Source: Bryobacter aggregatus MPL3 | GTDB lineage: Bacteria; Acidobacteriota; Terriglobia; Bryobacterales; Bryobacteraceae | Direction of reading: 5' to 3' | DNA: 64,000 bases | Assembly (NCBI RefSeq): GCF_000702445.1 | Contig: NZ_JNIF01000003.1 | Location: 992,001-1,056,000 of the forward strand | The notes under the pieces: generated by a model | Told to the model about the DNA's origin: nothing | What the model saw: only the letters and a program-made list of their open reading frames with translations | Database searches by the model: none | Program-made: the position numbers and the translations under genes | In this document: positions 1 to 64,000 of the stretch, in pieces | How the letters are laid out: the number at the start of each line of letters is the position of its first letter | How positions within the stretch are numbered: the stretch's first letter is position 1

Positions 1-201
1 GATGTGCCGGCCTTCTTGATGATCGGCTATTGGTTTGTCGTGCAGCTCTTCAGCGGGGTGGGCCAACTCGCGAATGCATCCGCCAACGGTGGCGGCACGG
101 CCTGGTTTGCACATGTCGGCGGCTTTCTCGCCGGCGTAATTTTGATCCGGTTGATGCCAACGCGACGCCGTTCGGCTCTCCGGTTGGAGGATCGATGGTA
201 A
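1..201 (+). CDS. Rhomboid-family intramembrane serine protease, C-terminal fragment
   Basis: The gene is cut by the left edge of the window, so only about the last 66 residues are visible. They contain a hydrophobic helix (IGYWFVVQLFSG), a loop, and a second helix with WFAHVGGFLAG. That second motif is the rhomboid helix carrying the catalytic histidine (usually AHxGGxxxG). Rhomboids cleave substrates within the membrane; the serine motif GxSG would lie upstream and cannot be seen. The stop codon overlaps the start of the next gene (ATG at 195, stop ending at 201), which suggests translational coupling. The family call rests on one motif and the hydrophobic pattern. Confidence 0.75.
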   Translation, partial: DVPAFLMIGYWFVVQLFSGVGQLANASANGGGTAWFAHVGGFLAGVILIRLMPTRRRSALRLEDRW

Positions 202-887
202 GACGGATGGCGAGTCAGTATCTGGATAATCTGCCGGAAGTGGATGTGGCAGCGATGCTGGCACACCCGGGTACAGCAGAGTTCTATTGCGGAGGCACCA
301 TCGCCAAGCTGAGTCGCGCAGGAAAGCGGGTGGCGATTCTCGACCTCACCTCCGGGGAAGCGGGTTCGTTTTCACAATCAGACCTGAAGCTCGATGAGGC
401 CGACCGCGCCGCAGCGACATTAGGCGTCGTGTGGCGCGGTTCCGCCGGGTTCCCGGATGGCCGGCTCGAAGACACCATCATGTCGCGCATGAGCGTCACC
501 GGAGAAGTGAAACGGCTCAAGCCCAAGGTGCTGATTGCCACCCATTGGGAAGACCGCCATCCGGATTCGCTCGCCGCGAGCCTGTTGGTAGAGAATGCCG
601 CCTATCTGGCGGGCTTGTCCAAACTCGATGACTATTTAGCCCCGCATCGCACGGAGCGAGTGGTCTTTGCCGGAGGCGCCTCGTCTGCCCCCTCTTTTGT
701 GGTTGATGTGACGGAATTCTGGGACAAAAAGATAGCGGCGCTCCGGTGTTATACGACACTTTTTGCCGAGATTGAGGAGGCAATCGAGCGCGCAGACCGT
801 GAGGGCCGGCGCTTGGGAGAAATGATCGGCGTCCGCTATGGGGAGGCCTTTGCACAGCGGCAACCGCTGCGCGGCGATCTGTTGTGA
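195..887 (+). CDS. PIG-L/LmbE deacetylase, BshB1-like, with degenerate metal site
   Basis: The 230-residue protein matches the bacillithiol-type N-acetylglucosaminyl-malate deacetylase family in length and in several blocks: CGGTIAKL (32-39), LDLTSGEAG, FPDGRLED, THWEDRHPD (about 117-124) and PSFVVDVTEFWDKK. BshB1 removes acetyl from GlcNAc-malate using a single zinc. The usual AHPDDxE motif here reads AHPGTAE (His24, Gly26, Thr27) and the usual HPDH reads HPDS (122-125). Judged against MshB, the catalytic Asp, one Zn-binding Asp and the Zn-binding His are replaced. I chose ATG 195 because upstream codons in this frame lie inside the rhomboid gene. The fold assignment is firm; whether it is active is doubtful. 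Confidence 0.8.
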   Translation: MVRRMASQYLDNLPEVDVAAMLAHPGTAEFYCGGTIAKLSRAGKRVAILDLTSGEAGSFSQSDLKLDEADRAAATLGVVWRGSAGFPDGRLEDTIMSRMSVTGEVKRLKPKVLIATHWEDRHPDSLAASLLVENAAYLAGLSKLDDYLAPHRTERVVFAGGASSAPSFVVDVTEFWDKKIAALRCYTTLFAEIEEAIERADREGRRLGEMIGVRYGEAFAQRQPLRGDLL

Positions 888-1339
888 GACCCAGCGACGA
901 GCATTGGATGCAGCGGGCGATTGCCCTCGCCAGACACGGCGAAGCCAGCGGCGAGGTGCCAGTCGGCGCGGTGCTGGTTGGCACAAAGGGAGAGTTGCTG
1001 GCAGAAGCGTGGAATACCCCCATTGCGGCCTCCGACCCCACCGCCCATGCCGAAATTCTGGCCATTCGGCAGGCTGGAAAGAAAATCGGCAACTACCGCC
1101 TGGATGGGGCAACGCTGTATTGCACGCTCGAACCCTGCCCGATGTGCGCCGGAGCCTTGATCAACGCCCGCATCGAACGCCTTGTTTTCGGCGCTCGCGA
1201 TCTCCGTTTCGGGGGAGTACGCAGTAAATTCCAGATCGCCGACTCGGAATTGCTCAATCATGCCGTTTCTGTGGAGGAAGGCATTTTAGGAGCGGAATGC
1301 ACTGCATTGCTACTGGAGTTTTTCAAATCGCGCCGGTAG
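884..1339 (+). CDS. tadA: tRNA-specific adenosine deaminase
   Basis: This 151-residue cytidine/deoxycytidylate-deaminase-fold protein has the zinc and proton-shuttle motif HAE (residues 55-57) and PCPMCAG (84-90), followed by RIERLVFGARD and GGVRSKF, typical of TadA. The enzyme converts adenosine 34 to inosine in tRNA-Arg(ACG). Length agrees with the family (about 150-170 residues). The start is GTG at 884, overlapping the stop of the deacetylase gene by four bases (GTGA), so the two are probably co-translated. A general cytosine or guanine deaminase is an alternative, but the PCPMCAGAL block favours TadA. Confidence 0.9.
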   Translation: MRPSDEHWMQRAIALARHGEASGEVPVGAVLVGTKGELLAEAWNTPIAASDPTAHAEILAIRQAGKKIGNYRLDGATLYCTLEPCPMCAGALINARIERLVFGARDLRFGGVRSKFQIADSELLNHAVSVEEGILGAECTALLLEFFKSRR

Positions 1340-1373
1340 GTGTATACTTTGATAGAGAGTTCTTTTACCTATG

Positions 1374-1397
1374 AGTGGGCGCAAGCCCACTTTTTTA
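1374..1397 (+). terminator. Hairpin with U-tract in the rimP leader (terminator or attenuator)
   Basis: A perfect 7-bp stem (AGTGGGC / GCCCACT) closed by a GCAA GNRA-type tetraloop is followed by TTTTTATT. It lies after tadA and about 27 bases before the rimP start. Similar hairpins ahead of rimP in other bacteria are known as a rimP-leader element. It could end tadA transcription or attenuate the rimP-nusA-infB operon. Confidence 0.75.
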
Positions 1398-1423
1398 TTG
1401 GTCCCTTTATCGAACTTGGCTTC

Positions 1424-1888
1424 ATGAAATCAATCAGTTCAGACCGCATCCAAGAAATCGCCGAGCAGGTGGCACAAGCAGCTGGCCTCGAGTTAGTCGA
1501 AGCCCGTTTGCTGGGCGGCGGCAAGCACCGGGTTGTTCGCCTTTTCATCGACAAGCCGGAAGGCGTCACGCATGACGATTGCCAGGCAGTCTCGCACCAA
1601 ATGGGCGATCTGCTCGATGCCGAAGAGGTGCTTGGCGACGGTGCTTACACTCTCGAAGTGAGTAGCCCGGGCGTTGACCGGCCACTCTTGAAGCCCAAAG
1701 ATTATGAACGTTTCTTAGGCAAGAAGGCTAAGATCCAGTTGCGTGAAGCAATTGAGAAGCGTAAGACTTTCGATGGGAAACTTACTGCTTTCGACGGGGA
1801 GCGTGTAACGCTCGAAGTGGCGCCGGACCAGACGATGGTGATCGCGTTGGCTGACATCGACAAAGCCAACCTGAAGTACGAGTGGTAA
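1424..1888 (+). CDS. rimP: Ribosome maturation factor RimP
   Basis: The protein (154 residues) carries the DUF150 N-terminal domain with GLELVEARLLGGG and RLFIDKPEG, then the hallmark block EVSSPGVDRPL and a C-terminal SH3-like part. RimP assists 30S subunit assembly. An open frame extends upstream to 1340, but it would translate through the leader hairpin at 1374-1397. The RimP homology begins just after ATG 1424 (MKSISSDRIQE), so that start is chosen. It is followed by nusA after 28 bases, the usual rimP-nusA-infB order. Confidence 0.93.
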   Translation: MKSISSDRIQEIAEQVAQAAGLELVEARLLGGGKHRVVRLFIDKPEGVTHDDCQAVSHQMGDLLDAEEVLGDGAYTLEVSSPGVDRPLLKPKDYERFLGKKAKIQLREAIEKRKTFDGKLTAFDGERVTLEVAPDQTMVIALADIDKANLKYEW

Positions 1889-1916
1889 CACGGAATTCTG
1901 ACAGAGGTTAATCACA

Positions 1917-3368
1917 TTGGCTACGATCTATCAATCCATTGAAATGCTTGCTAAGGAAAAAGGCATCGACGCGCAGATCATCTTTGACGCCGTCAAAGAT
2001 GCTGTCATCCTGGCAGCCCGCAAGCAGTTCAAGAGCACGGGCGAAATGGCCGCTGAAGTTGACCCGAAGCTGGGTATCCAGGTCTTTGCCCTGAAGAAAA
2101 TTGTGGAGACGGTGGAAGACCCGATCAACGAGTGGACCATCGATGAGGCAAAGAAGAATAAGATTCCTGCCCCACAGATCGGCGATGAGATTCGCCAGCA
2201 ACTGTCCATGGATGCCCTGGGCCGTATTTCTGCGCAGATTGCCAAGCAGGTAATTCTGCAGAAGGTACGCGAGGCCGAGCGCGAGAATGTATACGGCGAA
2301 TTTGCCGGCCGTGTCGGCGAATTGGCGAACTGTGTCATTAAGCGCATCGAGACCCGGGATCTGGTGGTGGATCTGGGCAAGACAGAAGCGCGCCTGCCTG
2401 CCAAGGAACAGTCGAAGCTGGAAAGCTATAGCATTGGCGACCGGGTTCGCGTCGTCATCAAGGCGGTAGAGAAGACCGGCAAGAATGCGGGCGTCATTGT
2501 CTCGCGCGCGGCAGCCGAACTCGTCATGCGCCTGTTTGAACAGGAAGTGCCAGAGATCTACGACAACACCGTCGTCATTAAGAGCTGTGCCCGGGAAGCC
2601 GGCGAGCGCACCAAGATCGCGGTCTCCAGCCGCGACCGTGACGTCGACAGCGTCGGCGCCTGCGTCGGCATGAAGGGCATGCGCGTGCAGAGCATCATTC
2701 GTGAGCTGCGCGGCGAAAAAATTGACATCATCCAGTACAGCGAGAATGCGGTGGAGTTTGCCACGCATGCACTGAGCCCGGCCAAGATCTCGCGGGTCTC
2801 GATCATCGATCCCGAAGAGAAGCACATGGAAGTGATTGTCGACGACACCCAGTTATCGCTCGCCATTGGCAAGCGTGGGCAGAATGTGCGCCTTGCCGCG
2901 AAACTGCTCGGCTGGAAGATCGACATCAAGAGCGAAGAAGAGAAGCGGCAAGAAGTCGAGAGCCAGATGGCCGAACTCCTGCCGACTGGCACTCCCATTT
3001 CCGTACTGGCTGAATATGGGCTCGCTGAAAACCTGATTGAAGCACTGCTCGGCGCCGACGTCGGCACTGTCGAGAAACTGGGCTCTTTGACACCGGAACA
3101 GCTCGAGCAGCTTCCGGGTGTGGGCGAGGAATCGATCCAATCGCTCTACACCGCGATCAATGGATTCTACGCCCAGTTTGAAACTCAGACGGAAGAGACA
3201 ACTGAGAACGAAGTGGAGGCTGAAACTCCGATTGAGGAAGCAGCATCCTCAGAAGAGCCAGTAATTTCTGCAGAAATCCAGGAAGTGTCAGCGCCTGCGG
3301 AAGCCAATGCAGAGGCGCAGACCGAAGCTTTGCCAGCTCCGGAAACTGCGCATTCGGATAAAGCATAG
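1917..3368 (+). CDS. nusA: Transcription termination/antitermination protein NusA
   Basis: The 483-residue protein shows the NusA N-terminal domain (YQSIEMLAKEKGID), an S1 domain (around residues 140-200), two KH domains (GACVGMKGMRVQSI and LAIGKRGQNVRLA), and a C-terminal helix-hairpin-helix-like stretch (EQLPGVGEESI). The last 55 or so residues are very rich in Glu and Ala and probably disordered. NusA binds RNA polymerase and modulates pausing, termination and antitermination. The predicted start is TTG 1917 with an upstream AGAGG; no in-frame ATG fits the conserved N-terminus. It sits between rimP and infB. I see no ylxR between nusA and infB. Confidence 0.95.
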   Translation: MATIYQSIEMLAKEKGIDAQIIFDAVKDAVILAARKQFKSTGEMAAEVDPKLGIQVFALKKIVETVEDPINEWTIDEAKKNKIPAPQIGDEIRQQLSMDALGRISAQIAKQVILQKVREAERENVYGEFAGRVGELANCVIKRIETRDLVVDLGKTEARLPAKEQSKLESYSIGDRVRVVIKAVEKTGKNAGVIVSRAAAELVMRLFEQEVPEIYDNTVVIKSCAREAGERTKIAVSSRDRDVDSVGACVGMKGMRVQSIIRELRGEKIDIIQYSENAVEFATHALSPAKISRVSIIDPEEKHMEVIVDDTQLSLAIGKRGQNVRLAAKLLGWKIDIKSEEEKRQEVESQMAELLPTGTPISVLAEYGLAENLIEALLGADVGTVEKLGSLTPEQLEQLPGVGEESIQSLYTAINGFYAQFETQTEETTENEVEAETPIEEAASSEEPVISAEIQEVSAPAEANAEAQTEALPAPETAHSDKA

Positions 3369-3531
3369 GGATTTGTTACGATAATAGGGTTCTGCTTCTT
3401 CCTTAGGACTCTTTGACCGTGCGCACGACTGACAACCGTATTACGGCTGAACGCAATCATTTCGATTGAAAGCGAAAAGCCATGGAGTAAGAAGAACAAC
3501 CGAGGAGAGGGATTCGACCTAGCGTCACCAT

Positions 3532-6500
3532 ATGATTCGTATTAATGAGCTGGCCAGGGAGCTTGAAGTAAAGCCGAAGACGATCCTGGACCTGCTGCCG
3601 GATTTGGGAGTTTCGGAAAAGAAGACACATTCGAGTTCGATCGAAACGGATGTCGCTCTCGTCATTCGCGAAAAGCTTCTCAAGGACTTTTCGACGGGCG
3701 ACGCGAAGCCCGATCGCGCTTACTACGCGTCGAAGTCATCGGATTCATCGGAGCAGGATCTTCAGGATCACGGTGATTCGGATGAGAGTGGCGAAGAGGT
3801 AGCTCCAGCGCCTGCTGTTGCTGCTCCCGAACCTGTCGCGCCACCGACGGCTCCCGCTCCCGCCGCTAGCAGCGCGGCTCCACCGGCCGTATCCGTTCCG
3901 GCGCCGGCCCCGGAACCCGTGTCCGTAGAGCCTGTACGGCCACAGCCGATTGCAGCTCCGCTCCGCGCTCCTCTCATGCCGCCTTTGGCATCTGCCGGAG
4001 CCGGACCGAAACCATCTCCGTCCCTGCCGTTGCGTCCGCCCGTGGGGCAAACACAGGCAGCGCAGACACCGGCGCCTCCCGCTCCAGCGGCACAGATCGC
4101 CCCAGGACCACCGCCAGCGCCCGCTGCGCCAGCCTCACCCGCACCCGCGGCGGTAGTGCAGCCGACTCCTGCGATGCCCGCAGCCCCCCAACCGGCTGCG
4201 CCGAGAACTCCGAGTCCGTCCGCGCCGTTAGCGCCGGCCCCTGCGGCGCCACGTCCGGCTCCGCCAGCAGCGCAGATTGCACCTGGCACTCCGTTGCGTC
4301 CGGCGCCGCAACAAGCCCGGCCGACCGCCGGGATGCCGCTGGCCCCACGCCCAGGACAAATCATTCCTCCGCAGCAGCGCCCGCCGCTGGCCACACTGGG
4401 AACACCGGGAGCTCCCGAGCCCAGGCCGTCCGGCGCGCCTGGAATGCCGATGCCACGCCCGCAGGCAAACCAGCCTCTGGCTGGCAATCGCGCTGGCTTT
4501 ACGCCAGGCGCTCCGGCACCGCGTCCACAACCGAACCGCCCCCCCCTGCAAAACCCTGGCCCGGGTGCGGTGCAACCGAAGCCACAGGCCAATCGCCCGA
4601 TCGTTCCGCCCGATCCGAAGCTCGCCGAACGCATTGCCCAATCGCAAGCGCGGCAGCAGCAGGGTCCGCCTCCCGGAGCACGTCCTGGTGCACCGCTTCG
4701 TCCTCCCGGCCCGGCCATGCCTGGCCGTCCGCAGCCCCCGCGCGCCATGCCCGGCATGGCCCAGCCGCTTGGCCCCCGTCCCGGTGGCTATGGTGGAGGC
4801 TACGGCGGTGGTGGCGGCTACCAAGGCCGTCCGCCGATGCGTACGGGCAAACACCCGACATCTCCCACCCCGCTGCGGCCTGAATCCGCAGTGGTGCCTT
4901 CGAGCGATCCCGGCCGCCGCCATGCGGTGAAGCCGACCAAGTCGAAGGAACAGATCAAGCGCGAGAAAGAGCTCGAGCAAGAGGGTAAGCTTCTCCAGAC
5001 GCTGCGCAAGCGTGAGGAAGAAGTGACCCTGGCCGCCAACAAGGAGATCACGGTCTCTGAAGGCATCACGGTCAAGGAACTCTCTGAGAAGCTCGGCATC
5101 CGGACCAACCTCGTTATCAAGAAGCTGGTGGAGAAGAAGATCTTCGCCACGATCAATCAGCCTCTCGATGTGAAGATGGCCGAAGAGCTCGCCGCCAACT
5201 TTGGTGCTTCCACAACGCAGATGAGCTTTGAGGAAGAAAACACCTGGGATATCGAAATGGCCGAAGACACGGGTGATCTGGTGCGCCGCGCACCGGTCGT
5301 CACGGTCATGGGTCACGTCGACCACGGTAAGACTTCGCTGCTCGATGCGATTCGCCGCGCCGACGTCGTTTCTGGCGAAGCCGGCGGCATCACCCAGCAC
5401 ATCGGTGCTTATGCCGTCACACACAACAACCGCAAGATCGTGTTCATCGATACTCCGGGTCACGAAGCGTTCACCCGCATGCGTGCCCGCGGAGCGAAGG
5501 TCACCGACATCGTGATCCTCTGCGTTGCGGCCGACGACGGCGTCATGCCGCAGACCATCGAGGCCATCGATCACGCTAGAGCAGCCGGGGTTCCGATCAT
5601 CGTGGCCATCAACAAGATCGACAAGCCCGACTCCAACCTCGATCGCATCAAGCAACAGCTCAATGATCGCGGCTTGCTCGCCGAGGACTGGGGCGGTGAT
5701 ACCGTCATGGTTCCGGTATCGGCCAAGCAAAAGCTGAACATCGATCTGCTGCTTGAAATGATTCTCTTGACGGCAGACGTCAACGAAGCGAAGCTCCGCT
5801 CGAACCCGGCCCGTCCGGCTCTGGCCTCAGTGCTGGAAGCGCAACTCGATCGTGGCCGCGGCCCGGTCGCAACCGTCCTCGTTCGCAACGGCACACTGCG
5901 TGTCGGCGACTTCTTCATCTGCGGTTCGGTCTTTGGCAAGGTTCGCGCCTTGTTTGACGATCGCGGCCATCCGGTGAAGGAAGCCGAACCGGCAACCCCC
6001 GTCGAAGTGCTGGGTCTCGAGCAATTGCCCGAGGTTGGCGACACCTTCCAGGTGATCACCGATACGGCCAAGGCCAAGCAGATCGTGTTGTACCGCGAAT
6101 CCAAGGCCCGCGACATCGCGATGGCCCGGACGCGCATCAGCCTCGACCAGCTCCATCAGCAACTGAAAGAAGGCGAGATCAAGGATCTGAACCTGATCCT
6201 GAAGGCAGACGTGGGCGGCTCGGCAGAAGTGCTGGCCGAGACGCTGCTCAAGCTCTCGAACGAGAAGGTCCGCATCCGCGTCCTGCACACAGGCGTTGGC
6301 GCGATCACCGAATCGGACGTGCTGCTGGCCTCCGCCTCAAACGCCATCATCATCGGCTTCAATGTCCGCCCCGAACGCAATGCCACCCAAACGGCAGAAG
6401 CGGAAAAGGTCGACATCCGGCTGCACTCGATCATTTACGAAGTTGTCGATCAGATCAAGAAGGCCATGGCTGGCATGCTCGATCCGGTCTACAAGGAAGT

Positions 6501-6798
6501 CTTCCGCGGACGCGCCGAAGTGCGCGACGTCTTCCGCATCACCAAGGTGGGGATCGTCGCCGGTTGCTATGTCACCGAAGGCACCATCTTGCGCAACAGC
6601 AACGCTCGCGTGATCCGCGACGGAGTGGAGATTCACACAGGCAAGATCGACACCTTGAAGCGATTCAAGGACGATGTGTCCGAAGTGAAGACGAACTTCG
6701 AATGCGGCATTGCACTCGCCAACTACTCGGACCTGAAGCCCGGCGACATCATCGAGGCCTTCATCAATGAGCGGGTGGCAGCCGATCTGTTGATGTAG
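3532..6798 (+). CDS. infB: Translation initiation factor IF-2
   Basis: This is a large IF-2 (1088 residues). Residues 1-50 form an IF2_N-type domain ([17 protein letters not shown]). Residues about 85-440 are an extreme Pro/Ala/Gly linker. A second IF2_N block follows near 505-555 ([13 protein letters not shown]). The GTPase domain has GHVDHGKT (594-601), DTPGHE (640-645) and NKID (694-697), then the translation-factor beta-barrels and the C-terminal fMet-tRNA-binding domain. IF-2 brings initiator tRNA to the 30S subunit. Upstream, 160 bases separate it from nusA. The start ATG 3532 is preceded by GGAGAGGG, somewhat distant. Confidence 0.97.
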
Positions 6799-6802
6799 TT
6801 TT

Positions 6803-7087
6803 ATGGCGTCCATCGGTGTCATTACGATGGAGCTGCACATGCCCGAGGCGCAATCCCTCAAGGACAAGCGCCACTGGGTTCTCGGCCTGAAAGAAAGACT
6901 CCGCAACCGCCATCATGTGGCGGTTGCGGAGATTGATTTTCAGGATGTATTAACGCGAGGTGTGGTGGCCGCGGTCACGGTTTCCAATCACCGCGCGCAT
7001 TGTGAACAGCAACTGCTCGCCGTCGAGAGGAGCGCCGCTGATTTTCTCGGTCCCCTCCTCACCGACGTGCACTTTGAGTATTTCTAG
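6803..7087 (+). CDS. DUF503 (YlxP-like) protein
   Basis: This 94-residue protein has the DUF503 signature: a short beta strand ([21 protein letters not shown]), a helix ([19 protein letters not shown]), and a C-terminal strand ending in FEYF. Members are often encoded beside infB and rbfA and are linked to ribosome or translation functions, but no reaction is established. It starts four bases after infB and is surely in the same transcript. The rbfA and truB genes that often follow are absent here. The gene overlaps the convergent chemoreceptor gene by four bases at the 3' end. Confidence 0.85.
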
Positions 7088-8775
7088 AATTCCTCAAAGC
7101 TATCCGTCATCGGGAAGGGATCCTCGCGGTCGAGCACAGCCAGATTCGATTTTCCGGCCGGAGTGCTCCCAGCATTCGACTTCTGAGCCAGTCGCTTCTG
7201 CTCGAGGCGGCCGCTGTACCCCGCGTTGGTGCCCAGGCTCTGCATCGCAGCTTCTGCATTGGGGTGGTTGCTCTTGCCGCGCAAGTCGGCCAGCCGTGGC
7301 AAGCGGGGGAATCCGCTGGTTGTGGTTTCCCCGCCCACCAAGGCCTGCAGCGAGTGTACCGAGCTTTCCATTCGGGAGGAATGATTGCGCAGTTCTTCTC
7401 CGGCCGCCGCGCCTTCTTCCGCATTCGCCGCCACCTGCTGCGTCACCCGCTCCATCTGGCTCACCGCCTTGGCGATCTGCTCGATGCCCCGCTCCTGCTC
7501 CTCGCTCCCCAGACGCACTTCCTGCACGAGGCTCGCAACCGCCTTCACCAACCCGTTTAAGCTCTCACTGGCCTTGGCCACCTGATCGAGCTTGTTCTTG
7601 CCGCTCGTGGCGCTGCGGATCGACTCTTCAATCAACTCAGTGGTGTCTTTGGCCGCCTGCGCCGAACGTTGTGCAAGATTGCGGACCTCATCAGCTACCA
7701 CTGCAAAGCCCATGCCCGCCTCGCCGGCCCGCGCCGCTTCCACGGCAGCGTTCAGTGCAAGGATGTTCGTCTGGAAGGCAATTTCATCGATCACCTTGAT
7801 GATCTTCGAGATCTTGCTCGACGAGCTGTTGATCTCATTCATGCTGTTGACCATCTCGGCGAGAGCGCGATTGGTTTCCTCCACCTTGCTGGCAGCTTCC
7901 AGCATCCGCGACGCCGCTTGCTTGGAGTTGTCCGCATTGCTGCGCGTCATCGAGTGGATCTCCTCGGTCGAGGCCGAAGTCTCCTCAAGAGAGGCCGCCT
8001 GTTCGCTCGCCGACTTGGAAAGCGACATGCTGTAGCTGCCGACTTCCTGCGAGGTGACGCCCAACTGTTGCGCGCTTTCACTCAACTCCGCCACCGTGCT
8101 CCGCAGGCTCGCCGTCAGACGGCGCACCATCAGAAACACTCCGCCGCCCACCACCAGCGCCACCAGATTCAGCGCGAGAATCATCCAGAAGCCGGCGCTG
8201 CGCGTGGTCTCGGCCGTCTCCCGGAGCACTTCCAGCTCGCGGCTCTGGATTTCGCCGAGCTTCTTTGAGGACTCATTGAGCCCCACCAGTTGCGGCAACA
8301 GCTTCTCATTCAAAACCGCCATCGCCTGGTCCATTTTCTGCTGCTCCATCATCGAGCGCAGCTCATTGTGCAACTGCCGCGAGGATTCAAATGCGGCCAT
8401 CAGGCTGGCGACCTCGGCGTTGCCCAACCCTGTCTTGACGCTGGCAGAGTATTCCTGGGCAAGCCGGAGAAACTGATCCTGGGAACGCGTGACGCGATTC
8501 CGCATCGTATCAGCCTGTTGGAGCTGCTGCAGCATCATCGCCAGGGCCAGGCCCCGCTCGGAGGCGACCATTTCGGAAGCCTCCGCCCCAATCTGGTGCG
8601 CCACCAGGCGGAGCCGGGCCTTCTCGTTCACCGCCTCCTGTAAAAGATTCCCGAGGCGATAGTTCACGATCAGCGCGCCACCGCCGACAACCAGAGCAAG
8701 CGCGATCAGCAGGCCAACGCTGCCAGTCAGTTTTTTACTTGCACTCGATTGCATTCCTACGTTTCCAACTCCCAT
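7084..8775 (-). CDS. Methyl-accepting chemotaxis protein, HAMP-less, with CheR/CheB tether
   Basis: The receptor has two membrane segments: one near the N-terminus ([16 protein letters not shown]) and one near residue 200 ([16 protein letters not shown]). Between them lies a helical, Gln-rich sensor of four-helix-bundle type. The cytoplasmic tip is the conserved [20 protein letters not shown] block, flanked by methylation helices ([10 protein letters not shown]). The second membrane helix runs almost directly into the methylation helix, leaving no room for a HAMP domain. The protein ends in SFEEF, which fits the C-terminal pentapeptide that docks CheR/CheB. ATG 8775 is chosen over the longer frame (8829) because AAAGGATC precedes it; ATG 8754 is also possible. 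Confidence 0.9.
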
Positions 8776-8831
8776 GTTGTGGATCCTTTTCGTCTCTTGT
8801 TTCGATCGATTCCGTACTGCGATTGGCACTG

Positions 8832-9170
8832 CTATTGGCGGAAGGTGAAGCGCAAATTCGCAACGGCCGGCGAGGCCTTGCCGCCTTCGGTAAAGGGAGT
8901 GAATCTCCAGTCCTTGATCGCCCGGACAACGGTCGTAGACAACATCGGATTCCCGGTCACCACCTTCACATCGGCCACCTCGCCACTCTCGGCGATTTTG
9001 ACCTCCACTTCCACATCTCCCTGGATCCGCATCTGTTTCGCCATCGGGCTGTATTCCGGGGCCGGGTGCTTCAAGGCATTCTTCACGGCGTCTGCGTGGC
9101 TCACGCGGACCTCCGCAATCAGGGGCAAGCCCAGCAGGCAGATTCCAAGGATGGCTCGTATTGCTTTCAT
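8832..9170 (-). CDS. Secreted TonB C-terminal-domain-like protein in the che operon
   Basis: This 112-residue protein starts with a signal peptide ([20 protein letters not shown]). The rest is a TonB_C-type domain: [20 protein letters not shown], a [13 protein letters not shown] turn, and [10 protein letters not shown] near the end. TonB_C domains normally contact outer-membrane transporters, but here the Pro-rich spacer and the ExbB/D-linked membrane anchor are missing, so it is not a complete TonB. It lies 57 bases before the predicted receptor start and downstream of cheB on the same strand. A periplasmic partner of the receptor is an inference from position only. Confidence 0.75.
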
Positions 9171-9259
9171 GTCAGTGTGCTCTCTCTTCCTCCCAAATTT
9201 GGGTTCATAGAGGCGTATCGGACAAGGCCAAGCAACCTTGAGCCATTTCCATGCGGACT

Positions 9260-10315
9260 CTAGCTCGACTTGAGGAGGGGCGCGCGCAGCAGCGCTTCTT
9301 CAATCGCAGCCGGAATCTGACTCAGGCTCCGCGACTCCTCCACCGCCTCGGCCTTCACCGCCTCGCCCGGCATCCCATACACCACGCAACTGGCCTGATC
9401 CTGCGCAATCGTCCAGCCGCCTTTTTCACGGATGCGCTTCATCCCTTGCGCCCCATCGCTGCCCATCCCGGTCAGGATCACCGCCACCGCATCCGCCCCC
9501 GCATGCTGGGCAACCGAGTCAAACAGAACATCGACACTCGGCCGCTGGTAACAGACCAGCGGCCCATCCTGCACCGTCACGCGATAGCCCTCCGCCCCCT
9601 TCACCAATCGCATGTGAAAATTGCCCGGAGCAATCAGCACCCGCCCGCGCGACACCGGATCGCCGTCTTCTGCCTGCTTGACCTCCATCGCCAGGCATTG
9701 GTTCAGCCGCTCGGCAAAGGAGCGGCTGAAGCCCGCCGGGATGTGTTGTGCAATCACAATCGGCGGACAGTCCGCCGGGAAGGCTTCTAAGACCTTCTCG
9801 ATCGCCTGGGTGCCCCCGGTGGAAGAACCAATCGCCACCAGATGCCGCAAACTGGGGCGTGGCGCCGCCCCGGTAGCCACTCCCGGAGCCACCCCCAGCC
9901 GCACACTGGCCGCACGGCGGATCTTGCTCGCCAGATTTGCCGACAAGTCTCCCAAAGAATAAGATCCCGATGGCTTGCTCAGCACATCCACCGCCCCCAG
10001 ACGCAGCGCCTCCAGCGTCGCCTCGCGGCCCGAACGCCCCAGCGAACTGAGGATGATCACAGGCATAGGCTGGTAATGCATCAGACGCCGGAGAAAACTC
10101 AGCCCATCCATCCGGGGCATTTCAATATCCAGCGTCAGCACGTCGGGGGCGAGGGCCAGAATCTGATCGCGCGCCACAAAGGGGTCGGGAGCACTCCCCA
10201 CGACCTCAATGCCCGCTTCCTGCTGCAGGGCCTCGGTGAGCAGGCGGCGTACGACCGCGGAATCGTCGACGATCAGCACACGAATCGGGCGCGGCGCCTC
10301 CGCATGGGACCCCAT
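9260..10315 (-). CDS. cheB: Chemotaxis protein-glutamate methylesterase/glutaminase CheB
   Basis: The 351 residues comprise a receiver domain (acidic pocket Asp17-Asp18, phospho-acceptor Asp63 in TLDIEMPRMDG, KP near 114) and a CheB methylesterase domain. The latter has the nucleophile serine in AIGSSTGG (161-168), histidine in AQHIPAGFS (about 191) and aspartate in TGMGSDGAQGM. CheB demethylates and deamidates chemoreceptors when phosphorylated by CheA. The gene directly follows the CheX-like gene in the operon (stop and start adjacent). Confidence 0.95.
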   Translation of the reverse strand: MGSHAEAPRPIRVLIVDDSAVVRRLLTEALQQEAGIEVVGSAPDPFVARDQILALAPDVLTLDIEMPRMDGLSFLRRLMHYQPMPVIILSSLGRSGREATLEALRLGAVDVLSKPSGSYSLGDLSANLASKIRRAASVRLGVAPGVATGAAPRPSLRHLVAIGSSTGGTQAIEKVLEAFPADCPPIVIAQHIPAGFSRSFAERLNQCLAMEVKQAEDGDPVSRGRVLIAPGNFHMRLVKGAEGYRVTVQDGPLVCYQRPSVDVLFDSVAQHAGADAVAVILTGMGSDGAQGMKRIREKGGWTIAQDQASCVVYGMPGEAVKAEAVEESRSLSQIPAAIEEALLRAPLLKSS

Positions 10316-10783
10316 TTATCCCGAAACCGCCGTGTGGTCAAACGAGAAGGCAAGACGAAGCAAGCCTTCGTCCAAAAGCAGTTCTTTCTCGATCCACCCG
10401 CGCCCCACGGCTGGCGAGGCCAGCAGGACCGGGCGATCCAGGCGAAAGATGGCCTTCCTTGCGAGGCGGCTCAGCAGCGCACCACACACCATATTGGCCA
10501 GCTCTGCCATCACCGCGCCAGACTCCTCCTGCTGCGGCTCCTGCTCTTCCCCCAAGAAGCCCGCAGCCAGGCTCTGCACCGCTTGCGCTTCGAGTGAGAG
10601 CGATAAGCAACCACAGCAAGCCCCTTGAAAGGCGATCTGCACCCCGATGCGTTCGTCTCCTACGCCGCGGGCGGCCGTGCCGTCTGCCTCGTCCACTGAA
10701 GCAAAGAACATCGTCTCGAGCACCTCGGTTGCCGCCGCGCTCAAGGCGCGCTCCACCTGCTCTTTTTCAAAAACCAAGATCAT
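10316..10783 (-). CDS. CheX/CheC-type chemotaxis phosphatase-like protein
   Basis: The 155-residue protein resembles the CheX-like/CheC fold. The N-terminal helix (VFEKEQVERALSAAATEVLETMFF) is followed by strands, and a later helix contains AELANMVCGALL. The ExxN pattern (E-L-A-N) in that helix is the catalytic signature of CheC/CheX/FliY phosphatases, which dephosphorylate CheY-P. I start it at ATG 10783, which has a strong GGGGGGAG site just upstream, rather than the longer frame at 10852. The start overlaps the end of cheY by 17 bases, implying coupling. The call rests on motif and context; sequence similarity in this family is low. Confidence 0.65.
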   Translation of the reverse strand: MILVFEKEQVERALSAAATEVLETMFFASVDEADGTAARGVGDERIGVQIAFQGACCGCLSLSLEAQAVQSLAAGFLGEEQEPQQEESGAVMAELANMVCGALLSRLARKAIFRLDRPVLLASPAVGRGWIEKELLLDEGLLRLAFSFDHTAVSG

Positions 10784-11180
10784 CACTCCCCCCAGATCCA
10801 GCAAACACGCCCAGCACCCGCTCCAGTTCTCCCCGCAAGCGCTCCGGGGCAAAAGGCTTTGTCACATAACCCTGGGCGCCCAACTCCATCAACCGCTCGA
10901 TGCGCGCATCGGTGGCATCCGTAGAAACCACGATCACAGGCAAGCTTTGCCACTCGTGGTGCCGCCGCATTTCGCCCACCAGGGCCTCACCATCCATCTC
11001 GGGCATATTGATATCGGTCAGCACCACATCGACTGGATAACGCGCCAACTCGGCCAGCGCGTGCACGCCGTGGCTCGCCTCCAAGAAGCGGTCCACAGGA
11101 AAACCGGAGATCGCAATCACCCGGCGGATGAAACGCCGCATCGCCGGAGAATCGTCCACCACCATCACATTGAAAAGCAT
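10767..11180 (-). CDS. cheY: CheY-like single-domain response regulator
   Basis: The protein is 137 residues long, one receiver domain: acidic pair Asp9-Asp10, phospho-acceptor Asp56 (LTDINMPEMDG), switch Thr/Ser near 87 (VVSTDA) and Lys108 in VTKPF. No output domain follows, so it should act by protein contact, as CheY does at the flagellar motor. A longer open frame runs upstream to 11330, but it overlaps cheD. ATG 11180 has a clear GAGGAGG ribosome site and matches the receiver start. The C-terminal tail is short and Gly/Ser-rich. Confidence 0.9.
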   Translation of the reverse strand: MLFNVMVVDDSPAMRRFIRRVIAISGFPVDRFLEASHGVHALAELARYPVDVVLTDINMPEMDGEALVGEMRRHHEWQSLPVIVVSTDATDARIERLMELGAQGYVTKPFAPERLRGELERVLGVFAGSGGSDDLGF

Positions 11181-11208
11181 TCCCTGCCTCCTCTCCGAGA
11201 ACATCCCC

Positions 11209-11733
11209 TCACAGGCCACCTCGCAAACCCAGTTCCCGCAGTTCCTGGCCCGCCTCCTGCAACAGCAACTTGCCGCTGCCGACTTCCAAACGGAGCGTCC
11301 GGGAAACCGATCCCCCCACTTCCTCGGCATGGATCATCACCCCGGCCTTCCAGAAGATTTTCTTCAACGCCAGATAATTCCGCTTTCCAATGTTGAACAG
11401 ACTGTCCCCCTCGAGCACCTGCGCGCCCCCCGCCACCCGCACCACCAACCGCTTCTTCTCCGCCCCCAGTTCGTAGGCCCGCCGGAACAGCAACGGAATC
11501 CCGGTGTCGGCATACAAGGCAGGATTCTGCTGGGCCTTGGCCGGATCCCGTTGCGACTCGGGCAACATATAATGCAGCATCCCGGCCACCCGGGAAACCG
11601 GGTCCCAGATCGCCACACCAATGCACGAGCCGAGCCCATAGGTCACCAGCGTTGCCCCGGGCTCCCCCGACAGCTTCAGGTCTCCCACCCCCACGGCCAA
11701 CATCGCGCCTCCATGCTTCAGCCCATCGGACAT
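11209..11733 (-). CDS. cheD: Chemoreceptor glutamine deamidase CheD
   Basis: This 174-residue protein has the CheD active site: cysteine in TYGLGSCIGVAIWD, histidine in AGMLHYMLP, and the FGGA-like block replaced by RVAGGAQVL. CheD deamidates receptor glutamines and, in several bacteria, binds CheC/CheX-family phosphatases. A CheX-like gene two positions downstream fits that partnership. It begins seven bases after cheR ends. Confidence 0.92.
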   Translation of the reverse strand: MSDGLKHGGAMLAVGVGDLKLSGEPGATLVTYGLGSCIGVAIWDPVSRVAGMLHYMLPESQRDPAKAQQNPALYADTGIPLLFRRAYELGAEKKRLVVRVAGGAQVLEGDSLFNIGKRNYLALKKIFWKAGVMIHAEEVGGSVSRTLRLEVGSGKLLLQEAGQELRELGLRGGL

Positions 11734-11739
11734 GAGATT

Positions 11740-12597
11740 TTACGCTCCCCACTCGCCCGGCTTGCGATAGATGGCAACCTGAATATGATCCAACTGGTGG
11801 GAGATGCCATTCAAACTCTCCGAATGCCCCAGAAACAAATAGCCCCCGGGCTCCAGTTTCTCCGTCAGCGCCGCAATCACACGCGCCTGCGTCGGCCGGT
11901 CAAAGTAGATCATGATGTTGCGCAGAAAGATCAGGGGAAAGCGGTCCTCGAGCGGGAGGCTTTCCATCAGGTTGATGCGCTGGAACTGGATCAGATTCCG
12001 GACTTCCGGGCGAAAGCGGTAGTTCCCCGCCTGCTCTCCCGTCCCTCGCAACAGATAGCGCCGCCGCCAGTCCGGCGGCAGGGACCGGAAGCGCTCCTCC
12101 GGATAGATGCCCGCAGACGCCCGGTCCAGCACCTTGGTCGAGATATCGCTCGCCAGGACTCTGGCCCGGCGCCCTGCATCCGCCCCCAGTTCCTCCAGCA
12201 AAGTGACCGCAATCGAATACGGCTCTTCTCCTGTCGAACTGGCGGCGGTCCAGATCGGAAACGAAGACCGCAACCGGAGCTGCGGCAGAATCCTCGCCCG
12301 CAGGAACTCAAAGTGGGCGGGTTCCCGGAAGAAGCTCGTAAAGTTTGTGGTCAGGGCATCGATCAGGTCGATTTCAAGTGCCCCCCCTGGATCCCGCTGC
12401 ACGGCCGCAAAGTAATCGTCCGCCGTGGGGAAGCCATGTGCCCTGGCCCGCTTCCAAAGGCGCGCGGCCACCATCAGCTGCTTGCCTTCCTGCAAGTCGA
12501 TTCCTGCAGCCCGATAGGCAAAATTGCGCACCGCCGCAAAGAGACTGGGACGCAGACGCGTCGCAGCCGAAGCGGGTTCCGGCGCATGTTTCAACAT
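11740..12597 (-). CDS. cheR: Chemotaxis protein methyltransferase CheR
   Basis: The 285 residues show the CheR N-terminal helical domain (NFAYRAAGIDLQEGKQLMVAARL) and a SAM-binding domain with TTNFTSFFREPAHFEFL, the WTAASSTGEEPYSIA nucleotide-binding loop, LASDIS, and FRNIMIYFDRPTQ. It methylates receptor glutamates using S-adenosylmethionine. The start codon overlaps the end of cheA by seven bases. The receptor encoded in the same operon carries a C-terminal pentapeptide of the kind CheR binds. Confidence 0.95.
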   Translation of the reverse strand: MLKHAPEPASAATRLRPSLFAAVRNFAYRAAGIDLQEGKQLMVAARLWKRARAHGFPTADDYFAAVQRDPGGALEIDLIDALTTNFTSFFREPAHFEFLRARILPQLRLRSSFPIWTAASSTGEEPYSIAVTLLEELGADAGRRARVLASDISTKVLDRASAGIYPEERFRSLPPDWRRRYLLRGTGEQAGNYRFRPEVRNLIQFQRINLMESLPLEDRFPLIFLRNIMIYFDRPTQARVIAALTEKLEPGGYLFLGHSESLNGISHQLDHIQVAIYRKPGEWGA

Positions 12598-14447
12598 GCC
12601 AACAGCACGCTTTCCCGCAGGGTCTGGGCCCGCTGTTGCCGCCTGTTGTAGATCGCCTCCAGATCGAGAATCAGACCCACCCGGCCGTCCCCCAGAATGG
12701 CGCCACCCGCGATCCCAGGCGTGTTCCTCAGACTCTCGCCCAGGCTCTTGATGACAACCTCCTGTTTACCCAGGAATTCATCCACCATCAGTACGAATCC
12801 CCGGCCTTCGGTCTCAGCCACGATCAGCAGACTCTCGCCCGGCTCCTGTTGCCGCGCCTTGACACCCAGCGAACGGTCCAGACGAATCAGCGGCAGCAGA
12901 TGGTTGCGCACCATCACCATCTCGTCGCGCCCTTGCACGGTGAAAACCTGGTCCGCAGCCGGCCGGAACATTTCCTGGACCGAAAAGATCGGCAGAATCA
13001 AGCGCTCCCGCCCCACCCCCACCACCAGCCCATCGACGATGGCCAGCGTCAGAGGAAGCTTCAAATAGAAGGTCGTCCCCGCACCAGCTGTCGATTGGAT
13101 CTCGATCTTTCCCCGCAGCTTTTGGATCTGCTTTTTGACAACATCCATGCCCACGCCGCGGCCGGAGATATCCGTCACCTGGTCTGCCGTCGAGAAGCCT
13201 GGCTCGAAGATCAACTGGAAGATCTCCGGGTCGCTCAGTGGGGTGCCGGCGACCAGGAGCCCGCGCTCCTGCGCCTTGGCCAGAATCTTATCCCGGTTCA
13301 GGCCCCGGCCGTCGTCGGCAATCTCAATCTGGATGTGATCGGCCTGGCGATAGGCGCGCAATTGGATGCGTCCCGTCTCGGGCTTGTCCGCCGCACGGCG
13401 GTCTGCCGGAGCCTCCAGCCCATGATCGATCGAGTTGCGCACCATGTGCATGATCGGATCAGTCAACTCTTCCACAATCGTTTTGTCGAGTTGCGTGTCC
13501 TCGCCAAAGAGTTCGACCTCCGCCATCTTCCCCGCTTTGCGGGAGGTGTCGCGTACCAGACGGTTCACCCGCTGGAACAAAGTGCCCACGGGCACCAGGC
13601 GAGTGGCCATCGCAATCTTCTGCACCTCTTCGGTCACCCGCCGCAATTGGTTCAGGTTCCGTTGCAGCTTCGGATTCTTGATCGCAGCCAGCTCCGGATC
13701 CAGCCGCACCATCGCCTCTGCAATCACCATCTCCCCAACCATATCGAGAAGAGAATCCAGCTTGGCCGTCTCCACCCGGATCGAGTGCGCGTCCTGCGCC
13801 GGAGCCCGTTGCTTGGCCTTGGCCTCCTGCACTTCCGGCTCGCTCGGCAACGCGTGCGGATCTTTTGCCACCACAACGGCTGCGGGCGCCGGAGTGCTTC
13901 CTCCCGCAATGGCCGTGCGCACCCGCTGCAGCAAAGCAGAAGCGTCCAGCGGCGGGCCGGGCTCGTTCCCTTGCAGCTGCACCTCGATCCGCTGGATCTC
14001 TGTTCCGACAAAGTCCGCACTCTCCAGAGTCAGATCGATCAGACTCGGCGACATCAGAATCAGCCCGGTACGCGCCTGGTCGAGGATGGTTTCCACTTCA
14101 TGCGCGATCTCCTGGATCGCGCCAAACTCGAGAAAGCCGGCCAGCCCCTTGATCGTATGGAAGCTCCGGAACACGGCGTTGAGCGTCTCGGGATTAGAGG
14201 GCTCCTTCTCCAGAACCAGCAAGCCCTTCTCCACCGTTTGCAAATGCTCCCGCGACTCGTTGATGAAGTCGCCCACTAGTTCCGGGTCCTGATTCAAGGC
14301 ACTGGACGAAGCAGGGGGTGCGGCCAACGCCTCCGCCAGAACCTGCCCCAGCCGGTCCAGATCCTGCCCCCCCGAAGCGAGCGGAGGGACCTGGTCCAGG
14401 ACAACCTCTTCTCCACCACAGTTCATCGTGTGACTCTCTTTCTCCAT
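12591..14447 (-). CDS. cheA: Chemotaxis histidine kinase CheA
   Basis: The protein (618 residues) has the domain order Hpt (phospho-accepting His97 in FRSFHTIKGLAGFL), a low-complexity linker, H-kinase dimer domain, HATPase with the N box (HMVRNSIDHGLEAP) and G boxes (DDGRGL, GRGVGMDVV), and a C-terminal CheW-like domain. I see no clear P2 CheY-binding domain, and the linker is Ala/Pro-rich instead. It autophosphorylates and passes phosphate to CheY and CheB. The start may be ATG 14447 or ATG 14426. It lies ten bases after cheW. Confidence 0.95.
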   Translation of the reverse strand: MEKESHTMNCGGEEVVLDQVPPLASGGQDLDRLGQVLAEALAAPPASSSALNQDPELVGDFINESREHLQTVEKGLLVLEKEPSNPETLNAVFRSFHTIKGLAGFLEFGAIQEIAHEVETILDQARTGLILMSPSLIDLTLESADFVGTEIQRIEVQLQGNEPGPPLDASALLQRVRTAIAGGSTPAPAAVVVAKDPHALPSEPEVQEAKAKQRAPAQDAHSIRVETAKLDSLLDMVGEMVIAEAMVRLDPELAAIKNPKLQRNLNQLRRVTEEVQKIAMATRLVPVGTLFQRVNRLVRDTSRKAGKMAEVELFGEDTQLDKTIVEELTDPIMHMVRNSIDHGLEAPADRRAADKPETGRIQLRAYRQADHIQIEIADDGRGLNRDKILAKAQERGLLVAGTPLSDPEIFQLIFEPGFSTADQVTDISGRGVGMDVVKKQIQKLRGKIEIQSTAGAGTTFYLKLPLTLAIVDGLVVGVGRERLILPIFSVQEMFRPAADQVFTVQGRDEMVMVRNHLLPLIRLDRSLGVKARQQEPGESLLIVAETEGRGFVLMVDEFLGKQEVVIKSLGESLRNTPGIAGGAILGDGRVGLILDLEAIYNRRQQRAQTLRESVLLAC

Positions 14448-14456
14448 CCCCGTTCT

Positions 14457-14966
14457 CTACTTCAGAAACTTCCCAAGTTCGTTCAGATCTTCCTGGGACA
14501 GGATGCACTCGATATTCAGCAGGATCTTCACTTTTCCTTTCACCTTTGCCATCCCCAGCAATCCGTTGGTCCCCACCTCGCCCCCAAAATCCGGCGTGTC
14601 TTCAATCTCCGCCGCACTCAGGTTCAACACCTCGCTGACGCCGTCGACGATCGCGCCAATGAGCACATTCCCGCACTCCCCGGCCACCTCGGTGACGATG
14701 ATGCAGGTGCGCTGGGTATACGCCGCCTCCGGCATATTGAATCGCAGCCGGAGGTCCAGCACGGGAATCACCTTCCCGCGCAGGTTGATGACGCCTTTGG
14801 TATAGATCGGAGTGTGCGGCACCGCCGTAATTTCCTGGATGCCCATGATTTCGCGTACCTTCAAAACGGGAATGCCGAATTCCTCGGCTCCCAGGTGGAA
14901 AGCAAGATATTTCCCCGCGCGTTCTTCTTTGGAAGCAATGGGGGCAGTGAGCGTGGCTGGAGGCAA
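14457..14966 (-). CDS. cheW: Chemotaxis coupling protein CheW
   Basis: The 169-residue protein is a single CheW domain: YLAFHLGAEEFGIPVLKVREI, VINLRGKVIPVLDLR and IGAIVDGVSEVLNL. CheW bridges receptors and CheA. It is the first gene of the chemotaxis operon. The start used is TTG 14966, about 63 bases downstream of a possible sigma-28 promoter; the Shine-Dalgarno sequence (AAGAAAGAA) is weak. The C-terminal part, GLLGMAKVKGKVKILLNIE, is typical. Confidence 0.93.
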   Translation of the reverse strand: MPPATLTAPIASKEERAGKYLAFHLGAEEFGIPVLKVREIMGIQEITAVPHTPIYTKGVINLRGKVIPVLDLRLRFNMPEAAYTQRTCIIVTEVAGECGNVLIGAIVDGVSEVLNLSAAEIEDTPDFGGEVGTNGLLGMAKVKGKVKILLNIECILSQEDLNELGKFLK

Positions 14967-15028
14967 GTGGGTTCTTTCTTCAAGTCCGGCAGAATGAGGA
15001 ACACAGGAGAGTTCTGCGTTCCTAACGC

Positions 15029-15055
15029 TTATCGTGGCTTTTCAGAAAAGTCTTA
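15029..15055 (-). promoter_or_regulatory. Possible sigma-28 (FliA-type) promoter upstream of cheW
   Basis: Read on the minus strand, TAAGACTT is followed by exactly 11 bases and CACGATAA. The E. coli sigma-28 consensus is TAAAGTTT-N11-GCCGATAA, so the spacing is exact, the -10 half matches at 6 of 8 bases and the -35 half at 5 of 8. It lies about 63 bases upstream of the cheW start. Its sigma factor is not in the window. Confidence 0.35.
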
Positions 15056-15131
15056 GGCGGTGCGAGTGGGGAATTGGAGGGAAGCAGAGAGGAAGAACAG
15101 AGGAAGAAAAAATCAAAGCGGAAGCCTGGCG

Positions 15132-15578
15132 TTAATAGAAGCCGATCACCCGGCCGGCAAATCCAATCCCGGTCCAAAGCACGAGCGAAGCCACCGCGCC
15201 CCAGCGGGCGCACGCCGACCCCGACCCCTGCTGCACCAGCCGGCCAAGCCAGGGTTGGACCAGCAACCCGATCCCGAGCAGCACCATTTTCCAGCGAAAC
15301 GCAGGGTGCTCATAGCACTTCATCGGCTCGGCCAGCAGCAATAGAAAGCCCGTCGCAAGAGTCGCCCCGACCCCGATCCGGTAAGGTGCCACCAGGCGCT
15401 CGCCGCTGCCCAGTGACGGCCACAAGGCGTTGCCATTGTTGAGCAGCAAGACCCCGCCAAGGAAGGCAAGGCTGATCAGATGCCCCATCTCAATCAGCGC
15501 AAAAGCCCATTGTGAGGATTGCAGCGCCTGGCTCCAGGCCGTAGCGTCCAGACTTTTGAAAACCCAGAGCAGATCCAC
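15132..15578 (-). CDS. Small integral membrane protein, DUF6644-like paralogue
   Basis: This 148-residue protein has about four hydrophobic helices (LISLAFLGGVLLLNNGN, GVGATLATGFLLLLAEP, WKMVLLGIGLLVQPWL, WGAVASLVLWTGIGFAGR). Its pattern parallels the next gene upstream (15593-16081), including a mid-protein block of aromatic-NPAFR or HPAFR followed by K and a long helix. The two are probably paralogues. No function is known to me. The start is GTG 15578, preceded by AAAGGAG; the longer frame upstream is a shadow of the neighbour. Confidence 0.7.
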   Translation of the reverse strand: MDLLWVFKSLDATAWSQALQSSQWAFALIEMGHLISLAFLGGVLLLNNGNALWPSLGSGERLVAPYRIGVGATLATGFLLLLAEPMKCYEHPAFRWKMVLLGIGLLVQPWLGRLVQQGSGSACARWGAVASLVLWTGIGFAGRVIGFY

Positions 15579-15592
15579 GTCCCTGCTCCTTT

Positions 15593-16081
15593 CTATAGAT
15601 ACGCAATCGCGCGGCCAGCGATGATAACCCCGCTCCAGACAGCCAGCGAAGTCCAGGCGGCGCGGCGTGCCGCCGGTGGGGCAATTGCATCGAGATCCCA
15701 ATCGGCAATGCGGCGATAGACACCAAAGTGGAAGAGCAACGGGTTCACTCCAGCAATCACCAGAAGCAGCAGCTTCACCCGGAAGGCCGGGTTCGCATAG
15801 AGCTTTTCCGCCCCGGCCCAGAACAGGAGCGCACCGCTCCCCAGAAGAACCACCGCGCCCGCCCAAGCCAGCGGCATCACACGCCTCTGTACGGAGCGTA
15901 CAGACTCCCCCTGCAGCAGAAGCCCGAGCAGGCGCAGATCAAAGATCGCCGCCGTCCCGCACAACAGGGCGATCGCCAGCACATGAATGGTTTCAAGAAT
16001 CGGAAACACCCACAGCGACTCCCGCAGCGCCGTGCCCGTCGCCGTGTTCCCGAGCCAGTGACAGAACTGCTCCAACCCCAT
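15593..16081 (-). CDS. DUF6644-like integral membrane protein
   Basis: The 162 residues form an N-terminal amphipathic part (MGLEQFCHWLGNTATGTAL) with four hydrophobic helices. A TIHVLAIALLCGTAA helix and a second helix ending near ANPAFRVK recall the DUF6644 family, which in Acidobacteria and Proteobacteria is often found beside DUF6152 genes, as here. The histidines in membrane helices (His34, His137) could in principle bind haem, but that is speculation. It sits six bases downstream of the DUF6152 gene. Confidence 0.7.
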   Translation of the reverse strand: MGLEQFCHWLGNTATGTALRESLWVFPILETIHVLAIALLCGTAAIFDLRLLGLLLQGESVRSVQRRVMPLAWAGAVVLLGSGALLFWAGAEKLYANPAFRVKLLLLVIAGVNPLLFHFGVYRRIADWDLDAIAPPAARRAAWTSLAVWSGVIIAGRAIAYL

Positions 16082-16087
16082 GCGCGG

Positions 16088-16504
16088 CTACTGTGCGCCG
16101 CCCGGTCCGCCGTCGCCCTGCGAGCCGCCAAAGATCACGCGGCCCCCTGGCAGCGTGATGCGCCGGGCGTCGATGAACTTCGAACCATCCTTCGCCACAT
16201 AGCCGTCGATGATGATCAGGTCGCCAATCTTGATATCGCCCTTCTTGAACCCACGGCGGGAGAGCGCCGACGGATTGGCGCCTTCCGCCCCCCAGTTCAC
16301 TACCTTCCCGTCGGCGCCCTTCACGTTCAGATAGAAGTAGGAATGCGGATTGGTCCACTCAACTTTTGTTAATTCTCCCTTGAGACGCACCACCTTCGTC
16401 CCGTCATACATCGCCGCAAAGGAATGATGGGCTTGCACCACTCCAGCGAGCGCAAGCATCATCCCAATTCCTATTTTTACTTGCTTCCATGACATACCAA
16501 CCAT
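16088..16504 (-). CDS. DUF6152 family secreted protein
   Basis: The 138-residue protein has a signal peptide (to about AHHSFA) followed by the DUF6152 hallmark blocks: HHSFAAMYD, a beta-rich OB-like core with TKVEWTNPHSYFYL, and GANPSALSRRGFKKGD. The family is common in Acidobacteria and Proteobacteria and has no established role. The His-His pair directly after the signal peptide looks like a possible metal site (inference). It leads the small operon with the two membrane proteins and is divergent from the secreted protein at 16617. Confidence 0.85.
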   Translation of the reverse strand: MVGMSWKQVKIGIGMMLALAGVVQAHHSFAAMYDGTKVVRLKGELTKVEWTNPHSYFYLNVKGADGKVVNWGAEGANPSALSRRGFKKGDIKIGDLIIIDGYVAKDGSKFIDARRITLPGGRVIFGGSQGDGGPGGAQ

Positions 16505-16570
16505 CCTCTCGCGAGCCTGATTCGCCGCTCAGTTCAAATTTCGGTTGCCGGCCGAAACTCAATCATCTTA

Positions 16571-16593
16571 TAGTTGAATGACATAGTCAACTA
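16571..16593. promoter_or_regulatory. Inverted-repeat operator candidate (TAGTTGA-N9-TCAACTA)
   Basis: A perfect 7-bp inverted repeat with a 9-base spacer lies in the divergent promoter region between the DUF6152 gene and the gene at 16617, 23 bases before that start. The left arm is part of CTTATAGTTGA, which also occurs (reverse orientation) in the candidate site at 18986-19009. An Rrf2-family regulator is encoded at 17494-17973 and is the natural candidate to bind both. Confidence 0.5.
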
Positions 16594-16616
16594 ATAAAAA
16601 TGAGCACTCTCCGACC

Positions 16617-17489
16617 ATGAACAACACACTTTCCCGTCTTTCGCTTTTTGCCACCGCCCTGCTCGGTTGCGCCGCCTTGTTACCTGGCCAAGGCTTATCG
16701 GCCGATGAGCCCCAGGGGCCGCCGAAGCTCACTCCGCGAACCGCGGACGGCAAACCGGATTTCACTGGCTACTGGAAAGGCTCCCGGGCAACGAAACCGG
16801 GAGGGAATTTGGGCAAGGATCTGCCCAATTTCGAGCTGCCCTTCACCGAGGCGGGCCGGGCGGCCTTGCAGTACAACCTGACCAAGACGGTTGATCCGGA
16901 AAGTCTGTGTAATCTGGGCGGCATCCCGCGCCACAACGCGAGTGCCCTGCCCTTCATGGTGCTGCAAACGAAACAGACAACGGCTTTTCTCTACTTCTAC
17001 ACCTACTACCGCCTGATCCGGACCGGCGGCAGTCATCCGGAGGACCCCGATCCCAGCTACTTTGGCGATGCGGTCGGCAAATGGGAGGGAGACACTTACG
17101 TGATCGACTCGGTCTCCTTCAAGGGCACTCAAGTGTGGGCAGATGAGAACGCCAATCCGCATAGCGACGATCTGCACGTCATCGAGCGCTGGACCCGGCC
17201 CGACTACGACCACCTGAACGTCGAAATGGTGGTGGACGACAAGAAGTTCTACACAAAGCCCTTCCGCTACACCCGCACCTTCCTTGCCGGCGAGCCTGGC
17301 CAGACCCTCAAGGAATACGCCTGCGCTGAAAACCCGGTGCACAGCAAGCATCTTGGTTTTGGCCCTGGGCCAATTCGCCCCGACGGCACTCGTGGCTATC
17401 TCAACGCAGCACCGCTGCCGCCGCCTCCGACCGCTGCAGATTTCGCGGACACCCCGCCAGTCAAAAAGAAAGTAGCAAAGGCGAAGTAG
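16617..17489 (+). CDS. Secreted hypothetical protein of an acidobacterial family
   Basis: The 290-residue protein has a signal peptide (cleavage near residue 28) and a Pro-rich, Lys-rich tail. I recognise blocks common in uncharacterised acidobacterial exported proteins: GKPDFTGYWKG near the N-terminus, YYRLIRTGG, WEGDTYVIDSVSF, ERWTRPDYDHLNVEM and DDKKFYTKPF. No catalytic motif is evident. It is divergent from the DUF6152 operon and shares the operator candidate at 16571-16593, so the two units are likely co-regulated. It ends five bases from the convergent Rrf2 gene. Confidence 0.75.
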   Translation: MNNTLSRLSLFATALLGCAALLPGQGLSADEPQGPPKLTPRTADGKPDFTGYWKGSRATKPGGNLGKDLPNFELPFTEAGRAALQYNLTKTVDPESLCNLGGIPRHNASALPFMVLQTKQTTAFLYFYTYYRLIRTGGSHPEDPDPSYFGDAVGKWEGDTYVIDSVSFKGTQVWADENANPHSDDLHVIERWTRPDYDHLNVEMVVDDKKFYTKPFRYTRTFLAGEPGQTLKEYACAENPVHSKHLGFGPGPIRPDGTRGYLNAAPLPPPPTAADFADTPPVKKKVAKAK

Positions 17490-17493
17490 CCGC

Positions 17494-17973
17494 TCAGATG
17501 TAGTACATCAGCTCATCGGGCGTCGCGGCGCCCGGTGCGCTCTTCTGTGAGTCCATGTACTTGCAGACTTGCTCGAGCGTCGTGTTGTCGAGGATCTTTG
17601 CAGTGGCATCGCGCACCTGGCGCATGACAAAACGGGTGCCACAAGTGCGCACGTCTTCACATTCGTCGCACTTCCGAAATGCAGTATCGCTCGCGCAAGG
17701 CAGCGGAGCCAGGGGACCTTCCGCAATCCGGATCACCGAACCAATCGTGACTTCATTGGGGGGGCGAACCAACGAATAGCCTCCCCCTTTGCCTTTCTTG
17801 CTCTCAATCAGCCCGCTCCGCTTCAGATGGAGCAGAATTTGTTCAAGAAACTGCAGAGGAATCGACTCCTCATTCGACAACTTGGAGATCAGCGTTGGGC
17901 CTTTGCCATAATGCCGTGTCAGCGCATACATCGCCCGCAGACAGTACTGCGTTTTCTTCGAAATCGTTCGCAT
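17494..17973 (-). CDS. Rrf2-family transcriptional regulator with four clustered cysteines
   Basis: The protein (159 residues) carries the Rrf2 winged helix (KKTQYCLRAMYALTRHYG, IPLQFLEQILLHLKRSGLIES, GKGGGYSL) and a cysteine cluster Cys93, Cys102, Cys105 and Cys111. Rrf2 proteins such as IscR and NsrR hold an Fe-S cluster through three cysteines in this region; CymR lacks one. The four cysteines here suggest a redox, iron-sulfur or NO sensor. I start it at ATG 17973 (MRTISKKTQY), matching the family, not the longer frame. Its neighbours are a rhodanese and a secreted protein. Likely operators lie at 16571-16593 and 18986-19009. Confidence 0.88.
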   Translation of the reverse strand: MRTISKKTQYCLRAMYALTRHYGKGPTLISKLSNEESIPLQFLEQILLHLKRSGLIESKKGKGGGYSLVRPPNEVTIGSVIRIAEGPLAPLPCASDTAFRKCDECEDVRTCGTRFVMRQVRDATAKILDNTTLEQVCKYMDSQKSAPGAATPDELMYYI

Positions 17974-18031
17974 GAGGTCGTTGATTCGAGTCTGGCACAA
18001 AAGCCGCCGCCATAGCCTTTCGCAGGCGCAA

Positions 18032-18886
18032 TTAGAAGCCGGGGCCACGCTCGACAGGCGCGCCCACCAGATTGCCCCACTCCGTCCACGAACCGTCATA
18101 GTTTTTCACGGCCAGATAGCCCAACAGATAACGCAGGACAAACCACGTGTGGCTCGATCGCTCGCCAATCCGGCAATAGGTAATCACGGGCCGTGATCCG
18201 TCTACCCCTGCATCGGCAAAGAGCTTTCGCAATTCCAGAAAACTCTTGAACATGCCGTCCTTGCGCGTCGTCGCGCTCCAAGGAATGTTCTTCGCCCCGG
18301 GAATGTGCCCGCCCCGCTGGCAACTCTCGATCGAACCGGGAGGCGCCAGAATCTCGCCTGAAAACTCCTGCACACTGCGCACATCCACAAAATCGGCAGA
18401 TCCTGCCACCTGGCGTTCCCGCACCTCCGGCAACAGTGCGCGCAGAGACGGGTCTGGATCGGCCGCAAAGTAGATCGTGGACGGATAGACCGGCTCCTCC
18501 AGCGAAAGCGCACGGCCCTCGCGGATCCATTTGCTTCTCCCGCCATTGAGGAGCCGGACATCCTGGTGCCCAAAGATCTTCAGCTGCCAAAAAGCCCAGG
18601 CAGCAAACCAGTTGTTGTGGTCCCCGTACAGCACAACGGTGGTGGACGGATCAATGCCCGCATCACTCAACAGGAGCTCGAACTGGTTCTTGGACAGGAT
18701 GTCGCGTGTGAGCGGATCGCTCAACTGCGTACTCCAGGACCAGGAAAGCGCTCCAGGGATGTGGCCTTGCCAATAGGCCTTGGGATCAAGATCAACTTCG
18801 ACAATCCGCAGCGACGGATCATCCAGGCGCCGGGAGAGCCAGGCAGGGCTCACAAGGACTTCAGGATAAGCGTAAGAGGACGGCAT
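18032..18886 (-). CDS. Thiosulfate/3-mercaptopyruvate sulfurtransferase (two-domain rhodanese)
   Basis: The 284 residues form two rhodanese domains. The N-terminal one has SPAWLSRRLDDPSLRIVEVD, the HIPGALSW block and a VVLYGDHN loop with no cysteine. The C-terminal one has the active-site loop YCRIGERSSHTW with Cys238, and the GSWTEWGN C-terminal motif of rhodaneses. It transfers sulfane sulfur from thiosulfate or mercaptopyruvate. The CRIGER loop resembles thiosulfate:cyanide sulfurtransferases (CRxGxR) rather than the CG[S/T]GVT of mercaptopyruvate enzymes. It lies next to the Rrf2 gene. Confidence 0.92.
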   Translation of the reverse strand: MPSSYAYPEVLVSPAWLSRRLDDPSLRIVEVDLDPKAYWQGHIPGALSWSWSTQLSDPLTRDILSKNQFELLLSDAGIDPSTTVVLYGDHNNWFAAWAFWQLKIFGHQDVRLLNGGRSKWIREGRALSLEEPVYPSTIYFAADPDPSLRALLPEVRERQVAGSADFVDVRSVQEFSGEILAPPGSIESCQRGGHIPGAKNIPWSATTRKDGMFKSFLELRKLFADAGVDGSRPVITYCRIGERSSHTWFVLRYLLGYLAVKNYDGSWTEWGNLVGAPVERGPGF

Positions 18887-18985
18887 GGGCGTTGCGAAAG
18901 AGAATCACCATAATCTCTATATGTGTGATCTAGATTATAGTACCCGATGCCCGATCGAGGCAAGCGCCACTCTCTAAACAAATAG

Positions 18986-19009
18986 TATAGTAAATTGATC
19001 AACTATAAG
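18986..19009. promoter_or_regulatory. Operator candidate TATAGT-N10-ACTATA upstream of the TlpA-like gene
   Basis: The intergenic stretch 18887-19159 holds an inverted repeat TATAGT (18986-18991) and ACTATA (19002-19007) with a 10-base spacer. Its right part, TCAACTATAAG (18999-19009), is the exact reverse complement of CTTATAGTTGA at the other candidate site near 16571. It is placed between the divergent rhodanese and TlpA-like genes. The rest of the intergenic region is AT-rich and contains no gene I can see. Confidence 0.5.
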
Positions 19010-19159
19010 GCATACTGTCTAAAGTGAGTTTCAGGATGAAGAAGTTCTTCTTCGCGGCATTCGTTTCATTAGGAGATTGAATTCATCGACTGAATGGAGC
19101 GTGAGGAAAAACTTCTCTCATCCCGGTTTCCACTCCAACCTGAAAGGAAGTGACTTCAC

Positions 19160-20503
19160 ATGCAGGTCTCCGTACAATCTTTAGCCGTCCTGACCACTCT
19201 GGCTTGGGGGCTCAGCGTCTCTGCCGCAGAAAATTTGGATGGACGATGGGCAGCATCGCTCAAGGCCGCCAACGGGGTTGAGATTCCGTTCCGGCTCGAC
19301 ATCTCCCGCAAGGGGGAGCAAGTGACCGGCACGCTCTACAACGGCCGCGATCCCAAAACCACCTCCAGCGCCCGAATCGAGAACGGCAAGCTCGAGCTGA
19401 ATTTCGAACACTACCTCACCTCGATTCGGGCCGAAGTCCAGAATGGCGAACTTGTCGGTCAAATCGTCTCGCTGAAGAAGGCCACCGTCACCCAGGGTCC
19501 GCTGGGCAACCAGCAGTATGCGGGCACGGAGAGACAGGCAGCGGCCTACCGCAGCAGCACTGGCACGCCCTTCCATGCCAAACGCTATGTCGCCCCCACG
19601 GCTCAGGCTGCCGCACAAGCGCCACAGATCGGGGGCGTCTGGGAAGTGGCCCAGGAAACACCCAAAGGAGAAAAAGCCTGGCGCCTGATTGTCGAACAGA
19701 AGGGCTCTGAGATCCTCGCCACTATCCTGCGCATCGATGGCGACACCGGCGCGCTGACCGGCGAGTTCAAGGACGGGAGCTTTGTCGCCAGCCACTACGA
19801 CGGCGCCCGGCCCGGCCTGGTGGTCCTGACGCCCCAGGCGGATGGCAGCTTGAACGTGAAGCTCAATGCCACACCGCGCATTGTCGAAGTCACCGCCTTC
19901 CGCCCAGAGGTGGCTCGTGCAAAGGGTTTGCCCGAACCGACGAACTTTCTCACCCACACCACCGTGCGCGACCCGAATGAGGTCTTTACCTACAGCTTCC
20001 CCGACGTAAACGGCAAGACGATCTCGAACGAAGATCCGCTGGTCAAGGGCAAGGTGGTGGTGGCCGTGGTGACGGGCACCTGGTGTCCCAACTGCCATGA
20101 CGAGGCGCAGTATCTTGTCCAGCTCCAGAAGAAGTACGGCGCCCAGGGTTTGCAGGTGATCGCCCTCGACTTTGAGGAAGAGGATCAGTTGCAGTCACTC
20201 ACCCGCGTCCACGCCTTCATCAAGAAGTACGGCGTTCCCTACCCCTATCTCATCGCAGGCACGCCAGCCGAGATGTGGGATAAGGTACCCCAGGCCGTCA
20301 ATCTGAACACCTGGCCCGCCACCTTCTTTGTCGGCCGCGATGGCAAGGTGAAGGCGGTGCACTCCGGCTTTGCCGCTCCGGCGAGTGGTCCTTATCATGT
20401 GGCCCTCAAGGAAGAGTTCACCTCCATCATCGAAGGGCTGCTCAAAGAGAAGCCCGCCGAAACCAACTCCACTCTGAGCGCGGCTGCTGCCGGCTTGCAT
20501 TAA
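19160..20503 (+). CDS. Secreted TlpA/ResA-like thioredoxin-fold protein
   Basis: The 447-residue protein has a signal peptide (to about SAAE), two beta-rich repeats of roughly 100 residues each (DGRWAASLKAANGVEIPFRL and GGVWEVAQETPKGEKAWRL), and a C-terminal thioredoxin domain with WCPNC (308-312) followed by NTWPATFFVGRDG. Family members are periplasmic thiol-disulfide oxidoreductases. The N-terminal repeats look like a substrate or partner domain and are not recognised. Its promoter region contains an Rrf2-type operator candidate, in line with a redox or sulfur role. A hairpin at 20509-20536 ends the transcript. Confidence 0.85.
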   Translation: MQVSVQSLAVLTTLAWGLSVSAAENLDGRWAASLKAANGVEIPFRLDISRKGEQVTGTLYNGRDPKTTSSARIENGKLELNFEHYLTSIRAEVQNGELVGQIVSLKKATVTQGPLGNQQYAGTERQAAAYRSSTGTPFHAKRYVAPTAQAAAQAPQIGGVWEVAQETPKGEKAWRLIVEQKGSEILATILRIDGDTGALTGEFKDGSFVASHYDGARPGLVVLTPQADGSLNVKLNATPRIVEVTAFRPEVARAKGLPEPTNFLTHTTVRDPNEVFTYSFPDVNGKTISNEDPLVKGKVVVAVVTGTWCPNCHDEAQYLVQLQKKYGAQGLQVIALDFEEEDQLQSLTRVHAFIKKYGVPYPYLIAGTPAEMWDKVPQAVNLNTWPATFFVGRDGKVKAVHSGFAAPASGPYHVALKEEFTSIIEGLLKEKPAETNSTLSAAAAGLH

Positions 20504-20508
20504 ACACC

Positions 20509-20536
20509 AAGGCAGGCGCCCCTCAGCGCCTGCCTT
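20509..20536 (+). terminator. Hairpin terminator after the TlpA-like gene
   Basis: An 11-bp perfect stem (AAGGCAGGCGC / GCGCCTGCCTT) with a 6-base loop starts six bases after the stop codon. A pyrimidine stretch follows (CCTTCAC), with no long U-run, so it may be a weak intrinsic terminator. Confidence 0.6.
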
Positions 20537-20622
20537 CCTTCACAGCAGGGCTCCTTGCAGCAGTCCTCAGCTTTCTGAATCAGTCGCCAGGCCGCGATTC
20601 CAGACTCCCAAGGAGAACTCTC

Positions 20623-23600
20623 GTGAAGTTCCTGACTGCATTTCTCATTCTCTCTACTCTCGCCTTTGGACAAAGCTTCCAGGGCTCTCTCCGCGGACGT
20701 GTCACCGACCCGAATGCGGCCCCCGTTGGGAGTGTCAAGATTACGCTGCTTGACGAGGCCACCTCGCTGCCTCGCACCACACTCACCAACGACCAAGGGG
20801 AATATGTATTTAGTGCCGTCAACCCCGCCGTCTATTCGCTCATTGCCGAGAGCGCTGGTTTTAAGAGGACAGAGCGCCGCGGCATCCAGGTCGCCACTCA
20901 GGCCGCGCTCAGCATCGACCTCCGTCTCGACATCGGCCAGATTTCAGAACAGATCACCGTCAGTGCCGAGACTCCGGCGCTTGAGGCCAGCGATGCCTCT
21001 ACCGGCCAGGTGATCGATACCCAGAAGATCACCGATCTGCCAATTCTGGGCCGCAACCCCTTCTATATGGGCAAGCTCGCACAGACAGTTGTGTTTGCCG
21101 GCAACCCGCGCTTCGCCCGCATGCAGGATCAGAACGGCAACGCCCAGGTCTCGATCGCCGGGGGGCCCTTACGCACCAACAACTATCTGGTGGACGGCAT
21201 CTCGATTGCCGACTCCACCAATCGCGCCGTGATCATCCCCTCCCCTGAAGCCGTGCAGGAGCTGAAGCTCCAGGCCAGCACCTACGATGGCGAAGTGGGG
21301 CGCACCGGCGGCGGCACCTTCAACACCCTATTGAAATCGGGCTCAAACGACCTGCACGGCAGCGCCGTCGGCCACATCCGCCAAACCGAGTGGCAGGCCA
21401 ATGGCTTTTTTGCAAACCGTGCCGGACAGGCGATCAGCGATCAGCCCTTCCGCGATTGGGCAGGCTCTCTTGGCGGCCCCGTCCGCATTCCGCGCCTCTA
21501 CGATGGCCGCAACCGCACCTTCTTCTTTGCGGCAACGGAAGCCTACCGCCAGCGCGACGGCTCCACCACGCAACTTGCCGTTCCCACCGCCTTGGAACGC
21601 CGTGGCGACTTCTCGCAAAGCTTCAATCGCAACGGCACCCTGCAAACCATCTACGACCCGCTCACCACCACTGCCGACGGCACGCGCACCGCATTCCCGA
21701 ATAACACGATTCCCAGCAATCGCATCAGCCCGATTGCCGCCGCTCTGGTCTCCTACTACCCGCTCCCCAATGCAGCAACAACCCCCTATCATGGCGCCAA
21801 TAATCTGACCATCACCGGCAGCTACCCGAATCGCGGCAATCAATTCATCGGCAAAGCCGATCATCAGTTTGCCTCCTGGCTGCGCGTCTCGGCGTCCTAT
21901 ATCTACCAACGCACCTTTGAGACCTCGGCGCCCAATCTCTTCGGCAACGCCGGTTCCCCCAGCCAGGGCTACTGCTGCGATCGCAAGATCAACGCGACCC
22001 AGGCCAACGCCACCCTCACGCCGACACCGACAACCGTAATCGCCCTGCGCTGGGGCTTCAACCGCTTCTACTCGCGCAGCACACAGGCGAGCCAAGGCTT
22101 CGACCTCGCGCAACTGGGTCTCCCCTCATCGCTTGTCGGTGTCACCACCAACCCTGCCTTCCCATCCATTACGATGGGCGAAGTTAGCAGCTTTGGCGGA
22201 GGCGGCGCCTCGCAGGACGTCTTCTATTCCCGCACCTTCAGCATCACGGCATCCAAGTTCTTAGGCAAGCACAGCATCAAATCGGGCTTCGAACGCAGAC
22301 TCATTGGCGATGCCGGCACGCCGACAGCAGGCCCCAGCAGCTTTGGCTTCTCTGACGTCTTCACACGTCCCAATCCACGAGCCACCACCACCGGCCAAGG
22401 CAGCAGTCTCGCGACGCTGTTCCTCGGCAATCCGGTCAGCGGATCAATGAATGTGGTCACGAACTTCGACAACTCTCTGCGCTATTACGGCGGCTTCCTT
22501 CACGACGACTATCGTGTCAGCCCGAAACTGACGTTGAACTTCGGCCTTCGCTTTGAACACGAATCCGGCATCGAGGATCGTAACAACCGGCTGCTCGTCG
22601 GCTTTGACACCCAGGCGGCCAACCCGCTGGGCCTCAATCTGAAGGGCATTGTGCAATACGCCGGGGTCGGCTCCAATCCCACGCAAACCTTCCATCCCAA
22701 AGCCGTCAAGCTGAGCCCGCGCTTTGGCTTTGCCTATTCGCTCAACCCGAAGACCATACTGCGCGGCGGCTATGGCATCTTCTGGGCCCCCACCTTCTTC
22801 ACCTTCCAGAATGCGATCGGCTACTCGCAGACGACCAACATTGTCGCCAGCACCGACGGCAACTTCACACCGGCTGCGAGCTTGGCCAATCCTTATCCGA
22901 GCGGCATCCTCCAGCCTTCGGGCAATAGCCTGGGCGGACTCTCGGGCATCGGCCAGCCGCTCACCATCACCGATCCGCAAACCCGTTCAGCAGGCTATGT
23001 CCAGCAGACTTCCTTTGAGGTGCAGCGGCAACTACCGGCCGGCTTTGTCGTCACCGCCGGTCTGCTTGGCTCACGTTCGCTCGGTCTGTTGCGTTCCGGC
23101 CAGAACATCAACCAGCTCGACCCATCCCAGTTCTCCCTCGGCAGCGCCGCACTCAGCGCGAGTGTCGCCAATCCCTTCTACAACAACGGCGGGGTCGGCA
23201 CGATCGGCACCGCAACTGTCCAGCGCAACCAACTGCTGCGGCCTTTCCCGCAGTTCACCTCGGTGACGCTCAACAGTTCGGGCAACGCCGCCAGCCGCTA
23301 TTACTCTTACTACTTCCGTGGCGAGCGCCGCTTTGCCAAAGGCCTGAGTATTCTTGCTTCGTACTCCCACTCGCGGAGCACGGACGATCTGACGGCAGTG
23401 AACCTGGCAGGCACCAACCAGATTGCAACGGTAGCTGGTCCGCAGAATGCCTACAATCTGGCGGCCGAGCGCAGCCTGTCGACACAAGACGTGCCGCATC
23501 GTTTCAGCACCGCGGTCACCTATGAACTGCCCTTCGGCGCCGGACGGCGCTACCTCCATGGCCACAAGCTAGCGGACCTGGCCATCGGGGGCTGGTCGAT

Positions 23601-24039
23601 CAATGCCGTGAGTGTGTTGCAATCCGGATTTCCCCTCGCCATCACGCAGCCCAACAACAACAGCGTGATCGGGGCCACCTACCAGCGGCCTAACGCAACC
23701 GGAGTCTCAGCCGCCACCAATGGCTCCACCTCCGAGCGCATCGATGGCTGGCTGAACCCCGCCGCATTCTCGCAGGCCGCAGTGCTGAGCTTTGGCAACA
23801 CCGGCCGCTTCCTCAATGTCCGTGGCCCGGGAACCAAGAACCTCGACCTCTCGATCTTCAAGACCTTCTCGATTCACGAGCGCATTCGGGCGCAGTTCCG
23901 GGCAGAGGCGCTCAATGCAACCAACACCCCGATCTTTGGTAACCCGAACACGACCTTCACCAACTCGCAGTTTGGCGTGATCACGGCCCAGGTCAACAAT
24001 CCCCGGCTGCTCCAGCTTGGCGTGCGTGTTAGCTTTTAA
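20623..24039 (+). CDS. TonB-dependent receptor, Oar-like with CarboxypepD-regulatory domain
   Basis: This 1138-residue outer-membrane protein begins with a signal peptide (MKFLTAFLILSTLAFGQ). A carboxypeptidase-regulatory-like beta domain follows (GSLRGRVTDPNAAPVGSVKI, to about 90), then a plug domain (IDTQKITDLPILGRNPF; YLVDGISIADSTN) and a C-terminal beta-barrel ending in the aromatic-terminated strand LQLGVRVSF. Such receptors import large ligands and are numerous in Acidobacteria. The substrate is unknown. The start is GTG 20623, with AAGGAGAA eight bases upstream. The flavoenzyme gene follows after six bases, so the two likely form an uptake-and-use pair. Confidence 0.9.
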   Translation: MKFLTAFLILSTLAFGQSFQGSLRGRVTDPNAAPVGSVKITLLDEATSLPRTTLTNDQGEYVFSAVNPAVYSLIAESAGFKRTERRGIQVATQAALSIDLRLDIGQISEQITVSAETPALEASDASTGQVIDTQKITDLPILGRNPFYMGKLAQTVVFAGNPRFARMQDQNGNAQVSIAGGPLRTNNYLVDGISIADSTNRAVIIPSPEAVQELKLQASTYDGEVGRTGGGTFNTLLKSGSNDLHGSAVGHIRQTEWQANGFFANRAGQAISDQPFRDWAGSLGGPVRIPRLYDGRNRTFFFAATEAYRQRDGSTTQLAVPTALERRGDFSQSFNRNGTLQTIYDPLTTTADGTRTAFPNNTIPSNRISPIAAALVSYYPLPNAATTPYHGANNLTITGSYPNRGNQFIGKADHQFASWLRVSASYIYQRTFETSAPNLFGNAGSPSQGYCCDRKINATQANATLTPTPTTVIALRWGFNRFYSRSTQASQGFDLAQLGLPSSLVGVTTNPAFPSITMGEVSSFGGGGASQDVFYSRTFSITASKFLGKHSIKSGFERRLIGDAGTPTAGPSSFGFSDVFTRPNPRATTTGQGSSLATLFLGNPVSGSMNVVTNFDNSLRYYGGFLHDDYRVSPKLTLNFGLRFEHESGIEDRNNRLLVGFDTQAANPLGLNLKGIVQYAGVGSNPTQTFHPKAVKLSPRFGFAYSLNPKTILRGGYGIFWAPTFFTFQNAIGYSQTTNIVASTDGNFTPAASLANPYPSGILQPSGNSLGGLSGIGQPLTITDPQTRSAGYVQQTSFEVQRQLPAGFVVTAGLLGSRSLGLLRSGQNINQLDPSQFSLGSAALSASVANPFYNNGGVGTIGTATVQRNQLLRPFPQFTSVTLNSSGNAASRYYSYYFRGERRFAKGLSILASYSHSRSTDDLTAVNLAGTNQIATVAGPQNAYNLAAERSLSTQDVPHRFSTAVTYELPFGAGRRYLHGHKLADLAIGGWSINAVSVLQSGFPLAITQPNNNSVIGATYQRPNATGVSAATNGSTSERIDGWLNPAAFSQAAVLSFGNTGRFLNVRGPGTKNLDLSIFKTFSIHERIRAQFRAEALNATNTPIFGNPNTTFTNSQFGVITAQVNNPRLLQLGVRVSF

Positions 24040-24045
24040 GGCACC

Positions 24046-25281
24046 ATGAACGACTCCATCGCCCGCCGGCAACTGCTGCTGAGCAGCGTTGCGCTGGCCC
24101 AATCGAACGCAAAGGCAAAGAAATTTGCTGTGGTCGGCGCAGGCGTCTTTGGCGCCTGGACGGCCTACCATCTGCGCCGCCTCGGTCATGAAGTGACCTT
24201 GATCGACCAATACGGACCGTCCAATAGCCGGGCCAGTTCGGGAGGGGAATCGCGCATCATCCGCGCCCGCTACGGCACGGACAAGCTCTATACCCAGTCC
24301 GTCCTCCGCTCCTTAAAACTTTGGACGGAGTTCTTTACCCGCATCGAGCGTCCCAGCCTGTTCCACCGCACCGGGGTGCTTTGGATGACACGCCAGGGAG
24401 ACCACCGGCTCGGCGACCACACCCGCACCTTGCAGGAGTTTGGCGTGAGCGTTGAGAATCTCGCCGCCCGGGACTTGCGCCGTCGCTATCCGCAGATTGC
24501 GGTAGAAGACGATACCGTGGCCCTCTTCGAACCAAATGCAGGCGCACTCATGGCCCGGCAAGCGGTGCAGGCGGTGATCGCGCAGTTTCTCAAGGATGGC
24601 GGCATCTATCGTCAGGACAAGATCCTAACGCCTGCCGGCACTGGCGCGATCAAAGAAATTCGCACAGCTGCTGGCGAAAGAATTGCGGCAGACGCTTTTC
24701 TTTTTGCTTGTGGACCGTGGCTGCAGCAAGTGCTTCCCGATCTACTGGGCAACCGCATCTTTCCGACCCGGCAGGTGATTTACTTCTTCGGCACTCCAGC
24801 CGGAGATCGCAGATTCCGGCCGCCGCTCATGCCCACCTGGGGAGATTCGTCGAGCGATTCGCCCTGGTATGGCCTACCCGATCTCGAGAACCGTGGCTTC
24901 AAAGTCGCCTACGGCTGGCTCGGCGCCAGCTTCGATCCGGACACCGGCATCCGCCAGGTGACGACTGATGAAATCGCCGAAGTCCGCGCCTTTGTCACCC
25001 GGCGCTTTCCAGCCTTAGCGCAGGCACCGCTTGTCGAGACGCGTGTCTGCCAATATGAGAACACCGCCAACGCCGACTTCGTCATCGATCGTCATCCGGC
25101 GCATGAGAATATCTGGTTTGCGGGCGGTGGTTCGGGCCACGGCTTTAAGCATGGCCCGGCAGTCGGAGAATACACCGCCGCCCGCCTCATCGGTCTTGAA
25201 CAACCCGCCATCGAAGCGCGCTTCTCGCTGGCCTCAAAGGCGACCGAGCTGAAGCGCCGCATCATGGAAGGCCGCAAGTAA
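24046..25281 (+). CDS. FAD-dependent amine oxidase, sarcosine/N-methyltryptophan oxidase-like
   Basis: The 411-residue protein has a short basic, hydrophobic N-terminus (ARRQLLLSSVALAQ) that may be an export signal, then the dinucleotide-binding loop VVGAGVFGAWTAYH (29-42). ASSGGESRIIRARYG matches the sarcosine-oxidase ASSxGESRI block. Cys335 in RVCQYENTANADFVID aligns with the cysteine that binds FAD covalently in monomeric sarcosine oxidase, and GGGSGHGFKHGPAVG is the C-terminal FAD block. It should oxidise a secondary amine, yielding aldehyde and H2O2. The actual substrate is unknown and may be what the adjacent receptor imports. A D-amino-acid-type oxidase is an alternative. Confidence 0.85.
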   Translation: MNDSIARRQLLLSSVALAQSNAKAKKFAVVGAGVFGAWTAYHLRRLGHEVTLIDQYGPSNSRASSGGESRIIRARYGTDKLYTQSVLRSLKLWTEFFTRIERPSLFHRTGVLWMTRQGDHRLGDHTRTLQEFGVSVENLAARDLRRRYPQIAVEDDTVALFEPNAGALMARQAVQAVIAQFLKDGGIYRQDKILTPAGTGAIKEIRTAAGERIAADAFLFACGPWLQQVLPDLLGNRIFPTRQVIYFFGTPAGDRRFRPPLMPTWGDSSSDSPWYGLPDLENRGFKVAYGWLGASFDPDTGIRQVTTDEIAEVRAFVTRRFPALAQAPLVETRVCQYENTANADFVIDRHPAHENIWFAGGGSGHGFKHGPAVGEYTAARLIGLEQPAIEARFSLASKATELKRRIMEGRK

Positions 25282-25285
25282 AAGC

Positions 25286-26041
25286 TTACTTGTGCAGGCC
25301 TTTGGAACGAAGATAGGCCACCAGTTCGGCAGGCTTGTCGGTCTGGATGCCGGTAGCTCCTCGATCAATCGCATCCTGCCAGGAGATGGCTTGGTCGTCG
25401 GCACCCAAACGATCGACATAAATGCCCGCGCCGGCTGCCTTTGCCAAGGCAATGATCTCGTCTGTGAAGTCACGAGCGCCAAAGGCGATCACCTTCGGGT
25501 GCAGTTCTTCGATCATCCGCTTGCAGACGTCGGCACTGACCGACTCCGGCATCACTTTGATCTTCGGCCGCAGCGTGGAGATCTCCTTCAAATAGGAAGG
25601 CCCTCCGTACACCACAACGTGATCCTGCATGTCGTGCCGCTCCAGCGCCGCGATGACGTCGGCCGCCGAAATGGCCTTACTGTCGACATAAACGCCAACC
25701 TTGCCCCGGGCAAAGGCCAGCACTTCATCAAAGGTGGGCACCTGCGCCTGGCCGCCCACACGCAGCGCGCGGATCTGGTCAAAGCTCATGTCTTTCACCG
25801 CACCGCTGCCGTTGGTCTGCGCATCGACCGTCGCATTATGGACGATCACCAACTTGCCATCCTTTGTTGTGCGGACGTCCACCTCGATGAAGTCAGCGCC
25901 CGCCTCGACAGCAGCCCGATAGGCTTCGATCGTATTTTCCGGGTGATGCAAATGTTCTCCGCGATGGGAAATCACGGCGATGGATTCGGCTGCCGAAAGG
26001 CAGCCGAATGTAAGTAAGAGAAGTAGAAATGTGCGTGTCAT
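25286..26041 (-). CDS. Secreted glycerophosphodiester phosphodiesterase
   Basis: This 251-residue GDPD-family protein has a signal peptide (FLLLLLTFGCLSAAES) and a TIM-barrel domain with the active-site residues His26-Arg27 (SHRGEH), Glu36-Asn37 (HPENT), Glu53 and Asp55 (FIEVDVR) and His68 (IVHNATVD). The general reaction is cleavage of glycerophosphodiesters to glycerol-3-phosphate and an alcohol. The HD pair common after the last strand reads HN here. It is convergent with the flavoenzyme gene and lies five bases from the TonB receptor gene downstream. Confidence 0.9.
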   Translation of the reverse strand: MTRTFLLLLLTFGCLSAAESIAVISHRGEHLHHPENTIEAYRAAVEAGADFIEVDVRTTKDGKLVIVHNATVDAQTNGSGAVKDMSFDQIRALRVGGQAQVPTFDEVLAFARGKVGVYVDSKAISAADVIAALERHDMQDHVVVYGGPSYLKEISTLRPKIKVMPESVSADVCKRMIEELHPKVIAFGARDFTDEIIALAKAAGAGIYVDRLGADDQAISWQDAIDRGATGIQTDKPAELVAYLRSKGLHK

Positions 26042-26046
26042 GAGAT

Positions 26047-29000
26047 TTAGAAAAAGAGGCGAAGCGCGAATTCAGTCACTCGCGAATCCTGTGCTCCTGT
26101 GATCTTTCCAAAGGTCTGCGGACTGGACAGGTTGGTGCCCGGGTTCCGGAAGTTTGGATGATTGAAGGCGTTATAGAACTCCCCCCGGAACTGCAGCATC
26201 GCCCGTTCCCGGAAGTGGAAGTTCCGCATCAGGGAGAGATCGGTGTTGTTAATCCCGGGTCCGTGCAAGGGGAAGCGGGAGGCGTTTCCGAGTTGATAGG
26301 GCTGCGCCGTCGTGAAGGCAGCGGTATTGAACCAGCGGTCCAGTGTGCGATCTCCGCGATCGAGAGAAGCTCCGGCAATCTGATTCGGACGTTGCACTGC
26401 CGTGAAGCCACCGAGCGTATTGTTCTGAGTAATCGACATCGGCAGACCAACCTGAAGCTCTGTGAGACCCGCAAACTGCCAGCCACCCACAAGATCCTTC
26501 AGCACAGGAGTGGAGGAGAGATACTTTCCGCCGCGGCCAAAAGGCAACTGGTACACGTAGTTCACCACAAAGCGCTGCGGCACGTCGTAGCCACCGACGC
26601 CACGCTCGGCCTTGAGATTGTAAACGTCCTGCACGCCGACGCCATTCGAGCGGGAAGGACCATCGACATCGTTGAGCAGCTTGCTGAAGGTATAGGCCGC
26701 CGATACGAGCAGGCCGTTCTTCCAACGGTGCTCCAGCTTTGCCTGCAGAGAATGATAGGAGGAGTTGCCGTCGTTGGCCAGGATCGACGCACCGGAGTAC
26801 TGCGGAAAGGGCCGCAGGGATTGCAGATTCCCTGCTCCGAACTGGTTCGACCGCAACTGGTTCATGTTCAGAGCGATCGGGAGCTTGGTGCCCTTTGTCG
26901 CAACATAATCGGTCTCGAGGAACCAACCGCCGGGTAGCTCCCGCTGGATGCCCATCTGCCAGGTCTGGTTGTACGGAGTACGATTCCGGGAGTCGAGTGC
27001 GGTGACCGAAGAGGTGGGCGCCGTGAGGCTGGCCGGGATGTAAGGCAAGCCGCTGGGGTCCACGTTGTAAGAGTAGGCAGGCACGCCGTCCTTGAGATAG
27101 TAACGCGGGGTGATGTTGTTATCGAGACTAGTAAAGGTCGCCCGCACCGAGTACTGCGACACCGGCCCGACACTCGCATAGCCGATGCTCGGCAAGCGGT
27201 AGACGCCGTAGCCACCGCGCAGGACCGTCTTCGGCGCGAAGTTCCAGGCAAAACCAACGCGGGGCAGAAAGTTGTAGTAGATGTTCGGAACAAAGTGCCG
27301 CGGCGCTCCATTGCGTCCCGCAAACTCCACTTCGCCCAGCTTGGCGACGGTCCGGTTTTGCAGATTCGGATTGAAGCTCGCAAACTGATTGTTCGCCTCG
27401 GAGTAGGGCCCGTTGAATTCCCAGCGCAGGCCCAGGTTCAAGGTCAAGCGTGAACTGAGCTTGAAGTCATCCTGCAGATAGATCCCAGCGCTGTTGATGT
27501 TCAGCCGGTAGGTGTAGTCTTCCATCTGGATCTGTGTCGACTGCGGAGCGCCAATCAAGAGATCGGCCAACCCGAAGCCGCTGTTGCTCACACCCTGAGA
27601 GGAGGTGAAGATGTTGCCGAAGCTGTAGGTGCCGGACATCTTTCCAGGATTGTAGAAGTTGTACATCTGCCGCCGGTAATCGCCGCCCATCTTCAGGGTG
27701 TGACGGCCATTCTGGAAAGTCAGTGCTTCTGAGAAGACCCAACTGCGGTTGCGATCGTTGTTGCTCGGCGAGGAGCCCAGCTGCACAAGCGAATCCACTT
27801 TGACAATCGGGAAGCTGGTGAGCGGCACGCCCTTCAGCCCGAGTTCGCCGGCAGGACCGCCGCTCGCAAAGGTGTAGTTCACTTCCTGAACAAATCCAGC
27901 ACGCAGTTCATTGACGACATGCGGGCCAAAGACGTGGGTTTCACTGACAGCAACCTGCGTGTCGCGAAAACCGCTGGCCGTATCATTATTTGCGTTGTTG
28001 AGCAGGCGCGGCTGCGCGTCGCCGTTGGGATTGTAACGGCCAAAGCGGACGAAGCCTTTATCGTTTGAGCTGAAGTTGTGATCGACGCGAGTCAGCGTCT
28101 GCCAAACCTGCCGCCCTTGCGGCGGGTTCACCGAATAGTTATTGCTCCCGCCGAAGGAGCCGTTCGGATTCGGGTAGTACTTCACGATCGCCGCAGCAAC
28201 CGGATCGATGCGGCTCGCAGGAATGCGGTTGCCAGGAAAGGGCGCGCGGGTTTGCGGGTCGTAAATTGCGATCGGTTTGCCACCAGCCATTGTCTGGGAG
28301 AAGTCGCCAGAGCGTTCGGCAGCGGTAGGCACCTGGGCGTTATACACGTTCCCGGTGGAGGATAAGGTGACGTTGAAGTCGGTGAAGAAGAAAGTTTTGT
28401 CACGGCCGTTGTAGAGCTTTGGAATCAGGACAGGGCCGCTCAAGGTGGCTCCAGGATTGTTCTGGACGTACTTCTGGAGATTGTTCGGCGCAAAATAGTT
28501 GCGGGCATTCAGCACGCGATTGCGGAAGAAGTTGAACGCACTGCCGTGGAGTTCGTTTGTGCCTGTCTTGGAAGTCAACAACATGACACCTCCACCCGTG
28601 TGTCCCCATTCCGCTGAGAACGGCGTGGTAATCACCTTAAATTCCTGCACGGAGTCAGGGCTGGGTGTCAGCGTATAGGTCTGGTCGCTTGGATTCGTTG
28701 TGGGCAAGCCATCGACAAGAATCTCATTCGTAACAGGACGCCCGCCGCCGAAGCTGAAATTATTGATATTGCTGTTGTTGGCGCTGGTCGAGGTGACCCC
28801 TGGCACCATCTTTGCCAGCAGAAGCGGAGAGCGCCCCCGCGAGTTGGTGCCCAGCAGAGGGATGTTCATCAATTGCTGTTCTCCCACCACGTGTCCGATT
28901 TCTGGCGATACGAAATCCAGTTGCACCGAGGAGGCGGAGACTTCTACTTTCTCCGAGACCTCGCCAATCTGAAGCTGTGCATTGATTCGCACCTGTTGAT

Positions 29001-29280
29001 TCAATTGCACGGGCACATTGGTGCTGCGGTGCTCTTTGAACCCCTGTACGGAGATGACGACGTTGTATTCGCCCGGCTTCAGAAACGACACGAGGTAGTC
29101 ACCGGTCGAGTTGCTTTCCGTTTTCCAGATGGCGTTGGTCGCGATTTCCGTAATCGTGATCCTGGCGTTCGGGACCGCGGCCGCAGCATCATCGGTGACG
29201 CGCCCTCCGATCGCACCGGTAAAAGTTTGCGCCCATAGCGGCAACACTAAGAGCGAGAGAGGAATGAGTTTGGCAAACAT
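26047..29280 (-). CDS. TonB-dependent receptor, Oar-like with CarboxypepD-regulatory domain
   Basis: About 1077 residues. The signal peptide (LIPLSLLVLPLWAQ) is followed by a CarboxypepD_reg-like domain (GAIGGRVTDDAAAAVPNARI), a plug (GEQQLMNIPLLGTNSRG; NEILVDGLPTTNPSDQ) and a large beta-barrel ending with EFALRLFF. Start choice: the longest frame begins at TTG 29286, but ATG 29280 with AAAGG upstream gives the better signal peptide. It is divergent from a DeoR-type regulator and its promoter region carries candidate operators, so its ligand may be a sugar or nucleoside (inference). The barrel is clearly different in sequence from the one at 20623. Confidence 0.9.
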   Translation of the reverse strand: MFAKLIPLSLLVLPLWAQTFTGAIGGRVTDDAAAAVPNARITITEIATNAIWKTESNSTGDYLVSFLKPGEYNVVISVQGFKEHRSTNVPVQLNQQVRINAQLQIGEVSEKVEVSASSVQLDFVSPEIGHVVGEQQLMNIPLLGTNSRGRSPLLLAKMVPGVTSTSANNSNINNFSFGGGRPVTNEILVDGLPTTNPSDQTYTLTPSPDSVQEFKVITTPFSAEWGHTGGGVMLLTSKTGTNELHGSAFNFFRNRVLNARNYFAPNNLQKYVQNNPGATLSGPVLIPKLYNGRDKTFFFTDFNVTLSSTGNVYNAQVPTAAERSGDFSQTMAGGKPIAIYDPQTRAPFPGNRIPASRIDPVAAAIVKYYPNPNGSFGGSNNYSVNPPQGRQVWQTLTRVDHNFSSNDKGFVRFGRYNPNGDAQPRLLNNANNDTASGFRDTQVAVSETHVFGPHVVNELRAGFVQEVNYTFASGGPAGELGLKGVPLTSFPIVKVDSLVQLGSSPSNNDRNRSWVFSEALTFQNGRHTLKMGGDYRRQMYNFYNPGKMSGTYSFGNIFTSSQGVSNSGFGLADLLIGAPQSTQIQMEDYTYRLNINSAGIYLQDDFKLSSRLTLNLGLRWEFNGPYSEANNQFASFNPNLQNRTVAKLGEVEFAGRNGAPRHFVPNIYYNFLPRVGFAWNFAPKTVLRGGYGVYRLPSIGYASVGPVSQYSVRATFTSLDNNITPRYYLKDGVPAYSYNVDPSGLPYIPASLTAPTSSVTALDSRNRTPYNQTWQMGIQRELPGGWFLETDYVATKGTKLPIALNMNQLRSNQFGAGNLQSLRPFPQYSGASILANDGNSSYHSLQAKLEHRWKNGLLVSAAYTFSKLLNDVDGPSRSNGVGVQDVYNLKAERGVGGYDVPQRFVVNYVYQLPFGRGGKYLSSTPVLKDLVGGWQFAGLTELQVGLPMSITQNNTLGGFTAVQRPNQIAGASLDRGDRTLDRWFNTAAFTTAQPYQLGNASRFPLHGPGINNTDLSLMRNFHFRERAMLQFRGEFYNAFNHPNFRNPGTNLSSPQTFGKITGAQDSRVTEFALRLFF

Positions 29281-29298
29281 GAACAAACCTTTGATTGC

Positions 29299-29315
29299 GT
29301 GTTAATATTTCACAC
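29299..29315. promoter_or_regulatory. Imperfect repeat element (TGTTAATATTTC) in the TonB-receptor/DeoR divergent region
   Basis: GTG-TTAATATTTCA-CAC forms a short inverted repeat just upstream of the TonB receptor start. Its core TGTTAATATTTC (29300-29311) recurs with one mismatch as TGTTAATTTTTC at 29397-29408, next to the palindrome at 29418. The spacing suggests a shared regulator binding twice, most simply the DeoR-type protein encoded downstream. Confidence 0.35.
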
Positions 29316-29417
29316 AAGCAACAAGGAGGCGCGATTGCGAACAACGTCACAAACAGGATTCTTGCAGAGTGTGTATCAAAAGGATAGCCAGCCACCTGTT
29401 AATTTTTCGTGAATCAA

Positions 29418-29432
29418 TGTTATGTTTTAACA
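29418..29432 (+). promoter_or_regulatory. Palindromic operator candidate TGTTA-N5-TAACA before the DeoR-type gene
   Basis: The 15-bp element TGTTATGTTTTAACA has perfect 5-bp arms and ends eight bases before the start codon. It closely resembles the E. coli deoO operator TGTTAGAATTCTAACA (one base shorter). Autoregulation by the DeoR-family protein directly downstream is the simplest reading. Confidence 0.5.
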
Positions 29433-29439
29433 AGTAGAC

Positions 29440-30201
29440 ATGGACTCCGCTCTTACGCCCAATCGCCAGGAAGACATCCTGCAGCTACTGCGGCAACGCA
29501 CCTCTGCCTCCTTCGAGGAGATCGCAAGACACTTTGGCGTCTCGGAGATGACCGTGCGGCGCGACCTTCAGAAGTTAATGGAGACCGGCGAGGTGATCCG
29601 AATCCCCGGGGGCGCGCGCACCACCCGTTCCGTCACCTTTGAGAAAACCTTCACCGAACGCATGCAGCGGATGGCCTTGGCCAAGGAGAAAATCGGCCGA
29701 GCCGCGGCCAATCTGATCCAGGAACACGAATCGATCGTGCTCGACTCCGGCACCACCACGCTGTACATCGCCCGCCATCTGCGCACGAGAAGCAATATCG
29801 TGGTGCTCACCTTCTCGCTGGCCGTGATCGATGAGCTGGCAGGCAACGATTCCGTCCGCGTCGAGCTCACCGGAGGAACCTATCGCCGGGGGAGTCAGGA
29901 CCTCATCGGGCATGCGGTTGCTGAGAGCCTTTCCACCGTCTGCGCCGACAAGGTCTTCTTCGGTGCCGCCGCGCTTTCCTTGCAACGAGGCGCCATGGTC
30001 TTCGATCCCGATGCGCAGCGCAGCTTATTGCGTGCAGGCATCCAACGCATCCTGGTGATCGACAGCAGCAAGATTGGCACCGAAGCCCTCTACAACTTCA
30101 CGCGCACCGACAATTGCGACATGATCATCACCGACGATGGCATCCATCCCGAACACTTGGAACAGCTGACCAAGCAGACTCGAGTGCTGGTCGCCGAGTA
30201 A
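29440..30201 (+). CDS. DeoR/GlpR-family transcriptional regulator
   Basis: The 253 residues consist of an N-terminal winged helix-turn-helix (SFEEIARHFGVSEMTVRRDL, residues 24-43) and a DeoRC sugar-phosphate sensor domain with IVLDSGTTTLYIARHL, TFSLAVIDEL, LTGGTYRRGSQDLIGH and VIDSSKIGTEALYNF. DeoRC domains resemble ribose-5-phosphate isomerase and bind phosphorylated sugars. The neighbouring kinase gene downstream (33 bases away) makes a sugar phosphate and is the likely target. A palindrome resembling the deoO site lies upstream. Confidence 0.92.
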   Translation: MDSALTPNRQEDILQLLRQRTSASFEEIARHFGVSEMTVRRDLQKLMETGEVIRIPGGARTTRSVTFEKTFTERMQRMALAKEKIGRAAANLIQEHESIVLDSGTTTLYIARHLRTRSNIVVLTFSLAVIDELAGNDSVRVELTGGTYRRGSQDLIGHAVAESLSTVCADKVFFGAAALSLQRGAMVFDPDAQRSLLRAGIQRILVIDSSKIGTEALYNFTRTDNCDMIITDDGIHPEHLEQLTKQTRVLVAE

Positions 30202-30234
30202 CCGTTCCCCCCAGGCTTCGCGGAGAATCAAGGT

Positions 30235-31581
30235 GTGGGCTTTCGACACTCTGATTCTCCGGGCGACCGCTATCTAGCACGTGCGCCAGGCAGACTCGAC
30301 CTGATGGGCGGCAATGTGGACTATACCGGCGGGCTCGTCTTCCAAGCCACCATCCGCGAAGCCACTTGGGCCACCGCGCGCCTGCGCCAAGACCGTCAGA
30401 TCCACTTCTTCAACCCACAGGTCGAGCAGCTCGGCTGGAACCCTTCGCCCACATTCCATCTCGATGATCTGGCCAGTATCGAAAGCGTTCGCGCCGCGGT
30501 CCATCGCGATCCGGGTACGCGATGGACCGCCTACATTCTCGGCCTCTTTTTCCTGCTTGCCAAGCGATACCCGGAACAGATCGTGAGCGGCGCCGAGGTC
30601 CAGATCCGTTCTGAAGTGCCACTGAACAAGGGCGTCAGCTCTTCCGCTTCTCTGGAAGTGGCAGTGATGAAGGCCACGGCTGCGGCCTATTCAATTGCAC
30701 TGGCCGGTGTGGAGCTGGCGGAAGCTTGCCAGTGGACGGAGAATGTCATCGCCGAATCCGCTTGTGGCGTCATGGACCAGATGGCCGTTGTCTTGGGCGA
30801 GGAAAATGCCGTTCTCCCCATCCTCTGCCAGCCCGCGCTCCCCCGCCCTCCTGTCCGCCTTCCCGCAGGGCTCGCCTGCTGGGGCATCGATTCCGGAGTC
30901 GCCCGCACCGTGGCCGGCATCGCCTATGAAACCGCACGCGCCGCATCCTTTCTCGGCTACAAACTGATTTGCGATCGCGCGGGAATTCCGGTCTCATTGG
31001 AAGCCCATCGCCCCGCGCCCCGCTGGACAGATCCCTACTGGCATGGCTATTTGAGCAATCTGAGTCCCGCGGAATTCCACTCCCGCTTTGAAGCGCATTT
31101 ACCTGAACAGATGACCGGAGCAGAGTATCTAGCCACGGCCCATGTGCACGTTGATCCCTACACACGTCTGGACCCGCGGCAGAGCTACCGCGTCCGTGCC
31201 TGCACACGCTATTCGGTGGAAGACCATGCCCGGGTGCAACGCTTTGTCACACTCGCCGAGCAAGGCATAGGCGCAGAGCAGATGGGAGATCTGATGTACC
31301 AGTCGCACGCTGCCTATACGGAATGCGGACTGGGCCATGAGGCCACCGATCTACTGGTAGATCTTGTACAGAAAGCAGGAGAGGCGGCCGGACTATTTGG
31401 GGCCAGGGTGAGTGGAGGAGGAGCAGGAGGAACGGTTGTGGTACTGGGCCGAAGCGACGCCCGCGCCGCCATCGATCGCATTGCCCACCAATACGCGGCC
31501 CTGCGCGGTTATGTGCCCTATGTCTTTGAAGGAAGCTCGATGGGAGCGGACGCATTCGGCGTGCAGCGTCTCGCGCCATAG
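30235..31581 (+). CDS. GHMP sugar kinase, L-arabinokinase-like (galactokinase family)
   Basis: The protein is 448 residues long. GHMP motif 1 is ARAPGRLDLMGGNVDYTGG (15-33), the ATP loop is NKGVSSSASLE (131-141) and the third motif near 395-405 is SGGGAGGTVVVLG. Further blocks, such as ESACGVMDQMAVVLGE, CWGIDSGVARTV and YRVRACTRYSVEDHARV, resemble from memory the kinase domain of plant L-arabinokinase more than bacterial GalK. The expected reaction is ATP-dependent phosphorylation of a free sugar at C1. It lacks the N-terminal extension of the plant enzyme. The start is GTG 30235, preceded by GGAGAA. It follows the DeoR-type regulator, presumably under its control. Confidence 0.75.
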   Translation: MGFRHSDSPGDRYLARAPGRLDLMGGNVDYTGGLVFQATIREATWATARLRQDRQIHFFNPQVEQLGWNPSPTFHLDDLASIESVRAAVHRDPGTRWTAYILGLFFLLAKRYPEQIVSGAEVQIRSEVPLNKGVSSSASLEVAVMKATAAAYSIALAGVELAEACQWTENVIAESACGVMDQMAVVLGEENAVLPILCQPALPRPPVRLPAGLACWGIDSGVARTVAGIAYETARAASFLGYKLICDRAGIPVSLEAHRPAPRWTDPYWHGYLSNLSPAEFHSRFEAHLPEQMTGAEYLATAHVHVDPYTRLDPRQSYRVRACTRYSVEDHARVQRFVTLAEQGIGAEQMGDLMYQSHAAYTECGLGHEATDLLVDLVQKAGEAAGLFGARVSGGGAGGTVVVLGRSDARAAIDRIAHQYAALRGYVPYVFEGSSMGADAFGVQRLAP

Positions 31582-31592
31582 CCTCAAATGCG

Positions 31593-31620
31593 AAGAGACC
31601 GGACTTTCGTCCGGTCTCTT
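31593..31620. terminator. Strong stem-loop between the GHMP kinase and tRNA-Leu
   Basis: A perfect 12-bp stem (AAGAGACCGGAC / GTCCGGTCTCTT) with loop TTTC starts 12 bases after the kinase stop and lies 18 bases beyond the 3' end of the convergent tRNA-Leu gene. Being symmetrical, it could end transcription from both sides. No long U-run follows on either strand. Confidence 0.7.
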
Positions 31621-31637
31621 GATTCGCTTTTAAATTT

Positions 31638-31722
31638 TGGTGCGGAGAACAGGACTTGAACCTGCACGATGTTACTCGCTAGCACCTCAAGCTAGTGCGT
31701 CTGCCAATTCCGCCATCTCCGC
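31638..31722 (-). tRNA. tRNA-Leu (anticodon GAG)
   Basis: The 85-base class II tRNA has an acceptor stem GCGGAGA / TCTCCGC, a D-arm, an anticodon stem CTAGC / GCTAG with loop TTGAGGT (anticodon GAG), a long variable arm, a T-arm with GTTCAAG, and an encoded 3' CCA. It reads CUC and CUU codons. It lies directly downstream of secG on the same strand. Confidence 0.95.
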
Positions 31723-31786
31723 AAGGTGACAATTCTGAGTTTACTACGACGGCCTGAGGTTCGACCATCTTCTCAGAAAAAGTAGT

Positions 31787-32287
31787 TTATTTCTTTGGTT
31801 CCGTTTTGATTTCGTTGCCGTTCGCATCGACCGGAATCTTCTTGCCCAGCTTCACAGGAACCGGCTCACCCTTGGCGGCCTTCTTCTCTGCGTCCTTCGG
31901 CAATTCCACTTCCTGCTTCGATACCACGCGGCCCTGTTCGTCCACCATCTCAACAGCAGGTGTCTGCGACGGAGCCTTCTGCTCTACCTGGGGAGCGGGC
32001 GCCGGAACATTGGTGCGGTCAAAGACCGTACCGCTTCCGCCACCGGCCGCACCACCACGAGTCGCCAGAACGGCCAGAGTCAGGCTGGTCACCATGAACA
32101 GAGCAGCTGCAGTCGTGGTCACTCGGGACAACACTGTAGCCGCGCTGCGCGGGCCAAAAGTTGTCTGTGAGCCCATACCGCCAAAAGCTCCCGCAAGATC
32201 GGCCGCCTTGCCGCTTTGCAGCAGCACAACGCCAATCAGAATCAGGCAAACCAGAACATGAACGATGGTTACAAGGATGACAATCAT
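31787..32287 (-). CDS. secG: Preprotein translocase subunit SecG with long C-terminal tail
   Basis: The 166-residue protein has the SecG core: a first membrane helix (VILVTIVHVLVCLILIGVVLLQ), the cytoplasmic loop LAGAFGGMGSQTTFGPRSA, and a second helix (LFMVTSLTLAVLA). The remaining 90 or so residues are hydrophilic, Pro/Lys/Glu-rich and probably disordered, making this longer than the usual SecG of about 75-110 residues. SecG assists SecYEG protein export. I start it at ATG 32287 with AGGCGGA upstream; the longer frame has no SecG-like content. It is divergent from the phosphofructokinase gene and followed by tRNA-Leu. Confidence 0.93.
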   Translation of the reverse strand: MIVILVTIVHVLVCLILIGVVLLQSGKAADLAGAFGGMGSQTTFGPRSAATVLSRVTTTAAALFMVTSLTLAVLATRGGAAGGGSGTVFDRTNVPAPAPQVEQKAPSQTPAVEMVDEQGRVVSKQEVELPKDAEKKAAKGEPVPVKLGKKIPVDANGNEIKTEPKK

Positions 32288-32422
32288 AAAAAAATCCGCC
32301 TGCGAAATGCGCGAGCGGCACCTCCCCGAGTATACGACAAAATCGCGGCCCAAGGCCCGATTCACCCGCTTCGCCCATTACAATAGTGGTTTCAATCCTT
32401 CAATCCTGAATTAGGAGTATCC

Positions 32423-33607
32423 ATGAGCAAACGGCGTATTGGCATCCTCACCGGCGGTGGAGATGTCCCCGGTCTGAACTCTGTCATTAAAAGCGTGACC
32501 TATCGCGGTTATGAATTGGGCGCGGAAGTAGTTGGCATCCGTCGCGGTTGGGAAGGGCTCACCCATCTCAACCTCGACGATCCGATGAGCCGCAGCCGCT
32601 ACGTTATTGACCTTTCGCGCGAAAACACACGTACGATCGACCGCACCGGTGGCACCTTCCTGCATTCGAGCCGCACGAATCCCGCCAAGATGAAGAAGGT
32701 TCCCGAGTTCCTGGCGGGCAGCACCTTCCCCTCCGATACGGTCACCAAGGATGGCGTCACCAACACGGTATACGACATGAGTCCGCAAGTGCTCAAGAAT
32801 CTCGAAGCACTCGGCCTTGATTATCTCGTCGCCATCGGTGGCGATGACACGCTCAGCTATGCAGCGCGTCTCGACAAGCTCGGCTTCAAAGTGGTGGCCA
32901 TCCCCAAAACGATGGACAACGACGTTCGCAATACGGAATATTGCATCGGCTTCTCCACCGCCATCAGCCGCGCGATGGATGCCATCCAGCGCCAGCGCAC
33001 CACGGTCGGCTCCCACGAGCGTATCGGTGTGTTCCGCATCTTCGGACGCGATGCTGGCTACACAGCGCTCTACACCGCCTATGTCACCAGCGTCCGCTGC
33101 GGCATCCCTGAGTACAAATTCGACCTCGAAAAGATGGTCCAGTTGCTGATGGACGACAAGCGCAAGAACCCCAGCAACTACTCACTCGTGCTGCTCTCAG
33201 AAGGCGCACAGTGGGCCGGCTACCAGGTGGTCGAGTACGGCGAAGCCGATGCCTACGGCCATCGCAAGAAGTTGAATGTCGGTGAGATCTTTGCCGACGA
33301 AATCAAGAAGCGCACCAAGGAAGAAACGATCGTCAGCGACCTCACTTACGATCTCCGCTCCGGCGCTCCGGACTTTGTCGACAAGCTTGTCGCCACCACC
33401 TTCGGCAACATGGCGCTCGACACCATCATCGAAGGCAAGAGCGGCCTGATGACCTCTATCGTCAACGGTTCCTACGCAATGAGTCCCATCCCCGATCCGA
33501 AGCTCGGGCCGCGCAAGGTGGAACTCGACCTGATGTACAACACCGAACGCTATCGCCCGAACTACGCCAACAAGTTGGGTCTTCCGATTTTCTTGACTCA
33601 CGCCTAG
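32423..33607 (+). CDS. 6-Phosphofructokinase, residues of the PPi-dependent type
   Basis: The protein is 394 residues long, a PFK fold with GGGDVPGLNSVIK near the N-terminus, AIGGDDTLSYA (138-147), PKTMDNDV (161-168), RIFGRDAGYTAL and VLLSEGAQWAG. ATP-PFKs such as E. coli PfkA have GGDG and GTIDND; PPi-dependent enzymes have Asp and Lys at those two places, as here (Asp142, Lys162). So PPi is the more likely phosphoryl donor for fructose 6-phosphate (inference). The start ATG is preceded by TTAGGAG. Its divergent neighbour is secG. Confidence 0.9.
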   Translation: MSKRRIGILTGGGDVPGLNSVIKSVTYRGYELGAEVVGIRRGWEGLTHLNLDDPMSRSRYVIDLSRENTRTIDRTGGTFLHSSRTNPAKMKKVPEFLAGSTFPSDTVTKDGVTNTVYDMSPQVLKNLEALGLDYLVAIGGDDTLSYAARLDKLGFKVVAIPKTMDNDVRNTEYCIGFSTAISRAMDAIQRQRTTVGSHERIGVFRIFGRDAGYTALYTAYVTSVRCGIPEYKFDLEKMVQLLMDDKRKNPSNYSLVLLSEGAQWAGYQVVEYGEADAYGHRKKLNVGEIFADEIKKRTKEETIVSDLTYDLRSGAPDFVDKLVATTFGNMALDTIIEGKSGLMTSIVNGSYAMSPIPDPKLGPRKVELDLMYNTERYRPNYANKLGLPIFLTHA

Positions 33608-33614
33608 GAAAAAT

Positions 33615-34268
33615 TTGTTCTCCTGGTTCCAAGAACTTCTCAAACGGGGGCAGACTGCCAAGTCTGCCCCCGTTGTTGATTTAGCGGAAATCCGCCGTAG
33701 CTTTGAAGACGCGGCGAGCGATGAGGAACACTTCCCCTCCACCATCGATCCGCGTATTTACCATGTCCAATTGATTGCCCGCTATTTTGGCGATCTCAAT
33801 GGCAAACGGGTTCTCGATGCCGGTTGCGGCAAAGGCCGCTTTGGCCGAGTCCTCCACGAGCAGAACCCGCAGGCCAAGATCGTTTCGCTCGACCTCGCGC
33901 TTGCCATGCTGCGCCATGCCGGCCCGCCGCTCTTGCCCTGCTGCGGCACCCTCACCCAATACCCCTTTCGCGACGCCAGCTTCGACTGTGTTTACGCCAC
34001 CGAAAGTCTCGAACATGCTGTCGACATCGAGAGCGCCATCGCCGAGTTGTGCCGGGTGCTGAAGCCGGGCGGCAAGCTCGTCATCATCGACAAGAATGCC
34101 GACCACTGGGGCCGCTTTGACACCCCCCATTGGGAACGCTGGTTTCGCCCCGCTGAACTCGAACAACTCCTGCGCCGCCATTGCAAAGAGGCCTCCAGCG
34201 AATTCATCTCCTACTGGGAAGATGTCCCGCCAGATGGCCTCTTTGTTGCCTGGAAAGCGATCCGTTAA
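33615..34268 (+). CDS. Class I SAM-dependent methyltransferase
   Basis: The 217 residues contain the Rossmann-type methyltransferase motifs: VLDAGCGKGRFGRVL (motif I, about 72-86), IVSLDLALAMLRHA (II), YPFRDASFDCVYATESLEH, and LKPGGKLVIIDKN. The substrate is unknown. The proposed start is TTG 33615, seven bases after pfk. A 14-bp hairpin (33643-33674) falls inside the predicted coding region near the start and may be a pfk terminator or a translational control element, so the true start is uncertain. The downstream SDR gene is convergent. Confidence 0.82.
   Translation: MFSWFQELLKRGQTAKSAPVVDLAEIRRSFEDAASDEEHFPSTIDPRIYHVQLIARYFGDLNGKRVLDAGCGKGRFGRVLHEQNPQAKIVSLDLALAMLRHAGPPLLPCCGTLTQYPFRDASFDCVYATESLEHAVDIESAIAELCRVLKPGGKLVIIDKNADHWGRFDTPHWERWFRPAELEQLLRRHCKEASSEFISYWEDVPPDGLFVAWKAIR
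33643..33674 (+). terminator. Perfect 14-bp stem-loop just after pfk, inside the methyltransferase 5' end
   Basis: AACGGGGGCAGACT and its exact reverse complement are separated by GCCA. The structure is very GC-rich and would be stable in mRNA. No U-run follows (GTTGAT). It lies 36 bases past the pfk stop. It could attenuate readthrough into the methyltransferase gene. Confidence 0.5.
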
Positions 34269-34271
34269 AGC

Positions 34272-35027
34272 TTAGGCTGCGGTCCAACCGCCGTCGATCG
34301 TGATCACACTACCCGTCACAAAGGATGCCTCCTGCGACGACAGGTACAACGCCATGTGCGCGATTTCATCCGGCTTGCCCAGACGCCCAATCGGCTGGCG
34401 CTGATTCAATTCGCCGCGCACCTTGTCCTTCTCATGCTTGTGATACTTCTCGAGATAGCCCTCAACAAAGGGCGTGTCCACGGTGCCGGGGCAAATGCAA
34501 TTCGCACGGAATTCCGTCGGGTAATCCACCGCAAGTTGCCGCGTCATCGCCACCACCGCGCCCTTACTGGCGCAATAGCCGAAGCGCTTCTTCACGCCGA
34601 TCAACCCGGCGACACTGCCGATATTCACCATCGATCCGTGGCTTTCCACCAGGAGCGGCACAGCGTGCTTGGTGACCAGAAACATTCCCGTCACGTTCAC
34701 TTTGAAAATCTTTTCAAAGTCGGAAACTTCGGTCTCCGTCACACCGCCCACCAGCCCGATGCCGGCATTGTTAATCAAAATGTCCAGACGCGGAATCTGC
34801 TGGAACAGGTGCTTGACCGATTGCTCGCTCGTGATGTCGCATTGCATCGCCCGGCTCCCAGGTAATTGAGCCGAAAGGGCTTCTGCTTTCTTGGTGTCGA
34901 TGTCTGCCACAATCACAATCGCGCCCGCCTTGGCAAAAGCGCGGGAGGTGCATTCTCCAATGCCACTTGCACCGCCGGTAATCAACGCGACTTTTCCGTC
35001 TAAACGAAAAGGGGTATTTGCTTCCAT
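34272..35027 (-). CDS. Short-chain dehydrogenase/reductase
   Basis: This 251-residue classical SDR has the nucleotide-binding TGGASGIG (about 17-24), an acidic residue after the second strand (VADID, implying NAD preference), NNAGIG, a catalytic Ser in VNIGSVAG, Tyr/Lys in YCASKGAV, and ICPGTVDTPF. Possible roles are sugar or keto-acid alcohol dehydrogenation or FabG-like reduction; the IRR-like neighbours give no clue. The start ATG 35027 agrees with the family. It is convergent with the methyltransferase gene (three-base gap). Confidence 0.9.
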   Translation of the reverse strand: MEANTPFRLDGKVALITGGASGIGECTSRAFAKAGAIVIVADIDTKKAEALSAQLPGSRAMQCDITSEQSVKHLFQQIPRLDILINNAGIGLVGGVTETEVSDFEKIFKVNVTGMFLVTKHAVPLLVESHGSMVNIGSVAGLIGVKKRFGYCASKGAVVAMTRQLAVDYPTEFRANCICPGTVDTPFVEGYLEKYHKHEKDKVRGELNQRQPIGRLGKPDEIAHMALYLSSQEASFVTGSVITIDGGWTAA

Positions 35028-35185
35028 AAGATCAGTTGGTTCTTAGTCCTCATTGATTATCTGCCATCTGTTCCGATACGGAAGCGAAAGCCTCATCTCA
35101 TTCGCTGAGCCTCCCCTGGAAGTAGATTCAGGCGTTTCCCCTATGCGTCCGATCTGCGACAGAGCCGATCACACTTGTACACACG

Positions 35186-36352
35186 ATGCATGCACAGGTG
35201 GAGCTAGACGGGGGTAACCCCATTCCTCGAACCGGGGCAACCCGCGATCTCACGATCGATTTTGTTCGTGGATTCTGCCTGCTGTTGATGATGGTGAATC
35301 ACCTGGCAGACCGCTGGCTGACAAACTACACCTACCGCCCGGTCGGTTTCTTCTGCTCCGCCACCGTCTTTGTTTACCTTTCGGGATATATAACGGGCAA
35401 CGTCTATTCCCGTTATCTCTCCAGCCCCAGCAGCTTTCAGCTCTTCAGGAAACTATGGCACCGTGCAGCGCTGATCTATCTCGTACACGTGGCAGTATCC
35501 GCAACTACGGTTTTATTGACGGTTGCGTCCCCTGAGATTGTGTCCGGCCTGGGAAGCGACGGAAGGCTGGTGGCCGCCCAACCGTTTCACGCCCTGTTGG
35601 CAGACGCCCTGCTTATACCCAGTGCCCCCCTGCTGGACATCCTGTCGATGTACGTCTTTCTGATCTTTCTCGCGCCTCTTCTCCTGCGTCTCTTTCATAC
35701 CGGCTGGTCGGTTATCGCCTTAGGCACCAGCTTTACGGTATGGGCTTATGCACAGTTTGGCTATTCGCTCCTGCTCCCGCCCTTTACCGGAATCTTCGAT
35801 CTGGCGTCCTGGCAGTTTCTATTTGTCATTGCGCTGTACGTGGGCTTCCGGCAGGCGACCCATCCATTCCGCCGGCCAGAGCATCCCAAACGGCTGAATC
35901 TCATTCTGTTCGGATGCCTGATTGCTTGCTTTCTGCTGCGGCATGCGAGCTTCTTCTCCATCCAGGGGCTCGCGGCAACCATCCCAGCCTGGTGGGTGGA
36001 CAAAACAAAAGTAGGCCCGCTGGTGATCGCGAACCTGCTGCTTTGGGTTAGCTTCCTGTGGCTGGTGCCTGAGCCACTCCAGCGCTTAGCAAAGCAGGGC
36101 CGGGTTTTTGTCGCGATGGGGCAGAACTCGCTTCTCGTTTTTGCCTGGCACATCCTGCTCTTCTATCTGTTTTTATCGATGTTCCCGAATCTCGGTCAAT
36201 TCTCGACACAAAGCCAGGCGATTGTCGTTTGCTTCGCCGCCGTGTGCCTCGTATTCCCCTTCTCACTCACCGTGAATTACTGGTTTCCACTGCATCAGCG
36301 TTCCAAGCGCAATGGAACCCAGCTTCCATCCTTTTTCTTCACCGCAAGCTGA
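35186..36352 (+). CDS. OpgC-like membrane acyltransferase
   Basis: The 388-residue protein has about ten hydrophobic segments and the N-terminal block RDLTIDFVRGFCLLLMMVNHLAD, which fits the OpgC family. Family members transfer succinyl groups to osmoregulated periplasmic glucans in proteobacteria. The opgGH glucan genes are not in the window, so the acceptor is unknown. The start is ATG 35186 without a good Shine-Dalgarno sequence. The 3' end overlaps the convergent GDYXXLXY gene by 58 bases. Confidence 0.82.
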   Translation: MHAQVELDGGNPIPRTGATRDLTIDFVRGFCLLLMMVNHLADRWLTNYTYRPVGFFCSATVFVYLSGYITGNVYSRYLSSPSSFQLFRKLWHRAALIYLVHVAVSATTVLLTVASPEIVSGLGSDGRLVAAQPFHALLADALLIPSAPLLDILSMYVFLIFLAPLLLRLFHTGWSVIALGTSFTVWAYAQFGYSLLLPPFTGIFDLASWQFLFVIALYVGFRQATHPFRRPEHPKRLNLILFGCLIACFLLRHASFFSIQGLAATIPAWWVDKTKVGPLVIANLLLWVSFLWLVPEPLQRLAKQGRVFVAMGQNSLLVFAWHILLFYLFLSMFPNLGQFSTQSQAIVVCFAAVCLVFPFSLTVNYWFPLHQRSKRNGTQLPSFFFTAS

Positions 36353-36786
36353 GTGGGGCGAGGCGCCCCTGCTTTCGGAACGACCACTTCCGCCCACAGT
36401 TCGTCGCCGTCTTGCTGGCGGCTCGGATCGGGAATATTTTCGGGGATGTGGAAGCGCACAGGCTCAATGATGCGAACGAACCCATTGAGCGTGCGGGCGC
36501 CTCGCGGCGTGAACCGAACGCAGCAATCCGCCGTTCGGATGTGCAGACGCCCTCCTTCGACAAAGAGCTCGCCCTGAGGGTCAGCGTTCTGCACGGCTCG
36601 CGTCGCCTCATCGGCTTCGGGCGTCAGCGTCAAGGACACATAGCGGCCACGCATCAGGTCATAGGGATCGTAGGGCGCAGTCCTCACCCAGGCTCGCGGC
36701 AGAGTCCGCTGCTGCCAGGCATAGTTAACCCAAACAGAAAGTACGATGCCTGCCTGGATCAGGCCCACCAGAAAACTCTTTCTCAT
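36295..36786 (-). CDS. GDYXXLXY-type membrane-anchored protein
   Basis: The protein is 163 residues long with an N-terminal membrane anchor (FLVGLIQAGIVLSVWVNYAW) and a large extracytoplasmic part containing PYDPYDLMRGRYVSLTL. That matches the family named after DPRDLLRGDYVxLxY. Members typically lie next to DUF2157 genes, as here. Function is unknown. The start at ATG 36786 overlaps the stop of the DUF2157 gene (ATGA, 36783-36786). Arg instead of Gly-Asp in the motif (RGRYV) is a small deviation. Confidence 0.82.
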   Translation of the reverse strand: MRKSFLVGLIQAGIVLSVWVNYAWQQRTLPRAWVRTAPYDPYDLMRGRYVSLTLTPEADEATRAVQNADPQGELFVEGGRLHIRTADCCVRFTPRGARTLNGFVRIIEPVRFHIPENIPDPSRQQDGDELWAEVVVPKAGAPRPTQLAVKKKDGSWVPLRLER

Positions 36787-37871
36787 TGCTGCCCCCGGAT
36801 CGCTTCCACCACCAGACGCCGCCGGACTTTCTCCAGCAGAAAACCGCCCCCAGTCAACAGAATCCCCAACAGGATCAGGCCGGCGGCGCCTCCCAAGAGA
36901 GACAGTGCATGAGCTGTATAGAACCCGAACACCGTCATCGCAAAACCAATCATGCCGTTGTTGACCAGTTCCACGCGATGCTCCGCGACACCCCACGAAA
37001 TCAAGGCCCCGAAGGCAATCGCAAGCGTCAGGTACATCATCCAGCCGCCCACTTCGGCAGCACCAAAACTCACCAGCGCTACCGCGGCAATCGCCGTGAA
37101 ACCCTTGATGTTGAAGCCGTCAAAGATCTTCCAGCCCAGCAAGGCAAGCAGCCCGATCGCCCCCAGATCAGCCCAATACGCAGGCAAGGGAGTTTGCTGG
37201 AGCAGACCAACCGACGGTTCGCTGCACGCCATGACGATGATGGTTGCGGCCATCAGCCCGAAGCTCCCGAGCCAGATCAGCGGCCGGTAGCGGCTCAACA
37301 GATACAACACGCTCAATCCGAGCCAGAAGCACAGCTCCGGAAGATAATGATTCCCCGGAGGGCGGCGAACATACCACTCCGAGGTGATCCAGAGCGGCAC
37401 CAGCAGCGCCACAATCGTCAACTGAAACCCATCGCGAATCAGCCAATAGCCTACTGCGGCTCCGGCAGCCCACAACAACATCCAGCCATTCCATTTCCCG
37501 TCCAACTGGAATACCTGACCGGCCAGCGCAATGCCTGCGCCCAGACAGGCGGTGCCCACTCCATGCAGCGCCATCCGCAAGGCAGGTGTCTTTTCGGCAA
37601 GACCTGCCGCAAAATGGAAGCCCATCGTCAGCGCGACAATGAGCAGCATCTTGACGAAGGACGACATCTGATCCCAGTTCGCGGCGACAAAGGAGATCAC
37701 ACCCGTCCCAATCAGCAGAGCGCCCAATCCCCAACTGATCGCCGCCCCCCAACGGAATCGTCCCACAGGGGACTGCTGCGTCTCCCATTCCCGAATCTTC
37801 TCAGCCGCTAACGGATTGACGAATCCAGCAGCAAGCCAACGCGAGAGGTACTGCTCGGCTTCTTTTGTCAT
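36783..37871 (-). CDS. DUF2157 domain membrane protein
   Basis: This 362-residue protein has an N-terminal cytoplasmic DUF2157-type domain (YLSRWLAAGFVNPLAAEKI... RFRWGAAISWGLGALLIG) and then about nine to ten hydrophobic helices. The family is uncharacterised. The paired GDYXXLXY gene overlaps its stop codon. The gene is divergent from the CPBP proteases (42-base gap). Confidence 0.82.
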   Translation of the reverse strand: MTKEAEQYLSRWLAAGFVNPLAAEKIREWETQQSPVGRFRWGAAISWGLGALLIGTGVISFVAANWDQMSSFVKMLLIVALTMGFHFAAGLAEKTPALRMALHGVGTACLGAGIALAGQVFQLDGKWNGWMLLWAAGAAVGYWLIRDGFQLTIVALLVPLWITSEWYVRRPPGNHYLPELCFWLGLSVLYLLSRYRPLIWLGSFGLMAATIIVMACSEPSVGLLQQTPLPAYWADLGAIGLLALLGWKIFDGFNIKGFTAIAAVALVSFGAAEVGGWMMYLTLAIAFGALISWGVAEHRVELVNNGMIGFAMTVFGFYTAHALSLLGGAAGLILLGILLTGGGFLLEKVRRRLVVEAIRGQQ

Positions 37872-37913
37872 CTATATCCTTTGAAGAATAGCGCTGTGCT
37901 AGGTTTGTGAAAA

Positions 37914-38837
37914 GTGCTCTATGACCATCCGCAACAACCGGCCCTCCCCGAGGGTTGGTTTATTCGTAGTCTTCTGGCCGTAGCAGCAATCATGCGGAGC
38001 TTTGGCGCCCTGCTGTCCATGGGCACCAGCACCATCCTTCTCACCTTCGCCTTCGAGCCGCTTCTACCTTATCTTCCGATGCCCCGCCGCTTGGGCGAAA
38101 ACATGGTGCAAGGCATCCCGGGCCTGATCATGGCCTTGCTGGTTTCCTGGCTCCTCTTGCATTACGCGCACAAGTTGCGTCTTTCGGATCTCGGTCTCTC
38201 GCTCGATCTAGCCAACTTGCGCGAACTGGCGATCTGGACTTTGGGAGGCGCGTTTGTACTTTCACTGACCGTGCTTCCACTGCTCTGGAGCGGCGCCGGA
38301 CAATTCACTCCCAGTGAAGCAAAGATTGCTGGTCCTGGCTCACTGACCATATTCCTCATCCTGCTCTTGATCTCCGCCATGGAAGAAGAACTCATCATGC
38401 GTGGGTATCCCTTCCAGACGCTTGTCGAGCCGCTCCACCTTCTCGGTGCGCTGATCCTTACCAGTGGCGCCTTTGCCGCACTCCACTGGGCCAATCCGGG
38501 CGCGAATGAATTCACCATCGCCAATACCTTTCTGGCCGGTTGCGCACTGGGTTTGCTGCTCGTCATCCGGCGCAGCATGTGGGCAGCCATTGGCGCCCAT
38601 TTCGGCTGGAATCTCGCGACCATCCTCTTTGGCCTCAATCTCAGCGGACTCGCGATGCCCATCGTCCCCTTCACCCTGAACTGGACCATCGACCCCATCT
38701 GGACCGGCGGTCGTTATGGGCCGGAAGGCGGCCTGCTCTGCACGATCATCCTGAGCCTGTTGATTCTGATTGAAGTCTTGATCTACCATCGCCAACTTCT
38801 CGACACCCCAAGCATCCTGGCGGACGAGTCCGAATGA
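37914..38837 (+). CDS. CPBP-family (CAAX-type) intramembrane metalloprotease
   Basis: The 307 residues hold about seven membrane segments. The CPBP motif 1 EEELIMRGYPFQTL (around 158-171) supplies the EExxxR glutamates. Motif 2 is FAALHW and motif 3 is the later AAIGAHFGWNLA with His and Asn. These proteins are related to CAAX prenyl endopeptidases (Rce1) and bacteriocin self-immunity proteins. The start is GTG 37914. Its stop overlaps the start of the next gene by four bases (ATGA). Confidence 0.85.
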   Translation: MLYDHPQQPALPEGWFIRSLLAVAAIMRSFGALLSMGTSTILLTFAFEPLLPYLPMPRRLGENMVQGIPGLIMALLVSWLLLHYAHKLRLSDLGLSLDLANLRELAIWTLGGAFVLSLTVLPLLWSGAGQFTPSEAKIAGPGSLTIFLILLLISAMEEELIMRGYPFQTLVEPLHLLGALILTSGAFAALHWANPGANEFTIANTFLAGCALGLLLVIRRSMWAAIGAHFGWNLATILFGLNLSGLAMPIVPFTLNWTIDPIWTGGRYGPEGGLLCTIILSLLILIEVLIYHRQLLDTPSILADESE

Positions 38838-39721
38838 ATATTGCCTGGATCCTGCTTCCCGCAATCTTGTTGGAAGCACTCTTTTACTTTCTTCCCAGTT
38901 CCACCGGTTTCCGGTCTCGCTTTGGGAAGCTTTCGCCTTATCTCCAGGCGCCACTGATCTGGCTCAGCGGCTTTGCGCCTGTATTTCTGCTGAATCAGTT
39001 ACAGGGTTCGCACCCTGAGGAATTCACGTTGTTTGCGGGCGCACTCGGCATCACCTGTGTCTGGTTTCTCATTCTCCCCAAGCGGCCCGCCGCAGACATT
39101 CTCCTGCTGGTCTTGCTCAGTTCGTTCATCCTCTTGCCTTGGTTCAAGCCGCTGTTCCCTTCCCCCGCCGGAACTGCAAAACTCGACTCGCTGAACAAGC
39201 TGCTGTGGGTGCGCGTGGGCATCTGGGTGTTTCTCTTTCCCCGCCGCTTCTCCGTACCTGGCATCGGCTTTCTGCCCAACCGGCAGGAATGGTTTGTGGG
39301 GACCCGCTACTTCGTCTACTTCCTGGCAATCATCTTGCCGGTCGGACTCTACTTCCATATCTTTCGCGTCCAGTTCCCGAAAGTGGATCTCTGGGCAATC
39401 CCCTTTCTGACTCTCGGGACCTTCCTCGGTATGATGCTATTCGTCACCTGGGGAGAGGAATTTCTTGTGCGCGGCGTGCTACAAAGCGTCCTCATTAAAG
39501 AACTCGGCCGCTGGCCCGGCATCCTGATTGCCAGTCTTTGCTTTGGCCTCGTCCACCTCTCGTTTCGCAACTACCCGAACTGGCGCTTCGCGGCCTTCTC
39601 GGCACTAGCTGCGGTCTTTTATGGACTCGCCTTTGAGCGCGGCCATTCGCTCCGGGCAGCGATGGTGACGCACTCGCTGGTGAACACAGTCTGGACGATC
39701 GTCTTCTCCCGCTCGCTCTAG
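38834..39721 (+). CDS. CPBP-family (CAAX-type) intramembrane metalloprotease, second copy
   Basis: The second protease (295 residues) has the same layout: about eight hydrophobic helices, motif 1 EEFLVRGVLQSVL (about 211-223), motif 2 FGLVHLSF and a C-terminal MVTHSLVNTVW. Overall sequence differs from its neighbour except around the motifs, so an old duplication or two unrelated acquisitions are both possible. It overlaps the preceding gene by four bases and is followed four bases on by the end of the convergent lipoprotein gene. Confidence 0.85.
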   Translation: MNIAWILLPAILLEALFYFLPSSTGFRSRFGKLSPYLQAPLIWLSGFAPVFLLNQLQGSHPEEFTLFAGALGITCVWFLILPKRPAADILLLVLLSSFILLPWFKPLFPSPAGTAKLDSLNKLLWVRVGIWVFLFPRRFSVPGIGFLPNRQEWFVGTRYFVYFLAIILPVGLYFHIFRVQFPKVDLWAIPFLTLGTFLGMMLFVTWGEEFLVRGVLQSVLIKELGRWPGILIASLCFGLVHLSFRNYPNWRFAAFSALAAVFYGLAFERGHSLRAAMVTHSLVNTVWTIVFSRSL

Positions 39722-40920
39722 CGAGACGACGCGGGCGCAACCAGTCCATCGCTCTCCGCACGGCGCGCAAGCCCTTCCACCGCATCGAGCCACAATGACA
39801 CGTTGGGCACGGGGCTCGAGAAGGGGAATTCCAGCGTCGCAAACGCCTGCTGGCTACCGCCAATTGCCGATCCGAGCCAGCCTGTATCCTGCAACAGACT
39901 CTCCATGCGAGAGCCGGGCACAGCCTTCCCGGATAGATTCGCCCATTGCCATGGCTTTCCGAGTTCTCCGGAGACACCGACCACCTGCATCCCGAGAAAC
40001 TGCTCTGTCAGCTTTTGCCAAACCGTGGTTTGATGCTCCCGGACTTCTCCTAGTTTTGCCGCAATGGCAAACTGGGCCGGAACACCGCTGCGATCAAACA
40101 TCGGCCACCAGAACTGACCCGCCAGGCTGGCATTGAAAACAACCACGCGAGGCGTCGGAGAATAGTCCAGCTCTTCTTTTTGCAGGGTCTGGAGCAGAGC
40201 CAGATAGTTCTTGCGGCGCACGTCGGCCAAGCGCTGGGCTTCCTTCGTGTTCTGGTGGAAATATGATTCGAGCGGTTCCACCACGCGGTAGTTCCCACGC
40301 AGATCGGTCAGCACCTCCCGCGCCACAGCCGGAGACAGAACGGTGTTCTCTCCGATCAAGATGGCCTCCAGAAGATTCTCCCGATCACTCATCGCATACA
40401 CGGTGGAGCCCGGCTTGCCGGATTCCAGTTCTGCCGTCGAGAAGCTGAGCGCAGGAGACACGCGCTGTTGCTGCCAACTGAGCCGATGGCTCGTCCGCCA
40501 GCGAGGCAAAGGCGAGAAGCGTGCCGCACTCTCATACTGCAACTGCGCATGCGAGAGACTCTGCGCGTCCGCCACCCGGCTGACCACGAGGAAGGCGGGC
40601 GCCGAGACTTCTCCTAAAGCATTCTTTTGTTCTCGAAAGGCAAAGGCATGCGTCACGGCCCAAAAATTCTGATCGAGGGCAACACCCGCCACATCCCCAA
40701 GAAACGGAGACTGCGTGGGAGGCCGCTCACCCGGCGCCGGATTCTGGATCCGCTGGAACTGATCCGGCAGTCGAAGACGGACTTGCCCCAATTCCACATC
40801 CTGATAGCCCCCCGCCCGCACCTCTTTTGTCGAACAGGATGGCAGCAGCAGGACTATCCCAACCGCTCCAACAACACACAAGAAACGACCTGATTTCTGC
40901 AACATCCCCGTACTTCTCAT
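39718..40920 (-). CDS. Putative lipoprotein of unknown function
   Basis: The 400 residues start with a lipoprotein signal (VVGAVGIVLLLPSC; lipobox LPSC, Cys about 29). The mature part is mixed alpha/beta with no motif I recognise. Short blocks such as PLPRWRTSHRLSWQQQ and ALSFSTAELESGKPGSTVY are included for searching. Start choice is ambiguous between ATG 40920 and ATG 40905. It is convergent with the CPBP protease gene. No operon partner is seen on its strand. Confidence 0.7.
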   Translation of the reverse strand: MRSTGMLQKSGRFLCVVGAVGIVLLLPSCSTKEVRAGGYQDVELGQVRLRLPDQFQRIQNPAPGERPPTQSPFLGDVAGVALDQNFWAVTHAFAFREQKNALGEVSAPAFLVVSRVADAQSLSHAQLQYESAARFSPLPRWRTSHRLSWQQQRVSPALSFSTAELESGKPGSTVYAMSDRENLLEAILIGENTVLSPAVAREVLTDLRGNYRVVEPLESYFHQNTKEAQRLADVRRKNYLALLQTLQKEELDYSPTPRVVVFNASLAGQFWWPMFDRSGVPAQFAIAAKLGEVREHQTTVWQKLTEQFLGMQVVGVSGELGKPWQWANLSGKAVPGSRMESLLQDTGWLGSAIGGSQQAFATLEFPFSSPVPNVSLWLDAVEGLARRAESDGLVAPASSR

Positions 40921-40966
40921 CCTACGCCATGCACCGATGCTAAACTAATCTCTGGTATTTCTGTTC

Positions 40967-41043
40967 GGGCGCGTAGCTCAGTTGGTTAGAGCACCTCGTT
41001 TACACCGAGGGGGTCCGGGGTTCGAGTCCCTGCGCGCCCACCA
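40967..41043 (+). tRNA. tRNA-Val (anticodon UAC)
   Basis: The 77-base cloverleaf has the acceptor stem GGGCGCG / CGCGCCC, a D-arm with TAGCTCAGTTGG, an anticodon stem CCTCG / CGAGG with loop TTTACAC (anticodon UAC), a T-arm with GGTTCGAGTCC, and encoded CCA at the 3' end. It reads GUA/GUG. Confidence 0.97.
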
Positions 41044-41067
41044 TTCCATCTCTCTTCCGGAATCCCT

Positions 41068-42138
41068 TTGCAAGTCTTCGCCGTCATCGAAGCGAACTCC
41101 GTCACCGGACCCGCAAAGAATCTCATCCAGTTCGCTGCCATCGCACGCGACTTTCCCAACCCGATTCACTTCACCTTTTTTACCTTCCGGCGGCCGGGAG
41201 ACCCGAGCGACGACCCCTTCCTCCGCGCCTGCCGAGCCGCATCGATTCCGGTCGAACTGATCCTCGAGAACGGGCCCTATGATTGGCGGACCATTCGCCG
41301 GCTGCAGCAGTGGGTCAGAGAACGCCGGCCCGCCCTGGTCCAGACCCATAGCATCAAGAGTCACTTCCTCTACCGGCTTTCCGGCTTGTGGCGGGAGCGC
41401 CCCTGGCTGGCTTACCATCACGGTTACACCAAGCCAACCCGGAAGGCACAGATCTACAACCATCTTGGCGCCTGGGGAATTGGCAAGTGCCGCATGGCCA
41501 TTACCGTCACGCCGGCCTTCCGGGCCGAACTCCTCGGGGTGGGGATTCCTGCCGATCGCATTGAGATCATCCCCAATGCGATCGATCCGAATTGGTTTCC
41601 CCCTGCGCTGCGCCGTCCGATGCCAGCAAAGCCCCACTTGGTCTCCATCGGACGCCTCTCCCGGGAGAAGGCGCACGCCGATCTCATTGCCGCCCTGCCC
41701 GCTGGCTGCAAGCTCACCATCGCCGGGGAGGGTCCGGAGCGCGAAGCCCTCCTCTCCTTGGCCGCCTCTCGGCAGGCCGATGTCCAGTTGATCGGACAAA
41801 TTGAGGACGTACGTCCCTGCTTTCGAGAAGCCGATCTCTTTGTGTTGCCCTCGCACAGCGAAGGATCTCCGAATATTCTTATCGAAGCGATGGCCGCGGC
41901 CATTCCGATTGTGGCCACCACCGCGGGCGGGATCCCCGACACCGTAACCGATGGGGTTCACGCCTTGCTCGTCCCCCCAGCCCAACCAGCAAGACTTACC
42001 GCGGCAATCGAGCGGCTGATTGCCGACCCGCCACTGGCCGCGCAACTGGCCGCGCAGGCCCGGGCCCGGGTGGTTGAGCACTTCTCTCCAATGGCGCGCG
42101 CCGAGCGCATGGCCGCGCTCTATCGCAGTCTGGTCTGA
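41068..42138 (+). CDS. Glycosyltransferase family 4-like protein
   Basis: The protein (356 residues) has a GT-B fold with an N-terminal domain (VTGPAKNL; VQTHSIKSHFLYRL) and the C-terminal GT4 signature, including LVSIGRLSREKAHADLIAAL, ADLFVLPSHSEGSPNILIEAMAAAIP and VATTAGGIPDTV. The EGSPNILIEAM block is the nucleotide-sugar-binding EX7E motif. Substrates are unknown; a cell-surface polysaccharide or lipid is plausible. The start is TTG 41068, without a clear ribosome site. It begins 25 bases after the tRNA and ends four bases before gluQ. Confidence 0.88.
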   Translation: MQVFAVIEANSVTGPAKNLIQFAAIARDFPNPIHFTFFTFRRPGDPSDDPFLRACRAASIPVELILENGPYDWRTIRRLQQWVRERRPALVQTHSIKSHFLYRLSGLWRERPWLAYHHGYTKPTRKAQIYNHLGAWGIGKCRMAITVTPAFRAELLGVGIPADRIEIIPNAIDPNWFPPALRRPMPAKPHLVSIGRLSREKAHADLIAALPAGCKLTIAGEGPEREALLSLAASRQADVQLIGQIEDVRPCFREADLFVLPSHSEGSPNILIEAMAAAIPIVATTAGGIPDTVTDGVHALLVPPAQPARLTAAIERLIADPPLAAQLAAQARARVVEHFSPMARAERMAALYRSLV

Positions 42139-42142
42139 TCAG

Positions 42143-42955
42143 ATGTATTGCGGCCGCTTTGCTCCCTCCCCGACCGGACCGTTGCACTTCGGCTCACTGG
42201 TTGCTGCAACGGCCAGTTATCTTGATGCCCGCGCCCAGCGTGGCCAGTGGCTGCTGCGCATGGAGGACACAGACCACACACGCTGCCGTCCTCACTACGC
42301 CGACGAAATCCTGTCCACCCTCAGCGCCTTTGGCTTCGTTTGGGATGAACCAGTCATCGTACAAAGCGAACGCAGCGCGCTTTACGATGCCGCCATCGCC
42401 CAGCTTGGCCCGCGCGTCTATCATTGCACCTGTAGCCGCCGCGAAATCGCAACCCTGGCCGCCCAGAACGAATCCCGCTATCCCGGAATCTGCCGCAACG
42501 GCTGCGACCCGGCAAAGCCGGTCCGCGCCTTACGCCTGGCAGTCGAAGATCCGGCAATCTCCGACGATTTCATTCTGTTCAGCACCACCGGTAAGATCTA
42601 TTCCTACCAACTCGCGGTCGTTGTCGACGACGAGGCCCAGGGCATCACCCACGTTGTGCGCGGCGCAGATCTGCTGTCCTCCACCCCACGGCAACAGTAT
42701 CTGCAACGCCTGCTCGGCTATCGGACGCTGCAGTATCTGCATCTTCCCCTTGCGACTGGTCCGGATGGCACAAAACTCTCAAAACAAAATCTCGCCCCGG
42801 CTCTCGACACGGCAAGCAGCACAACACTACTCGTACAAGCCCTTGAATTCCTCCAGCAGCAGCCAGAAGAGAACCTCGCGCGCCAATCCCTTGCCAACAT
42901 CTGGGCCTGGGCTATTGCGAACTGGCGACCGGAACGCTTGCGGCGCTACTCTTGA
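42143..42955 (+). CDS. gluQ: Glutamyl-Q tRNA(Asp) synthetase
   Basis: The 270 residues match the truncated GluRS-like enzyme that attaches glutamate to queuosine in tRNA-Asp. It has RFAPSPTGPLHFGSL with HIGH-like LHFG, RMEDTDHTR, a zinc-knuckle with Cys95, Cys97, Cys117 and Cys121, and KLSKQ (211-215). It lacks the anticodon-binding domain of full GluRS. The start at ATG 42143 matches the family start. The 3' end overlaps the convergent kinase gene by 44 bases. Confidence 0.93.
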   Translation: MYCGRFAPSPTGPLHFGSLVAATASYLDARAQRGQWLLRMEDTDHTRCRPHYADEILSTLSAFGFVWDEPVIVQSERSALYDAAIAQLGPRVYHCTCSRREIATLAAQNESRYPGICRNGCDPAKPVRALRLAVEDPAISDDFILFSTTGKIYSYQLAVVVDDEAQGITHVVRGADLLSSTPRQQYLQRLLGYRTLQYLHLPLATGPDGTKLSKQNLAPALDTASSTTLLVQALEFLQQQPEENLARQSLANIWAWAIANWRPERLRRYS

Positions 42956-45422
42956 CGCCCAGTGCGCCGAGTTGGTTCTCCACCCGCGCGAGATCTTCGC
43001 GCATTGCAGCATTGGACCGGTCCGCACTGATGATGGTCTGCAACAAGGTTTGCGCCATCTGGAATTCCTTCAGCGCCTTCTGCCGTTGCCGGAGCGCCGC
43101 ATAGACTTGTCCGAGTGCCTCGTGCGCCTCGGCGACTTCTCCCTGCGCTCCCGCATTCGAACGATTCATCGCCGCGAGCCGCTCCCGCATCGCCAGAGCC
43201 GACTCCACCATCGGCAGCGCTTCCCGCGACCGTCCGATGCTCAACAAAGCCTTCGCAGTACTCACCCGGTTGGTCTGGAGGAGGGTTCTGCTTCGGACCT
43301 CGCGGATATCCGCCCTCGCAACCTCCTCATAAATCATACGGCCCACCTCGAAATGATCAAGCGCTTCCTTCGTACGCCCCAGACTTTGCAAAATCGTTCC
43401 GAAGTTGGTGTGAGAAAGCCCGGCGCTCACTTGGAACTGCACATTCCCCCGGTCCCGCTCATAGAGGCGCAGGTCGATCTCGAGCGCCCGCTGATAATGA
43501 GCCAGACTTGCCGGCAGCGCATTCTCGTGCCTCTCAATGGAACCCATCCTCGAAAGAGCAAGCGACAGCGCCCTGAGATCGGCAACCTGATTCGGATTCT
43601 GAGCGACAACTTCTTCGAGCATCTGCAAGGCCTCGCGGCGGGTTTCGAGCACTCCCTGCCAATCTCCCATCTGGGACAAACTCCCGCTCAAGGAGGTCAG
43701 GTTGCTAGCCAGCGCACGCTTGCGAAGCAGATTCGTAGGATCGCCTTCAAACAGAGCCTGGCGGATGCCAAGCGCCTTCCGCTCATAAGAGAGCGCCGTA
43801 TTGGCATCGCCCATCACACGCAACGCAGCACTCAACCGGGAGTAACTCGAAGCCAATTGCTCGCTGGCTTTCTGAAACTCGGGTGCCTTCTTTGCATTCT
43901 TGCGAATCTCCATCCGCAGCATCTCGCTCTTGCGATAGCTCTGGAGCGCCTCAGCGATCTGCCCGAGATTCATCGTTCCAGGACGGCCCTGGATATCGCC
44001 AATTCTCTCGTAGGTCGCGGCAAGCTCTTCGCGTAATACGATGTCGGTGGTATCCTGCTTCGCCAACTCATCCAGGTAGCCCAGGGCGCTCTTCACCAAC
44101 TTGGCGCGCACCGGAGTGGCGCCCTGCAATGTAGACAGGGCTTCATCGGCGTCAAACACCAAGGTGTTCGCCAGATTCCGCAACTGGTCAAAACGCTGCT
44201 GCGCTTTCTCGTAATTCTTTTGCGCCAGGCGCTCCTGATAGAAGGCAGCACCCACCGCGAGAATGAGCGCGATACTCGCAAGAGTCGAGACCGCAACAAA
44301 GGCCCGGTTTCTGCGGATAAACTTTTGCAGCCGGTAGCCGTAGGTCTGCGGCCGCGCCGACACCGGGCGCAAGTGCAGATAGCGTTCAATATCCTCGCCC
44401 AGCGCATCGGCGCCGCGATAGCGATGAGAACGTTCAAACTCAAGCGCCTTTAGGCTGATATTGTCGAGATCCCCCGACAAGCGGCCATCACCGCTCACCT
44501 GGCTCGGCTTCGGCGGAGCTTCTTTACGCAGGTGTTCGAGAATCTCCTGCGTCGTCATGCCCGTAAAGTCGAAGGGCAGCTTGCCGCAGAGTAGAAAGAA
44601 CAGAATACGCCCGAGCGCATAGCAATCGCTCTCGATGCTCAGTGGCTCGCCGCGCAACTGTTCCGGACTGGCCCACCAGGGAGTCAGGGCCGGAGCCATC
44701 GTGATCGTATTCTGTACCGCTGGATCGGTGGTGTCTTTGCCCTGAATCAAGCGGGCAATGCCGAAATCCACCAGCTTGGCCCCCCCATCCCGGGTGACCA
44801 GAATATTGCTCGGCTTCAGATCGCCGTGGACGATCAGATTGCGGTGCGCGTAAGCAACGCCATCGCAAATGCGAGTGAAGAGCTCCAGACGGGCCGCGAG
44901 GCTTGGCTTCGTCTCCACCAGCCATTCCTCAAGATTCTGCGCATCGAGGTACTCGGTGACGAGATAAGGGACACCTTCACTGGTAACGCCGCCGTCCAGC
45001 AGACGCAGAATGTTCTCATGCGTGAGACGGGCCAGAATCTGGCGCTCCATGCGAAAGCGGCGAGAGAGATACTCGTGGTTACCGGCAAAGCGGATGACTT
45101 TGAGCGCCACCTGCATCGGGACGCCGTCCATCTCTTTGCTGGCCAGATAAACGCTGCCCATGCCGCCCTTGGCAATGAGCTTTTCTACTCGATAGTCGCC
45201 GACCCGGCGGCCTTCGAGAGTTTCGAGAAAGCCGCCCAGTTGCACTGGAGCGTCTTCCAGAAACTCGTCGGCTGCTTCAAAGCTTTCGAGCAGACTTTTG
45301 ACTTCGGCGATCAATTCCGCGTCGCCGCCGCTGGCCTCCTCAACGAAGGCGTCACGCCGCGACGCAGGCATCTCAGCCGCGTCATGGAGGATCTGTTTCA
45401 CCTGCTGCCAGCGGGTGTGCAC
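42912..45422 (-). CDS. Transmembrane Ser/Thr protein kinase with TPR tail
   Basis: The protein is 836 residues long. A PknB-like kinase domain has GGMGS (86-90), Lys108, and HGDLKPSN (199-206) with DFG (219-221). The catalytic loop is HGD rather than HRD, so it is a non-RD kinase, expected to be active without phosphorylation of the activation loop. A membrane segment lies near 375-395 (FVAVSTLASIALILAVGAAF), and the remainder is a long TPR-like helical array facing the outside. Family members with this layout regulate the adjacent ECF sigma factor in Acidobacteria and Planctomycetes. The start is GTG 45422, nine bases after the sigma gene. Confidence 0.9.
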   Translation of the reverse strand: MHTRWQQVKQILHDAAEMPASRRDAFVEEASGGDAELIAEVKSLLESFEAADEFLEDAPVQLGGFLETLEGRRVGDYRVEKLIAKGGMGSVYLASKEMDGVPMQVALKVIRFAGNHEYLSRRFRMERQILARLTHENILRLLDGGVTSEGVPYLVTEYLDAQNLEEWLVETKPSLAARLELFTRICDGVAYAHRNLIVHGDLKPSNILVTRDGGAKLVDFGIARLIQGKDTTDPAVQNTITMAPALTPWWASPEQLRGEPLSIESDCYALGRILFFLLCGKLPFDFTGMTTQEILEHLRKEAPPKPSQVSGDGRLSGDLDNISLKALEFERSHRYRGADALGEDIERYLHLRPVSARPQTYGYRLQKFIRRNRAFVAVSTLASIALILAVGAAFYQERLAQKNYEKAQQRFDQLRNLANTLVFDADEALSTLQGATPVRAKLVKSALGYLDELAKQDTTDIVLREELAATYERIGDIQGRPGTMNLGQIAEALQSYRKSEMLRMEIRKNAKKAPEFQKASEQLASSYSRLSAALRVMGDANTALSYERKALGIRQALFEGDPTNLLRKRALASNLTSLSGSLSQMGDWQGVLETRREALQMLEEVVAQNPNQVADLRALSLALSRMGSIERHENALPASLAHYQRALEIDLRLYERDRGNVQFQVSAGLSHTNFGTILQSLGRTKEALDHFEVGRMIYEEVARADIREVRSRTLLQTNRVSTAKALLSIGRSREALPMVESALAMRERLAAMNRSNAGAQGEVAEAHEALGQVYAALRQRQKALKEFQMAQTLLQTIISADRSNAAMREDLARVENQLGALGVKSSAASVPVASSQ

Positions 45423-45431
45423 ACATCCATA

Positions 45432-46067
45432 TTAAGACTCGTTGGATCCACCTCGGGTCAATTCGCGAAACAGCCATGCTTTCGCGCAAACCCAGTCGCG
45501 CTTGACCGTCGCGGGAGAGACGCCGACAATCGCCGCCGTCTCCTCAATCGACAGTCCGGCAAAGAATCGCAATTCTACAATTCTTGCCTGTTGGGGGTCG
45601 ACCTTGGCGAGCGTTTTCAGGCCATCGTCCAGTGCCAGAATCTCCCAGTTCCGCTTCTCAGGAACTCCAATCGCCTCATCCAGCGACAGAGCGGCAAAGC
45701 CGGAACCGCGTTTCTGGGCGCGCGTGGCGCGAATGTGATCGACAAGAATACGGCGGATCATCTGCGCCGCAATTCCAAAAAAGTGGGCTCGGCTCTTCCA
45801 ACTGACATCGCGCTGCTGGATCAGCTTCATGTACGCTTCGTGCACCAGAGCCGTCGCTTGCAGCGTATGGCCCGGATTTTCAAAGCGCATGTAACTGGCG
45901 GCCAAACGGCGCAGTTCGTCATAAACAAGCGGCAACAGATCGGCGAGCGCCTGGCGATTGCCATGCGACCAGCTCTGTAGCAATTGGGTGACGTCGTGGC
46001 CCGGTTCGTTCTGCTGGCCAGGGGTCCGGACGGGGGTTGCTTCCAAAATATCGGCCTCGAGAACCAT
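45432..46067 (-). CDS. ECF RNA polymerase sigma factor (kinase-associated type)
   Basis: The 211-residue protein contains sigma region 2 (LPLVYDELRRLAASYMRFENPGHT, WKSRAHFFGIAAQMIRRILVDHIR) and region 4 (LSIEETAAIVGVSPATVKRDW). It resembles the ECF group that accompanies TPR-bearing Ser/Thr kinases instead of anti-sigma factors. The kinase gene follows after nine bases, so a kinase-controlled response is likely. An inverted repeat TCTCA-TTTTA-TGAGA lies in the upstream region near 46124-46140; I have not assigned it. Confidence 0.92.
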   Translation of the reverse strand: MVLEADILEATPVRTPGQQNEPGHDVTQLLQSWSHGNRQALADLLPLVYDELRRLAASYMRFENPGHTLQATALVHEAYMKLIQQRDVSWKSRAHFFGIAAQMIRRILVDHIRATRAQKRGSGFAALSLDEAIGVPEKRNWEILALDDGLKTLAKVDPQQARIVELRFFAGLSIEETAAIVGVSPATVKRDWVCAKAWLFRELTRGGSNES

Positions 46068-46177
46068 GTGATGCGTTTCCTCTCAAATTAGGTACGCGTT
46101 GAAAGAGAAAACGTTCGGCTCAAGATCTCTCATTTTATGAGAAATGTTTCGATGAGAAAATAGAGACTCCACCTGAA

Positions 46178-47011
46178 GTGATCTCGACTCTCCATGGCAC
46201 GCTGCACAAACGCAACGATTTTGACTCCCACATCCTTACCGGAGAGCGGGAACTGGTCATCTATCTGCCTCCAGGCTATGAGCAGCGCCCATCCCAACGC
46301 TATCCGGTCATGTACTTCCATGACTCCCAGAACGTCTTTGAGCCCCATACGGCGTTCATCCCTGGGCAGTACTGGCAAGTCCCCGAAACAGCAGACCGCC
46401 TCATCACCGAGCAGCGCGTCGAGCCACTGATTCTGGTTGGCATCCCTCACGGCGGCACCCGGCGCATTGACGAGTTCACGCCCAGCCCGAATCCTCAGGA
46501 GCACTACGGCGGCCAGGCTGCGTCCTATGGACGCATGCTCGTAGAAGAGGTGATTCCCTTCATCGATCGGGACTACCGCACGCTTCCCGGCCCCAAACAC
46601 ACCGGCCTCGGCGGCAGTTCGCTCGGCGGCCTGGTGACCATCTATTTAGGCATCCGGTATCCCGAGGTGTTTGGCCGTCTTGCCGTCATGTCCCCATCGG
46701 TGTGGTGGGATTACCGGATGATCCTCAGAAAGATCGTCTCGATCACCCACAAGCACCGGGCCAAGCTCTGGCTCGACGTCGGCCTGCGCGAAGGAAATAA
46801 TCCAAAGGCAGTTTTGCGCGACGTGCGCCTGCTCCGCGACGTGCTGATGCACAAAGGATGGAAGGCCGGAAGCAATCTGTTCTATTACGAAGATCACGAA
46901 GGCGGCCACGACGAGCGCGCCTGGGCCGCCCGCGTGCCGTCCATGCTGCAGTTCCTGTTCCCCGGGGCCCGGCCGCGCATTGAGCTGCCAGACTCAGCTA
47001 GTTTCCGTTGA
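46178..47011 (+). CDS. Esterase/alpha-beta hydrolase of the enterochelin-esterase type
   Basis: The 277 residues form a PF00756-type hydrolase: ERELVIYLPPGYEQRPSQRYPVMYFHDSQNVFE, then the nucleophile Ser148 in GGSSLGGLVTIYLG, and a C-terminal His in YYEDHEGGHDERAW. It may cleave an ester such as a siderophore, acetyl or feruloyl ester; no signal peptide is evident. The start is GTG 46178. The end overlaps the convergent glycosyltransferase gene by 14 bases. Confidence 0.85.
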   Translation: MISTLHGTLHKRNDFDSHILTGERELVIYLPPGYEQRPSQRYPVMYFHDSQNVFEPHTAFIPGQYWQVPETADRLITEQRVEPLILVGIPHGGTRRIDEFTPSPNPQEHYGGQAASYGRMLVEEVIPFIDRDYRTLPGPKHTGLGGSSLGGLVTIYLGIRYPEVFGRLAVMSPSVWWDYRMILRKIVSITHKHRAKLWLDVGLREGNNPKAVLRDVRLLRDVLMHKGWKAGSNLFYYEDHEGGHDERAWAARVPSMLQFLFPGARPRIELPDSASFR

Positions 47012-48530
47012 TCGTGGCGACAGGTCCAGGAAGCACCACCTCATAGACGTGGCGATCGAGATATCCAGTTTGCTCCGCTTCCATCCGCAGGGAAATCGTG
47101 GCCCCATCATCCTTCAACTTCGGGAGCAACCAGTTTTCATGATCCGAAGGCATCGCAAAGACCAGGAATCGACGGTGTGTCGCTAAGAATTGCTCATAGG
47201 AAACGACTTGGCCTCGAATCGGGAAGAGTCGCTGGACATGTACGAGGCCCTCGAACATATTCGATTTGATGTAGTGCAAGGCGGCCTCGTTGTTGGTCAG
47301 ATAGAAAAGTCTCGCCGCAAGTTGCGTGGGTTCCCGCCGATCCATTTCGAGAAAGGTCATGCCGTTTGCCGTAATAAAGGGCAAGTTGGGCTCGATCTCA
47401 CGATATTGCAGCGAAACATTCCTGTACCTGCCCATCTGCATTCCAGTCAGCCCCTTGCTCCAGACAAACAAACCCACCAAAAGAACCGTGATGAGAAGTA
47501 CCGTACCTGGATTCCGAAGCAGGCGTGCCAAAATGGCGACCACCAGCAAGGTCACGCCCAGCATCGCGCCAATTCCATAGCGGCCAACAAACTGAATGCC
47601 CGAAATCATGCAATAGACGCCGACCAGCGCCGGCATGGCCAGCGTCGTCAGACAGAAGGCAAGCTCATGAGATCGAATGATCTTGCACCACGGCTTCCCC
47701 GAGTCCCGCACGGCATATCCGAGAACCACGACGATCCCCACCACCGGCAACAGAATCATCACCAGGGAGTAGTAAAAGGTCGAGAGCAAGGCCATCGTGG
47801 ACTCCAGGGCCGGGGAAAAACGCATGGAATGCGCCGTTCGTAATAAGGGAAAATATAGCGGCAGAATCAGCAGAGGCAAGAGGATCGCCAGCCAGATCCT
47901 GCGGTCCAGACGGCGGCGTTCTACGCTCCGAACCAGTTCCCCCACTCCGATTGCGGAGCCAAAAAGAGGAGCGAAACAATGGGTGAGAAATAGGGCCGCC
48001 AAGGAGACCGTCAGCCCGGTGTGCCATCGGCTCCAGCGCGGCCTCTCGATCGCCGCCAACCAGCAATACAATCCGCAGCAGAGCAACGCCAGCATCAGCG
48101 CATAGGGCCGCGCCTCGACAGCAAAATAAACCAACCAGACGCACCAGAAGACCGCCATCCCCATCAGTCCAAACAGCCCACCCAGTCTGTGCCGCACCAA
48201 CTGAAAGACCACCAAACTCGCCGCCACAAATGCCAGCAAGGATGGCACGCGCGCACTGAAATCAGAATCGCCCAGCAGCAGGATGCTGATCCTCACCAGG
48301 AGAAAGTTAAGGGGAGGCTGCAGATCCACCGTCTGTACACTCTCGAGAAATCGATCCCAGCTCGGCGACATCGCGATGTAATAGGTCACCAACTCGTCGT
48401 ACCAGAGAGGCCGCAGAGCGGCTGGAATCATCACCATCGCGAATACGGCGAGACAGAACAGCAGTGCCCATCGTGGATTGCGGTCGAGCGTAGCCACGAA
48501 TTCCAGAAATCGGTTCATCGTTTGCTCCAT
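46998..48530 (-). CDS. GT39-family membrane glycosyltransferase (ArnT/PMT-like)
   Basis: This 510-residue polytopic protein has about ten to twelve membrane helices and, early on, PLWYDELVTYYIAM, the acidic DE motif in the first extracytoplasmic loop of ArnT/PMT-like transferases. These use polyprenyl-phosphate sugars as donors. The end of the protein is soluble and of unknown type. The local polyprenol-dependent-type GT2 (51797) could supply its donor (inference). ATG 48530 and ATG 48518 are both possible starts. Confidence 0.8.
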   Translation of the reverse strand: MEQTMNRFLEFVATLDRNPRWALLFCLAVFAMVMIPAALRPLWYDELVTYYIAMSPSWDRFLESVQTVDLQPPLNFLLVRISILLLGDSDFSARVPSLLAFVAASLVVFQLVRHRLGGLFGLMGMAVFWCVWLVYFAVEARPYALMLALLCCGLYCWLAAIERPRWSRWHTGLTVSLAALFLTHCFAPLFGSAIGVGELVRSVERRRLDRRIWLAILLPLLILPLYFPLLRTAHSMRFSPALESTMALLSTFYYSLVMILLPVVGIVVVLGYAVRDSGKPWCKIIRSHELAFCLTTLAMPALVGVYCMISGIQFVGRYGIGAMLGVTLLVVAILARLLRNPGTVLLITVLLVGLFVWSKGLTGMQMGRYRNVSLQYREIEPNLPFITANGMTFLEMDRREPTQLAARLFYLTNNEAALHYIKSNMFEGLVHVQRLFPIRGQVVSYEQFLATHRRFLVFAMPSDHENWLLPKLKDDGATISLRMEAEQTGYLDRHVYEVVLPGPVATINGN

Positions 48531-48649
48531 CGGCCCCTCAACGATCCGTCATTAGGCAATCCGCCAAAGATCTAAGACTTTTCCCTTACGGAATTCACAG
48601 CTAGAACCTAACGTGCGGGCAGACAGCAGCCGATTATTCCTCCAGCATC

Positions 48650-49426
48650 ATGAAAGTCGTGATCCTTTGTGGCGGAATGGGAACCCGGTTGCGAGAAGAG
48701 ACAGAGTATCGGCCCAAACCGATGGTCGAAATCGGCGGCCGGCCGATCCTGTGGCACATCATGAAGTACTATTCGCACTTCGGCTTCCGGGATTTTGTGC
48801 TGTGTCTTGGCTATCGCGGCCAAGTGATCAAAGAATACTTCCTCAACTACGAGGCGATGAATAACGATTTCACCATCTGCCTGGGACAAACCAATCAGAT
48901 TCACTTCCACGAGCGACATCGGGAGCAAGGCTTCCACGTTACCCTAGCCGACACGGGGCTTGAGACCATGACTGGCGGCCGCATCCGCCGCGCAGCGAAG
49001 TATCTGGACGGCGACACCTTCATGATGACCTACGGCGACGGCCTCTCCAATATCGATCTCGGGGCGCTGCTCGCCTTCCATCAGTCCCATGGCCGCATCG
49101 CGACGGTCACCAGCGTCAACCCGCCGGTTCGCTATGGAATCCTCAGCACGACAGCAAGTGGCGAGGTCTCGAGCTTTCTTGAAAAACCAGTTTCGCGCGA
49201 TTGCGCCAGTGCAGGCTTCTTCATCTTCGATCGAAAGATCCTCGACTATATTGACTCCGACGAAACCGTGTTTGAGAACGGTCCTCTCGAGCAACTGACT
49301 GCCGACAAGCAACTGATGGCGTTTCGCCACGATGGCTTCTTCTTCGCGATGGACACCTATCGCGAATACTTGCAACTCAATGAACTCTGGCGCTCGGGCG
49401 AAGCACCCTGGAAGGTGTGGCAGTGA
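48650..49426 (+). CDS. rfbF: Glucose-1-phosphate cytidylyltransferase
   Basis: The 258-residue protein is RfbF/Ddh[20 protein letters not shown] at the N-terminus (nucleotide-binding), [16 protein letters not shown], and [10 protein letters not shown]. It makes CDP-glucose from CTP and glucose 1-phosphate. It is the first of a tight operon (rfbF, rfbG, rfbH, GT2), overlapping rfbG by one base. Confidence 0.95.
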
Positions 49427-50454
49427 TGCGAGGATTCTGGGACGCCCGGCCCGTCTTCGTCACCGGGGCGACCGGCCTGGTCGGCAGTTGGCTCGTCAAG
49501 GCACTGTTACGCCAGGGAGCTGAAGTTGTTTGCCTGGTTCGCGACAGCGTTCCCCAATCGGAATTGAACCAATCGGGGGACGCAGCCCGGGTTCGCCTCG
49601 TGCATGGCGACATCTGCAACCAGGCGCTCCTCGAACGCATTCTCGGCGAGTACGAAATCGATACCGTTTTTCACCTTGCCGCACAGACCATCGTCGGCGT
49701 GGCGAACCGGAATCCGGTCTCGACCTTTTCGTCCAACATCGAAGGCACCTGGGCGCTGCTCGAGGCGGCCCGCCGTGCGCCCTCAGTCCGCCAGATTGTT
49801 GTCGCGTCATCCGATAAAGCCTACGGTGACCAGGAAAAGCTTCCCTACGAAGAATCCACGCCGCTGGAAGGCCGCCATCCTTACGATGTCAGCAAGTCCT
49901 GTGCCGATCTGATCGCGCAATCCTACGCCCACACCTATCAGCTTCCAGTTGTCGTCACGCGTTGCGGCAACTTCTACGGCGGGGGCGATCTCAACTGGAA
50001 CCGCATCATCCCTGGCACCATTCGTTCGCTCCTCCGCAATGAGCCGCCCCTCATCCGCTCCGACGGTCAGTTCATCCGGGATTATTTCTTCGTTGAGGAT
50101 GGGGCTGCTGCTTATCTCCTCCTTGCCGAACGTCTCGCCGGCAACCGCTTGCTCATCGGCCACGCTTTTAACTTCTCCAATGAGTCCCAGGTGACGGTCA
50201 CGGATCTGGTTCGGCGCATCAGCCGTCTCATGGGTTCGCGTCTTGAGCCGCGCATCCTGAATCAGGCCTCCCATGAGATTCGAAATCAGCAGCTCAGCGC
50301 CGCCAAGGCCAGAGAGATGCTGTCCTGGTCACCGCTCTTTAGCTTGGACCAGGGTCTCGAGCTGACGATCGCTTGGTACCGCCAATGGAATGAGCAGCGT
50401 AACCAATCCAGTCATGCCGCCGACGTCCATACGCTCGCAACGGTGCTCCGATGA
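49426..50454 (+). CDS. rfbG: CDP-glucose 4,6-dehydratase
   Basis: An extended SDR of 342 residues with [20 protein letters not shown], a [10 protein letters not shown] active site (Tyr/Lys), [15 protein letters not shown] and a C-terminal [10 protein letters not shown]. It converts CDP-glucose to CDP-4-keto-6-deoxyglucose. The neighbours rfbF and rfbH specify the CDP route over dTDP or GDP. I use ATG 49426 (TGATG overlap with rfbF) though GTG 49417 is also in frame. Confidence 0.94.
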
Positions 50455-51800
50455 CAAACGCCAGCCTCCTTGTAAAGCCCCCCGTCTCCAAGCACCGCGA
50501 GGAGGAACTCCGCGGTCAAATTCGTGAACTCGTGCGGGAGTACCACGCCACCGCCTTCGCGCCCCAACCCTTCTCTCCAGGGACAAGCCAGATCCCGTTT
50601 GCTGGACGCGTCTTTGATGCAGAAGAGATCGAAACGCTGGTAGAGTCCTCTCTCGATTTCTGGCTTACCACCGGACGCTTTGCCCGCGAATTTGAGCGCG
50701 AGTTTGCTCGCTTTTACGGCCTCCGCAATGCCCTGCTCGTCAACAGCGGCTCCTCGGCCAACCTGCTGGCTCTGACTGCGCTCACCTCCCCGCGCCTCGG
50801 CGACCGCGCGCTCCTACCAGGCGACGAAGTCATCACGGTTGCTGCCGGCTTCCCTACCACGGTCAATCCCATCTTCCAGAATGGCTTGGTCCCCGTCTTT
50901 GTGGACGTCGAGATCCCCACCTATAACCTCGACACCAGTCTGCTGGACGCCGCACTCTCCAGCCGCACCCGGGCCGTCATGATCGCCCACACGCTGGGCA
51001 ATCCCTTCGACGCAGCAGCCGTCAGCGCCTTCTGCCGCAAGCACGATCTCTGGCTGATCGAGGATTGCTGCGATGCCGTCGGGTCCACCCTCAATGGGAA
51101 GCTCACCGGAACCTTTGGAGACCTTGCCACCGTCAGCTTCTACCCGGCACACCACATGACGATGGGCGAAGGCGGCTGCGTCCTCACAAACACTCCGCTG
51201 CTCAAAACTCTCGCCGAATCCTTCCGCGATTGGGGACGGGATTGCTGGTGTGAACCCGGCCGGGACAACACCTGTGGCAAACGTTTCGATTGGCAGCAAG
51301 GCGAACTCCCCTGCGGCTACGATCACAAGTACACCTATTCGCACATCGGCTACAACCTGAAGGTCACCGACATGCAGGCCGCCATCGGCGTGGCGCAGTT
51401 GAAGAAACTCCCCGGCTTTATCGAGGCGCGCCGTGCCAACTTCAACTCTCTCTACGCCTCCCTCAAGGACCTTGCAGATTTCCTCATCCTGCCTGAGGCC
51501 ACTACTGGCTCCAACCCAAGCTGGTTCGGCTTCCCCATCGCGGTCCGGCCCAGCTCACCGGTGTCGCGCAATGAGATCGTCCGTTTTCTCGAGAGCCGCA
51601 AGATCCAAACCCGTCTGCTCTTTGCAGGCAATCTCACTCGCCAGCCGGCCTATCTCGGAAAGCCCTTCCGCGTCGCGGGCCATCTCCATCGCACCGATAC
51701 GATCATGAATCACGTCTTCTGGATTGGCGTCTATCCCGGACTCAGCACAGCCCAGCTCGACTACATGCAAGCTTCCCTCCACGAGGTCTTTGCAGCGTGA
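50451..51800 (+). CDS. rfbH: CDP-4-keto-6-deoxyglucose 3-dehydrase (E1)
   Basis: The protein has 449 residues and is a PLP/PMP-fold enzyme. The catalytic lysine is replaced by histidine in [12 protein letters not shown] (His234-235), as in E1 of the 3,6-dideoxyhexose pathway. The iron-sulfur cysteines [11 protein letters not shown] fit the C-x-C-x7-C pattern. E1 needs an NADH reductase (E3, RfbI/DdhD) to complete the C3 deoxygenation; no such gene is in the window. It overlaps rfbG by four bases. Confidence 0.95.
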
Positions 51801-52840
51801 GCCCAAAGAAGATCAGCATCGTCACTCCCTGCTTCAACGAGGAACTGAATGTCGGCGAACTGCACGCTCGCGTCCGCGCGGTGATGGCGCAGTTGCCGCA
51901 CTACAACTGGGAACATCTGTTCATTGACAATGCTTCTACCGATGGCACCGTCGAAATCCTGCGCGAGCTTGCCGCCAACGAGCCGCGCATCAAGGTCATC
52001 GTCAACACCCGCAACTTTGGTCCTTTGCGCTCCCCCGTCTACGGACTCCTCCAGGCCAGCGGCGACGCCATCATCCTCCTCTTCGCAGACCTGCAAGACC
52101 CACCGGAGTTACTCCTCGAGATGATCGCCGAGTGGGCCAGAGGCACTCCCGTCGTACTGCCCATCAAGGAAAGCAGCGATGAGAATCGCCTGATGTTCTG
52201 GGTACGCGGACTCTACTACCGCACCGTGCGCAAACTCGCACAGATGGAGACCTACGATAACTTCACTGGCTTCGGACTCTTCGACCGCAAAGTCATCGAC
52301 CTCGTCCGCAGCTTCAATGATCCCGACCCCTTCTTTCGCGGCATCATCTCCGAAATCGGCCTGCCGCATAAGAAGATCGCTTACAACCAGAAGCGCCGGC
52401 TACGCGGCTTCAGCAAGAATAATCTCTATGTGCTCTATGACACCGCGATGCTCGGCATCACGAATGTCTCAAAGGTCCCACTTCGGCTCTTTACCTTCTT
52501 TGGATTTGCTTGCGCCGGTCTTAGCATCCTCAGTTCTCTCGGCTACCTCATCTACAAATTGATCTACTGGGATCGTTTCAGTGTCGGCATGGCGCCCGTA
52601 GTCATCGGCTTCTTCTTTCTCACTTCGGTGCAACTGATCTTTGTTGGCATACTCTCGGAGTACATTTCGGCCATCCACGCCCAAGTCCTCCGCCGCCCGC
52701 TGACGGTGGAGAAAGAGCGGATCAACTTCGAAACGTCCGACCATCCCGGGTTCCTCACCCAGGATCTCCAAGCAATCTCACAGGCAACGATCACGCCGGC
52801 CAATCCCGAAGTGTCCGTGCGGACCGAAACCGCTCTCTAG
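51797..52840 (+). CDS. Family 2 glycosyltransferase with C-terminal membrane helices (DPM1/ArnC-like)
   Basis: The 347-residue protein has an N-terminal GT2 domain ([31 protein letters not shown] with the metal-binding acidic residues) and two C-terminal helices ([22 protein letters not shown] and [21 protein letters not shown]). Members transfer a sugar to polyprenyl phosphate. It could put a local sugar onto the lipid carrier used by the GT39-like protein at 46998. The start is GTG 51797, overlapping rfbH. Confidence 0.88.
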
Positions 52841-52842
52841 TG

Positions 52843-53381
52843 CTAGGCTGCCCAGGCAACTTGACGTTGAGCTGCCTCGGTTGCCACTTGTCCGGGATCA
52901 CCCTCATCCTCTCCCGTCAACAGCTGGATTTGAGCGGCCAGTGCACTCACTTGAGCTCGATCCTGCTCATCGGCCGGAGTGACATGGAGAGCCAACAGAT
53001 GGACCAGGGTATCTAGGCGATATGCACCTGAGTGCCTTTTTTCCTCTTGGCTCCGTCGTAGCCACCGCGCGCCCCGAGTTCCGGTGTCGACTGCAAGGTG
53101 CGGCTATCGAGAATTGCCGCGCTCGAATCCAACGCTGCGTCTGCTGATCAACCACCTCCCAAGGTGGCAGATCATTCGGCATCCAACGCCAAGGGGCTCC
53201 CGTTTTGATGATGTAGCGCAGCCCGTTGAAGACCTCTCGTAGATCATGGTTGTGCTGTGGTGCGGCTTCATCCAGCAAGGCCAGTTCGGGCGCCGCCCCC
53301 CATTCTTCGTCACTGAGCTCGGCCCGGCATCGCTTGCGGAGCCGGGGAAGCCATCCCTTCACCTTCTCAACAGTGAACAGC
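52843..53381 (-). pseudogene. Decayed IS5-family transposase remnant
   Basis: This covers the 546 bases between the GT2 and ThDP genes. In the minus-strand translation, the first part (LSDEEWGAAPEL, LREVFNGLRYIIKTGAPWRWMPNDLPPWEVV, TQRWIRA) is typical of IS5-family transposases. Then the frame jumps: [17 protein letters not shown] and [11 protein letters not shown] lie in another frame and end in a stop, and [23 protein letters not shown] in the third frame continues to a stop near 52843. About 50 residues between the first two blocks are missing. I did not detect terminal inverted repeats. It cannot encode an active transposase. Confidence 0.8.
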
Positions 53382-53386
53382 CGCCT

Positions 53387-55222
53387 CTAGAGTTTTTGGC
53401 TCTTCGGATGCATCCCCACCAGCATCATCTCTTCCCGTAGCGGCTCGCGTCCCAGCAGCGGACTCAAATCCTCAAGCGGCGGTGACACCATCTGCCCTTC
53501 CGCCGTAATGGCGAGCGCGAGCTTCGGCACCAGTAACTGCATCGGATGCATTGGCACTTCGCAAAGCACTGGCTCCGGCCCCGATAACACATCTTCGAGA
53601 ATGGCATCGGCATTCTCCCAGTCACACAAAGTCGCCGTCCTGAAGCCAAACGCGGCAGCCACCTTGCCAAAGTCTGGACAAGTCACTCCCGACTCCGGAT
53701 CCGCCCCGGCAAGCCGTCCAAAAATCGCCTTCTGCGTATGCTTGATCGACAGATACGACCCATTGGTAAACAGAAAGATCTTCAACGGCAGCCGATGATG
53801 GATCGCAGTCTGCATCTCCTGCAGATTCATCAGGAAAGACCCGTCACCACTGATCAGGATGACGCGTCCTTTGCCACGGGCGAAACTTGCGCCAATCGCT
53901 CCCGGCAACCCGAATCCCATCTCGCCCAGTCCCGTCGAATACACAACCCGCTGGCCCAGCTTCAGCCGCAGCGCCTGAAAACTGCAAGTGCACGCAGTTC
54001 CGGCATCCAGCACCACCGTCTCGTCAGCAGAGAAATGGTCCGACAACTTGTCGATGAAGCGATAGGAGTTGATATAACCCGGCTCATGGTCATGCGTCCC
54101 CGCCTCGATGATCGGATACTTCTTGCGCCAGGCATTGCACTGCTTGAGCCAGGCCGTCGGTTCGGCCAGCGCCCCGGCCAGATGGGACAAGGACGATGCA
54201 GGCTCGCGCGGCTCGTCGAGCAAGGCGCGCAGAAAATCACCTGCATCGGCTTCAATTCCTAGATGCAAAAGCGAAGCCAGCTTCGCGATCTCAGTTGGAT
54301 CAATATCGACCATAATCCGAGTTGCGCCGCGAGCAAACTCAGACGCCTCATACCCCACCTGCGGGATAGCCAGCCTGGTCCCGATTGCGAGCAACAGATC
54401 GCAGTTCTGCAGAACAAAATTCGCGCAGCGCTGCCCGTACACCCCGGCATGTCCAAAGTGCAGAGGCTCATCGGTTGCGAGGAGGTCGGCACCGTTCCAG
54501 GCCGTCAAGTAGGCGGCAGGGTATCTCTGCAGCAGCGGCGCCACCAAAGCGCTCGCCCCCGCAATTCGAATCCCATTGCCGAGCCAGATCACCGGCCTCT
54601 GGGCCTGCGCCAGATACGCACGTACTTGAGCAACTGCGGCCTCCAGCGCTGATGGCTCTTTCGCCGGCGGCGTGTATCCTTCCAGCAAGTCTGGATCGAT
54701 CCTCGCCGACTGCACATCGACCGGAAGATCCAGCCACACCGGCCCCGGCCGCCCTGCGGACGCCAGGTACAGCGCCTTCTCCAGGTGATAGCGAATGGAC
54801 TCGGGCCGGTCGACCAGCGCCGCATACTTCGTCATTCCGGATACCGTCTTTACGACATCGAAACCCTGCACGCCCCACATCCGCAACGGGTTCGCCGCTG
54901 TGGCGTGTATCGACTTCTCTTGTCCCGACAGGATCAGACAAGGGACTGAATCGGCCCAGGCATTTAAGACGCCGATGATCGCATTCGCCGCTCCCGGCCC
55001 TGCCGTCACCAGCATCACGCCGGGCCGATCCGTCAAGCGAGCGTAGGCAACCGCAGCCATCAATCCGGCCTGTTCATGATGCGGGCAGACGTACTTGAGC
55101 TCCGGATGATAGGCGATCGAATCCAACAGATGCGCATTTCCCGCACCCGAGACCACAAAGACATGTTTGGCACGATATGCAGCCAACCGATTGGCCACAT
55201 ACTCACTTAGCTTCATCAACAT
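53387..55222 (-). CDS. ThDP-dependent enzyme of the acetolactate-synthase/YerE-like type
   Basis: The 611-residue protein has the three-domain ThDP layout: an N-terminal pyrimidine domain with the cofactor-activating Glu50 (VCPHHEQAGLMAAVAYAR), a central domain, and the C-terminal PP domain with ISGDGSFLMNLQEMQTA and TNGSYLSIKHTQKAIFG. Family members include acetolactate synthase and YerE, which joins a two-carbon unit to CDP-3,6-dideoxy-4-ketoglucose in yersiniose synthesis. Context (rfbFGH on the other side of the IS relic, an SDR upstream) favours a sugar carboligase over branched-chain amino-acid synthesis (inference). It overlaps the SDR gene upstream by seven bases. Confidence 0.8.
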   Translation of the reverse strand: MLMKLSEYVANRLAAYRAKHVFVVSGAGNAHLLDSIAYHPELKYVCPHHEQAGLMAAVAYARLTDRPGVMLVTAGPGAANAIIGVLNAWADSVPCLILSGQEKSIHATAANPLRMWGVQGFDVVKTVSGMTKYAALVDRPESIRYHLEKALYLASAGRPGPVWLDLPVDVQSARIDPDLLEGYTPPAKEPSALEAAVAQVRAYLAQAQRPVIWLGNGIRIAGASALVAPLLQRYPAAYLTAWNGADLLATDEPLHFGHAGVYGQRCANFVLQNCDLLLAIGTRLAIPQVGYEASEFARGATRIMVDIDPTEIAKLASLLHLGIEADAGDFLRALLDEPREPASSLSHLAGALAEPTAWLKQCNAWRKKYPIIEAGTHDHEPGYINSYRFIDKLSDHFSADETVVLDAGTACTCSFQALRLKLGQRVVYSTGLGEMGFGLPGAIGASFARGKGRVILISGDGSFLMNLQEMQTAIHHRLPLKIFLFTNGSYLSIKHTQKAIFGRLAGADPESGVTCPDFGKVAAAFGFRTATLCDWENADAILEDVLSGPEPVLCEVPMHPMQLLVPKLALAITAEGQMVSPPLEDLSPLLGREPLREEMMLVGMHPKSQKL

Positions 55223-56268
55223 CCTGACTGCTCCTCAAACGACAAGATCGTCCGTCCAAACCCCTCCGCAATTCCCACCCGCGGCTCCCAGCCCAGCGCT
55301 CGCATCTTCCCGATATCCGGGCAACTCCGCGAGATCGTACTATTCACATAACTGCTTGCCGCATCACGGTTCTGATACTCCACGCACAGGTTCCGCTCCG
55401 GGTATAGGCGGCACAGTGTCTCCGCAAGATTCCGAATCGAAGATTCCTCGGCACTCCCGACGTTGTAAGCCTGCCCGGAAGTTCCCTCGATCAGCACGCG
55501 GAAAAACGCAAGTGTGGCGTCCGCCAGATAGCAGAAAGCCCGCGTCGCCAACCCATCGCTCCGAAGAACCAGATTCCGGCGGGCCACTACGTCGGCTACC
55601 AGATCGGCAAAGACCCGGCCATCCTCCAAAGCCATCCCGGGACCATAAGTATGAAAGGGACGGACAATCTTCACCGGCACTCCAAACTGCGTCTGCCAAC
55701 AGACGCAAAGAGCCTCGCCTGCCCGCTTCGCTTCTCCGTAGCTGCAGCGAAGCTTCAACGGGTCGAGCAGTCCATACTGATCCTCGCGCGTTGGAATCAT
55801 GCTCCCATCGATCGCCCCATAAACCTCACCACTACTAAAGAACAGGACGCTCTCGCTCTTCCGATCGCGCGCCAACTCGAGCATCCGCCGCGTCCCAAAT
55901 ACATTCGCCTCAAAGGTCCCCACTGGGTCGCTGCCCAAGTACAGCGGACTCGCCTGGCTTGCCGCATGGACAATGAAATCGACCGGTCCCTCCGGCCCAC
56001 GATAGGCATCGCAAACATCCTGGACGACAAACTCCACCGCGCCTCGCCCAGCAAATCGCTTCCGGGCTTTCTCCAAATTCCGAACCAGCCCAAGCACCCG
56101 AATTCCAGCCCCACGCGAAGCATTCAGATGTAAGAGCGTCTCCACCATGTAGGCCGGCAAAAAACCATTGGCCCCAGTAACGAGGATGGTCTTCCCAAAC
56201 ATCCGCTCCCACGGCAGAGCCGAGGCCACAATTTGTTCCAGATCCGAATCCATCACGCGTATCGGCAC
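55216..56268 (-). CDS. NAD-dependent epimerase/dehydratase (extended SDR)
   Basis: The protein has 350 residues from GTG 56268, which has GGAG five bases upstream; longer and shorter starts exist. The nucleotide-binding loop is TGANGFLP (31-38), with HAASQAS, SSGEVYG, YGEAK (catalytic Tyr/Lys) and RPFHTYGPGM. It belongs to the UDP/dTDP/CDP-sugar SDRs. In the operon with the ThDP enzyme it may epimerise or reduce the branched sugar intermediate, as YerF does in yersiniose synthesis (inference). It overlaps the ThDP gene. Confidence 0.85.
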   Translation of the reverse strand: MPIRVMDSDLEQIVASALPWERMFGKTILVTGANGFLPAYMVETLLHLNASRGAGIRVLGLVRNLEKARKRFAGRGAVEFVVQDVCDAYRGPEGPVDFIVHAASQASPLYLGSDPVGTFEANVFGTRRMLELARDRKSESVLFFSSGEVYGAIDGSMIPTREDQYGLLDPLKLRCSYGEAKRAGEALCVCWQTQFGVPVKIVRPFHTYGPGMALEDGRVFADLVADVVARRNLVLRSDGLATRAFCYLADATLAFFRVLIEGTSGQAYNVGSAEESSIRNLAETLCRLYPERNLCVEYQNRDAASSYVNSTISRSCPDIGKMRALGWEPRVGIAEGFGRTILSFEEQSGC

Positions 56269-56330
56269 AAGTTCTCCACCAAGCAAGAATCGGCAAACTA
56301 AGGGAAAGGCTTTAGCCATCGAGCCGCTCA

Positions 56331-57170
56331 TTGCGCTACCCTCAATCCGTGCGCACCACGCTCCTCTATAGCCTTGTTGCTCTGGGAGCACTTCTCCTGT
56401 GGATCTTCGCCGCCCGTTCTGTCAGCCTGTTTCTGGACACGCTCCAAACGAAGCCAATCGGGGCAACTCCGGTTTCCAAGCTTCGCTTCGACAACGGCAC
56501 GCTGGAATTTGCCGGCATCCGCCTGGACTCCTTTACCCCCGCAACCGTCCTTACGGATCTCAAAGTCATGCTCAGTCCCAGGGGACGTGCCACGCTCTCT
56601 TTTGGCGCGGCACAGTTCCCCTGCGGCCCGGGCCACTCCAACTTTCCGCCGAGCGGACTGCCCGACATCGATTTCACCCCCGACCCCGGGGACACTGTCA
56701 CCTACACGACGGAACGAAGCCATTTGAGTTGGCCTACTCCCTTCCAAATGAACTTCATGACCGGCGTCAGCCCTTCCTGGAAGCGCCACCTCTACTCGCG
56801 CCTGCAATGGACCAAACGAAGCCACGCCCGGCTTGAGATCCTCTGGCGCTATGAACAGGGCTACTTCAGCGATGGGGGCTGGCGCCCGGAGAAGATCGAA
56901 TTCGGAACAGGCGGCCTCCTGCATGTCCGCATCACGGAAACGAAAGATCTTTACGAAGCCGCCGTACGCTACCTGGCCACAACAAAACAGTGGGCGCCCG
57001 CCACCTACCATCTTGAGGACCGCGGCCCCAGTGCAGACGGCGCCCACGAGATCCTCGCCGCCCTCCATCACGCTGATGCCACAGCGCAGCAGCCCGGTTC
57101 CGGACGTTCCGTGCAACTACTGCTCGATTCCAGGACCCGTCAGGTCACAGGCGAATTCGGATTCCAATAA
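56331..57170 (+). CDS. Hypothetical protein with one N-terminal membrane helix
   Basis: This protein of up to 279 residues has a single hydrophobic segment near the N-terminus (LLYSLVALGALLLWIFAA) and a mostly beta soluble domain. I do not recognise it. The start could be TTG 56331 or GTG 56349. A small two-helix gene follows directly (stop TAA, then ATG). The intergenic distance to the SDR gene is only about 60 bases, so a divergent promoter is likely. Confidence 0.65.
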   Translation: MRYPQSVRTTLLYSLVALGALLLWIFAARSVSLFLDTLQTKPIGATPVSKLRFDNGTLEFAGIRLDSFTPATVLTDLKVMLSPRGRATLSFGAAQFPCGPGHSNFPPSGLPDIDFTPDPGDTVTYTTERSHLSWPTPFQMNFMTGVSPSWKRHLYSRLQWTKRSHARLEILWRYEQGYFSDGGWRPEKIEFGTGGLLHVRITETKDLYEAAVRYLATTKQWAPATYHLEDRGPSADGAHEILAALHHADATAQQPGSGRSVQLLLDSRTRQVTGEFGFQ

Positions 57171-57368
57171 ATGCGCCTTACTGCAATTCTTCTCCTCGCC
57201 TCGGCTGCAGCGCTGGGGGTCTTCTCTTACTGGGGGCTGTTCACCACCTCCGGCCGCCAGCGTTTCGACGAGATGAGTGGCATGATTCCCTTCTTCGCCG
57301 GGTGTCTGGCTGCGCTTGCTGCCGTCTCAAGCGGGATCGCGTACCTGATCGCCTGGAGGCGAGGATAG
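57171..57368 (+). CDS. Small two-helix membrane protein
   Basis: The 65 residues contain two hydrophobic segments (LTAILLLASAAALGVFSYWG and FFAGCLAALAAVSSGIAYLIAW) joined by a short polar loop, and a basic C-terminus (WRRG). It starts directly after the preceding stop codon, so it is likely co-transcribed. No family was recognised. Confidence 0.6.
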   Translation: MRLTAILLLASAAALGVFSYWGLFTTSGRQRFDEMSGMIPFFAGCLAALAAVSSGIAYLIAWRRG

Positions 57369-58058
57369 TCACACCGCGTCCTGGACACAACGGAACCCGA
57401 TCACGCGGCTGCCGCGCACCGGTGTAAAATCCCAGCGCCGCAACGCACAACGGGCCATTTCGGCCGGCATGATCCAGGAGCCGCCTCGCAAGATCTTCAA
57501 CGGCAAGTCATCCACCCGAAGCCCATTGCGCAAACGAAACACATTGCCCGTGCCGGAGTCGCTGGCAGTCCACTCCAGTACATTGCCTGCCATGTCGCGG
57601 CATCCATACGGCGAGGCGCCCGCCTGTCCATAGTGATCCACGGCAGTGGTTCCAGCACCATCCGTATTGCAGCGGACCGCATCGAACACATCGCCCCACG
57701 GATAGACACGGCCATCGGTCCCACGCGCGGCGAGTTCCCATTCCACCTCAAGCGGGAGCCGGGCCGCTCTCCAGGCACAATACGCGCAAGCGCCTCGCCA
57801 GGTCACACCCGTGGCAGGATGTTGCGCAAACTGAGGCTTTGCAAAGGAATTCTCACATTCAAACCACTTTGCCTCGCCCAACAGATCGGCACACGGAGGG
57901 ATCGCATGGGCAGGAAGCGACGCTAGAAACGCCGCATACTGCGCATTCGTGACCGGATCACGATCGATCCAGAAGCCATGCGCCACGCTCTCGATCCGTT
58001 GTGTCTCCGCTTCTCCATAGAGGAAAGATCCTCCGGGAACCCAGACCATCTCCTCCAC
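57369..58058 (-). CDS. SUMF1/FGE-fold (formylglycine-generating-type) protein
   Basis: The protein (about 229 residues) shows the sulfatase-modifying-factor fold: VWVPGGSFLYG, WIDRDPVTNAQYAAFL, PATGVTWRGACAYCAW, LEVEWELAARGTDGRVYPWG, MAGNVLEWTASD and GFRCVQD. FGE proper oxidises a cysteine in sulfatases, while many relatives are non-catalytic or act in ergothioneine-type chemistry. GFRC is the usual C-terminal motif, but the full catalytic set cannot be confirmed by eye. The start at GTG 58058 or ATG 58049 lies just after the preceding gene's stop. Confidence 0.8.
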   Translation of the reverse strand: MEEMVWVPGGSFLYGEAETQRIESVAHGFWIDRDPVTNAQYAAFLASLPAHAIPPCADLLGEAKWFECENSFAKPQFAQHPATGVTWRGACAYCAWRAARLPLEVEWELAARGTDGRVYPWGDVFDAVRCNTDGAGTTAVDHYGQAGASPYGCRDMAGNVLEWTASDSGTGNVFRLRNGLRVDDLPLKILRGGSWIMPAEMARCALRRWDFTPVRGSRVIGFRCVQDAV

Positions 58059-58060
58059 CG

Positions 58061-58684
58061 CTATCTCATCTTGTCCACGCCATCGACATCGATTGTGACC
58101 GGCTTGCCAAGGGACACATAGTCCACATCCACCACCCGCGAACCCAGCACCGCCCCATCGCGAAATACCAGCAGCAAGTTCCGGCCTTCCGGAGGCTTGG
58201 AAAACTGAAAACTGCGATCGCGCCCGACGGGAACATCTTCTGCCGATTCCGTTCCAAACAGCGGCTGGATCCGCACCCACAAGGTTGCCCCAACCGTGTC
58301 TCCGCCCACCACCTTCCCGGACAAAGCTCTCGGTGTCCCACTCGTCCGCCCCATCGTAAACGCCTGTCCCGCCATCACCACGACATTGCTCGTATCCACC
58401 GCCAGCACCAGAGACTCCTCCTGCTTCACGACATAACGAACATTCCAATCTGCCGCCGCAGGGCCATTCTGATAACGCAGAACCGCTGTGTAGCTGCCAT
58501 ACGGAATGCCCGTCGCCAGCAGTCCTTTGAATCGGGCAGCAAACTCCGGCCCCGCATCGCTGGTGAAACGGAATACCCGAACATCCAATGATTTTCCATC
58601 CCGGTCTACCGGAACAATGCGCACCGTGGACACTTGCGCCAAGAGGCACTGCGCCAGCAATAGAAAAAGAGCGATCCTCACCAA
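58061..58684 (-). CDS. Secreted hypothetical protein paired with the SUMF1 gene
   Basis: The 207-residue protein has a signal peptide (IALFLLLAQCLLAQ) and a beta-rich mature part without catalytic motifs I recognise. It contains IPYGSYTAVLRYQNGP and a repeated VVGGDTVGATLWVRI strand pattern, recalling carboxypeptidase-regulatory-like beta sandwiches. The start is GTG 58684. The SUMF1-domain gene follows two bases after its stop, so the two form an operon. Confidence 0.65.
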   Translation of the reverse strand: MVRIALFLLLAQCLLAQVSTVRIVPVDRDGKSLDVRVFRFTSDAGPEFAARFKGLLATGIPYGSYTAVLRYQNGPAAADWNVRYVVKQEESLVLAVDTSNVVVMAGQAFTMGRTSGTPRALSGKVVGGDTVGATLWVRIQPLFGTESAEDVPVGRDRSFQFSKPPEGRNLLLVFRDGAVLGSRVVDVDYVSLGKPVTIDVDGVDKMR

Positions 58685-58747
58685 GTTGGCCGCCTCCTAT
58701 TCACCATCCTAGGGCACACCAACCGGAAGGATCGCTCTCACAGCGAT

Positions 58748-61700
58748 CTAGAAATAGAACTTCAGGCCCAGCACCAGCCGTCTGGCCAGCGCCGCGGCAT
58801 TGAAGTAGCCGAGATTCGAGTTGATCTGCGCACCACTCTGGTCAAAGCGCGCGCCGGTATCCACACCAGTGAACTGCGTGTGATTGAAAGCGTTATAGGC
58901 CTCGGCCCGGAACTGAATTCTCCGCTGCTCACTCGAACCCAGCTTGAAGTTCTTGAACATCGAGAGATCCCAGTTGGCCAGTCCCGGCTGTGTAAACAGG
59001 ACTTTTGCGGCATTCCCGGTTCCATTCACGCTGTTGCCCACTGTTGGAGGCTTGATGGCATTGACATTGAACCATTGCCCCTGCGGCCCCGGTTGATCCA
59101 CCTTAGCCACAACGACACTGCGGCTATCGAGGCCATTGCCCGTGCCACCCGTCAGATCTGCCGAGTAGCTCAAGCTGTAGCCAACACCTGAAGGCGCACC
59201 GGTGACAAAGGCAGTGACACCCGAGACTTCCCAACCATCGAGCGCAATCCTCGTCGCCCTGTTGTTCCAGTGCTTGCTGAAGTCGGGCAGGTTGTAAGTG
59301 TAGTTCATCTGGAAGTTCTGCGTCCGGTCAAAGCCGCTGCGTCCGTAGTTCCGCATGCGATAGTTCAACACCGGACTCACCGTGCCGCCGATCCCGTCCA
59401 CCAGATCCATCGCCTTGGACCACGTATAGCTCAGGTTGTAAGTGAGCTTCCGCGCAAAGCGCTTGGTCAACTGCGCCTGGAAAGCATTGTAGTTTCCAAT
59501 CCCGGCAAACTCGAGATAGTTGATATCGAGAAAGCCCGGACGCGGCCGCAGCAGGTTGGAGTTGAGCGGCCGGTTGCCGGTCACCGTTGGATCAATGTTC
59601 TGTGGCAGGAAGTTGGTGCCATAGGGCACCGCATTCAAGTTGCGAGTCTGCAACAGATTCTTCTGTGAGTTGCCGACATAGGCCACGTCCACAACGGTGC
59701 CGAACCAGGCACGCTGCTGGACCCCGAAGCTCCAGTTGTAGACCGAAGGCGGCTTGAAATCCCGCTGCACGGAGGTGACACTCGCCGGGCTCTTGCTCAG
59801 CGGTGTCGCCAACAGATTGTTGATGGTCGTGAAGTTTGCCGTCGAGGTGAGCACAAGCGGCGGGGTTTGCACAAGTTGCAGAATCTGGTCGTCGCTGAAG
59901 CGGTCATAGAAGATACCGAAGCCCGTCCGGATCGCGGTCTGTCCATTGCCGAAGACGTCCCAGGCGAGGCCAATGCGCGGAGCCACCTTGATGGGCGGCG
60001 TATACAGGATGCCTTCGTTGTAGATCTTCACACCCTGAAACGGCGTGCCCGCAGCGCTCGAGAAAGAACCGATTTTGACCGCAGGCGAGGTGAGCCCTGT
60101 GGCGGGATCCCGTCCGACGCGAGTTCCGGTGGAATCGATGAAAGGTTGAATCAGCGGAGGCTGCAGAGTCCGGTCATAGGTTGCGATATCGAAGGCTCCC
60201 AGCTTGTCGCCTGCACTGATCGTTGGCCTGATCAGATAGAAACGGACGCCCGCATCAATGGTCAGACGCTTGGTGACACGCCAGGTGTCCTGTGCAAACC
60301 ACTCCACATTGAGATAGCGGGCATGGGCGCCCGGGTGCGCATTCGCTTCTGTATAACCATCCACCACGCCCAGCAAAGCATTGGAATAGGCATAGCCCGT
60401 ATCAAGCGGATTCGTCGCATCGCGATCGAAGTTAAAGGTTCCATTGAAAGGGGTGCTGCGAGCAGCATTGCGAGTGCCACGTTCGAGAAAGATTCCGAAC
60501 TTCATGCTGTGCTTGCCGCTCACCCAGGAGAGATTGTCCGACCAGTTCCAGATGTTGTTTGTGCCAAAGAAGGGGAAGCGCTGTTCGATATTCAAAGATC
60601 CAGCATTCGGAACCCCGCCAAAGGTCGCATTCGGGATCAGCCCGAGGGGATTGGCCTGCGGGAAAAACTGAGGAATGTTCAAGCCGACCTTCGTACGGCT
60701 GTTGGCATCGAGCGCCGCCTGAGTCAGTGCTTCCACACTCTGCTTCGCCCGGTTCACACCGAAGGTAAACTCGTTCACCTTGTTGGTACTGAAGGTATGG
60801 ATCAAAGTAGAGACGAGGCCGGCACTCCGGATCTCATAGGCGATCGGCAACTGCGGCCAGTTGTTGCTGCCTCCTAAACCCGCCAGGAGCTGGAAGCCGC
60901 CTTTCGAGGCCTGATAATCCTGAATCAGACGAATGTAGGCCTGGGTCTTGGGAGAAATGTTATAGTCCAGCCGCAGAATGGAATCCCGCCGCGGTTGCTT
61001 GTTCACGCTCAGCCCGGCCCAGTTGTATTGACCACCCGGACCCGCCGTGTTGGGCGCAGGAAACAGGTTCAACAGCTTCTGCCCATTCGCATCGATCCGG
61101 TTGGCGGGGATGATGTTCCCCGGGAAGGGGGTGTTGCTATTAAAAGGGTCGGTGACGGTGACACCGGATTTCGAGAAATCTCCTCCTCGCTCAGCCAGCG
61201 TCGGGAAAGTCTGGTTCTGGACGCCCGACGGAATCGTCAACGGCAAAAAGTCCTGCGACCAGAAGAAAAACAGTTTATCCCGGTTGTGATTGAACTTCGT
61301 ACCGGGGATGAGGACTGGGCCTCCAATGAAATAACCGGGATTGTTGAACTTATAGTTGGGGCGGCGCAGACCGTTCTTATTGTTGAAGAACTCATTCGCG
61401 TTCATCGCCTCATTCCGGAAGAAGTAATAGGCGCCACCGTGGAAGTCCTTGGTGCCGCTCTTAATCACGGTGTTGATCGTTCCGCCGGAGCTACGTCCAT
61501 ACTCCGCCTGGTAATTGCTGGTGAGCACCTTCACCTCGGCAACAGCATCCAGATTCGGCGCCAAGTAGGGTCCCGTCATCGAACCGGTATCAAGGCTCGT
61601 CACGCCATCGAGGGTCAGATTGATCGACCCGGCGCGAGTTCCGTTGATGTTGATGCCTACCAGATCGTTCCAGCCGGGCGACTCGCGGTTGGCCGTGTCC

Positions 61701-62194
61701 GTCACACCGGGAAGCAGTTTCGCTGTTCCAATGTAGCTGCGGCCCTTCAGCGGCAACTCTTGCATCTGGCGAGTGGTAATTAGACCAGAACGCTCGGAGC
61801 TCTCCGTTTGCAGTCGAACCACTTCGGCAGTCACAGAGATTGTTTCATTGACTGCGCCCACTTCCAAAGCAATTTTCGGGAGGCTGACACGCTCGGTCGC
61901 AGTGAGGGAGATCGATCGTTGCTCGTAGCGCTTGAAACCCGCTGCCGTAACGCTGAGCCGGTATTCTCCAGGCAGCAGCTCATTGAATACAAAGTATCCC
62001 TCATCGTCCGTCTTTGCAATTCGCGACTGCGAGGTTTGTAAATTGGTGACACTCACTTCGGCTCCGGACACAACGGAACCAGAACCATCAAGCACCGTGC
62101 CGCTCAGTTTTCCAGTAAGCCCTTGGGCGCTTAACTGAGAGCCAGTACTTTGCAACAACACCAGAAGATACAACAACAGAGAGATCGCCCGCAT
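58748..62194 (-). CDS. TonB-dependent receptor, Oar-like with CarboxypepD-regulatory domain
   Basis: Up to 1175 residues if read from 62275. I use ATG 62194, which opens a good signal peptide (SLLLYLLVLLQSTGSQLSAQ). ATG 62248 is a second option. A CarboxypepD_reg-like domain (KLSGTVLDGSGSVVSGAEV) is followed by a plug (QMQELPLKGRSYIGTAKLLP; NLTLDGVTSLDTGSM) and a beta-barrel ending in RRLVLGLKFYF. This is the third such receptor in the window and is not closely similar to the others. No linked catabolic gene is seen; a short intergenic gap separates it from the secreted protein and SUMF1 genes. Confidence 0.9.
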   Translation of the reverse strand: MRAISLLLYLLVLLQSTGSQLSAQGLTGKLSGTVLDGSGSVVSGAEVSVTNLQTSQSRIAKTDDEGYFVFNELLPGEYRLSVTAAGFKRYEQRSISLTATERVSLPKIALEVGAVNETISVTAEVVRLQTESSERSGLITTRQMQELPLKGRSYIGTAKLLPGVTDTANRESPGWNDLVGININGTRAGSINLTLDGVTSLDTGSMTGPYLAPNLDAVAEVKVLTSNYQAEYGRSSGGTINTVIKSGTKDFHGGAYYFFRNEAMNANEFFNNKNGLRRPNYKFNNPGYFIGGPVLIPGTKFNHNRDKLFFFWSQDFLPLTIPSGVQNQTFPTLAERGGDFSKSGVTVTDPFNSNTPFPGNIIPANRIDANGQKLLNLFPAPNTAGPGGQYNWAGLSVNKQPRRDSILRLDYNISPKTQAYIRLIQDYQASKGGFQLLAGLGGSNNWPQLPIAYEIRSAGLVSTLIHTFSTNKVNEFTFGVNRAKQSVEALTQAALDANSRTKVGLNIPQFFPQANPLGLIPNATFGGVPNAGSLNIEQRFPFFGTNNIWNWSDNLSWVSGKHSMKFGIFLERGTRNAARSTPFNGTFNFDRDATNPLDTGYAYSNALLGVVDGYTEANAHPGAHARYLNVEWFAQDTWRVTKRLTIDAGVRFYLIRPTISAGDKLGAFDIATYDRTLQPPLIQPFIDSTGTRVGRDPATGLTSPAVKIGSFSSAAGTPFQGVKIYNEGILYTPPIKVAPRIGLAWDVFGNGQTAIRTGFGIFYDRFSDDQILQLVQTPPLVLTSTANFTTINNLLATPLSKSPASVTSVQRDFKPPSVYNWSFGVQQRAWFGTVVDVAYVGNSQKNLLQTRNLNAVPYGTNFLPQNIDPTVTGNRPLNSNLLRPRPGFLDINYLEFAGIGNYNAFQAQLTKRFARKLTYNLSYTWSKAMDLVDGIGGTVSPVLNYRMRNYGRSGFDRTQNFQMNYTYNLPDFSKHWNNRATRIALDGWEVSGVTAFVTGAPSGVGYSLSYSADLTGGTGNGLDSRSVVVAKVDQPGPQGQWFNVNAIKPPTVGNSVNGTGNAAKVLFTQPGLANWDLSMFKNFKLGSSEQRRIQFRAEAYNAFNHTQFTGVDTGARFDQSGAQINSNLGYFNAAALARRLVLGLKFYF

Positions 62195-62418
62195 CGTGGC
62201 ACGAACAAGATTGGTGAACCGTATTCGACTTAGACTCAGATTCCGCATGGCACAGATACTATCGCTTTCTATCAATAATGGAAATGCTTTTCTGGATTAA
62301 GCCATTTCAATGCAAGCGGAGATCTCAGATTCTTACCCCAGATCCACATCGTCTGCAAGCCAGTAACTGCGACGGGAAGCCTCGCCACTCCAAGAGCACA
62401 CTAGCGGAGAATGGAAGC

Positions 62419-63465
62419 ATGAAATACCGTGTTCTCGGCAATTCAGGATTGAAGGTATCAGAGCTGTGCCTCGGCACCGGTACCTTCGGCGGCGGCAACG
62501 AGTTCTTCAAAGCGTGGGGTTCCACTGGCGTCGAGGAAGCCAGAAAGTTGATCGGGCTGTGCCTGGACGCAGGAATGAATCTTTTCGACACCGCCGACAT
62601 TTATTCTGACGGTTTGGCAGAAGAAGTCTTTGGCGAAGCCATTGAAGGCAAGCGAAACGACCTGCTGATTTCCACTAAAGCCACTTTCCGCACCGGTAAG
62701 GGTCCGAACGATGTCGGCTCTTCGCGCTACCACTTGATCCAGGCTTGCGAAAACAGCCTGCGCCGCCTGCGGACCGACCATATCGACATTTACCACCTGC
62801 ACGGCTTCGACGCGCTGACGCCTGTAGAAGAAGCACTCTCGGCCCTCGACACCCTGGTGCGCAGTGGCAAGGTCCGCTACATTGCCTGCTCCAACTTCTC
62901 CGGCTGGCACCTCATGAAGTCGCTCTCCGTTTCTGAACGCTATGGATGGTCTAAATATGTCGCGCACCAGGTCTACTATTCGCTCATTGGCCGCGACTAC
63001 GAGACAGAATTGATGCCGCTCGCAGTCGATCAGAAGATTGGAGCGCTCATCTGGAGTCCGCTGGGCTGGGGAAGACTCACCGGCAAGATCCGGCGCGGCC
63101 AACCGCCACCCGACAGCGCCCGGTTGAAGGTGACGGCCGAAAAGAGTCCGCCAGTGGCCGACGAACACATCTATCGGGTCGTCGATGCGATCGACGAGGT
63201 GGCCAAGGAGAACGGGAAAACAGTATCGCAGATCGCCTTGAATTGGCTCCTGCGCAAGCCGACCGTTTCCTCTGTCATCATTGGCGCACGCAATGAAGAG
63301 CAACTCCGGCAGAATCTCGCTGCTGCCGAGTTCGAACTGACACCGGAACAGGTGCAGAAGCTCGATGCGGCCAGCGAACAGGCCATCCCTTATCCGTATT
63401 GGCACCAGCGGCAGTTCCAGGAACGGAATCCGCTGCCGCCCAGCTACGTGCCAGAGGGAGACTGA
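62419..63465 (+). CDS. Aldo/keto reductase
   Basis: The protein has 348 residues and the AKR TIM barrel with tetrad Asp57 (LFDTADIY), Tyr62, Lys87 (ISTKATF) and His128 (IYHLHGFD), plus the NADPH-binding GARNEEQL near the C-terminus. It should reduce aldehydes or ketones. I start it at ATG 62419 (GGAGAATG upstream) rather than 62278, since the N-terminal extension shows no family similarity. The GNAT gene follows eight bases on. Confidence 0.9.
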   Translation: MKYRVLGNSGLKVSELCLGTGTFGGGNEFFKAWGSTGVEEARKLIGLCLDAGMNLFDTADIYSDGLAEEVFGEAIEGKRNDLLISTKATFRTGKGPNDVGSSRYHLIQACENSLRRLRTDHIDIYHLHGFDALTPVEEALSALDTLVRSGKVRYIACSNFSGWHLMKSLSVSERYGWSKYVAHQVYYSLIGRDYETELMPLAVDQKIGALIWSPLGWGRLTGKIRRGQPPPDSARLKVTAEKSPPVADEHIYRVVDAIDEVAKENGKTVSQIALNWLLRKPTVSSVIIGARNEEQLRQNLAAAEFELTPEQVQKLDAASEQAIPYPYWHQRQFQERNPLPPSYVPEGD

Positions 63466-63472
63466 TCTTCCG

Positions 63473-63916
63473 ATGATTCCCCGGACGGATGTGGAGCCAA
63501 TGCGCGACGGCAACTTGCAGTTGGAATTGCTCGACGTTGCTCCGCATCCCGTCCATCATGTCCCCACCTACCACTTCCGAATGACAGACGCGATCACAGG
63601 CGAGGAGTTCGGCAGTATCCGGTTGCGCGTGGGCTCCACCCGTCATATCGAGATGTTTGCCGGGCACATTGGCTATGCCGTGCACGAAGCACATCGCGGT
63701 CATCGCTATGCGAGCAGGGCGGTGCGGCTATTGTTGCCGCTGGCACGTAGACTTGGACTCCAACCGCTTTGGATCACCTGCGACCCGGAGAATCTCGCTT
63801 CGCGGCGCAGTCTCGAACTGGCCGGCGCCGAGTTTGTCGAGATCGTCGATGTGCCGGAAGACTGCGTGATCTTCCAGTCCGGGCATCCGCGCAAGTGCCG
63901 CTACCGCCTTGCTTGA
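63473..63916 (+). CDS. GNAT-family N-acetyltransferase
   Basis: This 147-residue GNAT has the acetyl-CoA-binding region around GYAVHEAHRGHRYASRAV (motif A, with RGHRYA) and the following LGLQPLWITCDPENLASRRSLELAGAEFV (motif B). The substrate is unknown. It begins eight bases after the aldo/keto reductase stop and is probably in the same transcript. Confidence 0.85.
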   Translation: MIPRTDVEPMRDGNLQLELLDVAPHPVHHVPTYHFRMTDAITGEEFGSIRLRVGSTRHIEMFAGHIGYAVHEAHRGHRYASRAVRLLLPLARRLGLQPLWITCDPENLASRRSLELAGAEFVEIVDVPEDCVIFQSGHPRKCRYRLA

Positions 63917-63917
63917 G

Positions 63918-64000
63918 TCAGAGTTTTTTGCCGCTGACGAGTGTGAACAGCCAGGCAAGGACGGCCCAGACACCGGGAAGCGCAGTCAGCAGGATGGAGA
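63918..64000 (-). CDS. C-terminal end of a membrane protein (partial)
   Basis: A minus-strand frame with a stop at 63918-63920 runs into the right window edge. Its 27 visible residues are hydrophobic (LLTALPGVWAVLAWLFTLV) and end with SGKKL. This is the end of a membrane helix plus a short basic tail. It cannot be identified further. Confidence 0.45.
   Translation of the reverse strand, partial: SILLTALPGVWAVLAWLFTLVSGKKL

Follow-up and report, generated by a model that had tools for sequence, protein, structure and literature searches.

Does the acidobacterium Bryobacter aggregatus MPL3 encode the synthesis of a carbon-branched deoxy sugar, and which branch would be attached? The question arises from a 64,000-nucleotide stretch of its genome (hereafter the window), in which genes for a CDP-sugar route lie beside a ThDP enzyme and an extended SDR. 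The original prediction interpreted these genes as a yersiniose-like pathway, and this interpretation is partly supported by our analysis. Like some Yersinia and Pseudomonas, the bacterium has genes that most likely serve to make a rare carbon-branched deoxy sugar destined for the cell surface. We assign a probability of roughly 0.72 to the reading that the locus makes and loads a C-4-branched 3,6-dideoxyhexose by the pathway proposed below.

Organization of the locus

The features of the locus are as follows.

46998..48530, minus strand: GT-C type membrane glycosyltransferase (Pfam PMT_2, 48.3 bits)
48650..49426, plus strand: rfbF/ddhA, glucose-1-phosphate cytidylyltransferase (TIGR02623, 338.8 bits; PDB 1tzf, 275.7 bits)
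49417..50454, plus strand: rfbG/ddhB, CDP-glucose 4,6-dehydratase, divergent subtype (TIGR02622; PDB 1rkx)
50451..51800, plus strand: rfbH/ddhC, PMP- and [2Fe-2S]-dependent C-3 dehydrase, E1 type (RfbH model; 3bcx/3bb8)
51797..52840, plus strand: GT2, polyprenyl-phosphate glycosyltransferase type (5eke; 9hwj)
52866..53377, minus strand: degraded IS5-type element (ORF remnant 52967-53362)
53387..55222, minus strand: YerE-like ThDP carboligase, JanthE clade, GDG motif (8rph match, trees, motif table)
55216..56253, minus strand: extended SDR (SDRa), likely an NADPH-dependent CDP-sugar ketoreductase in the YerF role

All of the genes named in the original prediction, and the IS relic among them, are present in the window, and the six ORFs for RfbF, RfbG, RfbH, GT2, the ThDP enzyme, and the SDR are each intact. 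The relic matches Pfam DUF4096 (57.1 bits), with an NCBIfam IS5 match under its cut-off, and related stretches (90% and 82%) covering query positions 26-537 lie elsewhere in the genome. In a relative locus, L002 (80% identical), the same junction has no IS element and the stop codons of the ThDP and GT2 genes overlap, while the six genes form a single run in L015 (rfbF-rfbG-rfbH-ThDP-SDR-GT2) and in L140, which also carries an FkbM gene. Judged from these sequences, the relic is therefore a late insertion between the GT2 and ThDP genes, and the linkage kept in L002, L015, and L140 bears out the view that the ThDP gene belongs with rfbFGH and the SDR gene across it. A scan with the ThDP protein as the sole query, from which 80 loci were retained, showed at least one of rfbF/G/H in 54 of them and a GT2 relative in 55; the presence of neighbor genes and modules was scored by BLAST identity thresholds chosen in this analysis. 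This co-occurrence argues that the grouping is not due to chance.

Through this locus, a compact operon for a probable branched sugar can be assigned to Acidobacteriota, a phylum for which a full-text literature search on branched and dideoxy sugars returned nothing on the subject. Such a pathway had been expected to be notable in an acidobacterium; the locus is real but less singular than thought, as a match to the ThDP protein at E <= 1e-120 occurs in 26 of 257 genomes from its order.

The CDP-sugar core and its electron supply

The assignment of rfbF, rfbG, and rfbH as counterparts of ddhA, ddhB, and ddhC holds by profile and structure matches. RfbF scored above the curated glucose-1-phosphate cytidylyltransferase cut-off (300.25 bits). 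RfbG, with an SDK active-site motif, scored 229.7 bits, under the curated TIGR02622 cut-off of 278.45, and its top solved-structure match is the CDP-glucose 4,6-dehydratase 1rkx (161.3 bits). RfbH reached 740.5 bits against a model cut-off of 423 and matched the E1 structures 3bcx and 3bb8 with 621 and 617 bits, respectively. It carries the E1 signature, a catalytic His in place of Lys together with a four-Cys pattern for [2Fe-2S], which is found in 58 of 65 RfbH-type proteins (this one included, and some derived from overlapping loci). RfbF would thus supply CDP-glucose, RfbG would convert it to CDP-4-keto-6-deoxyglucose, and RfbH would remove the C-3 hydroxyl.

The original prediction noted that the E3 reductase gene lies outside the window and called for a search elsewhere. 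No E3-like gene was detected in the window, and a search of the whole assembly (98.19% complete) with the families PF00175 and PF00111 and two protein queries did not find a fused ferredoxin/FNR reductase (E3, ddhD). In this respect, the Yersinia gene set is reproduced only in part. The search yielded a single FNR-type protein, which lacks a ferredoxin domain, together with eight Fer2 matches. Three of the Fer2 matches were inspected: free ferredoxins (L083), a 258-aa protein with a Fer2 match alone (L137), and a 701-aa ORF (L138) adjoining ORFs that we named NADH-dehydrogenase-like; the other five lie in frames of 156-201 aa. The genome thus encodes an FNR-type protein and free 2Fe-2S ferredoxins, and the genome of L003 encodes a DdhD-like protein unlinked to its locus.

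The missing reductase and the IS element in the middle of the locus might suggest that the locus is non-functional or stalled at the 4-keto sugar, with RfbH lacking its partner. We regard this as very unlikely. The six ORFs are intact, candidate electron carriers are encoded, and an FNR-ferredoxin gene of the L075 type occurs in just 7 of the 80 relatives within the flanks examined. Furthermore, SpnQ is described in the available text of PMC8987622 as running on general ferredoxin or flavodoxin pairs with no dedicated E3, so the missing gene, which the original prediction had listed among its refuting outcomes, does not refute the pathway. In the functional pathway that we favor, electrons would have to reach RfbH from a general ferredoxin with its reductase, since no dedicated E3 was found.

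Identity of the ThDP enzyme

The predicted pyrimidine-domain glutamate and GDG motif were confirmed as the catalytic Glu50 (HHEQ from residue 48) and GDG from residue 459, with Asn487. The top solved match is JanthE (8rph, 612.2 bits over residues 3-610; 48% identity over the JanthE length), followed by 5ahk with 250.9 bits. Placement in ilvB by phylogeny had been listed beforehand as one outcome that would refute the original prediction; the enzyme groups with JanthE, away from IlvB. In a 39-row IQ-TREE with AHAS as the sole outgroup, the JanthE-type enzymes form one 31-row clade (98/94), apart from three AHAS sequences. A 116-row FastTree, which left out proteins shorter than 520 aa and repeats from the same genome, places the enzyme with the characterized YerE-like enzyme, apart from AHAS, GCL, POX, and OXC.

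The best NCBIfam matches are acetolactate synthases, as would be expected of an acetohydroxyacid synthase that is a neighbor by chance, but the top score is 319 bits against a cut-off of 538.35. Moreover, the IlvB of the genome is encoded on another contig in an ilv/leu-type neighborhood. We ruled out an AHAS/IlvB assignment on the basis of the trees, the separate IlvB, and this score; given also the conserved rfbFGH linkage, there is next to no probability left for it. The sequences accordingly define the protein as a YerE-like carboligase by kinship to JanthE, the reference used here. A tblastn of plasmids at E <= 1e-80 returned no match, and in two samples of genomes around that of L020, matches occurred in 6 of 398 and 9 of 369, none identifiable as YerE.

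The probable donor of the branch

The ThDP enzyme would decarboxylate a 2-oxo acid, most likely pyruvate, and add the acyl anion to the C-4 ketone. Donor preferences are known for some relatives: in the available texts, YpYerE prefers pyruvate (PMC12247030), and JanthE and ErwE accept longer or hydroxylated 2-oxo acids (PMC12247030, PMC12188165). We compared donor-module genes across the related loci, taking group A as a clade and dividing its sister clade by module and host into groups B and C. L013, with a partial gene, was placed in no group, and L009, which nearly duplicates L010 and lies on a contig ending soon after the ThDP gene, was omitted from group B.

A 4-hydroxy-2-oxovalerate aldolase is encoded in 14 of 15 group A loci, and a CDG motif, as in JanthE, marks the clade whose loci carry these genes. 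The sister of the CDG clade has either an HpcH/Ldh_2 module or, as in the window, no donor module. HpcH aldolase and Ldh_2 are found together in 9 group B loci, a count of nine out of nine that holds partly by definition, because the split between B and C uses module and host. Most other loci of the order to which the bacterium belongs carry NeuB. All six acidobacterial enzymes have Ala where JanthE has Met (chain position 407). This Met (Met406) presumably lies beside the Cys of CDG (Cys458) in the structure.

No relatives of the aldolase, Ldh_2, acetaldehyde dehydrogenase, or NeuB genes were found in the window. Donor-module genes were likewise absent from five related acidobacterial loci and from the 20-22 kb around L003, L015, and L140, and no 4-hydroxy-2-oxovalerate aldolase was detected in the genome. 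From this absence we infer a two-carbon branch derived from pyruvate.

An unlinked aldolase could instead supply a longer or hydroxylated 2-oxo acid to the same pathway, giving a branch of at least four carbons (erwiniose- or caryophyllose-like). Besides the modules of groups A and B and the donors accepted by JanthE and ErwE, this alternative is suggested by the position of the acidobacterial group, which lies close to the HpcH/Ldh_2 loci and is not separated from them in the 39-row IQ-TREE; its monophyly is without support, as L015 and L140 join a group B row at 86/67. The genome also contains four HpcH-type matches, but these are just 26-33% identical, and neither the window nor the surroundings of L003, L015, and L140 contain such genes, so that a longer donor appears unlikely, though worth keeping in mind, and pyruvate is preferred.

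The variation among relatives points to one core sugar that receives a different side branch in different bacteria. Extending this idea, we tentatively propose, at less than even odds, that YerE-like loci are modular: one CDP-4-keto-3,6-dideoxyhexose cassette would be combined with exchangeable carboligases, every one of them served by a donor-making enzyme of its own. In this scheme, 4-hydroxy-2-oxovalerate would be the donor in the CDG clade, including JanthE, and an HpcH aldolase product that in the related Bacteroidota loci. A third group, frequent in the order of the bacterium, would take a 3-deoxy-2-ulosonic acid made by NeuB, and the group studied here would rely on pyruvate alone. If this is true, the reaction of the third group would link two sugar skeletons through a carbon-carbon bond. 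Literature searching on NeuB in connection with ThDP branched sugars returned nothing on the subject.

The SDR and the proposed reduction of the branch

The SDR likely starts at the ATG at 56253 (345 aa), as the 391-aa ORF extends upstream beyond the start common to its relatives. By VIA-align, its structural model best matches CDP-6-D-glucitol synthase (8v4h), an NADPH-dependent CDP-linked ketone reductase whose contact-residue roles we took from the available text of PMC10918830. The NADPH contacts Arg56 and Arg208 and the CDP contacts Arg164, Asp212, Arg233, and Tyr295 are identical in 21/21 SDRa sequences, and Thr227 is replaced by Ser in all 21. Among the other contacts, Thr98, Ser100, Thr195, and Gln196 are retained in none, Lys60 in 11, and Asn34 in 14.

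Other measures rank differently: UDP-glucuronate decarboxylase leads by profile score (208 vs 177 bits), and UDP-glucose 4-epimerase is first by Foldseek E-value, with 8v4g 13th. The SDR might thus act on another CDP-sugar as an epimerase, a decarboxylase-like enzyme, or a CDP-alditol synthase, leaving the acyl branch as it is. In group B loci, SDRa is accompanied by a second cytidylyltransferase-like gene, reminiscent of the CDP-6-D-glucitol synthase pairing (PMC10918830, available text). However, UDP-glucuronate decarboxylase has Asp at the NADPH-binding Arg of SDRa, and opposite the cytosine-stacking Tyr it shows a gap. A second cytidylyltransferase of this kind was found neither in the window nor in the five group C loci: with the group B gene as the query, rather than the Campylobacter partner, the sole match in the window was RfbF (34%), which passes the glucose-1-phosphate cut-off. 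We consider action on another CDP-sugar improbable.

In line with the predicted YerF role, the SDR looks like an NADPH-dependent CDP-linked ketone reductase. On its modeled structure, the SDR is likely an NADPH-dependent CDP-sugar ketoreductase in that role, and would reduce the new side-chain ketone to give a yersiniose-like 4-C-(1-hydroxyethyl) sugar, a product that we infer together with its stereochemistry. The available text of a 2016 paper (PMC4753412) calls the branch-ketone reductase step of yersiniose not yet characterized, and the SDR is offered as a candidate for it.

Proposed transfer of the sugar

The polyprenyl-phosphate type predicted for GT2 agrees with its matches to sll0501 (5eke, 149.7 bits) and to the undecaprenyl-phosphate Ara4FN transferase (9hwj, 83.2 bits). 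GT2 would transfer the sugar to undecaprenyl phosphate, and the GT-C enzyme might then use the carrier-bound sugar outside the membrane. Its role as the acceptor-side transferase is a guess; in L003, two PMT_2 GT-C homologs (41-43%) lie between the ThDP and GT2 genes.

Comparison with known systems

The yersiniose genes ddhA-D, yerE, and yerF are described for Yersinia pseudotuberculosis and predicted in Pseudomonas WCS417 (PMC4509608, available text). The window shares counterparts of ddhA, ddhB, and ddhC, one ThDP enzyme, and one SDR; it differs in that ddhD was not found in the genome and in the polyprenyl-type GT2 within the cluster. RfbH resembles E1 in score and in its His/Cys pattern, whereas the Yersinia E1 is paired with an E3; SpnQ also works without a dedicated E3 (PMC8987622, available text).

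CDP-6-D-glucitol synthase of Campylobacter jejuni HS5.17 (8v4g/8v4h) is nearest to the SDR model by VIA-align, N-terminal helix included, and most CDP and NADPH contacts are alike. The two proteins are 22% identical and differ in sugar-side residues, and the window has no second cytidylyltransferase.

Sequence and structure comparison establish the enzyme classes, their linkage, and the clade, which the ThDP enzyme shares with JanthE of Janthinobacterium sp. HH01 (8rph-8rpj). The residues that PMC12188165 numbers Val121, Tyr297, and Lys567 (one below the chain count) are conserved, whereas JanthE has CDG in place of the canonical GDG and Met in place of Ala at chain position 407. The nearest JanthE relative found, in L020 (69%), has acetaldehyde dehydrogenase and 4-hydroxy-2-oxovalerate aldolase genes downstream. 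The physiological substrate of JanthE is stated in the available text of PMC12188165 to be unidentified; with the CDG motif mapping onto the clade with 4-hydroxy-2-oxovalerate genes, this gap is now testable.

Placement of the ThDP enzyme and integrity of the sugar cassette

Among solved structures, the window ThDP enzyme matched JanthE, the characterised YerE-like lyase of Janthinobacterium sp. HH01 (PDB 8rph), at 612 bits and 48% identity, versus 251 bits for the next match, an AHAS. According to two reports, JanthE is a lyase of the YerE-like type and couples 2-oxo acids to ketones (PMC12247030; PMC12188165). The original prediction had proposed a comparison with AHAS, among others, and in two trees the enzyme grouped with JanthE, apart from AHAS. 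A 116-row tree placed it together with JanthE in one clade that contained none of E. coli IlvB, IlvI, Gcl, PoxB, and Oxc and neither the IlvB nor the POX-like proteins of the organism itself. A 39-row tree built with more care separated a CDG-type clade, 16 rows with JanthE among them (support 100/100), from a sister clade (99/96) in which the window is one of 15 rows. The organism's IlvB lies on a different contig, adjoining ORFs named from sequence as ilvN-like, ketol-acid reductoisomerase-like, and isopropylmalate-synthase-like. On the strength of both trees and this separate IlvB, we reject the reading of the ThDP enzyme as IlvB.

All six genes of the predicted system (rfbF, rfbG, rfbH, GT2, ThDP enzyme, and extended SDR) are intact and lie where they had been placed. 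RfbF and RfbH exceed their curated equivalog cut-offs (338.8 vs 300.25 bits and 740.5 vs 423 bits); RfbG falls under its own (229.7 vs 278.45 bits), and its top solved-structure match is CDP-glucose 4,6-dehydratase (1rkx). GT2 is similar to the polyprenyl-phosphate glycosyltransferases ArnC and sll0501 (GtrB). RfbH matched E1 at 621 bits and retains the Cys pattern and the His in place of the aminotransferase Lys, as do 58 of 65 collected RfbH-type proteins; the roles assigned to these residues follow PMC8987622.

One further gene was observed just past the sugar genes:

57369-58649, minus strand: formylglycine-generating-enzyme/sulfatase-modifying-factor domain protein (FGE-sulfatase, 157.5 bits)

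Gene order across the IS relic

The IS relic is a degraded IS5-type copy, and stretches 90% and 82% identical elsewhere in the genome span nearly all of it. L002, a contig from a Bryobacter MAG, encodes ThDP and SDR proteins with 80% identity to those of the window; the stops of its ThDP and GT2 genes overlap without an insert. Locus L015 has the order rfbF-rfbG-rfbH-ThDP-SDR-GT2 on a single strand, and L140 has the same single-strand run plus an FkbM methyltransferase gene ahead of GT2. These loci uphold the joining of the genes across the relic into one system. SDR-ThDP is opposed to rfbFGH-GT2 in the window, L002, and L003, and the window arrangement is a rearranged form of the L015/L140 run.

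An FkbM gene adjoins the SDR at L003:8011-8958, L004:1708-2658, and L140:4884-5804. Because it stands there and has no relative in the window at E <= 1e-4, the sugar of these relatives may be O-methylated.

Donor modules

The genome scan retained 80 of 104 confirmed loci. Under thresholds of our own setting, at least one rfb gene occurred in 54 of the 80 (rfbF in 46, rfbG in 48, rfbH in 35) and GT2 in 55. Within the JanthE clade, the 15 loci of group A carry an acetylating acetaldehyde dehydrogenase (15/15) and a 4-hydroxy-2-oxovalerate aldolase (14/15; the contig of L029 ends early), families verified on L020 as TIGR03215 and TIGR03217. The sister clade of group A was divided by module and host. 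All nine group B loci have an HpcH/HpaI aldolase and Ldh_2 (families checked on L007), and group C, five acidobacterial loci plus the window, has neither (two of the five contigs measure only 5.5-6.2 kb); donor-module genes had no relative in the window at E <= 1e-4.

The CDG motif occurs in JanthE, all 13 aligned group A rows, L158, and L159, and GDG in all nine group B and six group C rows. Position 407 of the JanthE chain is Met in 14/14 A and 9/9 B rows and Ala in 6/6 C rows. At L020:9989-14843 and the 14 other group A loci, the unusual CDG was present in every enzyme examined, alongside the dehydrogenase/aldolase module, a combination pointing to JanthE's natural donor.

Around the ThDP gene in group B (L005-L008, L010, L012, L014, L016) are a second cytidylyltransferase-like gene, DJ-1/PfpI, c20 (no Pfam match), and often a HAD phosphatase. 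At L160:5768-11249, the ThDP gene lies near dehydroquinate-synthase-like, HpcH-like, and Rieske-like genes, suggesting yet another donor route.

The Bryobacter genome contained no 4-hydroxy-2-oxovalerate aldolase, just weak matches of related enzymes, and four weak HpcH matches outside the window. Since group C, the window included, is also without a module, pyruvate would be the likeliest donor for the window enzyme, with a probability of perhaps one half or slightly more.

The E3 reductase

A dedicated E3, which the original prediction proposed to seek elsewhere in the genome, was not found in the 98.19%-complete assembly using PF00175, PF00111, an L075-type FNR-ferredoxin protein, and the DdhD-like protein from L003's genome. 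The search returned a single FNR-type protein, which lacks a ferredoxin domain, and eight Fer2 matches; the three Fer2 matches that were looked at include no E3, and the window contains no E3-type relative at E <= 1e-4. The DdhD-like protein of L003's genome (328 aa; Fer2, FAD_binding_6, and NAD_binding_1) is encoded ∼1.1 Mb away from the sugar cluster. According to the available part of PMC8987622, SpnQ works with general ferredoxin or flavodoxin pairs, so by analogy the C-3 deoxygenation step can run without E3.

Different carboligases in one order

A ThDP match at E <= 1e-120 occurred in 26 of 257 genomes of Bryobacterales. Six of these (G000, G050, G077, G078, G137, G091) fall in the JanthE clade; the remaining 20 contribute 22 loci with enzymes from other tree branches. 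A NeuB-type match accompanies 17 of the 22 (four of the five without are contigs of 3.9-6.1 kb), and NeuB occurs in 0/15, 0/9, and 0/5 of the A, B, and C loci. Pfam verified NeuB in L182, L184, and L175, and also in L168 of another group. The different ThDP enzyme lies near a NeuB-type synthase at L182:8208-14509, L184:10136-16498, L167, L171-L173, L175, and L176. In L182, ordered rfbF-rfbG-rfbH-NeuB-HAD-ThDP, a HAD phosphatase sits between synthase and ThDP, adjoining the window-like cassette. Our guess is that the NeuB product is the acyl donor; NeuB could instead serve a separate sugar.

Since rfbFGH of L182 is 66-70% identical to that of the window and its ThDP enzyme comes from another branch, one order, judged by sequence, pairs closely related sugar cassettes with different carboligases. 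This is the most novel aspect of the analysis.

Comparison with the yersiniose pathway

The predicted finding is real and was mostly well read: by sequence comparison, the locus belongs among the YerE-like branched-sugar loci, having a polyprenyl-phosphate-type transferase and no dedicated E3 found. We keep it apart from the yersiniose pathway itself because ddhD (E3) was sought and not found, and because the comparison was made with JanthE in place of YerE and YerF. The window locus very probably works like the yersiniose pathway.
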